Shown: in pieces, positions 1-64,000 of the stretch
Layout: each line of letters begins with the position of its first letter
How positions within the stretch are numbered: the stretch's first letter is position 1
NCBI RefSeq assembly: GCF_000293805.1
Contig: NZ_AMBZ01000009.1
Location: forward strand, 124,001 to 188,000
Source: Paenibacillus alvei DSM 29
Lineage (GTDB): Bacteria; Bacillota; Bacilli; Paenibacillales; Paenibacillaceae
Reading direction: 5' to 3'
DNA length: 64,000 bases
Position numbers and translations under genes: made by a program
The notes under the pieces: model-generated
The model's input: only the letters and a program-made list of their open reading frames with translations
Database searches by the model: none
What the model was told of the DNA's origin: nothing

Positions 1-3000
1 TCGACTCGTTGTCCGAAAGTCTGGAAGACCATTTATTTCAGCGTGGAGGCTGGAAAATCGCGCGGGTAATACCGATTCGGCAAATGCCGAAAACGACAAG
101 CGGTAAAGTGCAGAGGTACAAATTGGCCCAGAATTATGCCGCTTCACAGGTGGAGGGAAACAACCACAGGAGCCCTGCCCCTGCTTCGACAGAGCGAAAA
201 TCTTCATGCCTGGAGCTGATCATGGCTTATTTGCATCATCATTGCAATGCCAAGACCAACCTGAGCAAACATGAATCTTTTGTCAGATTCGGCCTGGATT
301 CGTTAGAAGCCGTCAGAATGATCGATCATGTTGCCGATCGGTTAAACATGGCACTGTCCCCTGCCTTGATCTGGGACTATCCGACGCCGAATAAGCTTGC
401 ACAATACTTAGACACGATCGCAAGCGAGCCTTCCGTCCAAGAGCCAGATGCGGATCGCGGATCGATCGAGGATTCAATCGCTATCGTCGGCATGGAAGGG
501 AAATTTCCTGGGGCGGACGGTATCGCGGCATATTGGGAGCTCTTGAAGGGCGGAAAAAGCGCGATTTCCGACATGAGCGACAAAAGGAAAACGTTGTGCG
601 GCATAAATCCCGAATTTCGCATGTTCGGAGGATTTCTAGAGGGCATCGAACTATTCGACAGTGAATTCTTCGCCATCTCCCCAAGAGAGGCGGCATGCAT
701 GGATCCCCAACAACGGCTGTTGCTGGAGGTGACATGGAAAGCATTTGAAAATGCCAACATCAATCCGGCTCATCTCAAGGGCGGTGCAACAGGCGTATTT
801 ATAGGGGCCAGTTCCACCGATTATCTCTATCTGCCAAAACCAAGCGAAACGAATGCGAAAGAGCCGTATCATGTGTCGGGCGGAGCATTGAGCATAATCG
901 CCAATCGGATTTCGTATTTTTATGATTTCCAGGGTCCGAGCATGTGTATCGATTCTGCTTGCTCGTCGTCATTAGTAGCCATTCATTATGCATGCCAAAG
1001 CCTGCTGAACGGGGAATGCGATGCGGCTGTTGCCGGAGGGGTAAACCTATTGCTTTCCGCTAGCATCACGGAAGGATTGCAGGAAGCTAAAATGCTGTCA
1101 GAGGACGGGACATGCAAGACGTTCGACGACAGGGCCAATGGTTATGTCCGCGGAGAAGGCTGCGGGGTCGTTATCTTAAAGCGTTTGAGGGACGCGATTG
1201 CAGCCGGAGACCGGATTGACGCTGTCATTAAAGGAACGGCCGTTAATCAAGACGGACGCAGCAACGGCTTAACCGCGCCTAACGGAATTGCACAAAGACA
1301 AGTGATACGCAAAGCAATCGAGCAGGCACAGATGAAACCTGCGGACATCGGCTATGTAGAGGCTCATGGCACCGGTACCCCTCTGGGCGATCCCATCGAA
1401 GCAGAAGCAATTAAAGAGATTTATGGTTGTCCGTCTGCCGGGTACAGCGGCGACGTCTGCTACCTCGGTTCCGTCAAAACGAATATCGGACATCTTGAAG
1501 CTGCTGCCGGCATTGCCGGACTGATCAAAACGGTGCTGGCGATTCAGCACGGCGAAATTCCTGCCCATTTACACATGACCAAGCTAAATCGATACATTAG
1601 TCTCGATCATTCCCGCCTCCGCATCCCTGTTGAAACGGAAAGCTGGATCAAGCCTGTAAAAGCGGCCGGGGTCAGCTCGTTCGGATTTGGCGGTACGAAT
1701 GCACACATTATTGTGCAAGAGGCGCCTGCCCGTGCCGACAAGCGACCTGACAATGCCATGAAATCGAGAGCGCATCTGTTGACATTATCATCCCCTACTC
1801 TTAAAGGACTGGGTAGACTTGCTTCCACATACGATTCCTATTTACAGCATGCATCCTCGGAGCAATTAAACACTATCTGCGGAACGGCCAATACACGCCG
1901 AACAGCATTCCTGCACAGAGCTTCATTTGTTGGCGGCACACGAAAAGAGATACAAGAGAAAGTCCGGAGCTTCTCCGTTCGCGAGGTCGACGGCATTGCA
2001 GGAAGCCTTGTCCATTCTCCGAAAATCGTCTTCATGTTTACGGGACAAGGGAGTCAATATGCAAACATGGCCCGCGGCTTGTATGAAAGCTCAGATGTGT
2101 TTCGCTTGAACATGAATCGATGCGCCGATTTAGTAAAGGATCGTTTGGATTACTCTATACTGGATGTCATTTATGATATAGAAAATAAATCTGCGGCAGC
2201 CCTTCTACATCGCACAGACTATACGCAGTGCGCTCTTTTCGCGATCGAGTACTCTTTAGCACAAGTATGGCTATCGCTTGGAATCGAACCAGCCGCGGTT
2301 GTCGGACACAGCGTGGGCGAATATGTGGCGGCATGCATTGCAGGGGTATTTTCTCTTGATGATGCTTTGGCTATAGTTGCCGAGCGAGGAAAGCTCATGG
2401 CGCAGAAGTGCGATCCTGGAGCAATGGCGGCAGTCATGGGAGATACGGAGGAGTTGGAAAGCGTGCTTCGCGCCCATCCGAACGTTGAAATCTCCGCCAT
2501 TAATAGCAGTAATAACTTTGTCATTGCAGGCGCGCCGAATCATGTGGCCGAAGCAACAGATCACCTGCAACGAGCAGGCGTCCATACCGTACCTATTGAG
2601 GTGAACTATGGATTTCATTCACGATTAGTCGAGCCAATGCTGCAAGACTATTACGATCTCATAAAAGGATTGAAATGTAATTCTCCCCAAATCCCACTTG
2701 TCTCTAACGTAACTGGCGAATTTATCGGGTCAATCACCGCCGAGTATTGGATCAGGCATACGCGGGAAGCTGTTCGGTTCAAAGACGCTTTATATACATT
2801 GGTAAATGACGGGTGCAATATCTTTCTGGAAATCGGTGCAAATGCCATACTGTCCCGGATTGGACAGCGGGAATTCAATGATGGCGTTTGTAAATGGATT
2901 CCTTCTCTCTTAAAAGGAAGGGATGATGAATATGCCCTGCTCGAAGCTGTAGGCAATCTGTATGTCGCTGGCGGACAAGTCCAATTTGAGGCGCTCTACC

Positions 3001-6000
3001 CGTTGGACGCTCATGAATGTGCGCAATTGCCGAATTATCCATTTGATTATTCAAATTGCTGGCTAGGCGGTCATATGAATCCGAAATCGCCAAAGGAGGA
3101 AGAGTTGGTGAAAACAACCCCAGAAAGCAAAATCGGAACTGCTATTGTTATGGAGATCAAGGGAATATTTGCTGAGCTGTTGAATCAAGACGTTGCAAGA
3201 ATCGATGAGAATCTGCCTTTATTGGAAATGGGCGCCGACTCGCTCATTCTGATGGAAGTGATTCAAAGGGTAAAAAATAAATATGGAGTAACCTTTTCAG
3301 CGCGCGATTTTTTCACCGAAATCACGAGTATTTCCAAGCTATGCACCGCCATCGAATCGGTTATGCCGCATGAAACGTCGCCAGCGCTGACCGAACAATT
3401 GCCAAGCCCGACAACCGGCGATTCGCCGTCCCCGGCGCTCTCCAATCCGATGCCCAACGATTCGGAGCTGCTCGGCTTAATGAGCGAACAACTGGCTTCC
3501 ATGGAACGTGTCATTCAGCATCAATTATCTTTCATCCACAATCATTCGCTGAATGGATCAGCTGTTCAGCCAAGTTCAACGGCGATCCGACCGGAATCTC
3601 CAGCCGCACCTTCACTGCCGGCAATCTCTGAAAAAGCCTGGGTTCCCTTTCAAAGATGGCAGGATCAGAAAGAAGAAAGCGTAACAGGCATGCAAGAACA
3701 GTATGCCAGAGAGCTTGTGGCGCGATTGGCCGATAAAACAAAAAAATCGAAAGCGTGGATAGCCAAGCATCGCCCCGTGTTCGCTGATTATCGCGGTGCA
3801 TCGGGATTCAGGTTTTCCACAAAAGAAGTTCATTATTTGCCGGTTGTCGATCACGCGAAAGGTTCGCGTTTTTGGGATATGGACGGAAATGAATATATCG
3901 ATTTAACAATGGGCTTCGGGGTAAATTTTTTCGGTCACGCTCCCGAGTTTATCGATGATGCTATTAAGGGCGAGCTCCAAAACGGATATGCACTAGGGCC
4001 GCAATCCGGGATCGCGGGAGAAGTAGCCGAGCTCATTCACCAGATTACCGGTATGAACAGATGCACCTTTTGCAATACCGGGACGGAAGCGGTAATGGCT
4101 TCCCTCAGGCTTGCGCGCGCCGTAACTGGCAGAAATAAGATCGCCATGTTCGCGGGATCGTATCACGGCACGTATGACGGCGTACTGGCCAGCATGTTCA
4201 ATCGTCCCGGATCTAACGGAGCTTCGCCTATGGCGCCAGGCGTTCCTGCCGGGATTGCGGAAGACGTCATGATTCTTGAATATAATAATCCGAAATCGCT
4301 GGAGATTATCCGATCCATGTCCGGCGAGTTGGCAGCAGTACTGGTCGAGCCTGTTCAAAGCCGTCGTCCTGACGTCGTGCCCATAGCGTTTTTGGAAGAG
4401 CTTCGCGAAATCACGCGGAGCAGTAATACGGCGCTGATATTTGATGAAGTGATTACCGGCTTCAGAGTTCATCTTGCTGGGTTCCAGGGCATATCGGGGA
4501 TTCGACCGGATATGTGCGTGTACGGCAAAATCCTTGGCGGAGGCATGCATATTGGAGTAGTGGCCGGCAGTGCGAAGTTTTTGGATGCCGTGGACGGAGG
4601 GCAATGGAATTTTGGTGACCGCTCTTTCCCGCAAGCCGAAACAACCTTAATCGCGGGCACGTTCTGCAAGCATCCCATTACGATGGCTTGTACGTATGCC
4701 GTTCTGCATCATCTGCTGGAATCCGGCCCGGAATTACAAGAGAACGTCAATGATAAGACAGCCTACTTGGTGCGCGAGTTGAACGATTTTTTCGAATCCG
4801 CGAATATTCCCATGAAAATGGTTCACTTCGGCTCCCTTTTCCGGTTCGTCTATCAAGTGAACATGGATTTGTTTTTCTATGGCTTGCTGGATAAGGGCGT
4901 TTATATCTGGGAAGGACGCAACTGCTTCCTGTCGACGGAGCATTCCGACGAAGACATCCGAAAGTTAATCCGGATTATCAAGGATACGATGACGGAGCTT
5001 ATTGACGCCCAAATGTTTCCTGGCGCCTGTATTCCAACTGGGCAGCATGCCTCTGGTAAGGAACTCATCCCCGTTTCCGAGGATCAGAGGGAGTTATGGG
5101 TGCTTTCGCAGCTAGGCGATCAGGCAGCCCTCGCATGCAATGAAACCGTGGTACTTTCCCTTAAAGGCCCGCTCCGCCATTCTCTGTTGATAGAGGCACT
5201 GAACAGGGTCGTGGCGCGACATGATTCCTTGCGGGTAACATTCGATCATCAAGGTAATATGTTGCCAATTCGGGAGAGAATTCGGGTCGATATGCCGGTG
5301 CTGGATCTGAGTTCCGAAACGGATTCGAGCCCAGAATCTGCTGCAATAGATTGGATTCGCGATGACACGGAGCGCCCATTTGCATCGGAAAGCATGTATC
5401 GCTGCACGCTGCTAAAATTGACGCCCGAATGGCATTATTTCGTATTTACCGCAAGTCACGTCATCGTGGACGGATACTCTATTGGCATTATTCTTGAAGA
5501 AATGTTCGCCGCCTATTCCTCATTGTTGAAAGGCAAGCTCGTTCATTTGTCTGAGCCTTTACAATTAAGAAGTTACTTGGCATGGAAAAAAGAGTTGGAA
5601 TGCAGCGAGGAGCGTCGAGCCAATAACCTGTATTGGTTGAACAAAATAGGCAGCAAAGCGCCCTTGGATTTGCCGCTTGATAGAAGGCGGCCGCATAAAA
5701 AAAGCTATAGTGGCGCCATTGTCCGGCATATGGTCGATCATGCGCTTGCCGATCAGCTGAACCGCTTTTCGCAGCGCAACAAGGTCACTCCTTTCGTAAC
5801 GTTTTTAAGCGCCTTTGCTTTGCTTCTCAATCGTTTGACAAATCAAACGGATCTGACCGTTGGGGTACCTTATGCCCAGCGAGCTCTGTCTGGCGGATCC
5901 AGCTATGTTGGATATGCCATCACATTATTGCCGATATCCATCGAATTGGATGAACATTCTGATTTTGCGCGTTTGCTAAGTCAGGTGAAGGCTTCAATTT

Positions 6001-8319
6001 TGGAGGCCCAGGAGCACGGCGAATTTTCATTCAGCAGCGTATTCCGGAATCCCGATGCCTCTCATCGGCTAGCACCTCTTGAAGTCGTTTTTAACTATGA
6101 ACGAAGAGTCAATATCTCGGAGGCTGGCGATATTGTCGTCGATATCATCCCTACTCCCATTACGGCATCGAAATATGAACTCAGTCTCAACGTCATGGAA
6201 TTCAACCGAAATATTCTTTTGGATCTGACGTATGATCCGAATCTGTTCCAAAAAGATACGATCGAACGTTTTTTAACCTATTACGAAAATATATTGCAAG
6301 CCATTATTGAACCGTCCACCGAAAATGCGCCAATCGCGCTGGTTCCTCTCCTTAACGAAGCAGATCGGGAACAGTTGCTTTTTGGCGGAGAACCGTCGGA
6401 GCTTCCGCGCGATCATCGCTGCCTGCATGAAGTGTTCGAGACCCAGGCTCGGCATAGGCCCAATGCTGTTGCCGCCGTATATGATCAACAGCAGCTAACC
6501 TACGGAGAATTAAATGAAAGGGCCAATCGGCTCGCGCGTCATTTGCGTACGCTCGGTGCAGGGCCTGGCGTGCTGGCAGCAATATTAGTCGAGCGTTCTC
6601 TGGACATGCTCGTTGGCATCCTCGGCGTGCTCAAAGCGGGCGCCGCTTATGTGCCAATTGACCCCGCATACCCTGCGGAGCGCATCCACTTTATGATGGA
6701 AGACGCAGCGCCGGCCGTTCTCCTTACCCAGTCTCATCTATTGCGCTCCTTGCCGCAGCATGGCCTCGCAACGGTGTGCCTGGATGAAGAGCGGAAAATG
6801 ATAGAAAAATTATCCGGCGAAGATTTGAAAGCGGAACTGTCTTCCACCAGTCTTGCTTACGTGATTTACACCTCTGGTTCCACCGGGAAGCCAAAGGGCG
6901 TAATGATTTCGCATGAGAACGTCGTTCGATTGTTTACGTCCACCGAACCCTATTTCGGTTTTCATGAAGAGGATGTTTGGACCTTGTTTCACTCCTATGC
7001 TTTCGACTTTTCGGTTTGGGAAATGTGGGGCGCCTGGTTCTTCGGCGGACGGTTGGTGGTCGTGCCGCATCTGACGAGCCGCTCGCCGGCTGCCTTATAT
7101 CACTTGCTGGAACAGCACAAGGTTACCGTCCTCAACCAGACACCGTCGGCATTTCGGCCATTCGCTCAATACGAGGATTCGCAAGACTCGTCCAAATTAA
7201 GCCTGCGTTATATTATTTTTGGCGGAGAAGCGCTGGATTTACAATCATTAAAGCCTTGGTTCGCTCGTCACGGCGATCGTTCACCCCAATTTATCAATAT
7301 GTACGGCATTACGGAAACGACGGTACATGTTACCTGCCGCCGAATTACGGCCGATGATATCGGGCCAGACACGGGAAGCTTAATCGGAATTCCGCTTCCG
7401 GACATGAAGGTGTACGTGCTTAACCGCCATATGCAGCCTGTACCTCCGGGCGTGCCTGGCGAAAATGTACGTAGGGGGAGCTGGAGTCGCTACAGGGTAT
7501 TTGAACCGGGCAGAATTGAATAGGGAGCGCTTCGTTCTCGATCCGTTTTCCAATGATCCTGATGCGCGCATGTACAAAAGCGGCGATCTGGCACGCATAC
7601 GCCATAATGGTGAACTCGAATATCTGGGGCGTGCGGATGATCAGGTAAAAATACGAGGATTTCGCATCGAATCTGGAGAAATCGAAGCAGCTCTGAAGGT
7701 ACACCCGTCCGTAAGGGAAGCTGTCGTTATTGCGGTCGATGATCCGCATGGAGACAAGCGGCTGATTGCTTATGTAGAAACGGATCAATCGGGCGATATC
7801 GTGCCAGCGCTGCGGGAGCACCTTGAAAGCAGGCTGCCTGCTTTCATGATCCCTTCTCTCTTTATGAGGCTGCAATCAATGCCTCTTACCCATAACGGTA
7901 AAATCGATCGCGATTCGCTTCCGCAGCCTGGTTACGAAAGAACGGATCTGCAGCCGACCTATGTGGCGCCGCGCAATCCGGCTGAAATGAAAATGGCCGC
8001 GATCTGGGAAGAAGTGCTTGGAATAAAAGAAGTGGGAGTGGAAGATAACTTTTTCGAGCTTGGAGGCCACTCTTTGCTCGCTACCCGACTTCTCTCCCGC
8101 ATTCGGGAAGTATTCCAGACAGAGCTCCCTTTGTATGCCCTGTTCGATTTGCCTACTGTTGCTGGGTTAACCTCCAAGCTTGAAGACATGGGAATAACGG
8201 GGATGGATTTGAATCCGGTTCTCCTGTCCGAACTGCTGACTGAGCTGGAAAACTTGCCCGAAGAAGAACGGGAAGCTGTTATGCGTGAACTGCCTCATAA
8301 GGAGGATGCTTGGGTATGA
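1..8319 (+). CDS. Hybrid PKS/NRPS, beta-amino-acyl starter plus Thr module (5' partial, one frameshift)
   Basis: The frame is open to the window edge, so the 5' part of the fatty acyl ligase is missing. Numbering from base 9, domains are: ligase C-terminus (PKTTSGKVQRYK, residues 27-38); ACP (Ser98); KS (residues 152-570; Cys318, His453, His495 intact); AT (675-1000; Ser768 in GHSVGE, GFHS at 868-871); ACP (Ser1078); PLP aminotransferase (1230-1680; Lys1507 in YGKILGGG); C (from 1690; SHVIVDG); A (from 2140; YTSGSTGKPKG); then PCP (GGHSL) after the break. The order matches iturin/mycosubtilin first proteins (established knowledge), except that those use a trans AT. The A-domain specificity residues read D-F-W-N-I-G-M-V-H-K, the published Thr code. 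An extra A in the AAAA run at 7462-7465 shifts the frame between GVPGE and MYVGGAGVA; removing it restores the A-domain. The C-terminal helix after the PCP probably docks to the next protein. Confidence 0.93.
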
Positions 8320-11300
8320 CGGATTTGCGGGATCGTTTAGCCTCGTTGACTCCCGAGCAGCAAAGAGTGTTGGCAGACCGGCTCGCCAAGGACAAAACAC
8401 CTCGTAAACCGCCCATAAAACCGCAGTCAAGGAACCTGGCGGGATCCGTTATGTCATTTGCTCAACAAAGATTATGGCTGCTTTATCAGCTTGAACCGGG
8501 CATGAATCATTATCATATTCCGTTAGCGTTCGAATTTATCGGAGAGTTGGACATACCGGCCTTACAGCGGGCATGGATCGAAGTCATCCGCCGCCACGAA
8601 TCGTTGAGAACGCGCTTTGCAGCGATGGAAAATGCACCGGTACAAATCATTGAACCGATCGACGCCGTTCAACCAATGAGAGAATGCGATCTGTATGCAG
8701 ATGACCGAGCCGTGGACAAATACCGGGAAGCTCGCCGCATGATCGATGAGGAGGCTTTCAGGCCGTTCGACTTGGAGCACGGGCCTCCGTGCCGGGGCTT
8801 GCTCATCAAAGCCGGCAAATGGGAGAATTTTCTCCTGTTTGCCTTCCATCACATCGTGTTCGACGGTTGGTCACTGGGTGTATTTCAACGGGAACTGCTA
8901 ACGCTTTATTCCTGCTACTCGCAGGGAAAGACGTCTCCTCTGCCCGAGATTCCCTTCCAGTATGCGGATTATGCGATTTGGCAGCGCAATTGGTTGACGG
9001 AAGAAGAATTGGATAAGCAATTGCAATATTGGTTGAAGACCCTGCATCATGCTCCTTCGGCATTAGAGCTGCCCACGGATCGTCCCCGATCCGCTATGCA
9101 AACGTTCCGGGGCGATGCCGCTAAATTGTGCATATCGGAAGCCGTAGTGCAGCCGCTCCTGCAATTGAGCCGTCGGGAGGGCTCAACATTGTTTATGACA
9201 TTGTTGGCAGCTTTTCAAGCTTTGCTTTATCGCTATTCGGGACAGCACGACTTTTGCATCGGCACTCCAATAGCCAATCGCGGAATGTCGGAAATAGAAG
9301 GAATGATTGGCTTTTTCGTAAATACGCTCGTAATCAGAAGCGATCTTTCCAGTAACCCGACATTCCGCGAACTGATGCAGCAAACTAAGAAACAGGTGCT
9401 GGGCGCATATGAGCATCAGGATCTTCCCTTCGATCAACTGGTGCAGGCGCTGCAATCCGATCGCGAAACGAGCCATAGTCCGTTATTCCAAGTTATGTTC
9501 GCGATGAATGACGATTCGTTTCAGCATATGGTGCAATCGGACGGGCTGCAGATAAAGCTATTTCCGATCGTCGATAAGACGTCGAAATATGATCTCTCAA
9601 TGACGATAAGCCATATCAGGGATCAAGGACTCACTGCCGAACTGGAGTACAACACGGATCTTTTTGATTCGCAGACCATAGAGAGGATGCTGGAGCATTT
9701 TCAACATCTATTGGAAAGCATCGTGCTCAATCCCGACTTGTCCGTAAGCAGCCTGGAGATTATGGGCGAATGCGAGCGGCAGCTTCTGTTATCGACATGG
9801 AATCGGACAGAAGCCGCTTATGCGAGCGATATGTGCATCCATGAAATTGTAGAGAAACAAGCTTCCTTATTCCCGAATGCGATTGCGGTGACATCCGGCG
9901 CCGAGCAGTTCACCTATCGGGATGTCAACATTCGCGCGAACCGGATGGCCCGCCATCTGCAGCGGATGGGCATTGGTCCGGAAGTACTGGTAGGATTGTT
10001 GGCCGACCGTTCAGCCGAGCAAATGATCGGATTGCTCGCAATATTGAAATCCGGCGGGGCCTATGTACCAATCGATCCGGCTTACCCTGACGAACGGATC
10101 GCTTATATGATCGAAGATGCCCAAATTCATGTACTGTTGACTCAAGAGCGGCATGCAGAGCGGGTTCGGGTTCGGCACACGAATATGATCGTTCTTCTGT
10201 TGGACGGATTCGGCATCATTCCGCAAGATGACGATGAATTGGCTCCCGACAGCGGTGCTGCACCCGGCAATTTGGCCTATGTCGTTTACACTTCCGGTTC
10301 GACGGGTCGCCCTAAGGGAGTCGAAATCGAACATCGCAGCTTGCTTAATTTAGTGTCTTGGCATCAGAGCGCGTATCGCATATCCAGCAGCGATCGGGCG
10401 ACAATGCTGGCCGGTCCCGCTTTTGACGCTTCCGTCTGGGAGCTGTGGCCCTATTTGGCCAGCGGCGCCTCTATTCATATTCCGGACGAGGAAACCCGCT
10501 TGGATCCGGATCGCCTCCGTGACTGGCTCGTGAATGAGCGCATTACCGTCAGCTTTTTGCCCACGCCGCTCGCTGAGGCGGTTGTCTCTTTGAACTGGCC
10601 TGACGCGTGCTCGCTGCGATGTATGCTTACCGGGGGGGATAGACTGCGTTATTTTCCGCCAGAAACTTTGCCGTTTCTCCTGTTCAATCATTACGGACCA
10701 AGCGAAGGAACCGTTGTCGCCACATCATGCCAAGTGCCTGCAAAATCCAGGTCTTCCGCGGAGCTTACAGCACCGACTATTGGCCGCCCGATCGCAAATA
10801 TGAGAATTTACTTGTTGGATCGGCAGCACCATCCCGTTCCTATCGGCGTTGTCGGCGAATTATACATTGCAGGCCACGGTCTGGCCCGCGGTTATCTGCG
10901 AAGGCCCGAACTTACGGCCGAGCAGTTCGGGTACGCTCCTTCTCTTCCAGGGGAACGAATGTATCGAACTGGCGATCTTGCCCGTTTTTTACCAGACGGC
11001 TCGATTGAATTTATGGGACGCGCCGACGATCAGATAAAAATAAGAGGATATCGCATTGAACCTGGCGAAATCGAGGCGGCACTTACGCTCCACCCGGCCG
11101 TTGAGCAGGCGATCGTTGCGGTAAAGGAGCATCAACCAGAGGAAAAACGGCTGATTGCGTACGTGATCCCGTCAGCCAATACCACTCACGGATTGGATTT
11201 AAACGAGCTTCGGCTGCATGTGCAGACCCGGCTTCCAAAATATATGGTTCCTGCGGCTTTCGTCGTTATGGAGGCTCTCCCTATGACGCCTAATGGCAAA

Positions 11301-13763
11301 GTGGATCGCAATGCGTTGCCGTCGCCGAATTTCACAGACAAAGAGGAATATGTACCTCCCCGAACGCGGACCGAAAAAAAGTTGGCTGACATTTGGTCGC
11401 AGGTGCTCGGTATTGAACCCATCAGCATCCATGATAATTATTTCAGTTTGGGCGGCGACTCCATTTTAAGCACTCAAATTGCAGGCAAAGTACGTCAAGT
11501 GGGACTCGAAATGAGGCCTAAATATCTTTTTCAATATCAATCGATCGCGGAGCTGGCTCCCGTATTGGAAGCACTGAAGTCGCCCGATCCGCGCGATTGC
11601 GGGCAGCGAGAAGTGGCGGGCTCGCTGCCGCTTACTCCGATTCAGCGCTGGTTATTCGAGGAGATGTCCGTTCCCGAGCATTTCAATCAGTCCCTGATTT
11701 TGTCCGTAAATTCCCAAATAAGCTATAAAGTCCTGCAGAGAGCGCTCGCCCATGTAGTGGCTCACCATGATGCGCTGCGCCTCCGATTTACGATGGGCCG
11801 ATCGGGTTGGGAACAGGCATATGCCGCTTTTACGGACGTATCGCCTCTGAAGCGCATCGATCTTCGCAATCAGCCTGCGAGCCTACAGGCAGATGCTTTT
11901 TCAGCCGCGATTTCAGAGGCTCAAACCGGCTTCGATTTAAGCGAAGGCATGCTGCTGCGGGCCATCTATTTTGACTGTGGCGCCGGACAGGCGGGAAAGC
12001 TGGCATTGATTATCCATCATCTGGCGATAGATGGCGTTTCATGGCGCATTTTGCTGGATGATTTATGCACGAGCTGTCAGCAATTAATAGCCGGCGAATC
12101 CGTATCCTTGCCAGCGAAAACCGCTTCATATCAAGATTGGGCACGCAGCCTTGCAGCTCTTGCCGACACGGATCAACTGCGGGCAGAGCTGGAATACTGG
12201 TTACATCAAGTCAACTCCCCTCCCCTAATTCCGCTTGATTGCCCAGACGGAGCAAATACGACAGCATCTATGGCAGTTGCGGTATCAAATTTGTCTTCTG
12301 ATGAAACACGGATTCTGTTGCAGGAGGCTCCATCAGCATTCGGCGCGCAAATTGACGCTATTTTGTTGGCTGCGCTCGGCCGCGCTGTCTCGGGATGGTC
12401 GGGAGAAAGAAAGTTGTTTATCCATATGGAGGGGCATGGTAGAGAAGAATTAGTCACGGACATTGATATCTCGCGTACAGTAGGTTGGTTTACGAACATG
12501 TATCCATTCATGCTCGAAGTGAAAGAAAGCGCAGATATAAACGCGGATATTCAGGCGGTAAAGGAGCGGCTTCATCGAATTCCTCATCGTGGAATCGGCT
12601 ATGGCTTACTGCGCTATATGACCGAAAATGATGGTATTTCGAATCAGCTTCGCAAGCTTCCACGACCAATGATGAGCTTTAATTATTTGGGGCAATTCAA
12701 TGTTGAATGGAGCAAGAGAGAGGAAGCTTTATTCACGCTGGTTGCGGATACGGCAGGACAGGATATTGCGCCAGATTCCGAACGGGTTCACTATATTGAC
12801 GTGGCGGCAATGGTGACGTCAGGCTGCCTGCACATAAGCTTGTCCTACAGTGAAAATGTCCACCATAAGCAAACGATCGAAAATCTAGCTCGAAGGTTCG
12901 AAGGAGAGCTTCGAACCTTGATTGGATTATGCCAGCAATCAAAATGCCATACATCTGTAAACGAGCTGAAGATGAACGATGCAAGCGCGTTTGATACAAG
13001 TAGCAAATGGTTCGTTCGCAAAAAGGAGAATCCGCAAGCCGCAATAAGGCTGTTTTGTTTGCCTTATGCTGGAGGAAACGCGTCCATTTTCCGATCATGG
13101 CATGAATATGTGCCAGCATTCGCTGAGGTTTGTGCAGTTCAGTATCCGGGCAGAGGCGCGAGACTGCGCGAACCTGCCCACACAAGCATGCCGTCGCTGT
13201 TGGAAGCAGTCTCGCATGCGATGAGGCCTTTATTGGATAAACCGTATATTCTGTTTGGTTACAGTATGGGAGCCTTATTGGCATATGAATTGTCGATCTT
13301 ATTATCGAGGAGCTTGAATCGTCCTCCGCTCAAGCTTATTGTCGCGGGATTGAATGCTCCGTTTGTACAAAGTCCGGTATCGCCCATTCATGATTTGCCC
13401 GAGGAAGAATTCCGTAAGCGGCTTCGTCTGAACGGGGGAATGCCAGAAGAGCTGATTGATGACGAGGAGTTGCTGGATCTTTTGTCCCCTTCCCTGAGGG
13501 CCGACTTTTCGGTTTGCGAAACTTATGAATATACACGAGGCACCGTACCTTGTCCCATCGTTGCATTAGGCGGACAAGACGACGAATTTCTGTCCAAACA
13601 ATCGTTGGCATCCTGGCGGATCTTGACCAACGCCGATTTTTCATGCAAGCTGCTCCCGGGAGGACACTTTTTCTTGCACGCTCATCCAGAGCAGTTATTG
13701 TCGACAATTAGAAAAGAAATCGAATGCGTCAATACCGAAACTATTTACGCAAGTAAAACATGA
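8316..13763 (+). CDS. NRPS termination module, C-A-PCP-E-TE
   Basis: 1815 residues. The start is ATG 8316, overlapping the upstream stop as ATGA, with AAGGAGG at 8299-8305; an in-frame TTG at 8310 sits too close to that site. Domains: condensation (about 40-480; HHIVFDGWS around His179), adenylation (510-1010; YTSGSTGRPKG, TGDL, NGKVDR), PCP (Ser1049 in GGDSI), epimerase (1100-1530; HHLAIDGVSW, EGHGRE, RTVGWFTNMYP, FNYLGQF) and thioesterase (1570-1815; Ser1650 in GYSMGA, His in GGHFFLH). The adenylation code reads D-A-W-F-L-G-H-V-V-K, one residue from the known Leu code DAWFLGNVVK, so Leu or a similar aliphatic residue is inferred and would be converted to D. The thioesterase motifs (LPYAGG, YPGRG, GYSMGA) resemble type II thioesterases although the domain is fused. 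A terminator follows directly, so this is the 3' end of the operon. Confidence 0.95.
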   Translation: MTDLRDRLASLTPEQQRVLADRLAKDKTPRKPPIKPQSRNLAGSVMSFAQQRLWLLYQLEPGMNHYHIPLAFEFIGELDIPALQRAWIEVIRRHESLRTRFAAMENAPVQIIEPIDAVQPMRECDLYADDRAVDKYREARRMIDEEAFRPFDLEHGPPCRGLLIKAGKWENFLLFAFHHIVFDGWSLGVFQRELLTLYSCYSQGKTSPLPEIPFQYADYAIWQRNWLTEEELDKQLQYWLKTLHHAPSALELPTDRPRSAMQTFRGDAAKLCISEAVVQPLLQLSRREGSTLFMTLLAAFQALLYRYSGQHDFCIGTPIANRGMSEIEGMIGFFVNTLVIRSDLSSNPTFRELMQQTKKQVLGAYEHQDLPFDQLVQALQSDRETSHSPLFQVMFAMNDDSFQHMVQSDGLQIKLFPIVDKTSKYDLSMTISHIRDQGLTAELEYNTDLFDSQTIERMLEHFQHLLESIVLNPDLSVSSLEIMGECERQLLLSTWNRTEAAYASDMCIHEIVEKQASLFPNAIAVTSGAEQFTYRDVNIRANRMARHLQRMGIGPEVLVGLLADRSAEQMIGLLAILKSGGAYVPIDPAYPDERIAYMIEDAQIHVLLTQERHAERVRVRHTNMIVLLLDGFGIIPQDDDELAPDSGAAPGNLAYVVYTSGSTGRPKGVEIEHRSLLNLVSWHQSAYRISSSDRATMLAGPAFDASVWELWPYLASGASIHIPDEETRLDPDRLRDWLVNERITVSFLPTPLAEAVVSLNWPDACSLRCMLTGGDRLRYFPPETLPFLLFNHYGPSEGTVVATSCQVPAKSRSSAELTAPTIGRPIANMRIYLLDRQHHPVPIGVVGELYIAGHGLARGYLRRPELTAEQFGYAPSLPGERMYRTGDLARFLPDGSIEFMGRADDQIKIRGYRIEPGEIEAALTLHPAVEQAIVAVKEHQPEEKRLIAYVIPSANTTHGLDLNELRLHVQTRLPKYMVPAAFVVMEALPMTPNGKVDRNALPSPNFTDKEEYVPPRTRTEKKLADIWSQVLGIEPISIHDNYFSLGGDSILSTQIAGKVRQVGLEMRPKYLFQYQSIAELAPVLEALKSPDPRDCGQREVAGSLPLTPIQRWLFEEMSVPEHFNQSLILSVNSQISYKVLQRALAHVVAHHDALRLRFTMGRSGWEQAYAAFTDVSPLKRIDLRNQPASLQADAFSAAISEAQTGFDLSEGMLLRAIYFDCGAGQAGKLALIIHHLAIDGVSWRILLDDLCTSCQQLIAGESVSLPAKTASYQDWARSLAALADTDQLRAELEYWLHQVNSPPLIPLDCPDGANTTASMAVAVSNLSSDETRILLQEAPSAFGAQIDAILLAALGRAVSGWSGERKLFIHMEGHGREELVTDIDISRTVGWFTNMYPFMLEVKESADINADIQAVKERLHRIPHRGIGYGLLRYMTENDGISNQLRKLPRPMMSFNYLGQFNVEWSKREEALFTLVADTAGQDIAPDSERVHYIDVAAMVTSGCLHISLSYSENVHHKQTIENLARRFEGELRTLIGLCQQSKCHTSVNELKMNDASAFDTSSKWFVRKKENPQAAIRLFCLPYAGGNASIFRSWHEYVPAFAEVCAVQYPGRGARLREPAHTSMPSLLEAVSHAMRPLLDKPYILFGYSMGALLAYELSILLSRSLNRPPLKLIVAGLNAPFVQSPVSPIHDLPEEEFRKRLRLNGGMPEELIDDEELLDLLSPSLRADFSVCETYEYTRGTVPCPIVALGGQDDEFLSKQSLASWRILTNADFSCKLLPGGHFFLHAHPEQLLSTIRKEIECVNTETIYASKT

Positions 13764-13777
13764 ATAGTGGAACATGT

Positions 13778-13808
13778 GGAGTCTGCTGAAATTTTTTCAG
13801 CAGACTCC
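13778..13808 (+). terminator. Rho-independent terminator after NRPS operon
   Basis: A GC-containing hairpin pairs GGAGTCTGCTGAA with TTCAGCAGACTCC around a short ATTT loop, starting 14 bases after the NRPS stop codon. The T-run is weak (CCCTTTG), but the stem is perfect. Confidence 0.85.
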
Positions 13809-13846
13809 CCTTTGTTGGTTTATCGCCTATAACAGTGGAAGAAAGG

Positions 13847-13886
13847 AAAAGTCGTTTCCCGGCCCGATGATAAGGAATCGACTTTT
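13847..13886 (+). terminator. Second hairpin with T-tract
   Basis: AAAAGTCGTTTCC pairs with GGAATCGACTTTT (one mismatch) around a 14-base loop and runs into TTTTTT. It probably backs up the previous terminator. The rest of 13809-14138 is AT-rich and shows no convincing gene; a promoter for the next gene must lie there but no clear -35/-10 pair stands out. Confidence 0.6.
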
Positions 13887-14138
13887 TTAATTTACTTAGG
13901 TACTTCACGCCCTTGTTGAACTTTTCAATAGTATTGAATAGGCTGAGGTGTATATGTGATCGCTCAGTTTATCATTTTTTTATTAAAATATACGCCGTGC
14001 CACTGTATATAAAGGATGGTTGAATAAAAATCCTAAATAAGAAGAATTCTACACATGCATCATCCAATTTCTAGTTATTCAGGATGAAGATCCAGAAAGA
14101 TTAATTTTCACAAACATCAGTTATTTGGAGGCTTGAAA

Positions 14139-15279
14139 ATGATCTCAATCGTGACCCGCTCCATGATATTCCTTCTCCTCCTTACCTATTTTTCGGATAG
14201 CAGCATGATCGTCCGTGCTGACTACAAGGCGCCATCTACAGAAATGATCATAAGTGTAAGGACAAGCCCCTCCGCAACATATGAACATAAAATGGTTTTG
14301 AAAAGTAAGGAAGCCATTCGTTTATGGCAGGATAGCATGGAAGAAAAAACAGAACATCGCCCTATATACTCCGACATTTATGTAACGATCACAGAAAATA
14401 ATAGGACAAGAAATTTCCGTATGGAGCGATCTGGTGTCCTATGGAATGAAGCTGAATCAACACGTCTTATTCTTACTCCCAAAGCAGCGAAGCAGTTACT
14501 GGCACATGCTGATTCATTAAGAGAACGTCATTATGGGACGATTATCCCTTGGAATGAAGCAAAAGCACTTCTTCCGAGAAAAAGCATGTTCTCGATTATT
14601 GATATGGAGAAAGGGTTGAAATTCCGTGTTCAGCGTCGTGCGGGAAGCAGGCATGCCGATGTGCAGCCGCTAACCAAAGAGGACACGAAGACAATGAAGC
14701 AGGTGTATGATGATCATTGGAGCTGGAATCGGAAAGCAATAGTAGTCGTTACAGATGACAATAGGAAAATTGCTGCTTCTATGAATGGGATGCCTCATGG
14801 CGGCGACGGGATTCCAGATAATGGGTTTTCCGGACACTTCTGCGTACATTTTTTAGGCAGCAGTACGCATCGATCCATTCATCCAGACTTATTGCATCAG
14901 GTGATGGTTTACACGGCCGCTGGAAAAATAGAGGAGTTTTTTACATAGCTTGTCGCCCGAGATGCTCTCGGAAGTATTTATTGAAGCATTGTCTCAACGT
15001 GATTTTAACCTCCTTACAGCAGTGTCTGAAGGTGCGAGTTCTGAAACGGTAAACTACTTTCTACAGGAGATGGAGAGCGGAGCGACATATCGGATGATGA
15101 AAAGAAAAGAAGCTCCCGATACAGACAACAGGGATCTATTAACTGCAGTATTAGAACTACCTGTTCTCATAAAAAAGAAGAACTTGTCAGAAAAAGGCGT
15201 TGCCATTCGATTTGAATTTGCAAGGGAATCCGTTTTTTCACCTTGGAAAATAAGGAATGTAAGTCCCAGAAAAAAATGA
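14139..15279 (+). CDS. Uncharacterised secreted protein with FSGHFCVHF motif (probable frameshift)
   Basis: The start is ATG 14139 with GGAGG seven bases upstream; an in-frame TTG at 14133 is too close to that site. A hydrophobic N-terminus (MIFLLLLTYFSDSS) looks like a signal peptide. The most distinctive part is PHGGDGIPDNGFSGHFCVHF followed by an STHRS and HQ stretch, rich in His and Cys and so possibly a metal or thiol site (inference). The first frame stops at 14946, and a second frame of 109 residues starts one base later without a proper ribosome site. Removing one T from the T6 run at 14937-14942 joins them as IEEFLHSLSPEMLSE, so I treat them as one gene of about 379 residues. I cannot name the family and assign no function. 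Confidence 0.7.
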
Positions 15280-15302
15280 AGAGAGCGTAGTTCGCTCTCT
15301 TT
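15280..15302 (+). terminator. Rho-independent terminator
   Basis: AGAGAGCG and CGCTCTCT pair around TAGTT and are followed by TTT. The hairpin begins one base after the stop codon of the preceding gene. Confidence 0.85.
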
Positions 15303-15393
15303 AACTGTATGATTTTTGTATATGCAATCTAACCATTTGATTTGAATACTAAATAATCGTGTAAGCGGATCAGATCTATATATATCATAAATT

Positions 15394-16292
15394 TCATTTG
15401 CTCAATTCACCTGTTCGAGTGATATGTTTTTTCCGTATGATATGAATCGTACTTAGTATAACGAGCGATATGATAATGCTCCCGAATTGCAGCGTGGCGA
15501 TAGCGAATAGAGCGCCGAGTCCAGGTTCTGATTCTTGGTAGGTTAAGATTGGTGGTACGCGATATGCATCTGGGAGAAAGACAAATCGCATAATTTCTAA
15601 GTATGTAAGGTGAAAACCAATTGACGCCCAGAGACTTCCGGTCCATAAACGGAGCAACTGCAAGCCTATTCCAAAACAAAAATGATTACGATGTAAAAGA
15701 TGTCAAGCGATACACCTGGTGCAAGCCCAACGAACGCTTGAATTAAGGCAACCGCTGTCGTAACAGACATAAATAGTAAGGTTTGAAATAATACGGACAG
15801 CCAAGCTGGGAATCGATGACGCAAAACATCATAAAGGAACCCTCGCAGCCCTAGTTCTTCTGGCAAAGCTTCATATAAAAATGCATATAATGCATTAATG
15901 AGCAGCGCAACAAACCACTGATCGGGGGCCTGCCATTTTTCAAAGACAATCCACCCTTGAGCACTGGCAATAATAAGACTCAATGCAGCCAATGCAATTG
16001 CCAAGAGACCTCCAGTCATAAAGTGATATCCCCTTCTCCAGGCATATACCGGCGTCTGGGGTTTCATACCAGTCATCCGATAGACATACTGATATAAATA
16101 CAAAATAATAGGAACAACCAGCCCGCTCATTACAAGACCCTTGACCACATATTGGGCATGCATTGATGGACCGAACAACTGTAAAGTAACATCACCGGAA
16201 GATGAGGCTAGAAACAGAGCAGCAACTACGGTTGCCCATCCGGCGAGCAACAAACCCAACCATTTCCTAGTTTGATTTTCTCTCGCGTGCAT
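15394..16292 (-). CDS. CPBP-family intramembrane metalloprotease (frameshift)
   Basis: The N-terminal part has several membrane segments and the family motif EELGLRGFL (EExxR, the glutamate/arginine catalytic signature). It stops after IIFVLE, and a second frame continues with QLLRLWTGSLW and IGFHLTYLEIM, which resembles the later conserved His motif. Adding one base to the AAAA run at 15673-15676 (plus strand) gives FVFGIGLQLLRLW and a single protein of about 298 residues. CPBP (CAAX protease and bacteriocin-processing) proteins are membrane peptidases, sometimes tied to peptide immunity. Whether it serves the nearby NRPS is unknown. The start ATG has AAAGGA about ten bases upstream. Confidence 0.85.
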
Positions 16293-16399
16293 TACGTTTC
16301 AGTCCTTTCATTACGAACAGGAGTAGATTTATTTTCTTGAAAAGACGTCCTTTATCGCACCCATTAGTGCGGATGGGAGTAAAGTAACAGCAAAGTCTT

Positions 16400-17026
16400 T
16401 TATAAGTCTTTTCTCGTGAACATCGCTGCAGTTAAGAAGTAGGAAGCAATGAACAACAGCAAGATGCCGGTCAGAATAAGGTATAGTGTTGGATTACTTT
16501 GTAAACCGTTCTCGTGGATCATATTCATCATCAATGCTGTCGGCTGCGCTATAAAGATTAGAATTAAGAAGAAAACACCATTGATAATAGACGTTCCTTT
16601 TTTGCTTAGCGAGTAAAAAAGCGGCAAATAAATAGCAGTCATGGCAATTACGATGGCAGCTGGTCCTAGAATATCCATGACCGTTAATTCAGGCTTGTTA
16701 AGCCCTGGGTATGTCATTTGAACAAGCGAATGAATGCTATAAGAAGCAATAACTCCAAAAAGTGTACATATAATGGCCGTAATGTATTTCGCTTTGATGA
16801 TTTGCTTGCGGCTAACCGGCAATGTAACCAGGAAATTATGGTTAAGGTTTTTGATGTCGATCATCGTAGCGAGACTGAGTGTACCGAAAGCCGTATAGAT
16901 ACCCACGAGGTGGATTGATGATGAATGCTTTGGTATAAAAACAACACTGAATACAACAAGATACATGAGAGTTGTCCACAGTGAGCTTTTCAAAGCGATG
17001 AAATCTTTCCGAAGCAAATTAAGCAT
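16400..17026 (-). CDS. ABC-2 type transporter permease
   Basis: 208 residues with about six hydrophobic segments. The N-terminus (MLNLLRKDFIALK) and the VTLPVSRKQIIKAKY segment are typical of ABC-2 permeases of the YtrC/YtrD or bacitracin-efflux type. Its start overlaps the 3' end of the ATPase gene by eight bases, so the pair is translationally coupled. Together with the GntR regulator it forms a three-gene operon like ytrA-B-C. Substrate is unknown; family members respond to cell-wall antibiotics (established for B. subtilis ytr). Confidence 0.88.
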   Translation of the reverse strand: MLNLLRKDFIALKSSLWTTLMYLVVFSVVFIPKHSSSIHLVGIYTAFGTLSLATMIDIKNLNHNFLVTLPVSRKQIIKAKYITAIICTLFGVIASYSIHSLVQMTYPGLNKPELTVMDILGPAAIVIAMTAIYLPLFYSLSKKGTSIINGVFFLILIFIAQPTALMMNMIHENGLQSNPTLYLILTGILLLFIASYFLTAAMFTRKDL

Positions 17027-17885
17027 GTACGCATCCTCCCTTGGCGGTGAAATACATGATGTCTTCTAAGGTTGGTTTATCTAGTAGGGCATAATTTCCG
17101 AATAAATGCTCGGCCTCCGTTCTGTTATCTACTAATCCTTCGAAGCCAACAGATGTCTCGCGAATCCCGATAAATTTATTGCGAATATCGGAATCGAGAA
17201 GCTCTAGGTCGCCTTTTACAATGGCGTATCTCTCGAATACCGTATCTTTCGTTTCATTAAATACGAGTTTTCCTCGATTAATGAAAGCAATGTAGTCGGC
17301 AATCCGATCCAGATCGGTTGTGATGTGGGTGGAGAAAATAATCGAATTTCTCTCATTCTGCATCATCTCTGCAAGCAGATCGAGCATCTCTCTGCGGAAT
17401 ATAGGATCAAGTCCAGAGGTTGGCTCATCCATGATGAGGAGTTCGGCATCATGCGATAACGCAACAGCTAGGGAAAACTTCACCTTCATCCCCTTGGATA
17501 ACTGTTCAATCTTCTTTTTCGGGGACAGCTCGAACTGCTCTAGATAGCTGTTAAACTTCTGTTCGTTCCATTTTTTATAAAAAGGTGCAATCATTTTCTT
17601 CATGTCATGAATCGTAAGGTGTTCGTAATAGAAGCAATCATCCGACACGATGCCGATGCGCTGCTTGATTTCTATTTCTTGCCCAGGCATCCCACAGCCG
17701 AGTATCTTTACGCTTCCGGCATCAGGTCGAATCATGCCAAGCATCATCTTGATCAAGGTGCTCTTCCCTACACCATTGGGACCAATCAGACCGGTAATGT
17801 AGCCCTGTTTCACATCCAAAGATATCTGATCAACGGTGAAATGAGGGTATGATTTCGATAAATTACGTATCTCGATTGCATTCAT
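17019..17885 (-). CDS. ABC transporter ATP-binding protein, YtrB-like
   Basis: 288 residues. Walker A is GPNGVGKST, the signature is QLSKGMK, Walker B is LLIMDEPTSGLD, and the switch His lies in FSTHI. It energises the permease encoded immediately downstream at the membrane. The start ATG overlaps the last bases of the GntR gene, so the operon reads regulator, ATPase, permease. The C-terminal 60 residues after the nucleotide-binding fold resemble the regulatory tail of single-ATPase exporters of the YtrB/BcrA type. Confidence 0.92.
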   Translation of the reverse strand: MNAIEIRNLSKSYPHFTVDQISLDVKQGYITGLIGPNGVGKSTLIKMMLGMIRPDAGSVKILGCGMPGQEIEIKQRIGIVSDDCFYYEHLTIHDMKKMIAPFYKKWNEQKFNSYLEQFELSPKKKIEQLSKGMKVKFSLAVALSHDAELLIMDEPTSGLDPIFRREMLDLLAEMMQNERNSIIFSTHITTDLDRIADYIAFINRGKLVFNETKDTVFERYAIVKGDLELLDSDIRNKFIGIRETSVGFEGLVDNRTEAEHLFGNYALLDKPTLEDIMYFTAKGGCVHA

Positions 17886-18265
17886 GGTGTTTGTTCCTCC
17901 TCGAACAATAGCTTTATATGATCAATTACATCTTGTTGGCTCATGCTTAATTCCTTGCTTTCACGAATGATCTCTATCATTTTTTCTTCTAATTGTTTCA
18001 TACGCTGCTCCCGAATGAAGTCTTTATTGGCCCCTGATACGAAAGACCCTTTGCCTACAACTGAGTCGATTAACTTCTCCTTCTCCAGCTCTTCATATAC
18101 ACGCTTGGTTGTGATAACGCTGACTTGCAAATCCTTGGCCAGCTGCCGAATGGAAGGAAGACTGTCCCCTGCACGTAGCTCTCCGCTCAGAATGCTTTGC
18201 CTGATTTGGTTCAATATTTGGATGTAAATCGGATCGTTTGATGCGTTGGAAATAATAATTTTCAG
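17882..18265 (-). CDS. GntR-family repressor, YtrA subfamily
   Basis: Winged-helix DNA-binding protein of about 127 residues with the short YtrA-type tail. The canonical YtrA N-terminus (DPIYIQILNQIRQSIL) is present only if translation starts upstream of the TTG at 18214. In that frame the only plausible start is CTG at 18263-18265, five bases after an AGGTGAG site, giving LKIIISNASNDPIYIQ. The helix-turn-helix is SIRQLAKDLQVSVITTKRVY. It should repress its own operon from the two 25-bp operators just upstream. The CTG start is inferred; a sequence error is an alternative. Confidence 0.85.
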   Translation of the reverse strand: MKIIISNASNDPIYIQILNQIRQSILSGELRAGDSLPSIRQLAKDLQVSVITTKRVYEELEKEKLIDSVVGKGSFVSGANKDFIREQRMKQLEEKMIEIIRESKELSMSQQDVIDHIKLLFEEEQTP

Positions 18266-18302
18266 GATTTCTCACCTCAATGCTCTTGTCTTTATAATAT
18301 CT

Positions 18303-18327
18303 AGTGTGCATATACAATATATACATT
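18303..18327. promoter_or_regulatory. GntR operator 1, overlapping the -10 box
   Basis: AGTGTGCATA, five bases, then TATATACATT: two 10-base half-sites in inverted orientation. The left arm AGTGTGCATA is also found, inverted, in operator 2. It covers the -10 element of the operon promoter, so binding should block RNA polymerase. AGTGT...ACACT palindromes are typical of YtrA-type regulators. Confidence 0.7.
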
Positions 18328-18344
18328 ATTTCAATTGGTGTCAA
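18316..18344 (-). promoter_or_regulatory. Sigma-A promoter of the GntR/ABC operon
   Basis: On the minus strand TTGACA (18339-18344) and TATATT (18316-18321) are separated by exactly 17 bases. It is framed by the two operators and lies about 50 bases upstream of the regulator start. Confidence 0.8.
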
Positions 18345-18354
18345 TATAGTATTT

Positions 18355-18379
18355 AGTGTATATATATACTATGCACACT
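18355..18379. promoter_or_regulatory. GntR operator 2, upstream of the -35 box
   Basis: AGTGTATATA, five bases, then TATGCACACT: the same 10-5-10 architecture as operator 1. The centres of the two sites are 52 bases apart, close to five helical turns, which would place bound dimers on the same DNA face. Confidence 0.7.
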
Positions 18380-18477
18380 ATCAATCTACTTGACTTCTGC
18401 CTCCGTGTAACGGATTAGTATGAGATACGATATCACTGAAGACATCGGAGTCAAATATTTCGCGAATTAAAAATATA

Positions 18478-18507
18478 TTGAAAATTTTAATTGAAAGACA
18501 ATATAAT
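18478..18507 (+). promoter_or_regulatory. Sigma-A promoter of the amidase gene
   Basis: TTGAAA (18478-18483), an 18-base spacer and a perfect TATAAT (18502-18507), about 120 bases before the amidase start. The 5' leader is long but shows no obvious hairpin. The remainder of 18380-18629 holds nothing else I can support. Confidence 0.65.
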
Positions 18508-18629
18508 AGTTACCAATCCCTATATATGGAATGGTGGTGATATAGAAGGAAAACCGATATGTGGATGCCCATCGTTTTTTGAAAGCGGTGTCACAGTTTT
18601 ATGATGATTATGTTATGGGAGGGAATTAA

Positions 18630-20543
18630 TTGAAACTACTTCACACAATCCAATGGAGAAAGCTGTCGCTTACACTCGCTGTCGCCTCGTTGGCGACCGC
18701 AGGATTCACGCCTGCACTACCTGTTCCTTTCAGTGCTGTACCTTCTGTCTATGCGGAGCAAGACATGTCGAATTCGCTGCAACAAGCCTTCGAATCTGCG
18801 GCTAAGGAATTCGGTGTACCGGTGGAAATTTTGATGTCAGTCTCCTATAACCTTACGCGGTGGGAGCATCATAATGGCGAGCCAAGCACATCGGGTGGGT
18901 TCGGCATTATGCATTTGACTGATGTATCGAAACAGCAGCCAGAAGAACAGAATCGAACCGCTGACCAAGGGAGTACACTAGAATCGATAGACGATTCGAG
19001 CCATCATACTCTCCCTGAAGCAGCCCAACTCCTAAAAATAAATCCAATCTTTCTAAAGAAGGATCCTGTAGAGAACATTCGAGGCGGAGCTGCTCTGCTG
19101 GCGAAGTATGCGAAGGACATCGCAGGCAAACTGCCTGTATCGGATTCCGATTGGTATGGTGCTATTGCCAAATACAGCGGCTCACAAGAGTTGTATTACG
19201 CTCAGGATTTTGCGGATCAAGTCTACCATTCGATTCAGCAAGGGCTTTCGCGTAAGACGCCAGAAGGACAATCGCTTCGGATGCCAGCCAGAAATGTCAA
19301 GCCCAACGTTGAATCGATTCAAACCCTGCACCTGCGTTCAACGATAACGAAAAATGCGGACTGCCCTCGGCTTCTTCCATGCAGATCTATTCCTGCAGCC
19401 TATCAGCAGAACGGGATTGACTCGTCAGACTATTCCAACTATGATCTAGCAGATCGTCCTAAATTCGGACCTGATATCCGATATATTGTCATTCATGACA
19501 CCGAAGAAACGTACCGCGATACAATTGGTATATTTGCAAATCCCAAAAAGAGTGTTGCCGCCCATTATGTTGTTCGTTCCTTCGATGGCGATGTTACACA
19601 AATGGTCAATAACAAAGACGTCCCATGGCATGCTGGCAACTACTACTTCAATATGCATTCCATTGGCATCGAGCATGAAGGATATGCGATGGAAGGAGCG
19701 ACCTGGTTTACTGAAAGGCTGTACCGTTCTTCTGCCGCACTCGTTCATTATTTAGGCGAAAAATATGATATTCCGCTTGATCGCGCTCATATTATTGGTC
19801 ACAATGAAATACCGGGGCTTACTCCGAAGCGAACAGCGGCAATGCATCAGGATCCTGGCCCATTCTGGGATTGGGAGCACTACATGGAGCTGGTTGGAGC
19901 ACCGCTCGGCACCGTGCATCGCCTCAAGGACATCGTGACAATCAAGCCTAATTTTAAGAGTAATTTGCCATTAGTCAAGGATGCGCCTCTTCAGCCGACG
20001 AACTTCGTTTATTTATACAAGGAGCCTAAATTTGACGCTGATCTCCTTGATGACCCTGCCCTTGCCGTTCAAGACAAGAAAGACGGACTCAGCATAGGCG
20101 CTAAAGCAACGACAGGGCAAACCTTCTCGCTCGCAGGCGAGCTTGGAAATTGGACTGCAATCTGGTACGGCGGACAGAAGGCATGGTTCTATAACCCGTT
20201 AGGAAACAATGCAGTTGCGGGCATAGGAGAGCTAATCACTCCAAAAGCAGGCGCGGCTTCTATTCCGGTCTATGGTGCGGCCTACCCGGAAGCAGCGGCT
20301 TATGCTGCTGATATGAAGCCGAATGAGCTGGCACCACTGCAATACTCGATTGCCCAGGGGCAGTCCTATGTTGCCGTTGAAAAGGTCAATGGCGATTATT
20401 ACGACGCCCCAGTATTCACGAAAGACCCTTATGCAACCAATAAGCACATTAAAGGCAAAGAAATGTTCTACCGAATCTATTTCAACCACCGCTTCGCCTT
20501 CGTGAAAGCTTCTGATGTCGAGAAGGTTGCGAGTGCGGAATGA
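18630..20543 (+). CDS. Secreted N-acetylmuramoyl-L-alanine amidase (Amidase_2)
   Basis: 637 residues. TTG start with GGGAGGGA seven bases upstream. A signal peptide (roughly residues 1-42, ending near SVYA) indicates export. Residues 45-200 hold a region ending in a transglycosylase-like YGAIAKYSGS stretch. The central Amidase_2 domain (about 285-430) has the zinc and catalytic pattern: His in IVIHDTEET, GIEHEGYA, and His in RAHIIGHNEIPG plus HQDPGPFWDW. The C-terminal 200 residues look like SH3-type wall-binding repeats (WTAIWYGGQKAWFYNP). It cleaves the amide bond between N-acetylmuramic acid and the stem peptide. No partner gene is adjacent. Confidence 0.92.
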   Translation: MKLLHTIQWRKLSLTLAVASLATAGFTPALPVPFSAVPSVYAEQDMSNSLQQAFESAAKEFGVPVEILMSVSYNLTRWEHHNGEPSTSGGFGIMHLTDVSKQQPEEQNRTADQGSTLESIDDSSHHTLPEAAQLLKINPIFLKKDPVENIRGGAALLAKYAKDIAGKLPVSDSDWYGAIAKYSGSQELYYAQDFADQVYHSIQQGLSRKTPEGQSLRMPARNVKPNVESIQTLHLRSTITKNADCPRLLPCRSIPAAYQQNGIDSSDYSNYDLADRPKFGPDIRYIVIHDTEETYRDTIGIFANPKKSVAAHYVVRSFDGDVTQMVNNKDVPWHAGNYYFNMHSIGIEHEGYAMEGATWFTERLYRSSAALVHYLGEKYDIPLDRAHIIGHNEIPGLTPKRTAAMHQDPGPFWDWEHYMELVGAPLGTVHRLKDIVTIKPNFKSNLPLVKDAPLQPTNFVYLYKEPKFDADLLDDPALAVQDKKDGLSIGAKATTGQTFSLAGELGNWTAIWYGGQKAWFYNPLGNNAVAGIGELITPKAGAASIPVYGAAYPEAAAYAADMKPNELAPLQYSIAQGQSYVAVEKVNGDYYDAPVFTKDPYATNKHIKGKEMFYRIYFNHRFAFVKASDVEKVASAE

Positions 20544-20597
20544 TAAGAAGAATAATCGAAATCATATAACTTATTTCATGTGGTAAAACAAATAGTT

Positions 20598-20637
20598 CCC
20601 CAGATTCTTATCATTTACATAGAATTAGATTCTGGGG
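20598..20637. terminator. Hairpin between convergent genes
   Basis: CCCCAGATTC and GATTCTGGGG pair with one mismatch around a 20-base AT-rich loop. It lies between the converging amidase and prenyltransferase genes; no T-tract follows, so a terminator role is only likely. Confidence 0.45.
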
Positions 20638-20647
20638 ACACCCGTTA

Positions 20648-23029
20648 TTAGCGTAATCGATTTACGAGATAATGTAACAGATGCTTCAGGAAAGCAATAT
20701 TTCGCGGCAATTCATGCAACGCTTCCGCGGCCAGACAGTAGTGCTCCCACATCATCTTTCTTGCCTCATTTGCACCTAGGATGGATACAAAATTCGAGTT
20801 GTTGTTCTCCATATCCTGTCCAACCGGTTTCCCAAGCACGTTCATATCCCCTTCTATATCGAGCAAATCATCTTTAATTTGAAAAGCAATGCCTGCATGA
20901 TAGGCAAATTTCTTCAATACGGCAACCTCGCCTTCTGGAGCCTTGGCAAGAATAGCAGGCATAACTAGGGATGCTTCGAAGGCAACACCAGTCTTATAGT
21001 AGCAAATCGCATTCATTTGCTCTAAGGTCAGCCGCATGCCTTTTGATTGCAGATCCATGGATTGGCCCCTGCATAATTCTTCTGCTTTGCGTGCCGAATA
21101 CTGAATTAGCTTCAGGACGGTCGCTGCATCAAAGTTGTCAAGGGATGATTGTTCCTGAATAGCCTTTTGAATTAAAAATAGAGCGGTAAGCTCCGCTGTG
21201 GCGCTGTCATATACACGATGCAAGGTTGCTCTTCCTCTTCGTGTAGCTGCATTGTCCTGTGACGGAAGATCATCAAAGATCAAGGAAGCCGTATGCATAA
21301 ATTCCAATGATCTTAGCAGGGGCACGAGTGCTGCCGGCTGCAGCCCATACTCATTCACGCCCATTACCCAAGTCAATATCGGACGTATTCGTTTTCCATC
21401 TCCATTGAGACTGTAATTGGCCGCATCAAATAGCGGATCCTCTATCGGAAGCGAGCTAGGCTTGCACAAGTGCAGTATGCTGTCAATCTCTTTCCGAATC
21501 GTTGCAATCAAAGCCTGGAAATGTTCCTTTTCTTTCCGGTTATTCGCAAGCTGAAGAACGAGTTGATCTCGAAGCAGCTTGTCGAAGAAATCCACGTCAT
21601 CTGCCTGTTGCACCATTTGTTGAATAAGTAGATGAAAGGCTGAATCTCCAACTGCGAAAATATCCATAATTTCTTCATACTTTGCGGCACCGACACGCTC
21701 CTTGCAGCGCTTCAAGCTATTGATTGCCCGATCCAATATTACCTCACGCGTAGCGGTGTCAGAGTGATGAACATGATGAATGATGTGGGAGATAACTGTC
21801 CAGTATAATTCAAATGGGTTAATGAGATCCGTTCGTTGTTGACGGTACTTTACATAATAGGTATAGGGCGTTACCGCTCCCTCTTGCAAGTCATCGAGCA
21901 TATCTGCAAAATCATCCGCCAGTTGATTATAAATTCCATAATAAAAGGTGCGCTGTTCAAACCCTGCATCCTCAGGCGCACGAATAACAGAGCGGACGAT
22001 CAAGCGTGAAGATGATGATTTTAATATGACGGGTATATAAAGCTCTTCATTTGTATAATTTGCATTTGCCAGATCCTTGACACGATCTATGTTTTGGGCA
22101 CAAAAAAACACATAGGATTGCTCAAAAAAATGGCGTTCAGTCTGAGGTCTTTGATATTCCTTAATATATTTGAATGCCTCCCGCAGTTCGGAATGAATAA
22201 AATGAATGATTTCGTTGTGCTTCCCCTGCCATTCCCCGATATCCGGCACCACTCCTGTAAGCAGCGCCTCTCGAATCATGTTAGAGTATTGTTCTTCTTC
22301 TTCGGTAGTTAATGCTCCAGAATCTAGAAGATCGTCAATGAACGGATAGGTCAGTCCATAGCTATATCCCAGTCTGATGGCTTCGCCGAGTTGCTTGGCA
22401 CGCTCTAATGCTGGAGTGTTGTCGTCCATATTGTCCTTCATATGAAGGACAACACCGATTATGATTTTAATCAGCTTACGCTGGGCATGCTCTGCATTCA
22501 TTTCCTTCGGAATATGGGAGGATACAGCGTCAAGCTTGTTGATGACCCATATAATTTCTTCTTCAATACCTTCCTTCTGAGCCCATCGATATAATCTAGC
22601 CACGCTCATCAACTCTGGCTGAATCTCATCACGATTACGGATAGGTTTAGTTAGCTGCTGCTTAATATCGGCAACGAAACGTGTAATTTTTTCCTGTGTA
22701 TCAGGAGAATCCAGAGTCTTGCCGAGATCTCTCATATACATATAAGATACACTGCGATGCAAGTAATTTTCTAATTTACCTGACTGATCCAGCCATTGAA
22801 TATATCGGTGATATTCCTTCGTAGACGGCTTTTTCTTGGTCTTTGAAAAGATGGACAACCATGAATGACGAGGAAAATGGTTCTTTTTCCACAATCGAAT
22901 ATCTTCGGATAAACTAGTGATGTAAGTCTTCTTCTTTAACTGTTCATGGAGTACTGCAAAATATTGTGCTGCTTTCTCCTCAGCATGCTGATACGCTGCA
23001 TTGGCATGATCAATGATTGCTTCATTCAT
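20648..23029 (-). CDS. Two-domain protein: N-terminal terpenoid-synthase-like region plus C-terminal polyprenyl diphosphate synthase
   Basis: 793 residues; ATG 23029 is chosen because GAGGGAAG lies seven bases upstream. The C-terminal 290 residues are a trans-isoprenyl diphosphate synthase: first Asp-rich motif DDLPSQDNAATRRGR, second DDLLDIEGD, then GKPVGQD. Such enzymes join isopentenyl diphosphate to allylic diphosphates, with chain length not predictable here. The first 500 residues are alpha-helical and carry NQLADDFADMLDDLQEG followed by TPYTYY, an Asp-rich cluster resembling class I prenyl-binding sites of squalene/phytoene-type synthases. Usual prenyl synthases are about 300 residues, so this is a fusion of substrate-making and possibly substrate-using domains (inference). 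No other isoprenoid gene is near. Confidence 0.88.
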   Translation of the reverse strand: MNEAIIDHANAAYQHAEEKAAQYFAVLHEQLKKKTYITSLSEDIRLWKKNHFPRHSWLSIFSKTKKKPSTKEYHRYIQWLDQSGKLENYLHRSVSYMYMRDLGKTLDSPDTQEKITRFVADIKQQLTKPIRNRDEIQPELMSVARLYRWAQKEGIEEEIIWVINKLDAVSSHIPKEMNAEHAQRKLIKIIIGVVLHMKDNMDDNTPALERAKQLGEAIRLGYSYGLTYPFIDDLLDSGALTTEEEEQYSNMIREALLTGVVPDIGEWQGKHNEIIHFIHSELREAFKYIKEYQRPQTERHFFEQSYVFFCAQNIDRVKDLANANYTNEELYIPVILKSSSSRLIVRSVIRAPEDAGFEQRTFYYGIYNQLADDFADMLDDLQEGAVTPYTYYVKYRQQRTDLINPFELYWTVISHIIHHVHHSDTATREVILDRAINSLKRCKERVGAAKYEEIMDIFAVGDSAFHLLIQQMVQQADDVDFFDKLLRDQLVLQLANNRKEKEHFQALIATIRKEIDSILHLCKPSSLPIEDPLFDAANYSLNGDGKRIRPILTWVMGVNEYGLQPAALVPLLRSLEFMHTASLIFDDLPSQDNAATRRGRATLHRVYDSATAELTALFLIQKAIQEQSSLDNFDAATVLKLIQYSARKAEELCRGQSMDLQSKGMRLTLEQMNAICYYKTGVAFEASLVMPAILAKAPEGEVAVLKKFAYHAGIAFQIKDDLLDIEGDMNVLGKPVGQDMENNNSNFVSILGANEARKMMWEHYCLAAEALHELPRNIAFLKHLLHYLVNRLR

Positions 23030-23152
23030 CAGATGTCTTCCCTCGACTTTGATAAGATTGTTCAATATGCATGACTTCACAATTATTATCATTATACGTA
23101 CAAGAATATTTTGGGTTACGTATTTTGCCGGGGCACTTTTAAACGCGAAAAA

Positions 23153-23176
23153 GCTGCCTTCGCAGATGAGGGCAGC
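23153..23176 (-). terminator. Terminator downstream of the TrmB-like gene
   Basis: On the minus strand GCTGCC and GGCAGC pair around 12 bases and run into TTTTT. It lies between the TrmB-like gene and the prenyltransferase gene, which therefore probably has its own promoter. Confidence 0.6.
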
Positions 23177-23198
23177 CTACGTTAACATACGATGACGT

Positions 23199-23849
23199 TT
23201 AAAAATATGATTTGTATATGCGAAGGATTTGCTCATAATGTTCTCCATATTTCTGGGACAGTTCTCGGTTAAAGTCGAGCTCGATTCGTTCCATCACAAT
23301 ATCATGATAGAAGGCATTTTGAAGTAATTCAGTGAGCGAGGGATGGTTGGTTTCCAGCAGCGACGGCGCAAATTGCTGACCAAAACTTCCTAGAAGTGCT
23401 GCTGAATTATCGCAGAGCATGGAAAACTTTCTTGATTCTACGTTTATCCATTCGTCGTTTCGTTTATGAACGAGCACATTCTTTAGACTGCTATTCACTG
23501 CGCCGATCGAAATCAAAGTTACGGCTACTCCCCTTTGCTCTGCTTTGATTAGAGCATTTTCTACCCAATGAATGTCTTCGGCCCACACATCAACGACTAT
23601 GCTCTTAGTCGCGTTGGCAGCGAGCCGTCGAATTGCGCTCTCGATTGCACTTCTCCCTTGCCAACTGTAAAAAGATGGTGATAATTGATCGATTGGCACG
23701 GCATCATACATGACGGAATCGGATTCGATCATACGACATATTCCTTTATCCGTTAACGACCGGAGCGCTGCATATACATTTGTTCGGGATACGGATACCC
23801 TTTTGGCTACTTCATAGCCAGAGATTCTCGTCTCTTGATAAAGCACCAA
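23199..23849 (-). CDS. TrmB-family transcriptional regulator, N-terminus disrupted
   Basis: 216 residues. Residues 1-60 form a TrmB winged helix (ISGYEVAKRVSVSRTNVYAA); the rest is the TrmB effector-binding region (VVDVWAEDI, LLGSFGQQF). The shown start is TTG with only a weak upstream AGAGG. The reading frame extends a further few codons upstream through the expected NRKLEAKCYLVLYQE, then meets a TAA inside sequence belonging to a YmaF-like remnant. The first residues and original promoter therefore appear to have been replaced by a fusion with that remnant. It may still be translated from TTG. Gene order suggests possible control of the prenyltransferase gene, but this is unproven. Confidence 0.75.
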   Translation of the reverse strand: MVLYQETRISGYEVAKRVSVSRTNVYAALRSLTDKGICRMIESDSVMYDAVPIDQLSPSFYSWQGRSAIESAIRRLAANATKSIVVDVWAEDIHWVENALIKAEQRGVAVTLISIGAVNSSLKNVLVHKRNDEWINVESRKFSMLCDNSAALLGSFGQQFAPSLLETNHPSLTELLQNAFYHDIVMERIELDFNRELSQKYGEHYEQILRIYKSYF

Positions 23850-23872
23850 ATAGCATTTCGCCTCTAACTTCC

Positions 23873-24110
23873 TGTTTGGCCTTTATAATGATAAATATGA
23901 GGATTGAATGCGTCCGTTTACTGTTGTTCCGCCGTATTCAAGGCGATGGCCGACATCTACCGAGGTAATCCCGGAAAAATCGTGAATGTGAACAGGTTGT
24001 CCACACCAAGATGGAATATATAATTTATGGGCATGGTGCATGTTCTTCTCTTCGGACTCATAAATAAACCTTGAAATTGAGGTTTCTATGGATATCAATA
24101 TCCCCTTCAA
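23873..24110 (-). pseudogene. Decayed YmaF-like gene copy
   Basis: Minus-strand translation gives FIYESEEKNMHHAHKLYI, HIHDFSGITSVDVGH and then TTVNGRI, closely matching the second YmaF copy at 29503-29898. The start codon is ATA instead of ATG, about 50 central codons are missing between the EYG and TTVNG segments, and a four-base insertion shifts the last residues (HYKGQTG appears in another frame). It abuts the truncated TrmB gene. YmaF is a small His-rich protein of unknown function. Confidence 0.75.
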
Positions 24111-24193
24111 GCATGTTTCTATATAATATCAGTTTATGTTTCGTTATTTTTGGGAGACAGCGAATGCTTAAATTCATGCTTATTCCCCCAAAA

Positions 24194-24235
24194 AACGCCA
24201 ATCGATGTGCAATGTGCAATACATCGATTGGCGTT
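24194..24235 (-). terminator. Perfect 15-bp hairpin, T-run on minus strand
   Basis: AACGCCAATCGATGT and its exact complement surround a 12-base loop. On the minus strand the stem is followed by TTTTTTGG, so it fits a terminator for the PepSY transcript ending at 24450. Nothing else is recognisable in 24111-24449. Confidence 0.6.
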
Positions 24236-24449
24236 ATGGTGCGCGAGACGCGATGACCTTTTCAATGGGATTTCATTTTTGATCGAACAATACTTGGCGA
24301 TTGCGTCAGTTGAAGCATCGAATAAATATTGCTATATGCCAGATCATATCAACGCTTTTCATTGAAAGAGGTCTCGCACCACACTGCGTTATTGAATCTT
24401 TCGGAAATAGCAAAGAGCGGAACTTGTCCCCTCTTTCATCTGATCATTA

Positions 24450-25024
24450 TTAATCATTGTCCCACTCATGCTCGTCGGCGTCATCTGCCTCTTTTTCCAC
24501 AATTTTGCCCGTGTACTTATCAATCTTGTATTCAACTTCGCGATTTCCATTGCGAATTTCAATTTCGTAAACGTTCTTGTCGGAATCGATCTCAGTAACC
24601 TTGCCCGGCGTTTCCTGAAGAGCGATGGCGACTGCCTGCTCCTTCGAAATGGCAGTCTGGCGATTTTGCGTTTGGCGGCGTACACTCTGGCGCACATTCG
24701 CATCATTGTCTTCATCCCGTTCGACCTTGAGCACTTTGCCGGACACGGCATCCAATGTCACTTCGTCGTCATCCTGACTGCCTGCCGTTCTGATTTCGAC
24801 CTCAAATAACATCCGGCCGTTCTCTTTTTCAACTCTACGCTGCGCACGTCTCCCTTTACTTGTCGAAGAGCAATCTCCTCCGCCTGTTTCGATGTCAGCA
24901 GTTGCCGGCTTCCGTGTGACGGATCCTTCATAGAACCGTTAGCCGTGCCTGCGGCTGCGGCCGCACCTACGGCGCCTCCGACCAATAGCAGACTTGCAAT
25001 GCCTGCAATAATTTTGCGTTTCAT
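24450..25024 (-). CDS. Exported protein with two PepSY domains (frameshift)
   Basis: The N-terminus MKRKIIAGIASLLLVGG is a signal peptide. Two PepSY repeats follow (LTSKQAEEIALRQVKGDV and ISKEQAVAIALQETPG), with an acidic C-terminus. PepSY domains are thought to inhibit or modulate extracytoplasmic peptidases. The frame breaks at the T5 run 24825-24829 (plus strand); one extra base gives VELKKENGRMLFEVEIRT and a continuous protein of about 191 residues. It lies with a second PepSY gene downstream of a histidine kinase/response regulator pair, which suggests common control. Confidence 0.85.
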
Positions 25025-25136
25025 ACTATGTTGCCTCCTTCAATAGATGTTACCCTTACTATAGACAACGAAAATGAGGATTTAAGAAAAGATAAATGAG
25101 AAATCGATGAGAAACGGCCAACATTCGGTACCGGTC

Positions 25137-25679
25137 TCAATCATCCCAGGTTACGGATTTTACTTCCCCGGTTATTGCATTGATCTGAACGGTTCCATCC
25201 GCGCCGTCTTCCTGATCTATTTCGATAAGATAATAAGCGATGCCGCCTGACTGGATCAGATCAATGTCATCGACCTTCCCGTTCACTGTCTTGAGCGCAA
25301 TAGCGATCGCTTCTTTCTCTGAAATTCGTTTTTTCGGCTCCGGCTTCGCCGCCGTGGGAGGCTTCTGCTTATCCGACTGCTCAGCAGGCGGCTTGGCCTC
25401 CGGTTTAAGCGCGGTTTTCTTTGTCCTAGCCATACCCTTAATTTTTCCGTTATTCTTTTCAATACTAACTACATATGTTCCCGAATCCAGCACCATCGTA
25501 ACCCGGTAGGCGCTAGAGAGCTCGACGACTCCCGCGATCTCCCCTTTGTACATATTTTTGACCTTGCTGGCCGCCTCCACGGCGGATAAAGGCTCGGCAA
25601 AGGAGAGCAGGCGAACAAGCTGCCAGATCACAATGGCAAAAAACGCAATTACGGCCGTGCCTAGCCATGCTTTTCTCAA
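25137..25679 (-). CDS. Membrane-anchored PepSY-domain protein
   Basis: 180 residues. An N-terminal membrane segment (AWLGTAVIAFFAIVIWQLV) is followed by a region resembling a first, weak PepSY repeat, a Pro/Lys-rich linker (KPPAEQSDKQKPPTAAK) and a clear C-terminal PepSY repeat (ISEKEAIAIALKTVNGKV ... NAITGEVKSVTW). It would sit on the outer face of the membrane. It lies between the first PepSY gene and the kinase gene on the same strand; gaps of about 100 bases on each side are compatible with one operon. Confidence 0.85.
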   Translation of the reverse strand: MRKAWLGTAVIAFFAIVIWQLVRLLSFAEPLSAVEAASKVKNMYKGEIAGVVELSSAYRVTMVLDSGTYVVSIEKNNGKIKGMARTKKTALKPEAKPPAEQSDKQKPPTAAKPEPKKRISEKEAIAIALKTVNGKVDDIDLIQSGGIAYYLIEIDQEDGADGTVQINAITGEVKSVTWDD

Positions 25680-25781
25680 TTATGTGCCTCCCTATTTCCG
25701 GAATATCTCGAAGATAATTGCTCCCTATAAATGAGCACCGCGAGAAATCGTTAAGATAGCAGCAGTGTCACAAACTCCCCT

Positions 25782-27134
25782 TCATTGTGCCTGCTTAAAT
25801 GAAATTTGAACTTTCGTGCCGCGGCCTTCCATGCTTTCGATGTGAATATCGGCCTCCAGAACCTCGACAATTTCCTTAGCCAGCGATAATCCCAGGCCAA
25901 AGCCGCCCGTTGCTCTTGTTCTAGCCTTATCTACCCGGTAGAACCGATCAAAAATTTTGTCCAACGAATCCGCTGGGATACCGATCCCGCTGTCGCTAAT
26001 CTCGACAACCGCCTTTGTCCCAGCTTTTGTGACACTGATTCCGATTGATCCTTCGCTATATTTGCGAGCATTATCCATCACAATATAAAACAGCTGTTTG
26101 CATTTTTGAACATCTGTTTCCACGATTATGTCTGATTCTTGCTGCAGCAAGATATCGCGCTGGTAGGCCTTCTGGAAAGCGCGAACCCACTCCTCGATCA
26201 TTTGTCCCAGATCAATGGTTTCTACTGTGACCGTCCACATCTCGTCATGCTTTGCCAGCAGCAGCAATTGCTGGGTCAGATCCTTCATCCGAATGGCTTC
26301 CGAATGTATCGCCTCAACAGATTCATCAAACAACTCGGGCTGCTCTTTCCCCCTTCTTTTCAACAGGGATGCATAGGATTCGATAATTGTGAGCGGAGTT
26401 TTCAGTTCATGGGATGCATTGGAAATGAATTGGCCCTGCTTCTCGTAATTGACCTCCAACAAATCCATCATACGATTAAACGTGATACCCATCTGGTAGA
26501 GCTCGTCCTTGGACTTCTTCGGCAGCGGAATCCGCTTAAATCGCCCGCTCTGCTGAATATCCCGCATTGTTGCAATCATCGATGAGATTGGCCGGGTAAT
26601 GAAGTTGCTTAGCAGCTTGGACGAAATCAGGACAGGAAGGATGGCAACCCCGGACACCAGAATAAGCACCACCCGCAAGATATGGAGCATATCAGCGGTG
26701 GACTTAAGGCTTTCCATGACCTGCATATTGGCTACCTCGCCGTCTTGCCAGACAATTGGAAGCGACACGAAGACATGCGGAATGCCCTGGACGTCGACAA
26801 TGCTGCGCTCTTCCTGGCGATAATAAGCAACGGGAAACTCGCGAAGCTCCTTCAGTTCTGGCGCCGCAACCGCCGCGCCCCGCCTTCCGTTCGCATTGAC
26901 GATCTGGAGAATGCCGCGAAGCGGCACATAGGCCCGCAATAGATCATCCGGCGGTATTGAGGTGCCTGTCTGATTGATTCCAGTTAACGCCTGCTGCGCT
27001 TCACCCGCCACTCTGTTCGCTTCGCTATTCAAAATCATGTTGCTGAACATATAATAAATGGCTGTATTCACGATCAGTATGAGCACGATGAACAATACCG
27101 CTGTGTAAAGATTTATTTTATTTCTAAGCTTCAT
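25782..27134 (-). CDS. Two-component sensor histidine kinase
   Basis: 450 residues. Two membrane segments (about 10-32 and 155-178) bracket an extracellular sensor region, followed by HAMP, the phosphoacceptor box FISNASHELKTPLT, the N box VMDNARKYSEG and G boxes DSGIGIP and GFGLGLSLAKE. All catalytic motifs are intact. Its start overlaps the response regulator stop by four bases, so the two are coupled. With downstream PepSY genes it forms a likely envelope-stress or peptidase-control module; the signal is unknown. Confidence 0.93.
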   Translation of the reverse strand: MKLRNKINLYTAVLFIVLILIVNTAIYYMFSNMILNSEANRVAGEAQQALTGINQTGTSIPPDDLLRAYVPLRGILQIVNANGRRGAAVAAPELKELREFPVAYYRQEERSIVDVQGIPHVFVSLPIVWQDGEVANMQVMESLKSTADMLHILRVVLILVSGVAILPVLISSKLLSNFITRPISSMIATMRDIQQSGRFKRIPLPKKSKDELYQMGITFNRMMDLLEVNYEKQGQFISNASHELKTPLTIIESYASLLKRRGKEQPELFDESVEAIHSEAIRMKDLTQQLLLLAKHDEMWTVTVETIDLGQMIEEWVRAFQKAYQRDILLQQESDIIVETDVQKCKQLFYIVMDNARKYSEGSIGISVTKAGTKAVVEISDSGIGIPADSLDKIFDRFYRVDKARTRATGGFGLGLSLAKEIVEVLEADIHIESMEGRGTKVQISFKQAQ

Positions 27135-27828
27135 CCCGGATCCCTCAGTACATAGCCTACGCCGCGCACAGTATGAATCAACGTTGTATGATAGGGCTTG
27201 TCAACCTTGTGGCGAACGTAACGAATATATACATCCACAATATTCGTATCTCCGTAATAGCCATATCCCCACACGCCATCCAATAATTGTTCCCGGCTCA
27301 ATACCTGTCGGGCATGCTTCATCAGATATGCGAGTAGCTCGAACTCGCGAGGTGTCAGTTCAATCCGGTCTTCCCCGCGCTTTACTTCATGCGTAAGTTC
27401 GCTCAAGCTCAGATCGGCGACCGTAATCCACTCAGGCTGGATCTCGGCGGCCGGAGTCTTACGCCGCATGCGCAGCGAGGCGCGTATGCGTGCCAACAGC
27501 TCCTCATTCGGAAAGGCTTCGTCACATAATCGTTGGCTCCGAGATCTAGGCCCGATACTTTATCCTCTACGGAGTCCTTAGCGCTCAGCATCACGACCAT
27601 GATATGCGGGTCATGGGAACGGATGCGACGCAGCAGCTCGATTCCGCTAATGCCGGGCAGCATTACGTCCAGCAGTATCAGATCCCAGTACTGCTCCTGA
27701 AACATGCGGTACCCTTCCAGACCGTCTAATGCCTTGCCAACCTCATACCCTTCATATGCAAGCTCCAGTTCCAGCACGCGGGCAATTTTTTCTTCATCTT
27801 CGACGATCAGTATTTTAGGCTTGTCCAT
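27131..27828 (-). CDS. OmpR-family response regulator (frameshift)
   Basis: The receiver domain is complete (ILIVEDEEKI, phosphoacceptor Asp in LILLDVMLPG, switch Lys in DYVTKPF). The winged-helix output domain (LTPREFELLAYLMKH, VDVYIRYVRHKVD) lies in another frame. Adding a C to the CC at 27510-27511 (GG on the plus strand) gives KPFPNEELLARIRASLRM, the usual linker, and a protein of about 232 residues. It would bind promoters of the kinase/PepSY region after phosphorylation by the coupled kinase. Confidence 0.9.
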
Positions 27829-28055
27829 ATATTAGCCTCGCTCTCCCCTGGCATTGGTTTCTCAATAATGATAAGCGATTAGATTCCAAACTCTGCGTTC
27901 CCCACATTATAAATTTATTTTCCGTACTCATCAAAAGAGTCGGACTATCGAATCCATGAAAAGAGTAATATCCATTATATCAAATGGGGCTATCGAGAAT
28001 ATTTGAATATAATTACAAGATACCGCAATCGATGCAAATGTAGACTACATGAAAA

Positions 28056-29192
28056 CTATTTGATTTCATTTTCACCGATTGCTTTGCGAATATCATAATC
28101 CTCAAGATTGATATCCAGCTCCATGTTGAGTGCCATTTTTGCCAACTGGCTTCCCAAATAAGGACCTGCCGTCAGACCGGATGATCCCAGTCCATTGGCC
28201 GTCAAAAGTCCCTCCCAACCAGGCACAGCGCCAATTACCGGAAGGTAACCTGGTGTAAAGGGACGAAATCCAACTCTAACCTCTTGTACGGTACAGTTAG
28301 CTAAAGCGGGTGCCAATGTAAGGCCCTTATTCAGAACTTCCTGCATTCCGCCTGCTGTTACTCTTGTATCGTAGCCTTCTACCTCATTTTCATGAGTGGC
28401 ACCGATTACGATCTTTTGCTGATTGAATGCGAGCATGTATTGATCGGTTGGCGGCATAATTAACGGCCAGGAGCCGGTATCTTGTTGATCGGGAACATGC
28501 AGATGCATGATCTGTGCCTTTTGGTAGCTTATTTGAAAATGAAGGCTCAATGGCTTAAATAGTGGATTGGCCCATGCCCCCGCACATACGATAACAATAT
28601 CAGATGCAAAGCTTTCATCGCCTACCATCACCCCTGTCACCCGTTTCGATTTATACTGAAGCACGGCATCTCCTTGGATCATAGCAGCTCCGTTACGCTG
28701 TGCCGATCGCAGCAACGCATCGCGCAGCGCTCGTCCATCAACACGGGCGGCGCCGCTAATATGAACGGAATGATAGCCTCCTGCCAGCAGCGGAAATCGC
28801 TTACGGGTCTCTGTTTCATTTAGCGGAGTAATATTGCCGACTTCTGGTGCATCTTCCTTTCTACTATACGCCCGCTCCTCCATCATTCTTAGCTTATCTA
28901 CATCATCATGAATACAAAGCGCTCCAACTCTGGCATAGCCAGTATCGGTTTCGCCCTCGCTTGTAAGTTCTTGAATCAACTTAGGGTAATAACGTGCTCC
29001 TTCCCTGACTAACCGGTACCAGGCCTGATTGCGCCGCTGTGACAGCCATGGGCAGATAATGCCGGCAGCGGCATCCGTAGCCTGTCCACTATCGTTGCGG
29101 TCTACAATAAGAACATCTGCCCCCAATTTGGCTAGCTGGTATGCTGTTGATGCTCCAAGAATTCCTGCTCCAACTACGATGACTTTCTTCAT
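28056..29192 (-). CDS. FAD-dependent oxidoreductase, DAO (glycine/D-amino-acid oxidase) family
   Basis: 378 residues. N-terminal Rossmann motif GAGILGASTAYQLAKLGA followed by VDRNDSGQATDAAAG; C-terminal FAD contacts in GFRPFTPGYLPVIGAVPGW and NGLGSSGLTAGP. The family oxidises amines such as glycine, sarcosine or D-amino acids; the substrate cannot be told. It is close in layout to B. subtilis YurR. It is flanked by about 230 bp (27829-28055) and 310 bp of noncoding DNA and appears monocistronic. Confidence 0.88.
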   Translation of the reverse strand: MKKVIVVGAGILGASTAYQLAKLGADVLIVDRNDSGQATDAAAGIICPWLSQRRNQAWYRLVREGARYYPKLIQELTSEGETDTGYARVGALCIHDDVDKLRMMEERAYSRKEDAPEVGNITPLNETETRKRFPLLAGGYHSVHISGAARVDGRALRDALLRSAQRNGAAMIQGDAVLQYKSKRVTGVMVGDESFASDIVIVCAGAWANPLFKPLSLHFQISYQKAQIMHLHVPDQQDTGSWPLIMPPTDQYMLAFNQQKIVIGATHENEVEGYDTRVTAGGMQEVLNKGLTLAPALANCTVQEVRVGFRPFTPGYLPVIGAVPGWEGLLTANGLGSSGLTAGPYLGSQLAKMALNMELDINLEDYDIRKAIGENEIK

Positions 29193-29384
29193 GAATACAT
29201 TCCTTTCCTAACGCACTGTATCCATTATAACGAACTTCGGATGAAAGCATAACCTGAACAATAAAAACGAAACTCGTAGCCACAAAGTAGTGTTGAGCGA
29301 GCGATGCCATAATCTCGGTTACTTACTCCCCTCCCTGTGAAAGCAGGTGATGTCAACAAGTTAACGTTAAGGCTGTTTCGATTT

Positions 29385-29418
29385 AAATGTCTAAAATGGC
29401 TAAATGTCTAAAATGGCT
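29385..29418. repeat. 17-bp perfect tandem duplication
   Basis: TAAATGTCTAAAATGGC occurs twice without a gap. It lies in the 310-bp spacer 29193-29502, in which I see no gene. Confidence 0.8.
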
Positions 29419-29502
29419 TGTCCCACCTTGGTCAAAAAATGAATCGCCCATAACCGAGCAATTCATTTTGGCATTGCAGTGGCTTTAACAGGGATGTAAG
29501 TT

Positions 29503-29898
29503 TCAAAAAGCTCTTCGATTAATCTCAATTCCTGTTTGACCTTTATAATGATGAGCATGAGGAATGCGTCCGTTTACGGTTGTTACTCCTTGAAATAAAT
29601 GAATATGGCCTCCCTGTGGAACCGGAATAGCGGGTCCTGTTCTACCGCTGATGACATGTGTATGGCCGTCATTAAATGTGGTTTCTGCATAGTACTCATG
29701 AGTATGTTGCACGTCATTTGGCGCAGGTTCTGTTGTTCAGGCATATTCGTGGCGATGCCCAATATCTACCGAGGTAATCCCGGAAAAATCGTGTACATGA
29801 ACAGGCCTTCCATTCCAAGATGTAATATATAATTTATGTGAATGATGCATGTTCTTCTCTTCAGACTCATAAATAAACCCTGAAATTGGGATTTCCAT
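29503..29898 (-). pseudogene. YmaF-family gene with in-frame TGA
   Basis: ATG 29898 (MEIPISGFIYESEEKNMHH) with GGGAGAG upstream begins a His-rich YmaF protein: HKLYITSWNGRPVHVHDF, SVDIGHRHEYA, TGA, then TTEPAPNDVQHTHEYYAE, GGHIHLFQGVTTVNGRIPH and HAHHYKGQTG. Both halves are in the same frame, so a single stop codon at 29737-29739 interrupts an otherwise full-length gene of 131 codons. A point mutation or a base-calling error are both possible. The function of YmaF is not known. Confidence 0.85.
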
Positions 29899-30095
29899 TG
29901 CGATCAATCTCTCCCTCATTTTGAATAAGAAGGTTCGTTCTACCTGTTTCTATATAGCAGTAGTCTATGTTGTGTTTTTATACTAGAGCACGGCGAATGG
30001 CTAAAATCATTGCAATCTTCCTTAGCTTAGATAGGCACATTTGTGGGAACGACATAATATGCTGAATAAGTCAAATCGTTAGAGGGAGATCACTA

Positions 30096-31747
30096 ATGAG
30101 AAAGAATTTAACGTATGATTACATTGTTGTAGGTACAGGTCCGGCTGGAGCTGTTATCGCAAAGACACTTACTGACGACCATCAAACCTCTGTACTTGTG
30201 TTAGAGTCAGGCGGAAATCATGATAAAGATACACCGATTATGGATTCGACCTTTGCTCCGGAACTTGAAGAAAACTTCTTTCCGAACTACTTTTGGCAAG
30301 GAGAAGGCGTTCCTCAAGAAGGTATTGATGACCGCTCCTTCGAGTGGACTACAGGGCGTCTCTTGGGTGGCGGTTCCTCAATTAATGGAGAGCAATATGT
30401 ACGACCGACAACGGAAGTGCTCCAAAAGTGGGAACGACTGCTTGGACCCTTATGGTCACCTGAAAAAGCGAAACGCCGATTCAAAAGATTAGAGCATTAT
30501 AACGGGAAAACTACCAATAAAATGCACGCGGCTATCGAGGAAGAATCAGCATTCGCCAAGCGCCTGAAACGCCTACAGCCATGGCAAGCAAGCTGACGAT
30601 AGCGATCGAGCGGGCTACGGGGTATCCCACAATTCTTGACTATAATGATCCCGATACTCCGCTAGGGCCATTTACCCGTTGGCAATTATATCAACAACCC
30701 GATGGCCGTAGGGAAAGTTCTTCAACTGCCTTCCTATCTCCGGATATTATGACGCCGACTGGTCGGGGTGTTAATAACCGCAAACTTACGGTAATGTTCC
30801 GGACAACGGCTCTCCGCATTCTCTTTTCCGGAAAACATGCCATTGGAGTCGAATTTTTGAAGGACGGTAAATGTGTCTGTGCATATTCTCGCAAGAAGGT
30901 AATTATATCGGCAGGAATTAATAGCCCGCAGTTATTGATGCTATCTGGAATTGGCCCCGCTAAAGTGTTGAAAAAGGCGGGAATCCCTATCGTCGTTGAT
31001 AATCCCAATGTGGGACAACGGTTAAAAAACCATACCTTGAATTTTGCCGTATTCACTGCCAATTCGAATGATCGCCCCCTCCCTGACCTCGATCCAAACG
31101 CACTATATACGGGAGGAGCTTTCTTGCCTGATCCATCCGGAATCGATCCGGATCAACGGGCGGTTCAGCTTATTGGCATCGGATCCGAAGACAGGTTGAC
31201 AATCGCAATTTTGTACTTGCAGCCAAAGAGTAGAGGTTCGATCCGCATACAAAGCCCTGATCCGCTGAATATTGTATTGGCGGACGAGGGCTTTCTCACA
31301 GATCCAGACGATATGGAGGCTATAAAAAGAATCTATCGAATTTATATAAGAAATATTGCTCAAGAGCTTGCACGGATTGATTCCTCTTATAAACTTCTTT
31401 CGCCTACGCTCGATATCATTGATAATGATGACAGGCTCGAACAATTTATTAAATATAATTTCGATCATAATCACCATCAACAAGAATTTCTCCGTATGGC
31501 TCCATTATCTAAGGGAGGAGTCGTCAATCGTAGAGGTGAAGTACATGGCGTACAAAATTTGATTGTTGCAGATGCGTCCATCGTACCTTTCACAGTCGAT
31601 GGAAATACTTCCTCGGCAGCGTATCTCATCGGATATACCATTGCGAAACAATTGTGTAAAAAACCAATACGCAAAAAAATCAACAGACATACTTGGAATG
31701 GGAAGGAGAATGACAACAAGGGGCTGTGTGACAGCCCCTTGTTCTAG
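30096..31747 (+). CDS. GMC-family oxidoreductase (frameshift)
   Basis: FAD-binding flavoprotein. N-terminal motif VVGTGPAGAVIAKTL, second flavin motif GRLLGGGSSINGEQYVRP, GMC signature near ISAGINSPQLLMLSGIGP, and C-terminal active-site segment HNHHQQEFLRM with DGNTSSAAYLIG. The frame breaks at the AAAA run 30519-30522; one added A gives NKNARGYRGRISIRQAPE and a continuous protein of about 550 residues. GMC enzymes oxidise alcohols; the substrate is unknown. AGAGGGAG precedes ATG 30096. Confidence 0.9.
31716..31742 (+). terminator. Terminator overlapping the GMC 3' end
   Basis: ACAAGGGGCTG and CAGCCCCTTGT pair around TGTGA. The hairpin lies within the last codons of the GMC gene, which ends at 31747. 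Confidence 0.8.
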
Positions 31748-31808
31748 TCATCTTTACAGTGAATATAAGCTTTTGGCCTATAAAGGAGAACGGTTGCTTA
31801 TTAGTCGT

Positions 31809-32225
31809 TTAGCCTAGGAAAGCGATGGAACGTTTCGTTTTTTGGGCAAACGCGATCGGATTGTCAATGGACTCCCAGTGGATATACATTAATCGAGGGT
31901 TATCATTTAACCAGTGATTGTGAAGGGCTGTTACCTTTATGCCGTTTCGCTGCAGATTTCGAATCAATCGATTGGCTTGATTCTGGAAAACTGCGGTTTC
32001 TCCCAGGCAAAGTGCGCGACCCTGTCTATCCAGAGATTCGAACGAAAACAACTGATACCGCACAAGTGGAGAAGTTGTTCGTCTGCCTAAAATAGTTGCG
32101 CGCAGATTTCTTGCTCTGCTTACGAAACAGACAGGCCCCGGATCAATTTCATGCTCCCCTCCCAAAATCGCTGCAAAACGATTGCATAATCTTCGAAATG
32201 TAGGACTTACCTTAACATTCGCCAT
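31809..32225 (-). CDS. DUF1259-family protein
   Basis: 138 residues, one DUF1259 unit. Family features are the LGGEHEIDPGPVCFVSR start, a GETAVF element and the strongly conserved VTALHNHWLNDNPRLMYIHW block, whose His residues look like a ligand or metal site. AAGGAGGTTC precedes the ATG. Many DUF1259 proteins have two such units and a signal peptide; this one has one unit and no clear signal, so it is probably cytoplasmic. No biochemical role is established. Confidence 0.85.
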   Translation of the reverse strand: MANVKVSPTFRRLCNRFAAILGGEHEIDPGPVCFVSRARNLRATILGRRTTSPLVRYQLFSFESLDRQGRALCLGETAVFQNQANRLIRNLQRNGIKVTALHNHWLNDNPRLMYIHWESIDNPIAFAQKTKRSIAFLG

Positions 32226-32281
32226 TTTGAACCTCCTTATGGGTTTACAAACAGTGTATTAACAGCTAGAGGGAGTTGTTT

Positions 32282-32392
32282 ATGCGAATGCCTAAATTCC
32301 ATTTTTTATATGATTCAAGGGATGAATGCTTCATCGTTAAGCATCTGCTCTATCAAGAAGATGTTAAGCGTAAAACGCCGTTATGCTCCTGA
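32282..32392 (+). CDS. Possible small ORF, 36 codons
   Basis: ATG 32282 has GGGAG six bases upstream and encodes MRMPKFHFLYDSRDECFIVK followed by 16 more residues. No family is recognised. It lies in the 390-bp gap 32226-32618, where nothing else is supported. It could be a remnant. Confidence 0.2.
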   Translation: MRMPKFHFLYDSRDECFIVKHLLYQEDVKRKTPLCS

Positions 32393-32618
32393 GTTTAAGA
32401 AGCTGGCGGTATTTATTTGTCGGGTCATTACTGCTCTTAAAGCGTGCGTAGCCGTCTCTGTTACAGAAATGGCATAACTACGGACGAGCATTTTTGCCAT
32501 CCCAAATAATTATTCAATGCTTTCGATATGGTGAATATTAGCCCTGCTTTAGAGCACATTACTTAAAGATTCAAAAACTGTATCTAAATTTACATGAACG
32601 AGATAGGAGGATTTTCTG

Positions 32619-32819
32619 TTGAATAATCAACTGGCCACCCATGAGGTATTGGAAGTCCATGAGCTCATGAATTTCAAAAACACTTGTATGAATAAAACTG
32701 CATCCATGTACAATTTGGTTTCCTGCGAACAGTTAAAAAAATTGATGGAAACTGACATTCAAAATTCAGCTCAAGCGATAGCCGACTATAAGAACATTCT
32801 GTCTCGCGTACAACAATAA
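32619..32819 (+). CDS. Small spore-coat-associated protein
   Basis: 66 residues, TTG start with AGGAGG eight bases upstream. Sequence such as HEVLEVHELMNFKNTCMNK and SCEQLKKLMETDIQ is typical of small proteins encoded next to CotF-type coat genes in spore formers. It lies 35 bases upstream of the CotF gene and probably shares its transcript, expressed in the mother cell during sporulation (inference). Confidence 0.75.
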   Translation: MNNQLATHEVLEVHELMNFKNTCMNKTASMYNLVSCEQLKKLMETDIQNSAQAIADYKNILSRVQQ

Positions 32820-32854
32820 TATGGAATTTTCTCAGAAAGGTGGATGAATGAACG

Positions 32855-33154
32855 ATGAATTACTTGCTGAAAAACCTTACTGGAATGAACGGGATGTCCG
32901 ATCAAATCGTGGCCTCTGACATGCTTATAACGGCTAAATCTGGAGTTAAAGATTTGGCGGTTGCCATAACAGAAGCCGCAACGCCGGAAATTAGAAATGT
33001 TCTTAAAAAGCATTTGGACACTGCCATTCAAACCCATGAAGCAATAACTTCCTACATGGTAGAAAAAGGATTTTATCATCCATATAACGTACACGAGCAG
33101 TTGCAGGTAGACATTAACGCTGCAACTACTTCATTGAATTTAATTAACGGCTGA
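32855..33154 (+). CDS. CotF-family spore coat protein
   Basis: 99 residues matching the coat-F domain: SDQIVASDMLITAKSGVKDL, then ATPEIRNVLKKHLDTAIQTH and EKGFYHPYNVHEQL. CotF proteins are deposited on the spore coat. The ATG has AGGTGG about eleven bases upstream; no better start exists in frame. It is the middle gene of a three-gene sporulation cluster. Confidence 0.88.
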   Translation: MNYLLKNLTGMNGMSDQIVASDMLITAKSGVKDLAVAITEAATPEIRNVLKKHLDTAIQTHEAITSYMVEKGFYHPYNVHEQLQVDINAATTSLNLING

Positions 33155-33174
33155 GAGTAAAAGGAGCATAGAAA

Positions 33175-33693
33175 ATGGGAATCTTAAGCGGTAACCCTAA
33201 AGATGAACCCCTACACTACGGAGAAATATTTGATGTATGGGCATTTTCAACCAAGGCTAAAGGGTGTGTCTCCGTTTATCGGGCTTACCTCAACCATGCC
33301 GGGGACAAGGATCTAAAAAGGTTATTAGAAGATTTAGTAAATCAAGCTGAGCTTGAAGCAAAGGAATGCGATCAAATTCTAATTGAGAATGGAATCGCAC
33401 CTAGTCCATATCCGCCTGAGAGACCGGAATCTAAACTTGAGGAAATACCTATTGGAGCTCGACTTGCGGATCAAGAAATTGCTCCGTTAATTTCTGCTGA
33501 TACAGCAGCAGGCATGGTCGCTTGCAGCCAAGTAATGGGGAAATCCATTCGGGAAGACATTGGAGCATTGTTCGGGAAATACCATATGACGAAAACAGCA
33601 CTAGGATTGAAGGCTCTCGAAATCAGTAAAGAAAAAGGATGGTTAATCCCGCCTCCGCTGTTAATAAAGAGACCAGACGGAAAGGAAGCTTAA
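33175..33693 (+). CDS. DUF3231-family protein
   Basis: 172 residues, one DUF3231 unit (family members often have two). The N-terminal EPLHYGEIFDVWAFSTKAKG and YRAYLNHAGDKDLKRLLEDL are the recognisable parts; a helical ferritin-like fold is suspected for this family. It follows the CotF gene by 20 bases with AAAGGAG before ATG, so it is likely co-transcribed. Role unknown, probably in sporulation. Confidence 0.8.
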   Translation: MGILSGNPKDEPLHYGEIFDVWAFSTKAKGCVSVYRAYLNHAGDKDLKRLLEDLVNQAELEAKECDQILIENGIAPSPYPPERPESKLEEIPIGARLADQEIAPLISADTAAGMVACSQVMGKSIREDIGALFGKYHMTKTALGLKALEISKEKGWLIPPPLLIKRPDGKEA

Positions 33694-33756
33694 AAGGTAA
33701 CCGGACACAAATTCCAGGCTTAAGAGATGTCCGCTAACTTTACTAATTAAATAAAA

Positions 33757-33792
33757 GCAAAAAAGGAATCCGCTAAACGGGTTCCTCTTTGC
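33757..33792 (+). terminator. Terminator after the coat cluster
   Basis: GCAAAAAAGGAATCCG pairs imperfectly with CGGGTTCCTCTTTGC around CTAAA. Confidence 0.6.
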
Positions 33793-33813
33793 ATTCCAGG
33801 TATCACACAAGAG

Positions 33814-33839
33814 AATCAAAAAAGGTCGCTTTTTTGATT
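33814..33839. terminator. AT-rich bidirectional hairpin
   Basis: AATCAAAAAA and TTTTTTGATT pair perfectly around GGTCGC. It lies between convergent genes and provides a T-run in both directions. Confidence 0.65.
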
Positions 33840-33862
33840 TGTTATTGGAGCAGGGCTCCAGC

Positions 33863-34333
33863 TTAAGGAGTGAGGGAAAAGTAATAAAATTCCCCCTTCT
33901 TATTAATCTTGCCCACGATTACAGGCTGTTTATCTTTCTTGAATGTATATTCATTCCATTTAACGGATACTTTATATCCAGCCAAATTGACATTGAATAT
34001 GGACATAACCTTACCGCTTGCTGCAGAAATCGCTTGCTTCTGGGTGTATTTAGGCTTAGCAAAGGATTTGGCAAAATCTTCGTCGCTGGTCCAATCGATT
34101 TTCAGCGTATCGACTTCTGACACTTGATTAGTTATTCCGTCAATCTTGACGCGATGATGTTCGTAGCGATCGGCGAAATACCAGAAGAAGCTGTCGGCGA
34201 CCTCATCCTTTACCCGAGATATGAGAACAATTTTTATTTTCGCCTCTTTGCTTCTTAATTGGTTGATTGCGTTAGCAGCTTTATGTAACCATTTTTTATC
34301 TATTTGTGCTGATTTTTCTTCGCATATAAACAC
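33863..34333 (-). CDS. Hypothetical protein, 156 residues
   Basis: The start is GTG 34333 with GGGAG five to six bases upstream. It is soluble and lysine-rich, with no signal peptide, membrane segment or family motif that I recognise. The C-terminal half (GKVMSIFNVNLAGYKVSVKW ... KKGEFYYFSLTP) has a beta-strand character. The preceding frame is open a little further upstream, so an earlier start or a lost N-terminus is possible. Function unknown. Confidence 0.6.
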   Translation of the reverse strand: MFICEEKSAQIDKKWLHKAANAINQLRSKEAKIKIVLISRVKDEVADSFFWYFADRYEHHRVKIDGITNQVSEVDTLKIDWTSDEDFAKSFAKPKYTQKQAISAASGKVMSIFNVNLAGYKVSVKWNEYTFKKDKQPVIVGKINKKGEFYYFSLTP

Positions 34334-34497
34334 TTTTGCTCCCGGATGGAAAAATATAACTGGATCTATAGACTCATTTCATTGTTAAAAGTTGCACCTT
34401 TACTGAAAAATCGTTCTTCATTCCACCATTAGTCTATAACTGCCGGGATAATGCATTCCTTAATCAGTCTCCATCTATCGCGAGGATTCATAATAAA

Positions 34498-35453
34498 TTA
34501 GGATGCAATGGCTATGACGAGGTTTTTTCTGGAATGCAGCAGATGATATTTCCGCCATCTCCTATTGCTGCGTATGTAAATATTCCATCCTCTTCGCGCA
34601 GCCACCATAAATAACCGTAATGATGAGTGTTCATCGCTGTTGATTCTTCTACCCATGACGCCGGAATAACTTGGTGATCGTTCCATGCTCCCCGATTCAA
34701 ATAGAGAGCACCAAATCGAGCCATATCACGCGGGCTTAGCGTGAGTCCCCATCCTCCCGTTGAATTGCCGCTCGGATCTTTCACCCACCCTCTCACATTC
34801 TTGCCGAATAAATCATCGAATCCGAACGATTGCATCTCATAATCCGGAATTTGGGACATGCCGATCGGTTTGCATAACCGCTCATTTGCCAACTCACGGG
34901 CACTTTGTCCCGTACTGCGCGTAATGATCGCTGACAACAGGTGTGCTCCTGCGGTTGAATATTTAAAATCTCCGATTCTTCCTCCTTGGCCAAGCATATC
35001 CAGTGTATATTTTACCCAGTCAGACTGCATACACATCTGATCAAGCGGTTCTTGCCAATCTTCGAATGGATACGGTACGGTCATCGTGAGTAGATGCCGT
35101 ATGGTTATTTCTTGTTTCTGCCTATCAGTTGGATCAGGATCATGTTCGGGGAAAAACTCCAGCACCCTCTGGTCTATATGCTTAATATATCCTTCATCTA
35201 TGGCAATGCCAATGAGGGCAGATAAGATGCTCTTCGTGACAGATGCCACATGATGCGTATCATGTGGCCCATAGCCGTTGTAATATCTTTCATAAGCAAT
35301 CGCTCGATTTCTTGCAACGACGATGCCGTTTATATTGCTATACTCGGATTTGAGGATAGAGTCAAGCTTTGACAATTTTTCAGCATCCATTTGCAAGGCT
35401 TCCGGATCTGCTGCGACTAGCCATTCTGCAGTTGTCCAATCGATTCTGTTCAT
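34498..35453 (-). CDS. Serine hydrolase of the class C beta-lactamase/penicillin-binding fold (3' frameshift)
   Basis: The nucleophile motif SVTKS (SxxK) lies near residue 70 in HHVASVTKSILSALIG; the second motif is YSTAG, and GDGGN replaces the KTG triad. These suit esterase or D-aminopeptidase-like members better than true beta-lactamases. No signal peptide, so it is cytoplasmic. The frame ends at EKTSS, but adding one base to the T6 run at 34523-34528 gives IPEKNLVIAIAS and a stop at 34498, the expected family end. It starts 21 bases after the MerR gene and so belongs to that operon. Confidence 0.87.
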
Positions 35454-35473
35454 ATCGCTCTCTCTTTCTGCTG

Positions 35474-36298
35474 CTATTTTTTCTTTACAGGAAAATAGAC
35501 CTCTGTAAGCATATCTTCAGGTGATGCAGCGTAAATAGGGTCGGTTATATACACTTCGTACGGTGAATTGACTAGTTCATACCCTTCATGTTCGACCCAT
35601 TCTCTCAGCTTGGCATATACCGATGTCAATTCTGCATATGGACCGTTCACGATAGACCTCGCACACAGGCCGCCCGGCAAATCTCTTGTTCCTTTCACCG
35701 TTTCTTTGATAGGGATGGCGAACTCCGTATCATTACCGAGAGGATTATACTCCGGGCTGTGGTAAATCGTAATGGGGGTGCCGAGCATGGTGAGTCTTTC
35801 AACAGCGATCTGTTCATAAAGCCTGCTAAAATACGTTCCGTACCCTTGTGCGTAGTCATTGCTGGTCATCATTCGGCGTGTATACAGGATATTTAAAGAT
35901 TGAGTTTCGACAAGCTGTACTTCTATTTGATCAAGGTGTGACATGATCGGTATACCCTTTTCTACTCTTGAAATGTCCCCACTCAATTGGGTTAAAGTAA
36001 GTTCAAGCGCATGCAACTGAAGTTGTATTTCTCTTTTCTTGCGGTGAAGGAGAGCAGACAATTCTTCCTCAGATTTCTCCCCTTCCCACTCCAGAATGGC
36101 TCTAATCTCATCGAGTGAAAATTGATAAGATTTCAAGCGATTAATCAAGAGCATTTTCTTTAGCTGCTTGATGGAATAATACCGATAACCGTTTTCCGAG
36201 TTAATCTCATCTGGATTTATTAATCCGATTTCCCCGTAATAGCGAAGCGTTTTTGTTGATACTCCGCAAATCTTTGAGAATTCCCCTATCGACAGCAA
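35474..36298 (-). CDS. MerR-family regulator with GyrI-like ligand domain (BmrR/BltR type)
   Basis: 274 residues. The N-terminal MerR winged helix (IGEFSKICGVSTKTLRYYGE, then YRYYSIKQLKKMLLI) is followed by a dimerisation coiled coil and a C-terminal GyrI/AraC-type effector domain (FPVKKK end). Such proteins bind amphipathic drugs and activate transcription by untwisting promoters with long spacers. A matching 19-bp-spacer promoter lies upstream at 36361-36391. It is first gene of an operon with the serine hydrolase, suggesting that the hydrolase is the induced function. Confidence 0.9.
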   Translation of the reverse strand: MLSIGEFSKICGVSTKTLRYYGEIGLINPDEINSENGYRYYSIKQLKKMLLINRLKSYQFSLDEIRAILEWEGEKSEEELSALLHRKKREIQLQLHALELTLTQLSGDISRVEKGIPIMSHLDQIEVQLVETQSLNILYTRRMMTSNDYAQGYGTYFSRLYEQIAVERLTMLGTPITIYHSPEYNPLGNDTEFAIPIKETVKGTRDLPGGLCARSIVNGPYAELTSVYAKLREWVEHEGYELVNSPYEVYITDPIYAASPEDMLTEVYFPVKKK

Positions 36299-36360
36299 AG
36301 TGGCACTCCCCCTATTTCAAATATAAGAAATGTTTTATCTCTTGTTCCTTGCTCTACCCC

Positions 36361-36391
36361 ACTGTACAACTTCCCCTAAGGGCAAAGTCAA
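36361..36391 (-). promoter_or_regulatory. MerR-type promoter with 19-bp spacer
   Basis: On the minus strand TTGACT and TACAGT are 19 bases apart, and the spacer has the dyad CCCTTAGGGG. Overlong spacers with a central dyad are the hallmark of MerR-activated promoters. It lies about 60 bases before the MerR gene. Confidence 0.75.
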
Positions 36392-36541
36392 TAGGCTGTT
36401 GCTTATGTGCTCGCTATTGAATGCCGATGTTGATGTTCATAATAATAAGAAGTCGAAAATGACATGCTATAAGTGATGAACCGTTCCTGTCATAAAGCTC
36501 CCTATGTTCATCCTAGCGACAAGACATTCAAGAACATATTC

Positions 36542-36571
36542 CATCGTGGAGGATTGCATCGTGGAGGATTG
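36542..36571 (+). repeat. 15-bp tandem duplication containing a ribosome site
   Basis: CATCGTGGAGGATTG is repeated exactly, giving two GGAGG sites (36548-36552 and 36563-36567); the second is eight bases before ATG 36576. Confidence 0.85.
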
Positions 36572-36575
36572 CATC

Positions 36576-38120
36576 ATGCAAAAACAATCTAAAATTTTCT
36601 TCGTTCTCTTCCTTTCTTTGCTGCTCATGATTTCAGGTTGCGGTGGCGCAAGCAAGAAAGAAGAGAACAATGCAGGCAAGAACAACCAAGCTCAGGAAGA
36701 AAAAGATAAAGGCCAAAAAGATGCTACTTCTGGCGCATCCATGGCGAAGTATACCCCAATTGAGGAACTGAAGAACAGCTATGATATCGTAGTTGTTGGC
36801 GCGGGCGGCGCGGGCATGACTGCTGCGCTTGAAGCGAAGGCTGCGGGCATGAATCCTGTTATTCTTGAGAAAATGCCAGTTGCTGGCGGCAATACAAGCA
36901 AAGCATCTTCCGGTATGAATGCATCAGAAACGAAGTTCCAGAAAGAACAGGGCATTACAGATAAAAATGACTTGTTTTACGAGGAGACCCTTAAGGGTGG
37001 ACATAACACAAACAACAAAGATATGCTTCACTTCTTCGTTGACAATTCTGCCAAAGCGATTGACTGGCTCGACTCCATTGGTATTACACTCAACAATATT
37101 ACGATTACCGGGGGCATGAGTGAGAAGCGCACCCATCGGCCTAAGGACGGATCTGCGGTCGGTCAATATCTTGTCACCGGATTACTGAAGAATGTGCAGG
37201 AAAAAGGGATTCCGATATTTGTGAATGCAGACGTTAAAGATATTACGATTCAAAACGGAAAAGCGACAGGAGTTAAGGTAGCATTCAGTCAGCATGGCGA
37301 CAAAACGATTGCAGCAAAATCGGTGGTAATGACGGCCGGTGGATTTGGCGCCAACATGAATCGTATTGCTCAAGTTCGCCCGGATCTGAAGGGTTATGTG
37401 ACAACAAACCAGCCAGGAAGCACGGGCGATGGCATTTCTATGATTGAGAAAGCGGGCGGAACAACGGTTGATATGGGACAAATACAGGTTCATCCGACCG
37501 TTCAGCAGGAGAACTCCTATCTCATCGGTGAAGTTGTACGCGGCGAAGGTGCTATACTTGTCAACAGCCAAGGCAAGCGGTTCGTGAACGAAATGGCTGC
37601 TCGGGATAGCGTAACAGCAGCCATTACTAAGCTGACGGAGAAAAATGCGTTCCTCATTTTCGATGCTGGTGTCCGATCACGTGCTAAAGCGATTGAGCAG
37701 TATGAAAAAATGGGCTTTGTCAAAACAAATGACACCGTCAAGGCGTTGGCTGAAGAAATTAAAATGCCTGCGGAACAGCTCCAAAAAACGGTCGATACGT
37801 GGAATAGTGCAGTGAAAAATAAGAAAGATACGGAGTTTAACAGAAAAACAGGGATGGATCATGAATTGTCTGCTGCTCCGTTCTATGCGATCAAAATCGG
37901 CCCAGGCATTCACTACACGATGGGTGGCGTAAAAATTAATACAAATACAGAAGTGCTGGACAAGGACGGCCGCCCTATCCCGGGTCTTTTTGCAGCGGGT
38001 GAAGTAACTGGAGGCTTGCACGGGGAGAATCGGATCGGGGGCAACTCAATCGCGGAGATCATCATCTTTGGTCGTCAAGCGGGTACGAAATCAGCGGCGT
38101 ACGCTAAATCGGTGAAGTAA
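36576..38120 (+). CDS. Exported flavoprotein lipoprotein, fumarate/urocanate reductase family
   Basis: 514 residues from ATG 36576. A lipoprotein signal (LLLMISGCGG, lipobox Cys) and a charged linker precede the FAD domain (VVVGAGGAGMTAALEAKAAG, GGNTSKASSGMNAS). Catalytic features of flavocytochrome c-type reductases are seen: RFVNEMAARDS, GIHYTMGGV and ENRIGGNSIAEIIIFGRQAG. Unlike Shewanella or Listeria relatives it has no CxxCH haem motif and no obvious FMN-binding domain, so electrons must come from a separate carrier. It would act on the outer face of the membrane, reducing fumarate-like acceptors (inference). An upstream in-frame ATG (36504) is less likely because of the ribosome sites at 36548 and 36563. 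Confidence 0.9.
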   Translation: MQKQSKIFFVLFLSLLLMISGCGGASKKEENNAGKNNQAQEEKDKGQKDATSGASMAKYTPIEELKNSYDIVVVGAGGAGMTAALEAKAAGMNPVILEKMPVAGGNTSKASSGMNASETKFQKEQGITDKNDLFYEETLKGGHNTNNKDMLHFFVDNSAKAIDWLDSIGITLNNITITGGMSEKRTHRPKDGSAVGQYLVTGLLKNVQEKGIPIFVNADVKDITIQNGKATGVKVAFSQHGDKTIAAKSVVMTAGGFGANMNRIAQVRPDLKGYVTTNQPGSTGDGISMIEKAGGTTVDMGQIQVHPTVQQENSYLIGEVVRGEGAILVNSQGKRFVNEMAARDSVTAAITKLTEKNAFLIFDAGVRSRAKAIEQYEKMGFVKTNDTVKALAEEIKMPAEQLQKTVDTWNSAVKNKKDTEFNRKTGMDHELSAAPFYAIKIGPGIHYTMGGVKINTNTEVLDKDGRPIPGLFAAGEVTGGLHGENRIGGNSIAEIIIFGRQAGTKSAAYAKSVK

Positions 38121-38193
38121 ACGATATATTAAAACGTTATTTACACTGACAGATAAAATTTGCGGCGTATGTACCAGAAGCGGTAAAAATGGC

Positions 38194-38231
38194 AATGACC
38201 TCACCAATGTGCTGAAAACGGTGAGGTCATT
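38194..38231. terminator. Bidirectional hairpin terminator
   Basis: AATGACCTCACC and its exact complement surround a 14-base loop between the convergent flavoprotein and NAD(P)-binding genes. Confidence 0.75.
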
Positions 38232-38925
38232 AGTTGTTCCGAAATGTTATGCTCGTACTACTAGCAATTGCTTCGATTTGGTTTGAAGAATAGATAGCCA
38301 CTCCTACACGCTTCTCATTCGCAACGTAAAACATGGCCTGAGCAACGACTTTCGCTTCAATAGCGAGTCGGCTTGGTATAGGCCTGCCTAGCAAAGAAAA
38401 AAGGGAGCGAATAACTTTGCTGCTCAAGTCCTCTAACAATCTAGATTCATGACGCTCTCCTAAGAGCAAGGAGGGGCGGAAGATAGAAAGTGCTTCATAG
38501 GATACATGCTGTAACTGTTCTTCAAGCATGCCCTTCATCCGGGCATACCAGAACGGAGACTTCATATTTGCATTCATGGAACTAACGACGAGAAAATGAC
38601 GTGCTCCTTGTTCCTTACTCAATTTGGCTAACGATGTTGGATAGTGAACGTCTACTTGGTACATGGCTTCTTTTGATTTAGCTTTCTTTATCGTTGTTCC
38701 TAGACAACAGAAGACATCATCAACAGCCAATTGCTCGGCAACCTGTTCAAGCTGATCGAAAGAGCAGACGATCTCTGTTAGCTTCGGATGTTTTGTCTCC
38801 AGCGGCCTCCTGACAATCGCATACACCTGGTCATAAGTATCGGATTGCAGCAGAATATTTAGCAATTCTCTCCCGATTAGTCCGCTAGCACCAGCAATTA
38901 ATGCCTGCTTTCCGTTCAACTTCAT
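38230..38925 (-). CDS. NAD(P)-binding Rossmann-fold protein (TIP30/YbjT-like short-chain reductase)
   Basis: 231 residues. The N-terminal GASGLIGRELLNILL is the dinucleotide-binding loop; DDVFCCLGTTIKKAKSKEAM and HFLVVSSMNANMKSPFWYAR contain the atypical SDR active-site region with Tyr and Lys (YARMK). The C-terminus includes SIFRPSLLLGERHESR. Relatives act on unknown substrates. It lies 60 bases downstream of the HD-domain gene on the same strand and could share its transcript. Confidence 0.87.
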   Translation of the reverse strand: MKLNGKQALIAGASGLIGRELLNILLQSDTYDQVYAIVRRPLETKHPKLTEIVCSFDQLEQVAEQLAVDDVFCCLGTTIKKAKSKEAMYQVDVHYPTSLAKLSKEQGARHFLVVSSMNANMKSPFWYARMKGMLEEQLQHVSYEALSIFRPSLLLGERHESRLLEDLSSKVIRSLFSLLGRPIPSRLAIEAKVVAQAMFYVANEKRVGVAIYSSNQIEAIASSTSITFRNN

Positions 38926-38985
38926 ATCCCCCTTGCCTCATAATCTACAATCAATTGCAGAAAAAACGCTGAGGTCTTTTATTCA

Positions 38986-39612
38986 TTATTTCTTGAATCG
39001 ATCCACTTCAATCCCGACGCTGCGCAATTTGTTTTCTGCTTCCGCCTCAATCATCTCTTTGAACATGGTTAGCACAGGGCTAAAATCGGTATGCTTGCCC
39101 ATCAAAAAGCTCATTTCGTATTCAATATCAATCCATGTGCTTATATCTGCCTCGTTATGTTGGATTTGAGCCTCCAGCTTATCCAACGCATTCGCCACTT
39201 TGGCTTCATAAGTCTCTTTGCGTTCAAATTCCATCCATAGATCGTACACGTCCAATCCCAAATCGCCGGTTAATGTATCCCGAATCTTTTCTATCGCTTT
39301 CATCTCGTTAATCACTTTTTGCTTTCTTAATTGTTCATTTTGAATGGTATCGAATGCAGGGATGTCCTTTGCCTCCGCCTCCACTAAGTCATGAATAATG
39401 ATCATTTTCAACATTTTCGCTGTATCTATTTTTTGATCTAGATAAGGCTCAATAAGCAAGGCCATCAGCGAAACTCTCCACGTATGCTCAGCAACACTTT
39501 CCTGCCTGCCGTTAGACAGCCAGCTATGTCTCAGTTCATATTTTAGCTTCTCGCCCAGCTTAATCACACTAAGCATGTTGGCAAGGTTGGATTTCAATAG
39601 TTGTTTTTCCAT
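38986..39612 (-). CDS. HD-domain phosphohydrolase (YfbR/HDDC2-like)
   Basis: 208 residues from ATG 39612 (GTG 39624 is an alternative with GGAGAGAG close upstream). The HD metal site is intact: His in SVAEHTWRV, His-Asp in IIIHDLVEAEAKD, and Asp in NALDKLEAQIQH. Relatives hydrolyse 5'-deoxynucleotides, so a nucleotide-pool role is likely. The helical fold and length fit the family. Confidence 0.88.
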   Translation of the reverse strand: MEKQLLKSNLANMLSVIKLGEKLKYELRHSWLSNGRQESVAEHTWRVSLMALLIEPYLDQKIDTAKMLKMIIIHDLVEAEAKDIPAFDTIQNEQLRKQKVINEMKAIEKIRDTLTGDLGLDVYDLWMEFERKETYEAKVANALDKLEAQIQHNEADISTWIDIEYEMSFLMGKHTDFSPVLTMFKEMIEAEAENKLRSVGIEVDRFKK

Positions 39613-39851
39613 GTATGCACACACTCTCTCCTCTTGGTGTCTCTGCTACTGTATATGTAAAACAATGAATCTTCCTTCTAGTGTATTAAAAATATTCTGT
39701 TCTATCAAACAGGATCTCAAATATCGATATTCTCTTACGTTACATCCTCAACGGGATGGGCTTTGACTTATTCTATCTCTTCCGCGTCTCGATGTTCATC
39801 ATTTTTTGTGAATGGTAAATAAGTTTGCCGATGAATTTGAGAGTATGGGAA

Positions 39852-39881
39852 TTGACTTTTTATCAGCTTTGCGCCTAAAAT
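39852..39881 (+). promoter_or_regulatory. Sigma-A promoter of the DUF1904 gene
   Basis: TTGACT, 18 bases, TAAAAT, about 40 bases before the ATG. The rest of 39625-39921 shows nothing recognisable. Confidence 0.6.
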
Positions 39882-39921
39882 CACAATAGCTTATATATTA
39901 GAACAGATTGAAGGGATTTAT

Positions 39922-40236
39922 ATGCCATACATTCGTTTCAAAGGATTTCAAGATTCATTCGTAGAAGAGATTACACCTGAGGTTGTAGAAAACTTTGCCT
40001 CCATTGTTCATATTGAGCAGGAAAAGGTCAAAATTGAGGTGCTCAATGTCCACATTATTACGAACACACCATTATCTGTTGAAATTATGATGTTTCAGCG
40101 AGATCAGGAGACGCATGACCAGGTTGCGTTTCGATTGAACGAAATGTTAAAAGAGCGGGGATACCCAGGCGTGCACATCTTTTTTGTTATTTTAAACCCC
40201 CACTTATATTATAAAGAAGGACTGCCGCTAAAATAG
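39922..40236 (+). CDS. DUF1904-family protein
   Basis: 104 residues. MPYIRFKGF with a leading Pro-2, VEIMMFQRDQETHDQVAF and a C-terminal IFFVILNPHLYYKEG are characteristic of DUF1904, which has a tautomerase-like beta-alpha-beta organisation. Function is not established. It lies 80 bases upstream of sspH on the same strand. Confidence 0.85.
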   Translation: MPYIRFKGFQDSFVEEITPEVVENFASIVHIEQEKVKIEVLNVHIITNTPLSVEIMMFQRDQETHDQVAFRLNEMLKERGYPGVHIFFVILNPHLYYKEGLPLK

Positions 40237-40318
40237 TGAGTGTCGTGTCCATGCCGATTAATTTCTATATTGTTGCGTACACTATACCTATTGCAGTAAG
40301 ACTACGGGGGGTATCGGC

Positions 40319-40504
40319 ATGAACGCACAACGAGCTAGGCAAATTGCAAACTCGCCAAAGCTAGCTAACGTCACCTATAATGGAAGGCAAATTTACATTC
40401 AACATGTAGATGCAGACAGCCAAACAGCGAGAGTGTTTCCAATCGACGCTCCTGAAGAGGAGCAAAATGTTCCTTTATCTCAATTGATTGAACATTTGGG
40501 ATAA
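40319..40504 (+). CDS. sspH: Small acid-soluble spore protein, H type
   Basis: 61 residues matching SspH: MNAQRARQIANSPKLANVTY then GRQIYIQHVDADSQTARVFP and a C-terminal VPLSQLIEHL. SspH is a minor SASP made in the forespore, usually from a sigma-G promoter; I could not pick out a convincing sigma-G box. GGGGG lies eight bases before ATG. Its presence is one of the firmest signs of an endospore former. Confidence 0.93.
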   Translation: MNAQRARQIANSPKLANVTYNGRQIYIQHVDADSQTARVFPIDAPEEEQNVPLSQLIEHLG

Positions 40505-40523
40505 TGTATCCAAAGGTTATCAC

Positions 40524-40558
40524 AAAAAAGTGCCTTATGCGACTATAGGCACTTTTTT
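40524..40558 (+). terminator. Strong Rho-independent terminator
   Basis: AAAAAAGTGCCT and AGGCACTTTTTT pair perfectly around eleven bases, giving T-runs in both directions; it serves sspH and probably the convergent methyltransferase. Confidence 0.92.
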
Positions 40559-40582
40559 TATGCTTATTCGAGTATTCCCTAT

Positions 40583-41227
40583 TCATTTTTTCACTCTCGA
40601 AACCGTCATCCCATCACCAATCGGCAGCAGCACCGATTCTAATTGAGGATGATTGGCAACGGTCACATTGAATTTCTTCATAATTTCCGTATATTGTTTT
40701 GGCTGAGCATCTGGGTCGGTATCAGCTACACTTCCGCCTGCAAGCACGTTATCTGCAACAATGAGAGCACCCGGTTCTGCTAGCTGGATGCAATACTGCA
40801 AGTAGTTTTCATAATTTTGCTTATCTGCATCGATAAAAAAGAAGTCAAACCGCTTTTGGGCACTCGCCAACTGCTTGAGACTGTGCAAGGCTTCGCCAGT
40901 CATGTAGGATACTTGCTGTGCGAAGCCGGCCTTGGAGAGATGGCTGAATGCTAGCTGCGCATATTTCTCCTCTAATTCAAGAGAGGTTAATCTTCCTTCA
41001 TCTCCGAATCCTCTTGCAAGGCAGATTCCGCTATATCCGCCTAATGCGCCGATTTCCAACACCTTTTTGGCCCCGGAGATGGACACAAGCATCGTCAATA
41101 GCTTTCCAGAGGACGGGGGTACAGAGATAGAGGGCATCCCATTTACTTGGATAGACGCAATCACTTCCTCCAAGAGAGCATCTTGACTGCAAAAAACAGT
41201 ATCGATATAACTATTTATTTGTTTCAC
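40583..41227 (-). CDS. SAM-dependent O-methyltransferase, family 3 (catechol type)
   Basis: 214 residues. SAM loop VLEIGALGGYSGICLARG, acidic residue in LTSLELEEKYAQLA, and the metal/catalytic FFFIDADKQNYENY with IVADNVLAGG match cation-dependent O-methyltransferases of the YrrM/CCoAOMT group. It methylates a catechol-like hydroxyl of an unknown substrate. C-terminus VLLPIGDGMTVSRVKK is typical. Monocistronic as far as can be seen. Confidence 0.92.
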   Translation of the reverse strand: MKQINSYIDTVFCSQDALLEEVIASIQVNGMPSISVPPSSGKLLTMLVSISGAKKVLEIGALGGYSGICLARGFGDEGRLTSLELEEKYAQLAFSHLSKAGFAQQVSYMTGEALHSLKQLASAQKRFDFFFIDADKQNYENYLQYCIQLAEPGALIVADNVLAGGSVADTDPDAQPKQYTEIMKKFNVTVANHPQLESVLLPIGDGMTVSRVKK

Positions 41228-41230
41228 CGG

Positions 41231-41615
41231 TGATCATTCCTCCTCATCACTGTCTGCCCCTTCCTTATTCTCTTTATCTGAAGTACTCTTCGAGCGCTTG
41301 TCTTGAATGTGTTTGTTGATTTCTTCATTTTCATGGATTTCAAATCATTGTACAAATTCGTTAATGACCATATCGATTGCCCTCAGCACGCCGACTAAAA
41401 TGGGACGAATTGATCAAACTCTGGCTGATCCAGCTGCTGCTTGAGAGTAGAACGCTTCAGATCAGCATTTCCAAGAATACTAGCGCTCTGCCTCGTCGAA
41501 ACGTTTTTGGTCAGTGAAGGCGGGAATCTCCCCTGCCACGATGACGCTCGCCTCGTTGATGTTCTTCACGATGATGCCCTTCTTTTGTCAATTCCTTGAA
41601 TCGATCATTGCTCAT
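41231..41615 (-). pseudogene. Frame-disrupted gene of unknown family
   Basis: ATG 41615 with AAGGAGTG seven bases upstream begins MSNDRFKELTKE. Following the minus strand through at least three frame breaks, one reads GIIVKNINEASVIVAGEIPA, FTDQKRFDEAE, SILGNADLKRSTLKQQLDQP, EFDQF, ILVGVLRAIDMVINEFVQ, a stop, and FEIHENEEINKHIQDKRSK with an acidic end. The pieces are collinear and protein-like, so an ancestral gene of about 125 codons is likely. I do not recognise the family. The first break can be repaired by removing one G from a GGG run. Confidence 0.5.
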
Positions 41616-41703
41616 GAATGGACACTCCTTAATTGTATACAATTATATTGCTGAATATGATCGTATACATTTTGTTAATGAACATGCAACAGATAAGAGT
41701 AGA

Positions 41704-41732
41704 TTGACAATTGGGCATTAGATCTATATAGT
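41704..41732 (+). promoter_or_regulatory. Sigma-A promoter and possible MarR site
   Basis: TTGACA, 17 bases, TATAGT. Immediately downstream TTTAGTTAACTTAA is a partial dyad centred on GTTAAC that could bind the MarR protein encoded 50 bases further on. Confidence 0.7.
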
Positions 41733-41801
41733 TTAGTTTAGTTAACTTAATATATTATTCGCAGTTGCAAGCCATAATAATGATTCGGAAGGAGACTTAT
41801 C

Positions 41802-42251
41802 ATGAATTCGGATTACCGTAGAGTTGTTCATGACATTAACGACGCCATACAAGATTACTATACGGTCTACAATAAAGGGGCCGGTAAAATTGATGCGTAT
41901 CAATTAACGGTTCAACAAGAAAATGTGATGCTATTTATCATGCGTCATGAGCGAACAACCGCACATGAAATTGCAAATGCCTTCGCGATTTCCAAAAGTG
42001 CGGTTAGTCAAGTACTGTCCAAGCTTGAGTCTCGTGGTTTTATCGTCCGTGAAAGCAATCCGAACAATTTGCGCGAATCGTTTATTCTGCTTGGAGCAGA
42101 AGGACAGCAATATGCTGCATGGATTGATGAGGCGGACGAAACCTTTGTCAGGACTTTATTCTCCCAAATTGAACTTGCGGATTTGAAGCAAATGCTCCAA
42201 ACCCTGAACAAAATTAATCGAATTATGCAGGAATCTACTACAAAACGCTAA
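41802..42251 (+). CDS. MarR-family transcriptional regulator
   Basis: 149 residues. The winged helix is clear: THAEIANAFAISKSAV-like segment (HEIANAFAISKSAVSQVLSK) followed by the wing SRGFIVRESNPNN. A 70-bp gap separates it from the MFS efflux gene on the same strand, the usual arrangement of a drug-responsive repressor with its exporter. GGAAGGAG precedes ATG. Confidence 0.9.
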   Translation: MNSDYRRVVHDINDAIQDYYTVYNKGAGKIDAYQLTVQQENVMLFIMRHERTTAHEIANAFAISKSAVSQVLSKLESRGFIVRESNPNNLRESFILLGAEGQQYAAWIDEADETFVRTLFSQIELADLKQMLQTLNKINRIMQESTTKR

Positions 42252-42323
42252 CATCAAATTGAAATTACAATCTTTATTAGAGTTATTGCATTCCGTTGTT
42301 ATGTAGAACAGTGAGGAACAATT

Positions 42324-43517
42324 ATGCATTCAGTCACAAAAGAAAAAATGTCATTAGCATTAGTGCTCTTTAATTTATTTATTGCCTATGTCGGAATTGG
42401 TCTTGTCGTACCTGTCATGCCCTCCATTGCAAAGGAGATGCATATAAGCGGCCAGACTGTAGGATACCTGGTATCGGCGTTTGCGTTTGCGCAGCTGTTC
42501 GCATCCCCATTTACCGGTGTGTGGGTGGACACCTTCGGCAGGAAAAAAATGATTGTATTCGGTCTTATGCTTTTCTCATTCTCCGAGGTACTATTCGGAA
42601 TTGGTACACAGGCATGGGTTCTGTTTGCCTCGCGTATATTGGGCGGGATTAGCGACGCCTTCATCATGCCGGCTGTAATTGCGTATATCGCGGATCGAAC
42701 GACAATGGAGAATCGGGCAAAAGTATTAGGATATCAAGCTGCTGCCATTAGCTCCGGGTTCATTATTGGCCCTGGCCTTGGCGGGTTCATAGCTGAATTA
42801 GGCATACGTGCTCCCTTCTTCTTCGCGGCAGCATTTGCTTTCATAGCGGGCTTATTCTCCTTGTTCATGCTGCAGGAATCGTTATCGAAGGAACAGATGG
42901 AAAATAGCCGTGCAGAAAATGTTCGAGTCCGTTTTTTGGCTGAAATGAAGAAGTCTGTGCAGTCGAACTATTTTATCCCGTTATTAATCGTATTTGTATT
43001 GGCCTTTGGATTGGCGGCATACGAGATGATGTTCAGTCTTTTTGTCGATGTAAAATTCGGTTTTACTGCCAAAGATATTGCCTTCATTATTACAATCGGC
43101 TCTATATTGGGTGTGGCAGCTCAGATCTTGTTATTTGATAGGATGGTGGCGAAATTCGGCGAGAAAAAGATCATTCACGCATCTTTAACCACAGCGGCCA
43201 TCTTTATATTGGCAACGGTGTTCGTAAGCAGTTATGTAGCGATTATGGTTGTGACAAGCATCGTCTTTTTCGCATGCGACATCCTACGCCCTGCTGTCAC
43301 CTCCTTGCTGTCCAAAATGGCCGGAGATAATCAAGGCTTTGTTGCAGGTATGAACTCAACGTACACAAGCTTGGGCATTATAGCAGGACCTGCTATTGGC
43401 GGTTATTTATTCGATATGAATATCAACACCCCGTATATCTTTGCATCCATCGTGCTGCTTGCAGCCCTTATGATATCTGTGATATGGAGTCGTAAAGTGA
43501 AGCAGCAAACAGAATAA
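42324..43517 (+). CDS. Major facilitator superfamily multidrug exporter, DHA1 type
   Basis: 397 residues with twelve predicted membrane helices. Motif A appears as GVWVDTFGRKKMIVFGLM after helix 2, and motif C-like GFIIGPGLGGFIAELG after helix 5 marks the antiporter group (TetA/NorA/Blt type). It would export drugs or metabolites by proton exchange. Co-oriented with the MarR gene. Confidence 0.9.
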   Translation: MHSVTKEKMSLALVLFNLFIAYVGIGLVVPVMPSIAKEMHISGQTVGYLVSAFAFAQLFASPFTGVWVDTFGRKKMIVFGLMLFSFSEVLFGIGTQAWVLFASRILGGISDAFIMPAVIAYIADRTTMENRAKVLGYQAAAISSGFIIGPGLGGFIAELGIRAPFFFAAAFAFIAGLFSLFMLQESLSKEQMENSRAENVRVRFLAEMKKSVQSNYFIPLLIVFVLAFGLAAYEMMFSLFVDVKFGFTAKDIAFIITIGSILGVAAQILLFDRMVAKFGEKKIIHASLTTAAIFILATVFVSSYVAIMVVTSIVFFACDILRPAVTSLLSKMAGDNQGFVAGMNSTYTSLGIIAGPAIGGYLFDMNINTPYIFASIVLLAALMISVIWSRKVKQQTE

Positions 43518-43518
43518 C

Positions 43519-43567
43519 CACAAGCAAAGCGACGGCGGTTGCATAGAACGCCGTCGCTTTGCTTGTG
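43519..43567. terminator. 19-bp perfect hairpin between convergent genes
   Basis: CACAAGCAAAGCGACGGCG and its exact complement flank an 11-base loop. There is no T-tract on either side, so it may act as an attenuating structure or RNA-stabilising end rather than a classical terminator. Confidence 0.6.
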
Positions 43568-43623
43568 AGTCTTCCACATATTCATTCCATTAACTGCTTC
43601 CTGACGATTGCTAATAAATATCG

Positions 43624-44801
43624 CTACTTTAAGTGCTGCAATTTGTATTGAGATAGCTGGTACCCTTTAGTCACCGTATATAAGTATCCATCGCCGGCAT
43701 AATAATACTTTCGAGATGATTCATCATATGGATATTCATACATAACTTTTAAAGTCTTGCCGTTCAGCACTTTATTCCCATTCTCAATATTCATTACAAT
43801 ATGATGATCCAATGCCTCGGAAATGGCAGGTATCGGAAGATTAGACTTGATGGAAGTGTTGGCAACTAAGCCTTTAGCATTGTATAAGCTCATGACGCCA
43901 TCTGCATATACGACATAATTTTGTCCTATGGATTGAATCCACGCATTTCCTGGAATAACTCGTTCCCATCGTGTTTTTCCTTTTGCATTGAGGGCAATCA
44001 ATTTATTTCCGCTCTTTGGTATATTCACACGGAGAAGAATATCACTGTTGTTAATGACCCAGGTTGCTTCACCTACATAGGTTACCGCTCCATTAGGGAG
44101 ATTGTAAGTGAACAGCTTGTTTAATTTCGAACCATACACTGCTACCTTCGAATTCCCGATCTCCCCGATTTGAGACACAACATATTGACCGCCAATGACG
44201 TTATATATCTGTCCCAGTGCCACTTCAGCAAGCTTTTTGCCATTAGCACTATAGGCATATGCTCGCGGTTTGCTTTTCGCTGTAGGTGCAACCTTTTTAT
44301 CAGGGTCGATTAGTAAAATCGTACCATCGTTCATCACATGCACGTCCTCGGCATTTGGTACTGGAATTGTCCAATTGCTTTTCCCGGAGGCATTCACGGA
44401 GAATAATTTAGTCCCTTGACCATCTTTTACGAGAGCGTACACCGAGCCGATCTTGCTATAAGCAATCTTCGTCCCCCATGGATAGGGAGTTCCTTTTTGA
44501 TAGAATGTGAAAGACCATTTTGGCTTGCCGCTGCTCTCATCTACGGCAGTGACAACACCTGCTTCCCATACTTTCGTTTGAGAGGCGATATAGGTATTCG
44601 AAGCCAAATATACGGTTTTCGTATTCGGAATATGATAGGGCGCCTCAATAAATTGATTCATCTCAGACAAGTTTTTTGCCAACTTGGCTTCGGCAGCGGT
44701 TTGCTTACACTACTAGCTGAGACGCTAGTTACAGCACTCAAGCAGAATACAACTGCCAACACGGCACTGCTCCATCTTTTGATCCTTTTGTTCGACAACA
44801 T
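43624..44801 (-). CDS. Secreted PQQ-type beta-propeller protein (frameshift near signal peptide)
   Basis: ATG 44801 starts a signal peptide (MLSNKRIKRWSSAVLAVVFC, cleavage near VSAS). The frame is lost at the TTT run 44700-44702; one added base gives SVSKTAAEAKLAKNLSEMNQ and joins it to 352 residues of WD40/PQQ-like repeats such as VTAVDESSGKPKWSFTF, LFSVNASGKSNWTIPVPNA and LIALNAKGKTRWERVIPG. The repeats form a propeller that usually scaffolds protein or wall interactions; no enzyme motif is seen. About 392 residues when repaired. Confidence 0.8.
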
Positions 44802-44909
44802 GATGTTTCACCACTCCTGTTAATGTATGTAACTACATGGATATATGAACATGTAATATATTAACATGGTCTTTGCAAATTTTCAGGATAAATTCAGGAA
44901 AACTTGTAA

Positions 44910-45143
44910 TTAGCTGCACTCCCATACACCGGCAATCCCGCCAGGAATCTCGGGTACATAAATCTGTAAGACGGGAACCATTGGCCCGTCTTGATCAGTC
45001 GGCCAACCTAACTCTGGATGGATGTAGAAATGACCGCCTAACCAGCTCCGTCTGCTGTCTTCAGGACGGAATCCTCCAATTTGGGCGGTCGCAGGTTTCT
45101 TCCCAAAACTAATCAGCGTATTGAAAACATCCATTTTCGTCAT
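44910..45143 (-). pseudogene. DUF1963/YwqG-like fragment
   Basis: 77 codons: KKPATAQIGGFRPEDSRRSW, LGGHFYIHPELGWPTDQDGP and PVLQIYVPEIPGGIAG resemble the N-terminal third of DUF1963 proteins, which normally exceed 200 residues. The frame then stops and no continuation is visible downstream on the minus strand, so it is probably a truncated gene. Function of the family is unknown. Confidence 0.5.
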
Positions 45144-45213
45144 GAACCTCCCCTATATATGGTCATTCGTTATTTTGTATCATTGTAGCAACCTGTTAAG
45201 GAGGGTGGCTTTA

Positions 45214-45315
45214 GTGGAAATGTTTCGTTTGTATTATAGCTTGCCGGGTCATGTATATGAACTTTTCACTGGAAGGAAATACAATCGATCAGACATAATT
45301 ACCTTAATATGTTAA
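45214..45315 (+). CDS. Possible 33-residue peptide with strong ribosome site
   Basis: GTG 45214 follows AAGGAGGG by eight bases. The product starts MEMFRLYYSLPGHVYELFTG and ends ITLIC. No family recognised. The excellent site argues for translation; the short length argues for a remnant or a regulatory leader. It lies 97 bases before the methyltransferase gene. Confidence 0.3.
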   Translation: MEMFRLYYSLPGHVYELFTGRKYNRSDIITLIC

Positions 45316-45412
45316 TATAGTACGGAGAATAAGAATGATATATGATGAATCCCACATTACACATTTTACATACTTCTGCATCCGAACTTAGGAGTAAAGG
45401 GGCTGTGCATTC

Positions 45413-46069
45413 ATGAAAAATAAAGGGTATATTCCGGCTATGAAGTTCCATTGGTTAACCCCTGTATATGATCCGGTGTTAAAATGGGCTATGAAAGAGA
45501 ACAAGTTCAAGACCCATTTGGTTCAGCAAGGGAATATAAAGCCAGGTCAACGTATTCTCGATTTGGCTTGTGGAACGGGTACATTAACGCTAATGTTGAA
45601 GCAAGCGCAGGGGGAAGCTGAAATTGTAGGGCTTGATGCTGACCCAGAGATATTGGCGATTGCGAAGAATAAGGCAGTACAGAATAAGGTGGACATTGAT
45701 TTTCAGCAAGGAATGTCCACGGATCTCCCTTTTCCAGATGCTCATTTGGATCAAGTTTTTTCAAGTCTCTTTTTCCACCATTTAACCCTCGAAATGAAGC
45801 GCCTAACGGTAGAAGAACTGCATCGCACCTTGCGTCCTGGCGGGACGATTAATATCATTGATTTTGATAAACCGCAAAATAGTTTGATGCGTCTTGCCTT
45901 TTACCCGATTCAATGGCTGGATGGCTTCATAACGACCCGGGATCACGTCCACGGTATTCTTCCTGAATTGTACCAGGAAAGTGGATTTGAGAATGTGCAG
46001 CAAACCGGTCAGTTTGCGACTATCTTCGGTACGATGCGCTCCTATCGTGCACAGAAGCCGTCGGTATAA
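45413..46069 (+). CDS. Class I SAM-dependent methyltransferase (UbiE/ArsM-like fold)
   Basis: 218 residues. Motif I is ILDLACGTGTLTLMLKQA, then the acidic VGLDADPEILAIAK, DLPFPDAHLDQVFSSLFFHH and LHRTLRPGGTINIIDFDKP. Substrate is not predictable; small-molecule methylation is likely. Downstream hairpin at 46160-46194. Possible start and weak AAAGGGG site upstream; no other in-frame start fits. Confidence 0.88.
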   Translation: MKNKGYIPAMKFHWLTPVYDPVLKWAMKENKFKTHLVQQGNIKPGQRILDLACGTGTLTLMLKQAQGEAEIVGLDADPEILAIAKNKAVQNKVDIDFQQGMSTDLPFPDAHLDQVFSSLFFHHLTLEMKRLTVEELHRTLRPGGTINIIDFDKPQNSLMRLAFYPIQWLDGFITTRDHVHGILPELYQESGFENVQQTGQFATIFGTMRSYRAQKPSV

Positions 46070-46159
46070 TGGCATCCTTATTTCATACAACATGAATGAA
46101 AATTGTTCTAATCTGCTCTATTGAAAAAGATATATTCTTTCTATCACATTCCCATGTAA

Positions 46160-46194
46160 AAACGACTCTGACGCAAATTGCGAAAGAGTCGTTT
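46160..46194 (+). terminator. Hairpin downstream of the methyltransferase
   Basis: AAACGACTCT and AGAGTCGTTT pair, with a further CGC/GCG inner stem, then a T-rich GTTTGTTCG stretch. It also lies just before the YceI-like gene. Confidence 0.6.
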
Positions 46195-46212
46195 GTTCGT
46201 TCTGTATTAAAT

Positions 46213-46749
46213 ATGAAAAAGAAGCATATTATTTTAGTTTTAGCTTTTTTGGTCGTTGCGCACGGATTCGGCACATATGCGGCGCTTGACCGTTATTTGA
46301 GCAGCAATGCTGAGGTCGAGATTGTAATGGAAATGCCAAATGCGTCAGTGAATGCAGATGGAACGGACTCCGCTGCGAAGCCGGCAGGAAAGACGTTCTC
46401 GACTAATGAGCCGAACGGAAAATGGAATGTCGATCTGATGAATATGGAGGTCATGTCCGGTGAAGGAGTCGTCGACATGGCTTCGCTTGATTCCGGAAAT
46501 ACCAGCGAGATGGCCATGTGAAGGAGCGCGAAGCTTTGTCGGCGGTTGACACATATCCGCAAGCAACATTCTCGACTAAATCTTCTACACCGTTACCGCC
46601 AGACCTTACCGATAAACTTCGAATCAGAGGCTATGTACAAGGATGGCCAATAACTTCTATCCGGTAAGACAAAAGTGACTTTTGCCGACTTCAGCATGAC
46701 TAGTCTTCATTCTATCTTTTTAGATACTAAGAATGAATTAGCTGTATAG
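46213..46749 (+). CDS. YceI-like exported protein (two frameshifts)
   Basis: ATG 46213 begins a signal anchor (MKKKHIILVLAFLVVAHGFG). Across three frames the YceI pattern can be followed: GKWNVDLMNMEVMSGEGVV, DMASLDSGNTSEMAM, KEREALSAVDTYPQATFSTK, DKLRIRGYVQGWPITSI and KTKVTFADFSMTS. One base missing near 46518 (G should be GG) and one near 46663 (GG should be GGG) restores about 178 codons ending at TAG 46747. YceI proteins bind isoprenoid-like lipids in a lipocalin-like barrel. No good ribosome site was found, so the start is uncertain. 46750-47104 contains no further gene. Confidence 0.6.
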
Positions 46750-47104
46750 TTGGAACTATTTTGCAAAAAGCTAAAAGCTGATGGAGAAACATATTTTAAT
46801 AGAAACGGCAATCCCGCAGTATCTTACACTTGCTGATTGTCGTTTTCTAATATGTATGGCGATATTTTGTTTAAGGAAAACAGAAAAATCCGTATTGATC
46901 CTTATTGAAATTATGTTATTATTTACCATGTAGATATTCCTGTTCTTTATGTAATTGATTTTACGCAAGACATATTACACTAAGAATGGGAGCTTTTTTA
47001 ATTCCAGGTTGAGATCAAAAACCTGAGATTATCTCAAGTGAGGAGTGATAAAGGCTAATTGTTTGATTCTATTTCTTCTTATTTTCTATATAAGGAGGCT
47101 TTCT

Positions 47105-48349
47105 ATGAAAAAGATGATCGATAAGAAAGTATTCATGCTGGCAATTGTGATCGTAACCGTTCTTGCATTTCCTTTTACTGCTTTTGCTGCTCTAATTGCC
47201 CCATCGTTAGCGGTTAGTGCATCGAATGCAGCTTGTACCTTAAGCTGGAATACGATTAATGGAGCAACAGGTTATGATATTTATCGCAATGGCAATTGGT
47301 ATAAATGGACAAATACGTTGTCCTACGCTGATACGGGATTGACCAACGGATCAACCTATACGTATGCAGTTGCTGCGCAAAATGATAAAACTAGTCCTGT
47401 AGAGACATCTCCGCAAAGCACCAGCAAAGCTTGCACGCCGACTGCCTCAGGCGGCAGCACATTGCCCGCCCCTACTTTATCGCTTCGTGCATCGAATGGA
47501 ACCTGCAGCTTAAGCTGGAATGCTATCAATGGCGCTACAGGCTATGACGTCTATCGCAATGGCGATTGGTATAAATGGACCAGCGCTTTGTCCTTTTCCG
47601 ATACGGGATTGACGAACGGAACAACCTATACGTATACCGTTGCCGCACAGAATGACACGACAACTCCTGTTACTACTTCGCCGCAAAGCTCCAGTAAAAC
47701 TTGCAAACCTGTTTCTGACGGTACCGGTGGCGGCTTTGTCGTTACCGAGGCTCAATTCAATCAAATGTTTCCTAACCGCAATCCATTCTATACTTATTCC
47801 GGTTTTGTATCCGCTCTGTCCTCCTACCCTGCCTTTGCCAATACAGGAAGCGACACGATTAAAAAACAAGAAGCTGCTGCTTTTCTAGGAAATGTAGCCC
47901 AAGAAACAGGACATTTAAAATACATCGTCGAGTTGGATACGGCAAATTATCCGTTTTATTGCGATAACAAAAATGTTCAGTATCCATGTGCTCCTGGTAA
48001 GCAGTACTATGGAAGAGGCCCGCTCCAAATAAGTTGGAACTACAACTATGGTGCCGCTGGCGCTGCATTGGGACTTCCGCTACTGACCAATCCAGACTTG
48101 GTCGCGCAGGATTCTTCAGTAGCATGGAAAACGGCCTTGTGGTTCTGGAACACACAGAACGGAGCAGGAACGATGACTCCACATAATGCAATTGTCAACG
48201 GCGCAGGCTTCGGGGAGACTATCCGTTCCATTAATGGGACACAGGAATGTAACGGCTCAAATCCAGCCGCAGTAGAGAACCGAATCAATTTCTTCACGAA
48301 TTTCGCTAAACTGCTCGGTATCTCAACGGGAAGCAAACTCAGATGCTAG
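47105..48349 (+). CDS. Secreted GH19 chitinase with two fibronectin type III repeats
   Basis: 414 residues from ATG 47105, AAGGAGG six bases upstream. Signal peptide of about 30 residues ending near AFAA. Two FN3-like repeats follow (WNTINGATGYDIYRNGNW and WNAINGATGYDVYRNGDW), nearly identical to each other also in DNA. The catalytic GH19 domain starts near residue 215 (FVVTEAQFNQMFP), with the acid Glu in FLGNVAQETGHLKYI and the chitin-site segment YYGRGPLQISWNYNYGAA. It hydrolyses chitin or related GlcNAc polymers outside the cell, and would aid fungal antagonism or nutrient use. Confidence 0.93.
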   Translation: MKKMIDKKVFMLAIVIVTVLAFPFTAFAALIAPSLAVSASNAACTLSWNTINGATGYDIYRNGNWYKWTNTLSYADTGLTNGSTYTYAVAAQNDKTSPVETSPQSTSKACTPTASGGSTLPAPTLSLRASNGTCSLSWNAINGATGYDVYRNGDWYKWTSALSFSDTGLTNGTTYTYTVAAQNDTTTPVTTSPQSSSKTCKPVSDGTGGGFVVTEAQFNQMFPNRNPFYTYSGFVSALSSYPAFANTGSDTIKKQEAAAFLGNVAQETGHLKYIVELDTANYPFYCDNKNVQYPCAPGKQYYGRGPLQISWNYNYGAAGAALGLPLLTNPDLVAQDSSVAWKTALWFWNTQNGAGTMTPHNAIVNGAGFGETIRSINGTQECNGSNPAAVENRINFFTNFAKLLGISTGSKLRC

Positions 48350-48428
48350 TTTTAGCATTGGTGTATATGGCACTCGTATGACTACCAAAGGACTATCAAA
48401 GCAGTGTTTCATGTGAATTCATACAATA

Positions 48429-48469
48429 AAAAAACCGACTCTGTCATATAGCGTCAGAGTCGGTTTTTT
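48429..48469. terminator. Strong bidirectional terminator
   Basis: AAAAAACCGACTCTG and CAGAGTCGGTTTTTT pair perfectly around eleven bases between convergent genes. Confidence 0.93.
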
Positions 48470-48479
48470 ACATTATCAG

Positions 48480-50036
48480 TTAAAATACTTTCGTTGTCCA
48501 GGACTCACAGTTCCATGTTTCTGTCACGATATCACGATAGAATTCAGGTTCGTGAGAAATTAGCAGGACGCTGCCCTTGTATGCCTTAAGAGCACGCTTC
48601 AGCTCTTCCTTTGCATCGACGTCCAAATGGTTCGTAGGCTCGTCAAGTACAAGCAAGTTCGTCTCTACGTTAATGAGCTTGCACAGGCGAACTTTCGCCT
48701 TTTCCCCACCACTAAGCACAGCAATTTTACTCTCAATATGCTTCGTTGTCAGACCGCACTTAGCGAGTGCTGCACGTACTTCGAATTGCGTAAAGGAAGG
48801 GAACTCTTTCCAGATTTCTTCGATACATGTATTGTAGTTTGTATCTTTTACTTCCTGCTCGAAGTATCCGATGTCCAGGTTATCGCCCTTCTCTACGGAG
48901 CCCGAGATTGCAGGAATTTCGCCCAAGATACTGCGAAGCAATGTCGTCTTCCCGATACCGTTCGCGCCGACGAAGGCGATCTTCTGGCCGCGCTCCATAC
49001 GGAGGTTCAATGGACGGGACAATGGCTCATTGTAACCAATAACCAAGTCCTTCGTCTCGAATACAAGCTTGCTGGAAGCACGGGAATCCTTGAAGTTGAA
49101 CTGCGGCTTCGGCTTCTCCTTTGCCAGTTCGATCACTTCCATCTTGTCGAGCTTCTTCTGACGGGACATCGCCATGTTGCGTGTCGCGACACTGGCTTTG
49201 TTGCGTGCAACGAAGTCTTTCAAGTCAGCGATCTCCTGCTGCTGGCGCTTATAGGCAGATTCCAGCTGCTGCTTCTTCATTTCATAGACTTCCTGGAACT
49301 TGTCGTAGTCACCCACGTAGCGGTTAAGCTCCTGGTTCTCCATATGGTAGATCAGGTTAATAACGCTGTTCAGGAACGGAATATCATGTGAGATGAGAAT
49401 GAACGCATTCTCATACGCTTGCAGATAACGCTTGAGCCATTCGATATGCTGCTCATCCAAATAGTTCGTAGGCTCGTCCAAGAGCAGGATGTCTGGCTTC
49501 TCAAGCAAGAGCTTCGCGAGCAGCACCTTCGTACGCTGACCGCCGCTCAAGTCGTGTACGTCTTTATCTAAGCCGATATCAACCAAGCCAAGTCCGCGGG
49601 CCGTCTCTTCGACCTTCGCATCGATCAAGTAGAAGTCTTGATTCGTGAGCGTATCTTGAATCGTACCGACTTCCTCTAGAAGCTTCTCCAGTTCTTCTGG
49701 AGTTACGTCTCCCATTTTTCCATACATATCGTTCATTTCTTGTTCCATATCAAATAAATATTGGAACGCGCTTCTCAATACATCGCGAATCGTTAATCCT
49801 TTGCTAAGTACGGCATGCTGATCAAGATAGCCGACGCGTACGCGCTTGGACCATTCAACTTTGCCTTCATCCGGTTGCAGCTTGCCGGTAATAATATTCA
49901 TAAAAGTGGACTTGCCTTCTCCATTGGCGCCAATAAGTCCAATGTGCTCGCCCTTGAGCAGGCGGAAGGATACGTCCTTGAAGATCGCACGGTCTCCAAA
50001 GCCGTGGCTGAGTCGTTCTACGTTTAATATGCTCAT
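48480..50036 (-). CDS. ABC-F ATPase, YkpA/YbiT type
   Basis: 518 residues, two ATP-binding cassettes and no membrane segment. First cassette: IGANGEGKST, LSGGQRTKVLLAKLLL, DILLLDEPTNYLD; second: VGANGIGKTT, LSGGEKAKVRL, LVLDEPTNHLD. The linker between them (about residues 235-310) is the ribosomal P-site interaction motif region. These are soluble translation factors acting on the ribosome; housekeeping rather than resistance is favoured by similarity to YkpA. A few C-terminal residues (WNCESWTTKVF) look unlike the family and may reflect a late frame change. Confidence 0.92.
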   Translation of the reverse strand: MSILNVERLSHGFGDRAIFKDVSFRLLKGEHIGLIGANGEGKSTFMNIITGKLQPDEGKVEWSKRVRVGYLDQHAVLSKGLTIRDVLRSAFQYLFDMEQEMNDMYGKMGDVTPEELEKLLEEVGTIQDTLTNQDFYLIDAKVEETARGLGLVDIGLDKDVHDLSGGQRTKVLLAKLLLEKPDILLLDEPTNYLDEQHIEWLKRYLQAYENAFILISHDIPFLNSVINLIYHMENQELNRYVGDYDKFQEVYEMKKQQLESAYKRQQQEIADLKDFVARNKASVATRNMAMSRQKKLDKMEVIELAKEKPKPQFNFKDSRASSKLVFETKDLVIGYNEPLSRPLNLRMERGQKIAFVGANGIGKTTLLRSILGEIPAISGSVEKGDNLDIGYFEQEVKDTNYNTCIEEIWKEFPSFTQFEVRAALAKCGLTTKHIESKIAVLSGGEKAKVRLCKLINVETNLLVLDEPTNHLDVDAKEELKRALKAYKGSVLLISHEPEFYRDIVTETWNCESWTTKVF

Positions 50037-50220
50037 TCATGACACCTTTTCTTTTATTCTTTGTACTCGATATATTATAAACGTTATCGAGCTTAAAAGT
50101 AAGCGTAAATTCACTTAGCCGCATTATGAACGAAAATCATTCACTTTCCGAATCGTTGTGCCGAGTTCGTATGTACATTATGACTCCCTTCTTCAAAAAA
50201 GTATAAATGAATCATCATCT

Positions 50221-50249
50221 TTGACAAATGATCGCCTTTCGAATAAAAT
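50221..50249 (+). promoter_or_regulatory. Sigma-A promoter of the tetR gene
   Basis: TTGACA, 17 bases, TAAAAT; 48 bases upstream of the predicted translation start. Confidence 0.8.
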
Positions 50250-50268
50250 GAATGATAGTCAGTCATTT
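50246..50268. promoter_or_regulatory. TetR operator A
   Basis: AAATGAATGA, TAG, TCAGTCATTT: ten-base arms differing at one position from a perfect palindrome. It overlaps the -10 end of the tetR promoter, so autorepression is expected. Confidence 0.75.
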
Positions 50269-50296
50269 GTGATCGAGTTAGAAGGAGGTCATACTC

Positions 50297-50878
50297 ATCG
50301 AAGACAAAAAGGAACGTATTGTTCGTGCGGCTATAGAAGTATTGTGCAGCAAAGGCATTGAAAAGACGAAGGTATCTGATATCGTGAAGGGAGCCGGTAT
50401 TGCACAGGGCACATTTTATCTTTACTTCCCTTCTAAGCTGGCTGTCATGCCATCCATTGCAGAAGTCATGGTGCAGAAGATTATTGAGGCGCTGCAAAGC
50501 TCGGTTGATCAGGACGCCCCCGTTCATGAACAGGTTAAATCATTTATTGCAACCGTATTCCAGCTTCATCATGATGGCCGAGAGCAATTAGCGCTGTTGT
50601 ATGCAGGATTGGCTTCCAGTGAGCATTTAAAGGAATGGGAATCCATTTATAAGCCTTACTATGATTGGGTTTCTGCACTATTGGAAAAGGCTCAAGCCAA
50701 TGGCACAATTCGGAAATCGCTAAATACAGCTAGAACGGCACGGATTGTAATTGGAGCTATTGAATCCGCAGCTGAGCAAGTATATCTGTTCGATCAAGCA
50801 GATGAATCAGAAATACAAGCGCAAGCGGAAGAAGTATACGCCTTCGTCACTCACGCACTTGGGATTCAGGGCCTGTAG
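50297..50878 (+). CDS. TetR-family repressor of the SMR pair (non-canonical start)
   Basis: A TetR helix-turn-helix (KVSDIVKGAGIAQGTFYLYF) lies near the N-terminus. The first TetR helix (EDKKERIVRAAIEVLCSKG) precedes the first ordinary start codon (TTG 50342), so the real start must be earlier. AAGGAGGT at 50282-50289 is followed after seven bases by ATC (50297), giving IEDKKERIVRAA. ATC starts are rare but known; a base-call error (ATC for ATG) is the alternative. The C-terminal ligand domain ends in HALGIQGL. Two matched operators and the adjacent SMR genes mirror B. subtilis yvdT-yvdS-yvdR. Confidence 0.85.
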   Translation: MEDKKERIVRAAIEVLCSKGIEKTKVSDIVKGAGIAQGTFYLYFPSKLAVMPSIAEVMVQKIIEALQSSVDQDAPVHEQVKSFIATVFQLHHDGREQLALLYAGLASSEHLKEWESIYKPYYDWVSALLEKAQANGTIRKSLNTARTARIVIGAIESAAEQVYLFDQADESEIQAQAEEVYAFVTHALGIQGL

Positions 50879-50904
50879 TTCAAGGGCCTAACTTTTTGTC
50901 TATA

Positions 50905-50927
50905 AAATGACTGAATGTCATTCATAT
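50905..50927. promoter_or_regulatory. TetR operator B, before the SMR genes
   Basis: AAATGACTGA, ATG, TCATTCATAT: the same 10-3-10 layout as operator A with two arm mismatches. It lies 18 bases before the first SMR start. Confidence 0.7.
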
Positions 50928-50944
50928 TAGGAGGGGCGTAAAAC

Positions 50945-51292
50945 ATGAATCGTTCTTGGATGTATGTCATACTCACTTGCCTGTTCGAGCTGCTGTGGGT
51001 TTTCGGTTTTAATGTGGCTTCATCGTGGTGGCATTGGGCTATCATTCTCGGAATTATCACAGTAGATTTTCATTTCTTGGCAAAGGCTTGCGAGAAGCTT
51101 CCTACCGGTACCGTTTATGCGATCTTCGCAGGAGCTGGAACAGTCGGTACTGCACTGATGGATGTATTGTTCTTTGGCGGGAGTCTTAGCGCAGGCAAAA
51201 TTGTATTTATGATCGTACTGATTGCAGGCGTAATTGGGCTTAAATTGGCGGATCAAGCTGGCTCGGATAAACAACAGAAAGGAGTTGCGTAA
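50945..51292 (+). CDS. Small multidrug resistance (SMR) subunit 1
   Basis: 115 residues, four membrane helices. The conserved membrane Glu lies in helix 1 (CLFELLWVFGFNVAS), and GTVYAIFAGAGTVGTALMDV is the SMR signature. A short charged tail follows. It is paired with a second, differently oriented SMR gene starting two bases after its stop, so the two form a heteromeric proton antiporter. Possible exports are quaternary ammonium or guanidinium-type cations. Confidence 0.92.
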   Translation: MNRSWMYVILTCLFELLWVFGFNVASSWWHWAIILGIITVDFHFLAKACEKLPTGTVYAIFAGAGTVGTALMDVLFFGGSLSAGKIVFMIVLIAGVIGLKLADQAGSDKQQKGVA

Positions 51293-51294
51293 CG

Positions 51295-51609
51295 ATGGGT
51301 TGGCTGTTTGTATTCTTGGCAGCAATGTGCGAGATGGTCGGGGTAGTCGGACTAAAGAAGTACTCCCAGCATAGAACGCTGCAAAATGGAGTATTCTTCT
51401 TAGGAGGATTCGGTGCTTCATTCGCCCTCCTCTATACTTCATTCCTGTATCTTCAGGTTAGTATCAGCTATGCAGTATGGGTCGGGATCGGCACAGCAGG
51501 AGCCGTGCTTATCAACATGATTTTCTTCGGTGAAAGCAAAAGCCCTGCACGGATCGTGAGCCTCATCGCCATTATCATTGGGGTTACGGGTTTAAAAGCA
51601 TTGTCCTGA
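51295..51609 (+). CDS. Small multidrug resistance (SMR) subunit 2
   Basis: 104 residues, four membrane helices; Glu in MCEMVGVVGLKKYSQ and signature ISYAVWVGIGTAGAVLINMI. AAAGGAG ten bases upstream lies inside the partner gene, so they are translationally coupled. Resembles YkkD/YvdR. Confidence 0.92.
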   Translation: MGWLFVFLAAMCEMVGVVGLKKYSQHRTLQNGVFFLGGFGASFALLYTSFLYLQVSISYAVWVGIGTAGAVLINMIFFGESKSPARIVSLIAIIIGVTGLKALS

Positions 51610-51641
51610 TGAGCTTCTGAGGACACAACTGAACAAAAAAC

Positions 51642-51674
51642 AATAAGCCGCCAAGTCGAACTTAGCGGCTTATT
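51642..51674. terminator. Bidirectional terminator
   Basis: AATAAGCCGC and GCGGCTTATT pair around 13 bases, separating the SMR genes from the convergent ABC-F gene. Confidence 0.85.
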
Positions 51675-51691
51675 TAGATGCTTCACTACGT

Positions 51692-53146
51692 TTACATCAA
51701 ATGCAACTTGTGATCCGAGAGATGGAAGTGAACTTCAGCTGCATGCTCCACGAACTTCTTGTCGTGCGTAACGAAGATGATCGTCCCCTCATATCCGGAA
51801 ATGAACCGTTCCAGTGCTTCAACAGCATAGATATCTAAAAAGTTGGTCGGTTCATCCAACAATAGAATGTTATACTCGCCTAGGAATAGCAGGCATAGCT
51901 GGAGACGAATCGATTCCCCACCGCTCAAGGATCGAACACTCTTCTGAATGTCAGTCCCGATGAACTGCATAGCATGCAGCACACCTCGCAAAAATCCTTC
52001 CTCATAGTCGGAGCCATTTTTGACGAATTGCAGCACGGTCTCATTGCTTGTAAATTGATAACTCATTTGACGGAACCATCCCATTTTCGCTTTTGGAGAA
52101 ATGGTTAAGCCTGCCCCCGCATTTGCAATATGCTCCAATAAGGAGCTTTTTCCGCTGCCGTTTGCTCCAGTAATTGCTATTTTCTTTCCCAACGGAAACT
52201 GGAAGTTTACATCTTTTAGCAAAATAGTATCGCCTATCTGGAGTGTTAGTCTGTCTGCCATAATGGGATATTTATTGTGCAATTCCAATGCTTTCGCTTG
52301 GCGGAACACGATTTGTCGGTCTTCCTGCACGGCTTCTACTTTTTGTAGCTTTTCCATGCGATGTTCAATTGCGCGCGCGGCACGATGGACTGCTTTTTGG
52401 CTGGTGCCTTTCGATTTTGTTTCGAACATGCGGTTTGCCAGTGTCTTCGACTCTTTCCTTGACATGCTGCCTGCCTGCGCAATCTTTTCGGCCTTTTTCA
52501 TTTTCTCTTGTGCAGCTTTTTCTAGGCGGTTCTTCTCCTTGATGAACTGCTCATGAGCTTGCATCTGCTGTTCGCGCTCCAACCGCTTCTGTTCGATGTA
52601 ACCGCTGTAGTTCCCTGCGTACACACGTACCTTGCCTTCATGAACTTCCCAAATCGTAGTAACAAGCTCATCCAGTACGACACGGTCATGACTGATCAGG
52701 ACAAGCGCTCCGCAGTAATAGCGCAGCTCATCGAGCAGGAATGCAATGCCTTCTTGATCCAAATGGGTTGTCGGCTCATCGATGAGCAACGCTTCGTAAT
52801 AATGAGTCAGCAAGTGCGCCAGCTTCAGCCTTGTCTGCTCCCCGCCGCTTAACCCCTCAGTACAATTCGGAACCGCCAATCTGCCTAGTAACGCTGGATC
52901 TGCTTCAGCATCTGCTGGCGCCTCCATTTGCTCAAACAAGCCAAACTCGACATGCCGTTTCACGTTTCCGCTCATGGGTTGAACAATACCTGCAAGCAGC
53001 TTGAGAAGCGTGCTCTTTCCTGCCCCGTTCTTGCCAACGATGCCAATACGGTCAAACTGATGTACAGCTAACCGGTCTATCCTGAATACCTCTTTATCTA
53101 AATACGTCACTTCGACGTTTGCGAGTTCAAAACAAATGTGTTCCAT
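51692..53146 (-). CDS. ABC-F protein of the antibiotic-resistance (Vga/VmlR-like) type
   Basis: 484 residues with two cassettes: VGKNGAGKST, LSGGEQTRLKLAHLL, EALLIDEPTTHLD; and TGANGSGKSS, LSGGESIRLQLCLLF, ILLLDEPTNFLD. The inter-domain linker (about 200-285) is long and Lys/Glu-rich, as in target-protecting ABC-F proteins (Vga, Lsa, VmlR), which displace pleuromutilin, lincosamide or streptogramin drugs from the ribosome. The presence of a leader peptide and attenuator hairpins upstream (53177-53264) strongly supports a drug-inducible role. GGAGG stands ten bases before ATG 53146. Confidence 0.9.
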   Translation of the reverse strand: MEHICFELANVEVTYLDKEVFRIDRLAVHQFDRIGIVGKNGAGKSTLLKLLAGIVQPMSGNVKRHVEFGLFEQMEAPADAEADPALLGRLAVPNCTEGLSGGEQTRLKLAHLLTHYYEALLIDEPTTHLDQEGIAFLLDELRYYCGALVLISHDRVVLDELVTTIWEVHEGKVRVYAGNYSGYIEQKRLEREQQMQAHEQFIKEKNRLEKAAQEKMKKAEKIAQAGSMSRKESKTLANRMFETKSKGTSQKAVHRAARAIEHRMEKLQKVEAVQEDRQIVFRQAKALELHNKYPIMADRLTLQIGDTILLKDVNFQFPLGKKIAITGANGSGKSSLLEHIANAGAGLTISPKAKMGWFRQMSYQFTSNETVLQFVKNGSDYEEGFLRGVLHAMQFIGTDIQKSVRSLSGGESIRLQLCLLFLGEYNILLLDEPTNFLDIYAVEALERFISGYEGTIIFVTHDKKFVEHAAEVHFHLSDHKLHLM

Positions 53147-53176
53147 CTTATATGCTACCTCCGAAATATATTCATT

Positions 53177-53240
53177 TCGTATCGATAGCCATAGGAATAG
53201 GATCGATACGAGCTTCTATCTGGTTAAGAAGAAGCCCGTA
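53177..53240 (-). promoter_or_regulatory. Attenuator: mutually exclusive hairpins
   Basis: In the transcript TACGGGCTTCT (rc of 53230-53240) can pair with AGAAGCTCGTA (rc of 53207-53217), while TCGTATCGAT (rc of 53202-53211) can pair with ATCGATACGA (rc of 53177-53186). The two alternatives share five bases. The first hairpin begins immediately after the leader stop codon, so a ribosome stalled on the leader would favour the second. Confidence 0.75.
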
Positions 53241-53264
53241 TTAATAGAACAATAAAAACTGCAC
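53241..53264 (-). CDS. Seven-residue leader peptide
   Basis: AGGAGGG, seven bases, then GTG and codons for MQFLLFY followed by TAA. Too short for a protein; its position before the hairpin pair and an ABC-F resistance gene suggests a drug-sensing leader as in vmlR or erm-type systems. Confidence 0.65.
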   Translation of the reverse strand: MQFLLFY

Positions 53265-53302
53265 GTATCTTCCCTCCTACTTTGTTTCAAGCCTATCGAG
53301 CC

Positions 53303-53340
53303 AAATGGTCTCCATTTAAAGCTACCGCATAATGGTAGCT
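53303..53340 (-). terminator. Tandem small hairpins after the GAP gene
   Basis: AGCTACC/GGTAGCT (53320-53340) and AAATGG/CCATTT (53303-53317) are adjacent perfect stems. They may end the upstream GAP transcript or be part of the ABC-F leader; the T-run is weak. Confidence 0.4.
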
Positions 53341-53372
53341 CCGTCAACAACATTACGTTTCAAAGCTAATCA

Positions 53373-54026
53373 CTATAAATTATCAATGCTGTTAAGTACC
53401 AAAATAAGTCCTGCAATACACATGACCCACGAAAGAGCCGAACCCGTGCTTGCAATCTTATCTCGAATTCTCTCCAATGGCTTCTGCATCCAACGACCGA
53501 ATAAGAGATGCAGTACAAGCAGTACAAGCGGAGGAACAATCATGACGAAATTATAAGCTGCCAGGACTGGAATCCATTGATTCGCTGGCAGATGAGCTGC
53601 GGTCATAAGGCCAATCGCAGCAAAATAAGGAAGTGCAGTCGCTACTTCAATTAATGATGTTGTAAAACCTAGTCCGATCATGGAATGGATGCTTTTGGAT
53701 TTCGGCCGGTATGGTTCGGTCGTCTTCTTCTCAGGAATTTTAAAACTGCCGATAAACAATCCTGCCCCTATAATCGTCATCAGCCAGTTGATTGTCCGGT
53801 TCTGAAATATGCCGGATACGGCTTCAAAGGCAGCATCAATGCCCAACATCAGCGATACGCCGACTGCAAAATAAAATCCTGCTACTGTAATCAAGTAAGA
53901 GAAAATAAGCGGGATAAGACCTTCCTTGACTGTAATAAGCAAATAAATCGTAACCCCCAGCGTGGCGGGACTGAGAGTGTCTAACAGTGACAACGCTCCA
54001 ACGGAAAGAAGCAATTCTATCGTCAT
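53373..54026 (-). CDS. GAP-family membrane transporter (LysE-like fold)
   Basis: 217 residues with six predicted membrane helices. The start LLLSVGALSLLDTLSPATLG and the segment SMIGLGFTTSLIEVATALPY are typical of the GAP (Sap) family, related to LysE exporters and implicated in lipid or glycolipid export in actinomycetes. Substrate here is unknown. It is second gene of a two-gene operon with a 47-residue protein, driven by a MerR-type promoter. Confidence 0.85.
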   Translation of the reverse strand: MTIELLLSVGALSLLDTLSPATLGVTIYLLITVKEGLIPLIFSYLITVAGFYFAVGVSLMLGIDAAFEAVSGIFQNRTINWLMTIIGAGLFIGSFKIPEKKTTEPYRPKSKSIHSMIGLGFTTSLIEVATALPYFAAIGLMTAAHLPANQWIPVLAAYNFVMIVPPLVLLVLHLLFGRWMQKPLERIRDKIASTGSALSWVMCIAGLILVLNSIDNL

Positions 54027-54062
54027 AATCCCCCTCCTTGTTCAAACGGTTAAGCGCGAGAA

Positions 54063-54206
54063 CTAGTCCTCTTTTTTGAAAATTGTTTTGAATAGATACC
54101 CTGCCCCTACCCCAATTCCCACACCTGGTAATGCATTTCCGAGCAATAGACCAATTCCCGCTCCGATGATCGTGCAAGCGTAAATAATAAGATCGCCTTT
54201 CTTCAC
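54063..54206 (-). CDS. 47-residue glycine-rich membrane protein
   Basis: GTG 54206 has AAGGAAGGAG a few bases upstream. The product begins MKKGDLIIYACTIIGAGIGL and continues with a Gly-zipper helix and a KKED end. It lies 36 bases before the GAP gene and shares its promoter, so it may be an accessory subunit (inference). No family recognised. Confidence 0.7.
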   Translation of the reverse strand: MKKGDLIIYACTIIGAGIGLLLGNALPGVGIGVGAGYLFKTIFKKED

Positions 54207-54270
54207 TTTACTCCTTCCTTTCGCTATCTGTTTTTGGTAATTACGTGTCCTCCCTTCCTATCGGCTTTCA

Positions 54271-54301
54271 TTCTACAAGATGACGTTGCGTCATTTTCAA
54301 G
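54271..54301 (-). promoter_or_regulatory. MerR-type promoter of the GAP operon
   Basis: On the minus strand TTGAAA, 19 bases, TAGAAT. The spacer contains the dyad ATGACGCAACGTCAT. The long spacer plus dyad is the classic arrangement for MerR activation. Confidence 0.8.
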
Positions 54302-54383
54302 CCTAATCTATGAAAAAAATTATGGTTTTTCGTCTTTAAAAACCGTTTTTTAAAGAAAATTCAGTTACCGATGAAAAAAGCGG

Positions 54384-54414
54384 TTGAACGTTACGTTGCG
54401 TCATCTTGTATAAT
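54384..54414 (+). promoter_or_regulatory. MerR-type promoter of the regulator gene
   Basis: TTGAAC, 19 bases, TATAAT. The spacer (TTACGTTGCGTCAT) shares 13 of its 14 bases with the dyad in the divergent promoter. Both promoters therefore look like targets of the MerR protein encoded just downstream. Confidence 0.8.
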
Positions 54415-54453
54415 GGAGGTTCATGAATATTCCAAAGAAGGTGTTGCGCTACG

Positions 54454-55206
54454 ATTCCGATTCAAGAGGTTACCAAGCAAACTGGCATAACCGTCCGCAC
54501 GCTGCGCTATTACGATCAAATCGGGCTGCTGAACCCTTCAGCCAAAACGGCTGGCGGGCATCGAATCTACTCTGAGGATGATTTAATGAAATTGAAGCAT
54601 ATCCAATTTTTGAAGCAGATGGGCTTTCGTTTACAGGAGATCGATGAATTATTAGCGATGCAGGATCGGGATTGGTTCGCCAGCCTAAACAACCAGCTGA
54701 CGTATATATTAGAAGAACAAGAGAAACTAAAGCAAATGGAGCAGTATCTCCGTGAATTAATGCACAGCATGGTCTTCGAAGGCAAGGCGAAAGGTGACGC
54801 CGTGCAGAAGTTGATTCAATTGTCTGGCCACAGTAAGGAAACAAGGAAGAAATACCGGGAGCTTATGTTCAAGGAACACGAGCAGAAGCTTTTATCGCGC
54901 TTGCCGAACGTTTCCAGCGATGATCCAGATTCATTGGAGTGGATCGCACTTATTGCACAGTTGAAGCAGAATATGGATGCTGGGCCGGATGATCCCCAAA
55001 CCCAGCGTATCTTGAGGCGCATGTTGGAAAAAGCCGATGATTCATTCTCAGGCGAACCTGAATTTCTTGATAAAATGTGGTCAGTCCGGAAATGCCCGGA
55101 ACAATCTGCTCAAATCGGACTGTATCCACTGGAACCGGAGCTGTTAGAATTTGTCGAGCAGGCCTATGAAATTTATCTCTCTAGGCATCGAATACGATCA
55201 GAATAG
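54454..55206 (+). CDS. MerR-family regulator (start unclear)
   Basis: The frame begins with IPIQEVTKQTGITVRTLRYY, DQIGLLNPSAKTAGGHRIYS, a complete MerR DNA-binding domain, followed by a helical C-terminal region without a known ligand domain. No ATG/GTG/TTG exists in this frame; a preceding AGAAGGTG suggests initiation at ATT 54454. The ATG at 54423 lies at about +1 of the promoter and in another frame; one base change near 54453 would join it or GTG 54441. The protein should act on the two 19-bp-spacer promoters at 54271-54301 and 54384-54414, controlling the GAP transporter operon. Confidence 0.8.
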   Translation: MPIQEVTKQTGITVRTLRYYDQIGLLNPSAKTAGGHRIYSEDDLMKLKHIQFLKQMGFRLQEIDELLAMQDRDWFASLNNQLTYILEEQEKLKQMEQYLRELMHSMVFEGKAKGDAVQKLIQLSGHSKETRKKYRELMFKEHEQKLLSRLPNVSSDDPDSLEWIALIAQLKQNMDAGPDDPQTQRILRRMLEKADDSFSGEPEFLDKMWSVRKCPEQSAQIGLYPLEPELLEFVEQAYEIYLSRHRIRSE

Positions 55207-55238
55207 ATTGAGAGTTTTTGAGTATGGAGTGAAATAGA

Positions 55239-55266
55239 GCAGCCTTCCTGTGATAGGATGGCTGCT
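55239..55266. terminator. Bidirectional hairpin terminator
   Basis: AGCAGCCTTCCT and AGGATGGCTGCT pair with one mismatch around GTGAT, between convergent MerR and kinase genes. Confidence 0.75.
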
Positions 55267-55278
55267 ATTATCATGATT

Positions 55279-56211
55279 CTATTTTTTCATGATTGCTTCA
55301 GCAAAAGAAACGGTCTTCAGAAGATGCGCATATTCCTCTGGAGTCGCGCCGCTTTCTACACACCAACACATTCCCATTGCCGTTTCTACATACAGACATT
55401 TCCTTATGACATCATTCGGAATCGAAAGCTTCTTGGTGAGAATACCTATAATTTCGTCTATTTTCTCATATAAGTCCTCCGTAATGCTTTCATCAAACTC
55501 ATTTAATATAAATCGAGGAATATCGAATACAGGATCGCCGATTACACCCTTCGGGTCGATGATCAGGTATTCCCCATTGCTGCCGAGCAGCATATTATCA
55601 TGATGAAGATCACCGTGCAGCAGCAGATTTTGCGAATAGTTCGAGGAAATGGACAAGCAAATCTTTCTTGCACATTGCATGTGTCTTGTTAATTCAGGGC
55701 AATCGTGACGCTGACTCATGTAATCTGTTATCCGCTCAACCCAACCGACATAGGTTGGAAATTTTTCTGCCTCAACAGCCGCAATATGTAAATTCGAATA
55801 TAGGGAACAAAATATATCTAATCTTCGCTGTAACGAATCCTCGTCCCGCAAGGTAGTACCCGGCTGCAAACGTTCTAATAGGATAACGCCGTTATCGATA
55901 TCTGCTCGATACACCTTACAGAATCGTTGCCCATCATATTGACGCAGCGTCGAAACTTCCGTCCAAATCGTTTCTGAAGGCTGTCCTATTTTTAGTACCG
56001 TATGGCCATCCTGTTCCGAATAGCAAGTGAACACTATGTTTGCAGAGAAGGATGGAATCAGCTGCAATGAGGACAACGACCACTTCTCGGCATAATCATC
56101 AATATAACACAGCATCTGTTCATAAAACGTGTTGCCAAATCGCTTTATAATCGTATCGATTTGCTCCTGTGTAAATATGCTAGATAGGCACTCCACATCC
56201 ATTCCCTCCAA
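55279..56211 (-). CDS. Aminoglycoside/hydroxyurea phosphotransferase, APH(6)-like
   Basis: 310 residues. The protein-kinase-like fold is marked by the catalytic loop LLLHGDLHHDNMLL (His-Gly-Asp and Asn) and the metal-binding LIIDPKGVIGDPVFDIPRFI; the VIGDP...R segment is typical of streptomycin 6-kinases. An N-terminal TVLKIGQP supplies the ATP lysine. It probably phosphorylates an aminocyclitol; intrinsic or self-protective resistance is inferred. Confidence 0.85.
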   Translation of the reverse strand: MEGMDVECLSSIFTQEQIDTIIKRFGNTFYEQMLCYIDDYAEKWSLSSLQLIPSFSANIVFTCYSEQDGHTVLKIGQPSETIWTEVSTLRQYDGQRFCKVYRADIDNGVILLERLQPGTTLRDEDSLQRRLDIFCSLYSNLHIAAVEAEKFPTYVGWVERITDYMSQRHDCPELTRHMQCARKICLSISSNYSQNLLLHGDLHHDNMLLGSNGEYLIIDPKGVIGDPVFDIPRFILNEFDESITEDLYEKIDEIIGILTKKLSIPNDVIRKCLYVETAMGMCWCVESGATPEEYAHLLKTVSFAEAIMKK

Positions 56212-56248
56212 TGTCTAAATATCTTCTTATCCATTTTCAAGTATATAA

Positions 56249-56282
56249 AAAGCTGCCCCACTAGTTCATTCAGGACAGCTTT
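56249..56282 (-). terminator. Terminator after yidC
   Basis: AAAGCTGcCC-type stem pairs with GGACAGCTTT (imperfect) just after the yidC stop; T-runs flank it on the minus strand. Confidence 0.6.
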
Positions 56283-56304
56283 GTTTGCTTTGTTGTTACG
56301 CTTA

Positions 56305-57120
56305 TTAGTTGTTACTAACCGTTGCGGCAGGTTCTACCCTCGTCCGATACAACTTCTTCGCTAGCAGTGTCTGCAGAATAATGAACACGCCGCCTACACA
56401 CCAATACATCGGTATGACTGCGGGAGTAGTCAGGGAAAACACGGTCATCATGATTGGAAACACGTACCCCATAAACGCAAACTGCTTGCTCTGCATCGGA
56501 TCCATGCCGATTTGTGTAACTTTATATTGAAAGAAGTAGATGATCCCGACGAGCAGCGGGAGCACAATGTCCGGTCGTCCGAGCTGGAACCATAAGAACG
56601 AGTGTGCAGCTACTTCCGGTGTGAACTTAATGGCATAATACAATCCTGATAAGATAGGCAGCTGGATAAGCAGCGGCAAGCAGCCGATTGCCAACGGATT
56701 CACCTGATGCTTCTGATACAATTGCATCATTTCTTGCTGCATCTTTGCTTTTGATTCTGCATCCTTCTTATCCTTATATGTGTCTTGAAGAAGCTTCAAC
56801 TCAGGCTGCAATACGTCCATCTTCTGTTTCATCTTCTGTTGATTGCGATACTGTCTCATCATGAGCGGCATCAGCGATAATCGTACGAGCAGCGTGAGCA
56901 AAATCAATGCGAGCCCGTAGCTTCCACCGAAAAATGCCGCGAAATGTTGGATCAGATACACAAACGGATACACGATGTAATGGTTAAAAAAGCCTGGCGT
57001 ATTAGCATCAACCGCCGCATTAGAACCGCTTACCCCGCATCCGCTTAACAACACTAGGATCACCAGTGCCCCGATTAGAATATATTTTCGTTTGTAGGTG
57101 AATACATTGAACTGCTCCAT
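56305..57120 (-). CDS. yidC: YidC/Oxa1 membrane protein insertase
   Basis: 271 residues. Lipoprotein-type signal (ALVILVLLSGCGVSG), then five membrane segments with the conserved Arg in helix 1 (LTLLVRLSLMPLMMRQ) and the charged cytoplasmic hairpin (EKAQQEMMQLYQKH-type). It inserts and folds membrane proteins with or without SecYEG. AAGGAGG precedes ATG 57120 but its AAGG is in the stem at 57130-57163, and the gene overlaps the upstream MifM-like frame by 46 bases, indicating translational control. Confidence 0.95.
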   Translation of the reverse strand: MEQFNVFTYKRKYILIGALVILVLLSGCGVSGSNAAVDANTPGFFNHYIVYPFVYLIQHFAAFFGGSYGLALILLTLLVRLSLMPLMMRQYRNQQKMKQKMDVLQPELKLLQDTYKDKKDAESKAKMQQEMMQLYQKHQVNPLAIGCLPLLIQLPILSGLYYAIKFTPEVAAHSFLWFQLGRPDIVLPLLVGIIYFFQYKVTQIGMDPMQSKQFAFMGYVFPIMMTVFSLTTPAVIPMYWCVGGVFIILQTLLAKKLYRTRVEPAATVSNN

Positions 57121-57425
57121 AATAATCCTCCTTGATTGGATAACGTTCTGATTCCAATCAAGGAATGGCAGTCACCTGAATCTCCATCCGGCGCTTCTTT
57201 TCGCTTCACACTTCTGGTTAACCAGTGATGAATTTCTGTCCGACCGACGATCCGCTCCTGAGGAAGAACAATTGCGACTCGGCCCCTGTATGCAGGCACT
57301 AAGAAGTGATCGACCGCGACATACAGATGTGCAGCGTAAGCATACGTAAGTGAACATATAAGACCGATCGAGATCAAATACGGAATCAAATCAGAAGACA
57401 CCAGATCCTGGAATTCCAACAGCAA
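57075..57425 (-). CDS. MifM-like regulatory nascent chain upstream of yidC
   Basis: 116 residues from TTG 57425 (GGGGAGG eight bases upstream; GTG 57434 is too close). An N-terminal membrane helix (DLIPYLISIGLICSLTYAYA) is followed by a polar tail. The tail has EIHHWLTRSVKRKEAPDGDS ending in acidic residues: an Ile-x-x-Trp, basic stretch, Pro, acidic order like that recalled for the B. subtilis MifM arrest region (Arg69-Ile70...Trp73, later DEED). The next codons run through a hairpin that sequesters the yidC ribosome site. A ribosome stalled at the acidic codons would occupy the 5' arm of that hairpin and expose the site. I infer MifM-type feedback control of YidC; stalling itself is not visible in sequence. 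Confidence 0.75.
   Translation of the reverse strand: MLLEFQDLVSSDLIPYLISIGLICSLTYAYAAHLYVAVDHFLVPAYRGRVAIVLPQERIVGRTEIHHWLTRSVKRKEAPDGDSGDCHSLIGIRTLSNQGGLLWSSSMYSPTNENIF
57130..57163 (-). promoter_or_regulatory. Hairpin sequestering the yidC Shine-Dalgarno
   Basis: In the transcript CCTTGATTGGA and TCCAATCAAGG form a perfect 11-bp stem around a 12-base loop. The last four bases of the 3' arm are the start of AAGGAGG, whose remaining GAGG follows directly; yidC begins ten bases from the stem end. Confidence 0.85.
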
Positions 57426-57458
57426 TGTATTCACCTCCCCTTTTATGCAGATGAGAAC

Positions 57459-57487
57459 AGTATCTCACATGGAGAGACAAGTTTCAA
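57459..57487 (-). promoter_or_regulatory. Candidate promoter of the mifM-like/yidC transcript
   Basis: On the minus strand TTGAAA, 17 bases, GATACT, 34 bases upstream of the TTG start. Confidence 0.55.
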
Positions 57488-57604
57488 ATCAGGGAAAAAC
57501 AAACAGTTGGATACAACTTCGTAAACAAGTTTTATCTCAATAACAAGTATGAATGATCCTTTTTCTATGATCGAATCACCGATTCACTACCAGCAGTAAG
57601 AAGA

Positions 57605-57633
57605 AACAAGCTCTGCGAAGAGCAGAGCTTGTT
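57605..57633 (-). terminator. Terminator after the nucleotidyltransferase gene
   Basis: AACAAGCTCTGC and GCAGAGCTTGTT pair perfectly around five bases, followed by TCTT on the minus strand. Confidence 0.85.
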
Positions 57634-57698
57634 TTCAACGAAGCGCTTATTTGACAACCCGTTCTTCAATCGTCTTTTTAACGCAGCCAAGGATCTCT

Positions 57699-58468
57699 TT
57701 AAAAAGGAATGCGTTCTGAGTGAATCTTATAGTCATGTTCGGCAGCCCATGCGACTAGTCCGTTCCATAATTGTTCGCACGCAGCAATGATACGTTCCGG
57801 TTCAGACAACTGTCCGGACATGACCATGTTCGCGACAATATCATAGCCCTTCGGACGTTGCGGGAGCTCCAACGATTCCGGAAGCACCCTGGCTCCTGTT
57901 GAGTACAGCTTCCGATTGTGAAGACCGATCAACATGGCGCCGTATTTGGCGAATTGCATGGCCAAATACGGTAAATATGTCTGTGTGCCGGTCCGACTCA
58001 CATTCCGGAGCTTTCCGATGAACTCATACATCTCCCCTACAAGCACTTCATTAACCGCATTCGCGAAATCCACACTTGATGGTGATTCTGCCGCTTCCTT
58101 CAGCTTAGAAAAAATCCGTCTGGATCATAGAGACTTAGCGGAGAGAAGAACGGCCCGTGTGTCAAAGCCCATTCCCCTTCCACTGTTGCAGCATCGTTCA
58201 AAACAACGCTTACACTGCGTACATTCACTTCGGCCTTCCAAGGTCCTGCTGACCATTCGTAACTGAAGTCTACCTCTTCTTCCGCGTCCTTCAGCACACA
58301 GAACATCTCAATGTCCGAATAAGGCCCGTCCGTACCTCGGGATACGGAGCCATACACCCCGATTGCAACAATTCGATCGGTATATACCTCCTGCAAGCGG
58401 TTGGCGAGCTCATAACAGGTTGCCAGTCTTTCATGTCTTGAAATTTCTACAGGTCCATTCATGTTCAT
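57699..58468 (-). CDS. ANT(4')-like aminoglycoside nucleotidyltransferase (frameshift)
   Basis: ATG 58468 (MNMNGPVEISRHERL) has GGGAGAG about nine bases upstream. AIGVYGSVSRGTDGPYSDIE is the nucleotidyltransferase catalytic motif (GSxxxGxxxxxSDxE) and matches the staphylococcal kanamycin nucleotidyltransferase closely. The frame ends at DGFFLS; one base added to the A6 run 58109-58114 gives DGFFSKLKEAAESPSSVDFA and reaches GAMLIGLHNRKLYSTG, VMSGQLSEPERI and C-terminal RIPF, exactly the end of known ANT(4') enzymes. Repaired length is about 256 residues. It adenylylates the 4'-OH of kanamycin-type drugs. Confidence 0.88.
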
Positions 58469-58656
58469 CTGTGTATCTCTCCCTTGGTTTGTGTGATTGG
58501 AATGAGTGGATACAGATTCATGAATGGAGGGCCGCGGGCTTAACGAGGGACTTTCTTCGCGTGCATAGGAACTCCTCCTTATAAGTGATATCGTCTTTCT
58601 TCTACCTGTATATTTTTTCTCTATTTTACCAATTCTCGCTCCATAATGGAACAACT

Positions 58657-58818
58657 TCATGTGATGTACTTACGTTTACCTATTTTCGCGTTTACCTCCT
58701 GCTTCAACATCAAGAGCGCCATTCGGTACAAGGGCAGCTCCATTTCCTGCATGACATATATGAAGGCTTCCTTATCACCTGCCTGTGCCTTTCGAATATA
58801 ATCTGTATGTATATCCAC
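58657..58818 (-). pseudogene. ECF sigma factor N-terminal fragment
   Basis: 53 codons from GTG 58818: DYIRKAQAGDKEAFIYVMQE and PLYRMALLMLK are the region-2 start of an ECF sigma factor. The frame ends after KIGKRKYIT and neither the -10-binding nor the -35-binding region follows. A truncated gene with no visible rest nearby. Confidence 0.7.
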
Positions 58819-58908
58819 CTAATTTTGCACCTTCCTTATCTTCTACTTTCTATGTCTCTCATTTGCCAACATTAGATCATGGTAAATAAACAAAGGTTAC
58901 AAGGAAAA

Positions 58909-58938
58909 ATCTATTATGACGGCACAGTCATAATAGAT
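58909..58938 (-). terminator. 12-bp perfect hairpin with T-run on minus strand
   Basis: ATCTATTATGAC and GTCATAATAGAT surround GGCACA; the minus-strand stem is followed by TTTTT. It lies in the 350-bp gap between the sigma fragment and the kinase gene, with no other gene seen there. Confidence 0.6.
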
Positions 58939-59046
58939 ACATAAGCCACTTTCCTGCCAACACATTTTAACAGGCTGATTTCAATCTAATTACGTGGTCT
59001 CCCTTAAATACGACACCAAAATGACAGACCGAAAAAATCAAATAAG

Positions 59047-59087
59047 AAAACCCCCGATTTCAACGATTTCGTTTGAAATGGAGGTTC
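59047..59087 (-). terminator. Terminator downstream of the phosphotransferase
   Basis: On the minus strand AACCTCCATTTCAA pairs imperfectly with TTGAAATCGGGGGTT, then TTTTCTTATTT. Confidence 0.65.
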
Positions 59088-59144
59088 TCTACTATTCTAT
59101 CTATTTTCATTTACTTTTTATCGAGTGCACCTAAAAAAGGTCTC

Positions 59145-59178
59145 ACCTACACCTATACCTATACCTATACCTATACCT
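59145..59178. repeat. Hexanucleotide microsatellite containing a stop codon
   Basis: ACCTAC then four ACCTAT units and a partial unit. On the minus strand it reads (GTATAG)n: the stop codon of the kinase gene is the first TAG of the tract, and further in-frame TAG codons follow. Confidence 0.9.
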
Positions 59179-60154
59179 GATAAAATATTCGCTCGCCTGC
59201 TAGGAATGGCAAACAATGATTCGCACAAAGCTTAGGCATTTTCTCCCGCATCCAATTATGTACGGACTCATTCCCCATTTGAAACGCATAATATCCGATA
59301 ATCGAAATCAACATCATTCCTTCGATAAGAACAAGCTCTTCCGCAGCTATGTTCATAGTTCCGTAATAGCCCTCTAAGAAAATTTTACGGTGTTCTGAAG
59401 GAACCATCATCGCCCCCATGGCGATGTCTGTCAAATCGTATCCTGGGCCGAAGAATCCGAAATCAATAAAGCTTAATCGTCCTACAGGAGACATAATCAT
59501 ATTGCCAAATCCTAAATCACCGTGAATCAATCCCCATCTATCCGTATCGGTTCCGATTTGCTTAAGCTTATCGTTGATGAGATGAATGCACTTCTCGATG
59601 ATCGCGACATCAGAAGACGCAAATAAACCGAGTTCCAACCCTTTATGTATGGTTTGAATCAAACCGTCATTATATGCAATCCCTTGCTCAGGCCGATTCT
59701 TAACACGATCTAGCGGATACCGGCGGTAAAATTCGTGGAGCTTAGCAATGTGAGATCCGAGCTGCTTGACCGATTCTGGATTCTGAAGGTCCTCCTTCTG
59801 CAGATCCCTGCCTTCTAGCCACGTTAGTACCGAACAGTTCAATCGCTGTCCTTCATGCTCGATGACGGTAATCAATTCCCCGTCTTGATTGCGCAGCGGC
59901 GACTGCACCAGCAGGCTGCTCTCATTCGCCAACGCTTCCAGCATGAGAAGTTCACCAAGCAGGCCTTCATACGTATGCTGCAAGCCTGTCATACTTGCTT
60001 TAAACGGCTGATGAACACGCAGGACATAAGTACTGCCGTCAGCTTCGCTCACTTTATATGTCCGATTCTCATTATGCCTCAAGTAAGTGATCTCAGGCTT
60101 TTGGAAGCGAAAACGGTGTAAAATGTGATGTAATTGTTCATCTGTCATCTTCAA
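59171..60154 (-). CDS. Phosphotransferase of the APH/choline-kinase fold
   Basis: 327 residues. Lys in TYVLRVHQPF, the catalytic loop LIHGDLGFGNMIMS, and LSFIDFGFFGPGYDLTDIA are the kinase motifs. The catalytic loop has Asp and Asn as required. Layout resembles stress-response kinases (SrkA/YihE) and homoserine kinase-like proteins rather than classical aminoglycoside kinases. Substrate unknown. Its stop codon lies in a TAGGTA microsatellite. Confidence 0.85.
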   Translation of the reverse strand: MKMTDEQLHHILHRFRFQKPEITYLRHNENRTYKVSEADGSTYVLRVHQPFKASMTGLQHTYEGLLGELLMLEALANESSLLVQSPLRNQDGELITVIEHEGQRLNCSVLTWLEGRDLQKEDLQNPESVKQLGSHIAKLHEFYRRYPLDRVKNRPEQGIAYNDGLIQTIHKGLELGLFASSDVAIIEKCIHLINDKLKQIGTDTDRWGLIHGDLGFGNMIMSPVGRLSFIDFGFFGPGYDLTDIAMGAMMVPSEHRKIFLEGYYGTMNIAAEELVLIEGMMLISIIGYYAFQMGNESVHNWMREKMPKLCANHCLPFLAGERIFYQV

Positions 60155-60373
60155 TTTCCTCTCATCGTTAAAAATTAGACATGATCGAAATATCTATACA
60201 GCCAGTCTACTTCCTAATGTTGGGATTGTCTACGGCTTGCTATCGGGCACTAAGCCTATTTCTTGGATTATGCTGATAAGGCAAGGAATATCATTTCTAC
60301 TCCACTGGTCGTAACAGGAGGATTCAAATTGGAAGAAGGTATGAAAGAAGCTGATCCCTGTATGATCTTGGCT

Positions 60374-61111
60374 TTATGCCGCTAGCACGGCTTCGAAATG
60401 TTGGAACATCTGATTATACGCCCGCTGCTTTTGTTTATAGCGCATCTGATTCGACATCGCGTACATATTCAATACAGGAACAAGATCCTGTTCTCCCTGC
60501 ACAAGTCTTAATACCTCATTGACTTCTCCATTGACAAATGCAATAGTAAGTGCCCGTATGTGGCTTCGAGCTTCTGGATTATCTGGCAGGATCGCTTCTT
60601 CCATGTATTCATCTTCCTTCACATCGTGCAGCATCTTTCGTGCTCGATAATATGCAGCCTTCACCGCCCCTTCTGTTGTCTTCAGCTTATTCGCAGTATC
60701 AGCAACAGAATACCCGAGTACGCTGCGCATAAGGAGGACGGTTCTTTGCAGAGGAGACAAGTGTGTCATCATATATTGGAAGGCGGCTTCGATGTCAATT
60801 GTACTATTCTTCTGTATAGAGTCATTGTGTTCTTGAGATTGAAGTTGCTGCTTCATCAAAATTTGATCAAATCGATGTCTTCGGCGTACTTGATCGATCC
60901 AAGCGTTTCTGGCTGTACGCAGGAGCAGCGCTTCAGGATTGTTGTGCTCTATCTCCTTGTTACGGGTTAGAATCTTAACCCACGTATCCTGTACGAGATC
61001 CTCGGAATCCCATTTGGAATGTGTGAGAGAGAGGCAATATCTGTTCAGTACGTTGTTCAACTGCTCCAGATTGGGTTGTTCGGTGCTCTGGATTTGATCT
61101 GGATTGGTCAT
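60374..61111 (-). CDS. ECF-type RNA polymerase sigma factor with C-terminal extension
   Basis: 245 residues. Region 2 (DSEDLVQDTWVKILTRNKE, LLLRTARNAWIDQVRRR) and region 4 (LSPLQRTVLLMRSVLGYSVA, TTEGAVKAAYYRARKML) are clear. About 70 extra residues after region 4 may be a SnoaL-like or regulatory tail as in ECF41-type factors, where it modulates activity. No anti-sigma gene is adjacent. No aromatic or Asp-rich signature allows target prediction. Confidence 0.88.
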   Translation of the reverse strand: MTNPDQIQSTEQPNLEQLNNVLNRYCLSLTHSKWDSEDLVQDTWVKILTRNKEIEHNNPEALLLRTARNAWIDQVRRRHRFDQILMKQQLQSQEHNDSIQKNSTIDIEAAFQYMMTHLSPLQRTVLLMRSVLGYSVADTANKLKTTEGAVKAAYYRARKMLHDVKEDEYMEEAILPDNPEARSHIRALTIAFVNGEVNEVLRLVQGEQDLVPVLNMYAMSNQMRYKQKQRAYNQMFQHFEAVLAA

Positions 61112-61350
61112 CCTTCACAGTCAACTCCTTCATTCATTCGTTCTCGCTTCCACTTCGTCAGCCTTCTTCTTCATGCCTTACATGAATCGTTCATGGCGGC
61201 ACTTATGGTTTATCTTATCAGTAAACGAACGAAGCATGCATTGCGTTACGCTGCCCAGTGAAAAAACTTTTGTCCGCTGAACCGTATCTTCTGCTGCGAT
61301 CCATTCGTTTTCTTGATATTCCATGGTGGAAAAACAGAGGAGGTATTACC

Positions 61351-61929
61351 ATGTCAAACTATATCCCTTATGTTGTTGAGCAAACGAGCCGCGGGGAACG
61401 CTCCTATGACATCTATTCCCGATTATTGAAGGATCGCATTGTATTTGTCGGTTCTGAAATTACGGATAGTCTTGCGAATAGTATTGTCGCACAGCTCCTT
61501 CTTCTTGCAGCGGAGGATTCAGACAAAGACATTTATATGTACATCAATAGTCCAGGAGGCTCGGTCACTGCAGGATTTGGCATCTATGATACGATGCAGT
61601 ACATTAAGCCGCAGGTTCATACCATATGTACAGGATTAGCCGCCTCCTATGGCTCGATCCTGCTGCTAGCTGGAGCCAAGGGAAAGCGCTTTGCACTACC
61701 CAATAGCGAAATCATGATTCACCAACCCCATGGAGGCGCTCAAGGACAGGCAAGCGACATTGCCATCAGCGCCAAGCGCATTCTCAAAATGCGCGAGAGA
61801 CTTGTGCAATTAATGGCTGACCATACTGGGCAGCCCGTCGAACGAATTGAAAAAGACATGGATCGCGACTACTTCATGTCTGCCGAGGAAGCACTGGAAT
61901 ACGGGATTATTGACAAGATACTCAAATAG
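61351..61929 (+). CDS. clpP: ATP-dependent Clp protease proteolytic subunit, second-type
   Basis: 192 residues from ATG 61351 with GAGGAGG upstream. Catalytic triad: Ser in [12 protein letters not shown], His in [10 protein letters not shown], Asp in [20 protein letters not shown]-type [19 protein letters not shown] is the oxyanion region. The Tyr after the catalytic Ser (SYGS instead of SMGA) resembles additional ClpP paralogues, so this may not be the main ClpP. It assembles into 14-mers with Clp ATPases. Confidence 0.9.
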
Positions 61930-61984
61930 TACAGGATACGAGCGATCAAGTTGTCCATTTTCATAGGTAGCTGATCGCACAGGA

Positions 61985-62557
61985 TCAGCCTTCTTTATTA
62001 AATCTAGCCAATCGACACGCTTGTAATTTTTCCAATTGCACATTGTCGATAATTTCCTTAGCAGCGAATCGGCTGATAAGCGCTGTTGTACCAGCGGCTA
62101 ATACAAGGATGTCCGATTCCAAATAACCATTTGAGGTGTGTACGCCTACAACCGTTGCATCTCGTTCTTGAATGCTGGTAACCGTGGTATTGTAAAGGAC
62201 AATTGCACCATTTTCCTGGGCTTGTTGTAACAACAAGTTTGTTGTGGCAACGGGATCTAGTCCCCCCTCTTCTTGAGCGAAGCTGGCTTCATCGGGATAC
62301 TCATTCAGATTCGGTTCAAGCTTCATGATCTGTTGTCGATTCAGTTGTTGTACTCGCGAGCCTTCCATGTTCATAGGAACTCCCCAAGACAGCGCACCGC
62401 TCCAATCAATATTCAAGTCAGGAAGTTCTTCTTGCAGAGCGTGATATTCTGCGATTGCATCCTCATATAAATGTGGATGTTGTTTGGATAAATAGTACGC
62501 GATTGCAGAGCCAACGATTCCCGCACCAACAATGATAATTCTCAAATCTCTATGCAT
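61985..62557 (-). pseudogene. Truncated, internally deleted FAD-dependent oxidoreductase
   Basis: ATG 62557 starts MHRDLRIIIVGAGIVGSAIA, a DAO-type Rossmann motif, but the FAD-binding region is followed abruptly by HPHLYEDAIAEYHALQEE, omitting roughly 45 residues expected in between. It ends at EIIDNVQLEKLQACRLARFN, well before the C-terminal FAD contacts. Both the internal gap and missing end show genuine decay rather than a single sequencing slip. Confidence 0.8.
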
Positions 62558-62588
62558 ACAAATGTAATCTCCTACTATTCGTTTCACT

Positions 62589-62626
62589 GAAGCCGAACTC
62601 GCCATTTTCCTGGTGAGCTCGGCTTC
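62589..62626. other. Imperfect 15-bp hairpin
   Basis: GAAGCCGA and TCGGCTTC pair, continued by a short inner stem, between the FAD remnant and the next gene. No T-tract; role unclear. Confidence 0.4.
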
Positions 62627-62767
62627 GTGCATACTATATGGAACAACCTTGTACTTGATGACGACATTCCCCTTTATACGATCTGTGTCCGCATATTGAT
62701 GCGCTGCTGGAATCTCATGGAACGAGCACCGTTCAATGACCGCTTGCAATTTGCATTCTCACCGGAT

Positions 62768-62805
62768 AACGAAGGTAACGCACAACCGCTAGTTGTACCT
62801 TCGTT
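62768..62805. terminator. Hairpin with T-rich flank
   Basis: AACGAAGGTA and TACCTTCGTT pair perfectly around 18 bases, followed by ATTTCGTT on the plus strand. Nothing else is recognised in 62558-63044. Confidence 0.5.
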
Positions 62806-63044
62806 ATTTCGTTGCAATCTGGTGAATAAAATAGGAATTATTTTGATCTAATTATAGGAATCATGCATGTAAGCAGTCATCAAATGTACAACGAGAAGAT
62901 CGAATTGATAAAGATGAAGCTTGCTCCAGGCTTACAAATTCGTAATGATATTGAAAGCTTGATCGATGGGTAGGGCCAAGGTCTTATTATATGATTTATG
63001 TATAAGAACAAGACAAGAATAATGACTACTAGAGGTGAACATAA

Positions 63045-63362
63045 ATGAAGGAAAACAAACTAATATCGGCATTTTCTTACTGGAGTGTTCTATTTGCTCC
63101 AATCTTATTCCCCATTATTGCTTGGATTGTAGGTGACTCGGAAACAAGAAGCCATGCCAAACGAGCTCTATGGACTCATCTAATTCCTAGTATCGCAGCC
63201 ATTATTGCGGTGATGTTGTTTGGTTTAATTGGGGTTAGCGTTCGCGACATCGGTGTCGCATGGGGAATCGGTGCAATTATCGCGTTTTGTGTATGCGGTG
63301 TGATTAGCGTGTACTACTTTGTATGGAATATTATCAAAGGGATCCAGGTTATCAATTCTTAA
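63045..63362 (+). CDS. DUF4870-like small membrane protein
   Basis: 105 residues with three hydrophobic segments (WSVLFAPILFPIIAWIV, LIPSIAAIIAVMLFGLIG, IIAFCVCGVISVYYFVWNI). The His in SHAKRALWTHL and overall layout fit DUF4870. GAGGTG precedes ATG. Function unknown. Confidence 0.75.
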   Translation: MKENKLISAFSYWSVLFAPILFPIIAWIVGDSETRSHAKRALWTHLIPSIAAIIAVMLFGLIGVSVRDIGVAWGIGAIIAFCVCGVISVYYFVWNIIKGIQVINS

Positions 63363-63409
63363 TTCATTTCGAATCTGATTCTTCTTCTGCTCGACCAGAA
63401 AATTATTTA

Positions 63410-63460
63410 CGCCACACAAAGGTACCTCTTTCGATTGGAATAGAGGTACTTTGTGTGGCG
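63410..63460. terminator. Long hairpin terminator
   Basis: CGCCACACAAAGGTACCTCT pairs with AGAGGTACTTTGTGTGGCG (one bulge) around 12 bases. The following 63461-63975 shows no supported gene; an open frame at 63612-63866 has no good ribosome site. Confidence 0.75.
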
Positions 63461-63975
63461 GATCATGTTCAAATTCAATGATAGTATTTTCTTTAATCTT
63501 CTATACATTTCCCCGACAATCATATTGGAACGCAGGCTTCGTCTGTAAGAAATAACCATATGAATAGATTATGAAAGGTGACGCGTACAAGCAGCTAGAA
63601 ATAGAGTTGAAATGCGCCCGTTTTGCATGTGCTGTCAGATCCAAAACATAGCTTTTAAAATACGTATTATATTTATGAAAAGAGTTTCTGGTCAGTTAAC
63701 CCTGAGAAAGGCACCGACCAAAGTCCCCTCACGTTTAACGGATCCGAACAGGATACTTTACTGTGATTATAAAATGAATCCGAAGCCATCAATCCAAATA
63801 CCCGAAACTTCAACCTTCATTGGCCCCCGGCAGTTCGTGTTCAGATGCCATATTCTCTCTAGTTAATACATACTCTATTAAAAATAATGGAATGCCTATC
63901 TATGTTGGTAATAACAAGTATTTATGGTAATATAAAGATGGATTTCTGAAATACCAAAATTAGGAGTTGTTTTCT

Positions 63976-64000
63976 ATGGATATCAAAACGTATACCCAAT
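63976..64000 (+). CDS. Start of a gene leaving the window
   Basis: ATG 63976 has AGGAG eight to nine bases upstream and begins MDIKTYTQ before the window ends. Family cannot be told. Confidence 0.6.

Follow-up and report, generated by a model that had tools for sequence, protein, structure and literature searches.

The secondary yidC gene of Paenibacillus alvei DSM 29 is preceded by a short membrane leader that very probably works like MifM of Bacillus subtilis, while its membership of the MifM family by sequence is unproven. In the window analysed, a stretch of 64,000 nucleotides of this genome, the leader ORF (57075..57425, minus strand, as are all features of the locus given below) has 116 codons, starts with a TTG at 57425 preceded by a GGAGG 8 nt to its 5' side, and ends with a stop codon (57077-57075) inside yidC; it was recognised by reading of the ORF, by its presence in relatives and by a pN/pS below 1. 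The yidC gene (56305..57120, ATG at 57120, 271 aa, PF02096 at 1.2e-43) is the second copy of the genome, it is overlapped by the leader over 46 nt, stop included, and its Shine-Dalgarno sequence (SD), AAGGAGG, was read at 57127..57133. An earlier note on this DNA had described a 116-codon frame containing EIHHWLTRSVKRKEAPDGDSGDC that runs through a hairpin into yidC, and both points were borne out. It had also proposed MifM logic in a distant relative, a proposal supported by synteny, coding constraint, covariation of the hairpin, fixed spacing and a geometry matching that of mifM, and which we consider highly likely.

Two YidC-family matches were found in the P. alvei DSM 29 genome, and the other copy lies behind rnpA (PF00825 at 7.3e-33). 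The site after rnpA is that of the primary yidC, and yidC2 of B. subtilis is a secondary copy; therefore, the leader-linked yidC is a secondary copy, like yidC2. The leader carries an N-terminal hydrophobic segment (residues about 13-33, 57327..57389), seen by hydropathy and as a conserved block in the leader alignment, which is probably a transmembrane helix with N-out/C-in topology, its ends and topology being a reading of the sequence. Its hydropathy is modest (1.77 for the best 19-residue window, residues 8-26, versus 2.24 for a MifM), and this was counted against a MifM-type reading. After the hydrophobic segment come, in this order, RTEIHHWLTRSVKRKEAPDGDSGDC and a perfect 12-bp stem.

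Upstream of the leader, a putative sigma-A promoter (TTGAAA-17-GATACT, 57459..57487) was found by consensus match, a candidate that is weak taken alone because 1.2 such matches are expected by chance for the one found. We also observed a terminator-like stem with a T-rich tail at 57634-57604, between the upstream gene and the leader, and the leader-yidC unit therefore probably has its own promoter. Start codons in the family, set by an SD rule, are TTG in 98 of 120 leaders, ATG in 20 and GTG in 2, despite a strong SD, and the TTG start perhaps keeps leader output low. Positions 56900-57700 gave nothing in Rfam at the gathering score, and the leader matched no Pfam or NCBIfam family at E<=1.

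Five proteins were matched in a first protein search with the leader: two from Paenibacillus, at 49-50% identity, and three others at 90-99%. At E<=0.01, a profile of six leaders found matches in 192 of the 394 genomes of Paenibacillaceae, spread over 14 of 19 genera, and a broader leader profile matched in 50 of 398 genomes of the class, the weakest matches being probably due to chance. The loci with a named organism were 14 from Paenibacillus and one from Thalassobacillus, and KRKEAPDD was also present in two Bacillus proteins, of SCS-151 (E 4.7e-10) and, as a weak match, of FJAT-49711 (E 0.15). Among 163 loci with a leader match, 162 carry yidC directly 3' of the leader on the same strand; the loci are partly redundant, and counted by distinct leaders this is 138 of 139. 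The sole locus without a downstream yidC, L112, looks like a chance match.

Within its own genus, the leader and its yidC have been gained or lost together: the leader was found in 2 of 19 same-genus genomes, a close match to the leader-linked yidC was found in the same two only, and in the 17 others the best yidC matches were at 38-40% identity, the level of the other yidC copy of the P. alvei genome itself. Absence of the leader from close relatives had been named beforehand as counter-evidence, and it is indeed absent from these 17 genomes, yet so is the yidC to which it is linked. A literature search gave no Paenibacillus yidC leader among the matches listed, and none with KRKEAPD, RRKEAPD or EAPDDD. 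A 2024 survey (PMC10987492) groups 572 proteins, drawn from 592 Firmicutes genomes and picked by an acidic stretch, into a MifM cluster and may already list such sequences as MifM homologues.

The presumed arrest sequence is a conserved core that extends from R71 to C86 (RSVKRKEAPDGDSGDC, 57168..57215), as indicated by conservation and pN/pS. The residues conserved are R-x-x-[VI]-[KR]-R-[KR]-E-[AS]-P-D-x-[DE]-x-x-D-C, or in short form [VI][KR]R[KR]E[AS]PDxD. Over 94 pairs, which are not independent, pN/pS was 0.21 in the N-terminal part and 0.13 in the core; in the hairpin part it was 0.92, together with a twofold drop of pS from 0.32 to 0.16. We aligned 126 leaders in one register, numbered so that the R and the P of xRxxxP are +1 and +5; both residues were demanded, so that they are invariant by row selection only, and 126 of the 130 set leaders qualified. 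From codon -3 to +12 the amino acids are mostly kept and third positions are free, with six codons used for Arg +1 and four for Pro +5. From codon +14 onwards conservation lies in the nucleotides, with TCC for 63 of 65 Ser residues at +14 and TCG for 95 of 97 at +15, and constraint, as read from this alignment, passes from amino acids to nucleotides at the 5' arm of the stem. Cys +12, found in 111 of 126 leaders, is kept as an amino acid, since TGC (58) and TGT (53) are about equally used, and by analogy with MifM it would lie in or beside the P site of a ribosome stalled as predicted. The Glu of the core (codon 77 of the leader, 57197-57195, and its equivalents) was GAA in 106 of 113 cases, while the adjacent Lys, Arg and Pro codons are free.

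Conservation of the core is partly ascertained, because the rows were gathered via profile matches. Of 138 distinct leaders, twelve either have no xRxxxP register or could not be placed in it, and 8 of the 138 lack the motif by the search pattern and are outside the set of 130. The leaders skipped from the alignment were L104 (for a register shift only), L106 and L107 (both RRYDAGD) and L162. Among those missed by the pattern, five (L159, L170, L174, L175 and L177) carry a version longer by one residue, R-R-x-K-I-S-P-D-D-D, while L108 has RKKESADD, L144 has KRKDAPID and L187 ends early. The natural variants of the core (KRKEAPD, RRREAPD, RRYKISPDDD, RRYDAGDD) are ready material for in vitro stalling tests.

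The hairpin over the yidC SD consists of 12 Watson-Crick pairs with a loop of 12, joining a 5' arm (57153..57164) to a 3' arm (57129..57140) that contains most of the SD, as supported by the stem scan, the pairing and the fold. The perfect hairpin of 11 bp claimed before is thus real and does lie over the AAGGAGG site, but it is one pair longer (57164-57129). The 95-nt fold has an energy of -26.6 kcal/mol (z -2.87), and only 2 of 200 dinucleotide shuffles were equal or better. The pairing was compared in a common register, restricted to the 74 distinct sequences that share the 74-nt spacing; there, ten pairs were filled in 91.8% of cells, versus 28-71% when the arms were slid by 1-3, the slide of +3 being the control that is still 71% paired. 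In these 74 sequences, G-C occurs 39 times and T-A 25 times at pair 50/69, and G-C 37 times and A-T 24 times at pair 51/68. Mapped on a quickly built yidC tree with 86 rows, changes between Watson-Crick types occurred at five pairs, with at least 6 at 50/69, at least 5 at 51/68, and at least 2, 1 and 1 at the others, and two-sided changes of the stem numbered at least 15 in total. The stem, judged from these alignments, covaries. It beats shuffles at p<=0.05 in 110 of 128 loci, with a mononucleotide shuffle as the null and a scan that demanded a stem reaching SD+2; among the 18 loci below significance, L033, L037, L052, L058 and L115 carry a stem of 7-11 bp that is one base short of the scan, and weak stems are found among the rest, including the Thalassobacillus locus L073 and some other distant loci. 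In the comparison across relatives that had been suggested, the [KR]R[KR] core is conserved and the hairpin covaries, while the Trp expected to accompany them occupies position -6 in only 55 of 126 leaders. The hairpin was also considered as a terminator and rejected: a T run is absent 3' of it, and the terminator scan gives only the stem at 57634-57604, with a nested variant.

In 128 of 130 loci, 70-82 nt separate the core from the SD; the distances of L096 and L162 are taken as mis-set. The standard deviation of this spacing is 1.8 nt (119 loci), versus 34.8 nt for the position of the leader stop, which lies anywhere between 36 nt upstream and 167 nt downstream of the yidC start and falls inside yidC in 116 of 130 loci. 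The length from start to core has a median of 204 nt with a standard deviation of 11. A ribosome parked at the core requires a fixed spacing between core and SD; a protein acting in trans would not, and nor would plain coupling. Termination-reinitiation at the leader stop was dropped, because stop positions scatter.

We compared these leaders with the system MifM (YqzJ)-yidC2 (YqjG) of B. subtilis. Both have a short membrane leader directly 5' of a secondary yidC and a stem that hides the SD, their R..P and acidic positions can be aligned, and the 5' arm and the SD are equally far from the aligned core. In the MifM register, GGAGG lies at 75 nt in P. alvei versus 73-76 nt in five mifM loci (L193-L197), and the 5' arm at 42 nt versus 42-44 nt; four other Bacilli loci gave 75-78 nt and 42-46 nt, respectively. 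By the same scan, the stem is just 7 bp long in two of the five mifM loci. The only PDB sequence reached by the leader profile at E<=10 was MifM, a weak match (E 0.53) that is in register and aligns rkVKRKeaPDdDssd with RKVFRMNSPVNDEED; the match of the leader to MifM by hhalign was also weak (probability 33%, P 4.6e-4).

The two systems differ in the core itself, KRKEAPDxD-x2-DC in leaders of the P. alvei type and FRMNSPVNDEED in MifM, and in the end of the leader, since mifM ends before the yidC2 SD and the P. alvei leader ends inside yidC. The residues given as critical for MifM in PMC4423224 are R69, I70, W73, I74, M80 and N81; in the P. alvei-type leaders, R69-I70, W73-I74 and M80-N81 are absent or out of register, and the M80 and N81 positions are as a rule K/R and E. 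The earlier note had seen in Ile-x-x-Trp a common arrest element, and this did not hold: Ile at -9 is present in 33 of 126 leaders, Trp is the minority residue reported above, and aligning R75 and P79 ungapped with R79 and P83 of MifM leaves the Trp one residue off W73. At the positions of the DEED of MifM (86-89), D/E is found at +8 in 125 of 126 leaders and D at +11 in 89 of 126, +9 and +10 are mostly non-acidic, and P. alvei reads D-S-G-D. As the Trp is not conserved and the critical residues of MifM are absent, the leader should be regarded as a variant and not as a proven MifM orthologue.

During the stall of MifM its codons 89-92 are in the P site (PMC4423224), and the register with D89-S92 predicts D85, C86, H87 and S88 (57162..57173) as the stall codons of the leader. 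The stall had been proposed at acidic codons, which agrees with D85, the last acidic codon, but not with the other three. Our preferred reading, to which we give high confidence, is that the leader is a MifM-type monitor of YidC for the secondary yidC, acting through a predicted arrest. The nascent leader, with one N-terminal helix placed N-out, would be a substrate of YidC. At low YidC capacity, the leader tail would arrest the ribosome while roughly D85-S88 occupy the P site; the leading edge of this ribosome would then cover the beginning of the 5' arm, so that the stem could not form and yidC would be translated. Insertion of the helix by YidC would exert a pull that frees the ribosome, which would run through the stem and the yidC start and end 46 nt inside yidC, after which the stem would close again.

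An alternative is that the leader does stall but senses an input other than YidC insertion, such as SecYEG activity or membrane potential. The downstream gene is so regularly yidC, and the start-to-core length so short and narrow, that we consider this alternative unlikely; such a length fits the spacers of YidC monitors, which, measured from helix to arrest site, are shorter and less variable than those of Sec monitors according to PMC10987492. Plain translational coupling, in which translation of the leader itself would melt the stem with no programmed stall, draws on the same read-through of the stem and on the overlap with yidC in most loci; as it needs neither a conserved peptide core nor a core-to-SD distance held so tightly amid scattered stops, it appears quite improbable. 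Very improbable is a functional small membrane protein, partner or substrate of YidC, with a tail acting in trans and a stem that sets only the basal yidC level, because, despite amino-acid selection on its N-terminal part and core and the adjoining yidC, residues after the core are not kept as amino acids, leader length varies and the spacing is fixed on the mRNA.

Returning to the MifM-type monitor, we propose, tentatively and as somewhat less than an even prospect, that among the YidC monitors of Bacilli the older and more common arrest module is [VI][KR]R[KR]E[AS]PDxD-x2-DC (Paenibacillaceae and some Bacillaceae; 50 of the 398 genomes in the class, in part by chance, versus 5 of 398, L193-L197, for the MifM profile), that RMNSPVNDEED of B. 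subtilis would be a derived local form, and that the overlapping form would be two-sided, as the stalled ribosome would open the yidC SD while the freed one would sweep SD and start codon, end inside yidC and actively block initiation. If RMNSPVNDEED is derived, the MifM mechanism would rest on R..P-acidic and tunnel geometry and not on M80-N81. The leaders add a large, cleanly conserved set in which the core differs from MifM and the spacing is the same, and natural variation makes the arrest code readable, through the constant mRNA spacing, the single point at which constraint passes from peptide to RNA, and the core variants.

Three arrest peptides identified before yidC are named in PMC13183943 (2026), MifM, ApcA and CliM. 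CliM (uC_KYxIW) of Clostridia likewise has a membrane leader before yidC and a stem masking the initiation site, and is described there as monitoring YidC (PMC13183943), but its motif, K-Y-x-I-W, is unrelated in sequence and its stall site lies close to the 3' end of the frame; this motif is absent from the P. alvei leader and from the conserved core of the 126 leaders. ApcA of Actinobacteria (PMC7897499) shares a yidC2 leader with an N-terminal helix and a conserved C-terminal motif, yet this motif is R-A-P-G, from a different phylum, and the A-P within E-A-P-D is a mere resemblance. Regarding RAPP/RAGP arrest peptides (ApcA, RQH family), no R-A-P-P-like motif was found in the core of the 126 leaders, which as a rule have K-E-[AS]-P-D. 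SecM-secA and VemP-secDF2 have the regulatory logic in common (PMC10987492), with other targets, other arrest motifs and longer spacers.

We also noticed a third, distant yidC-like gene (frames of 227-236 aa) in five same-genus genomes (loci L026-L030, in G013, G017, G006, G018 and G008) and in two of another genus (L203, L204). It is preceded by a membrane leader of a second class, whose tail reads R-R-I-R-x-K-[IK]-P, or IRRKIPSRKPRKKPTDDE in L203 and L204. A profile of this second class gave 11 matches in 295 genomes, of which 4 look like chance and 7 are by the distant yidC-like gene. In L026 and L027 the leader stops before the gene, and in L028-L030 it runs into it and a stem of about 14 bp hides the GGGAGGG that precedes the gene; these leaders are possibly a separate class of YidC monitor.
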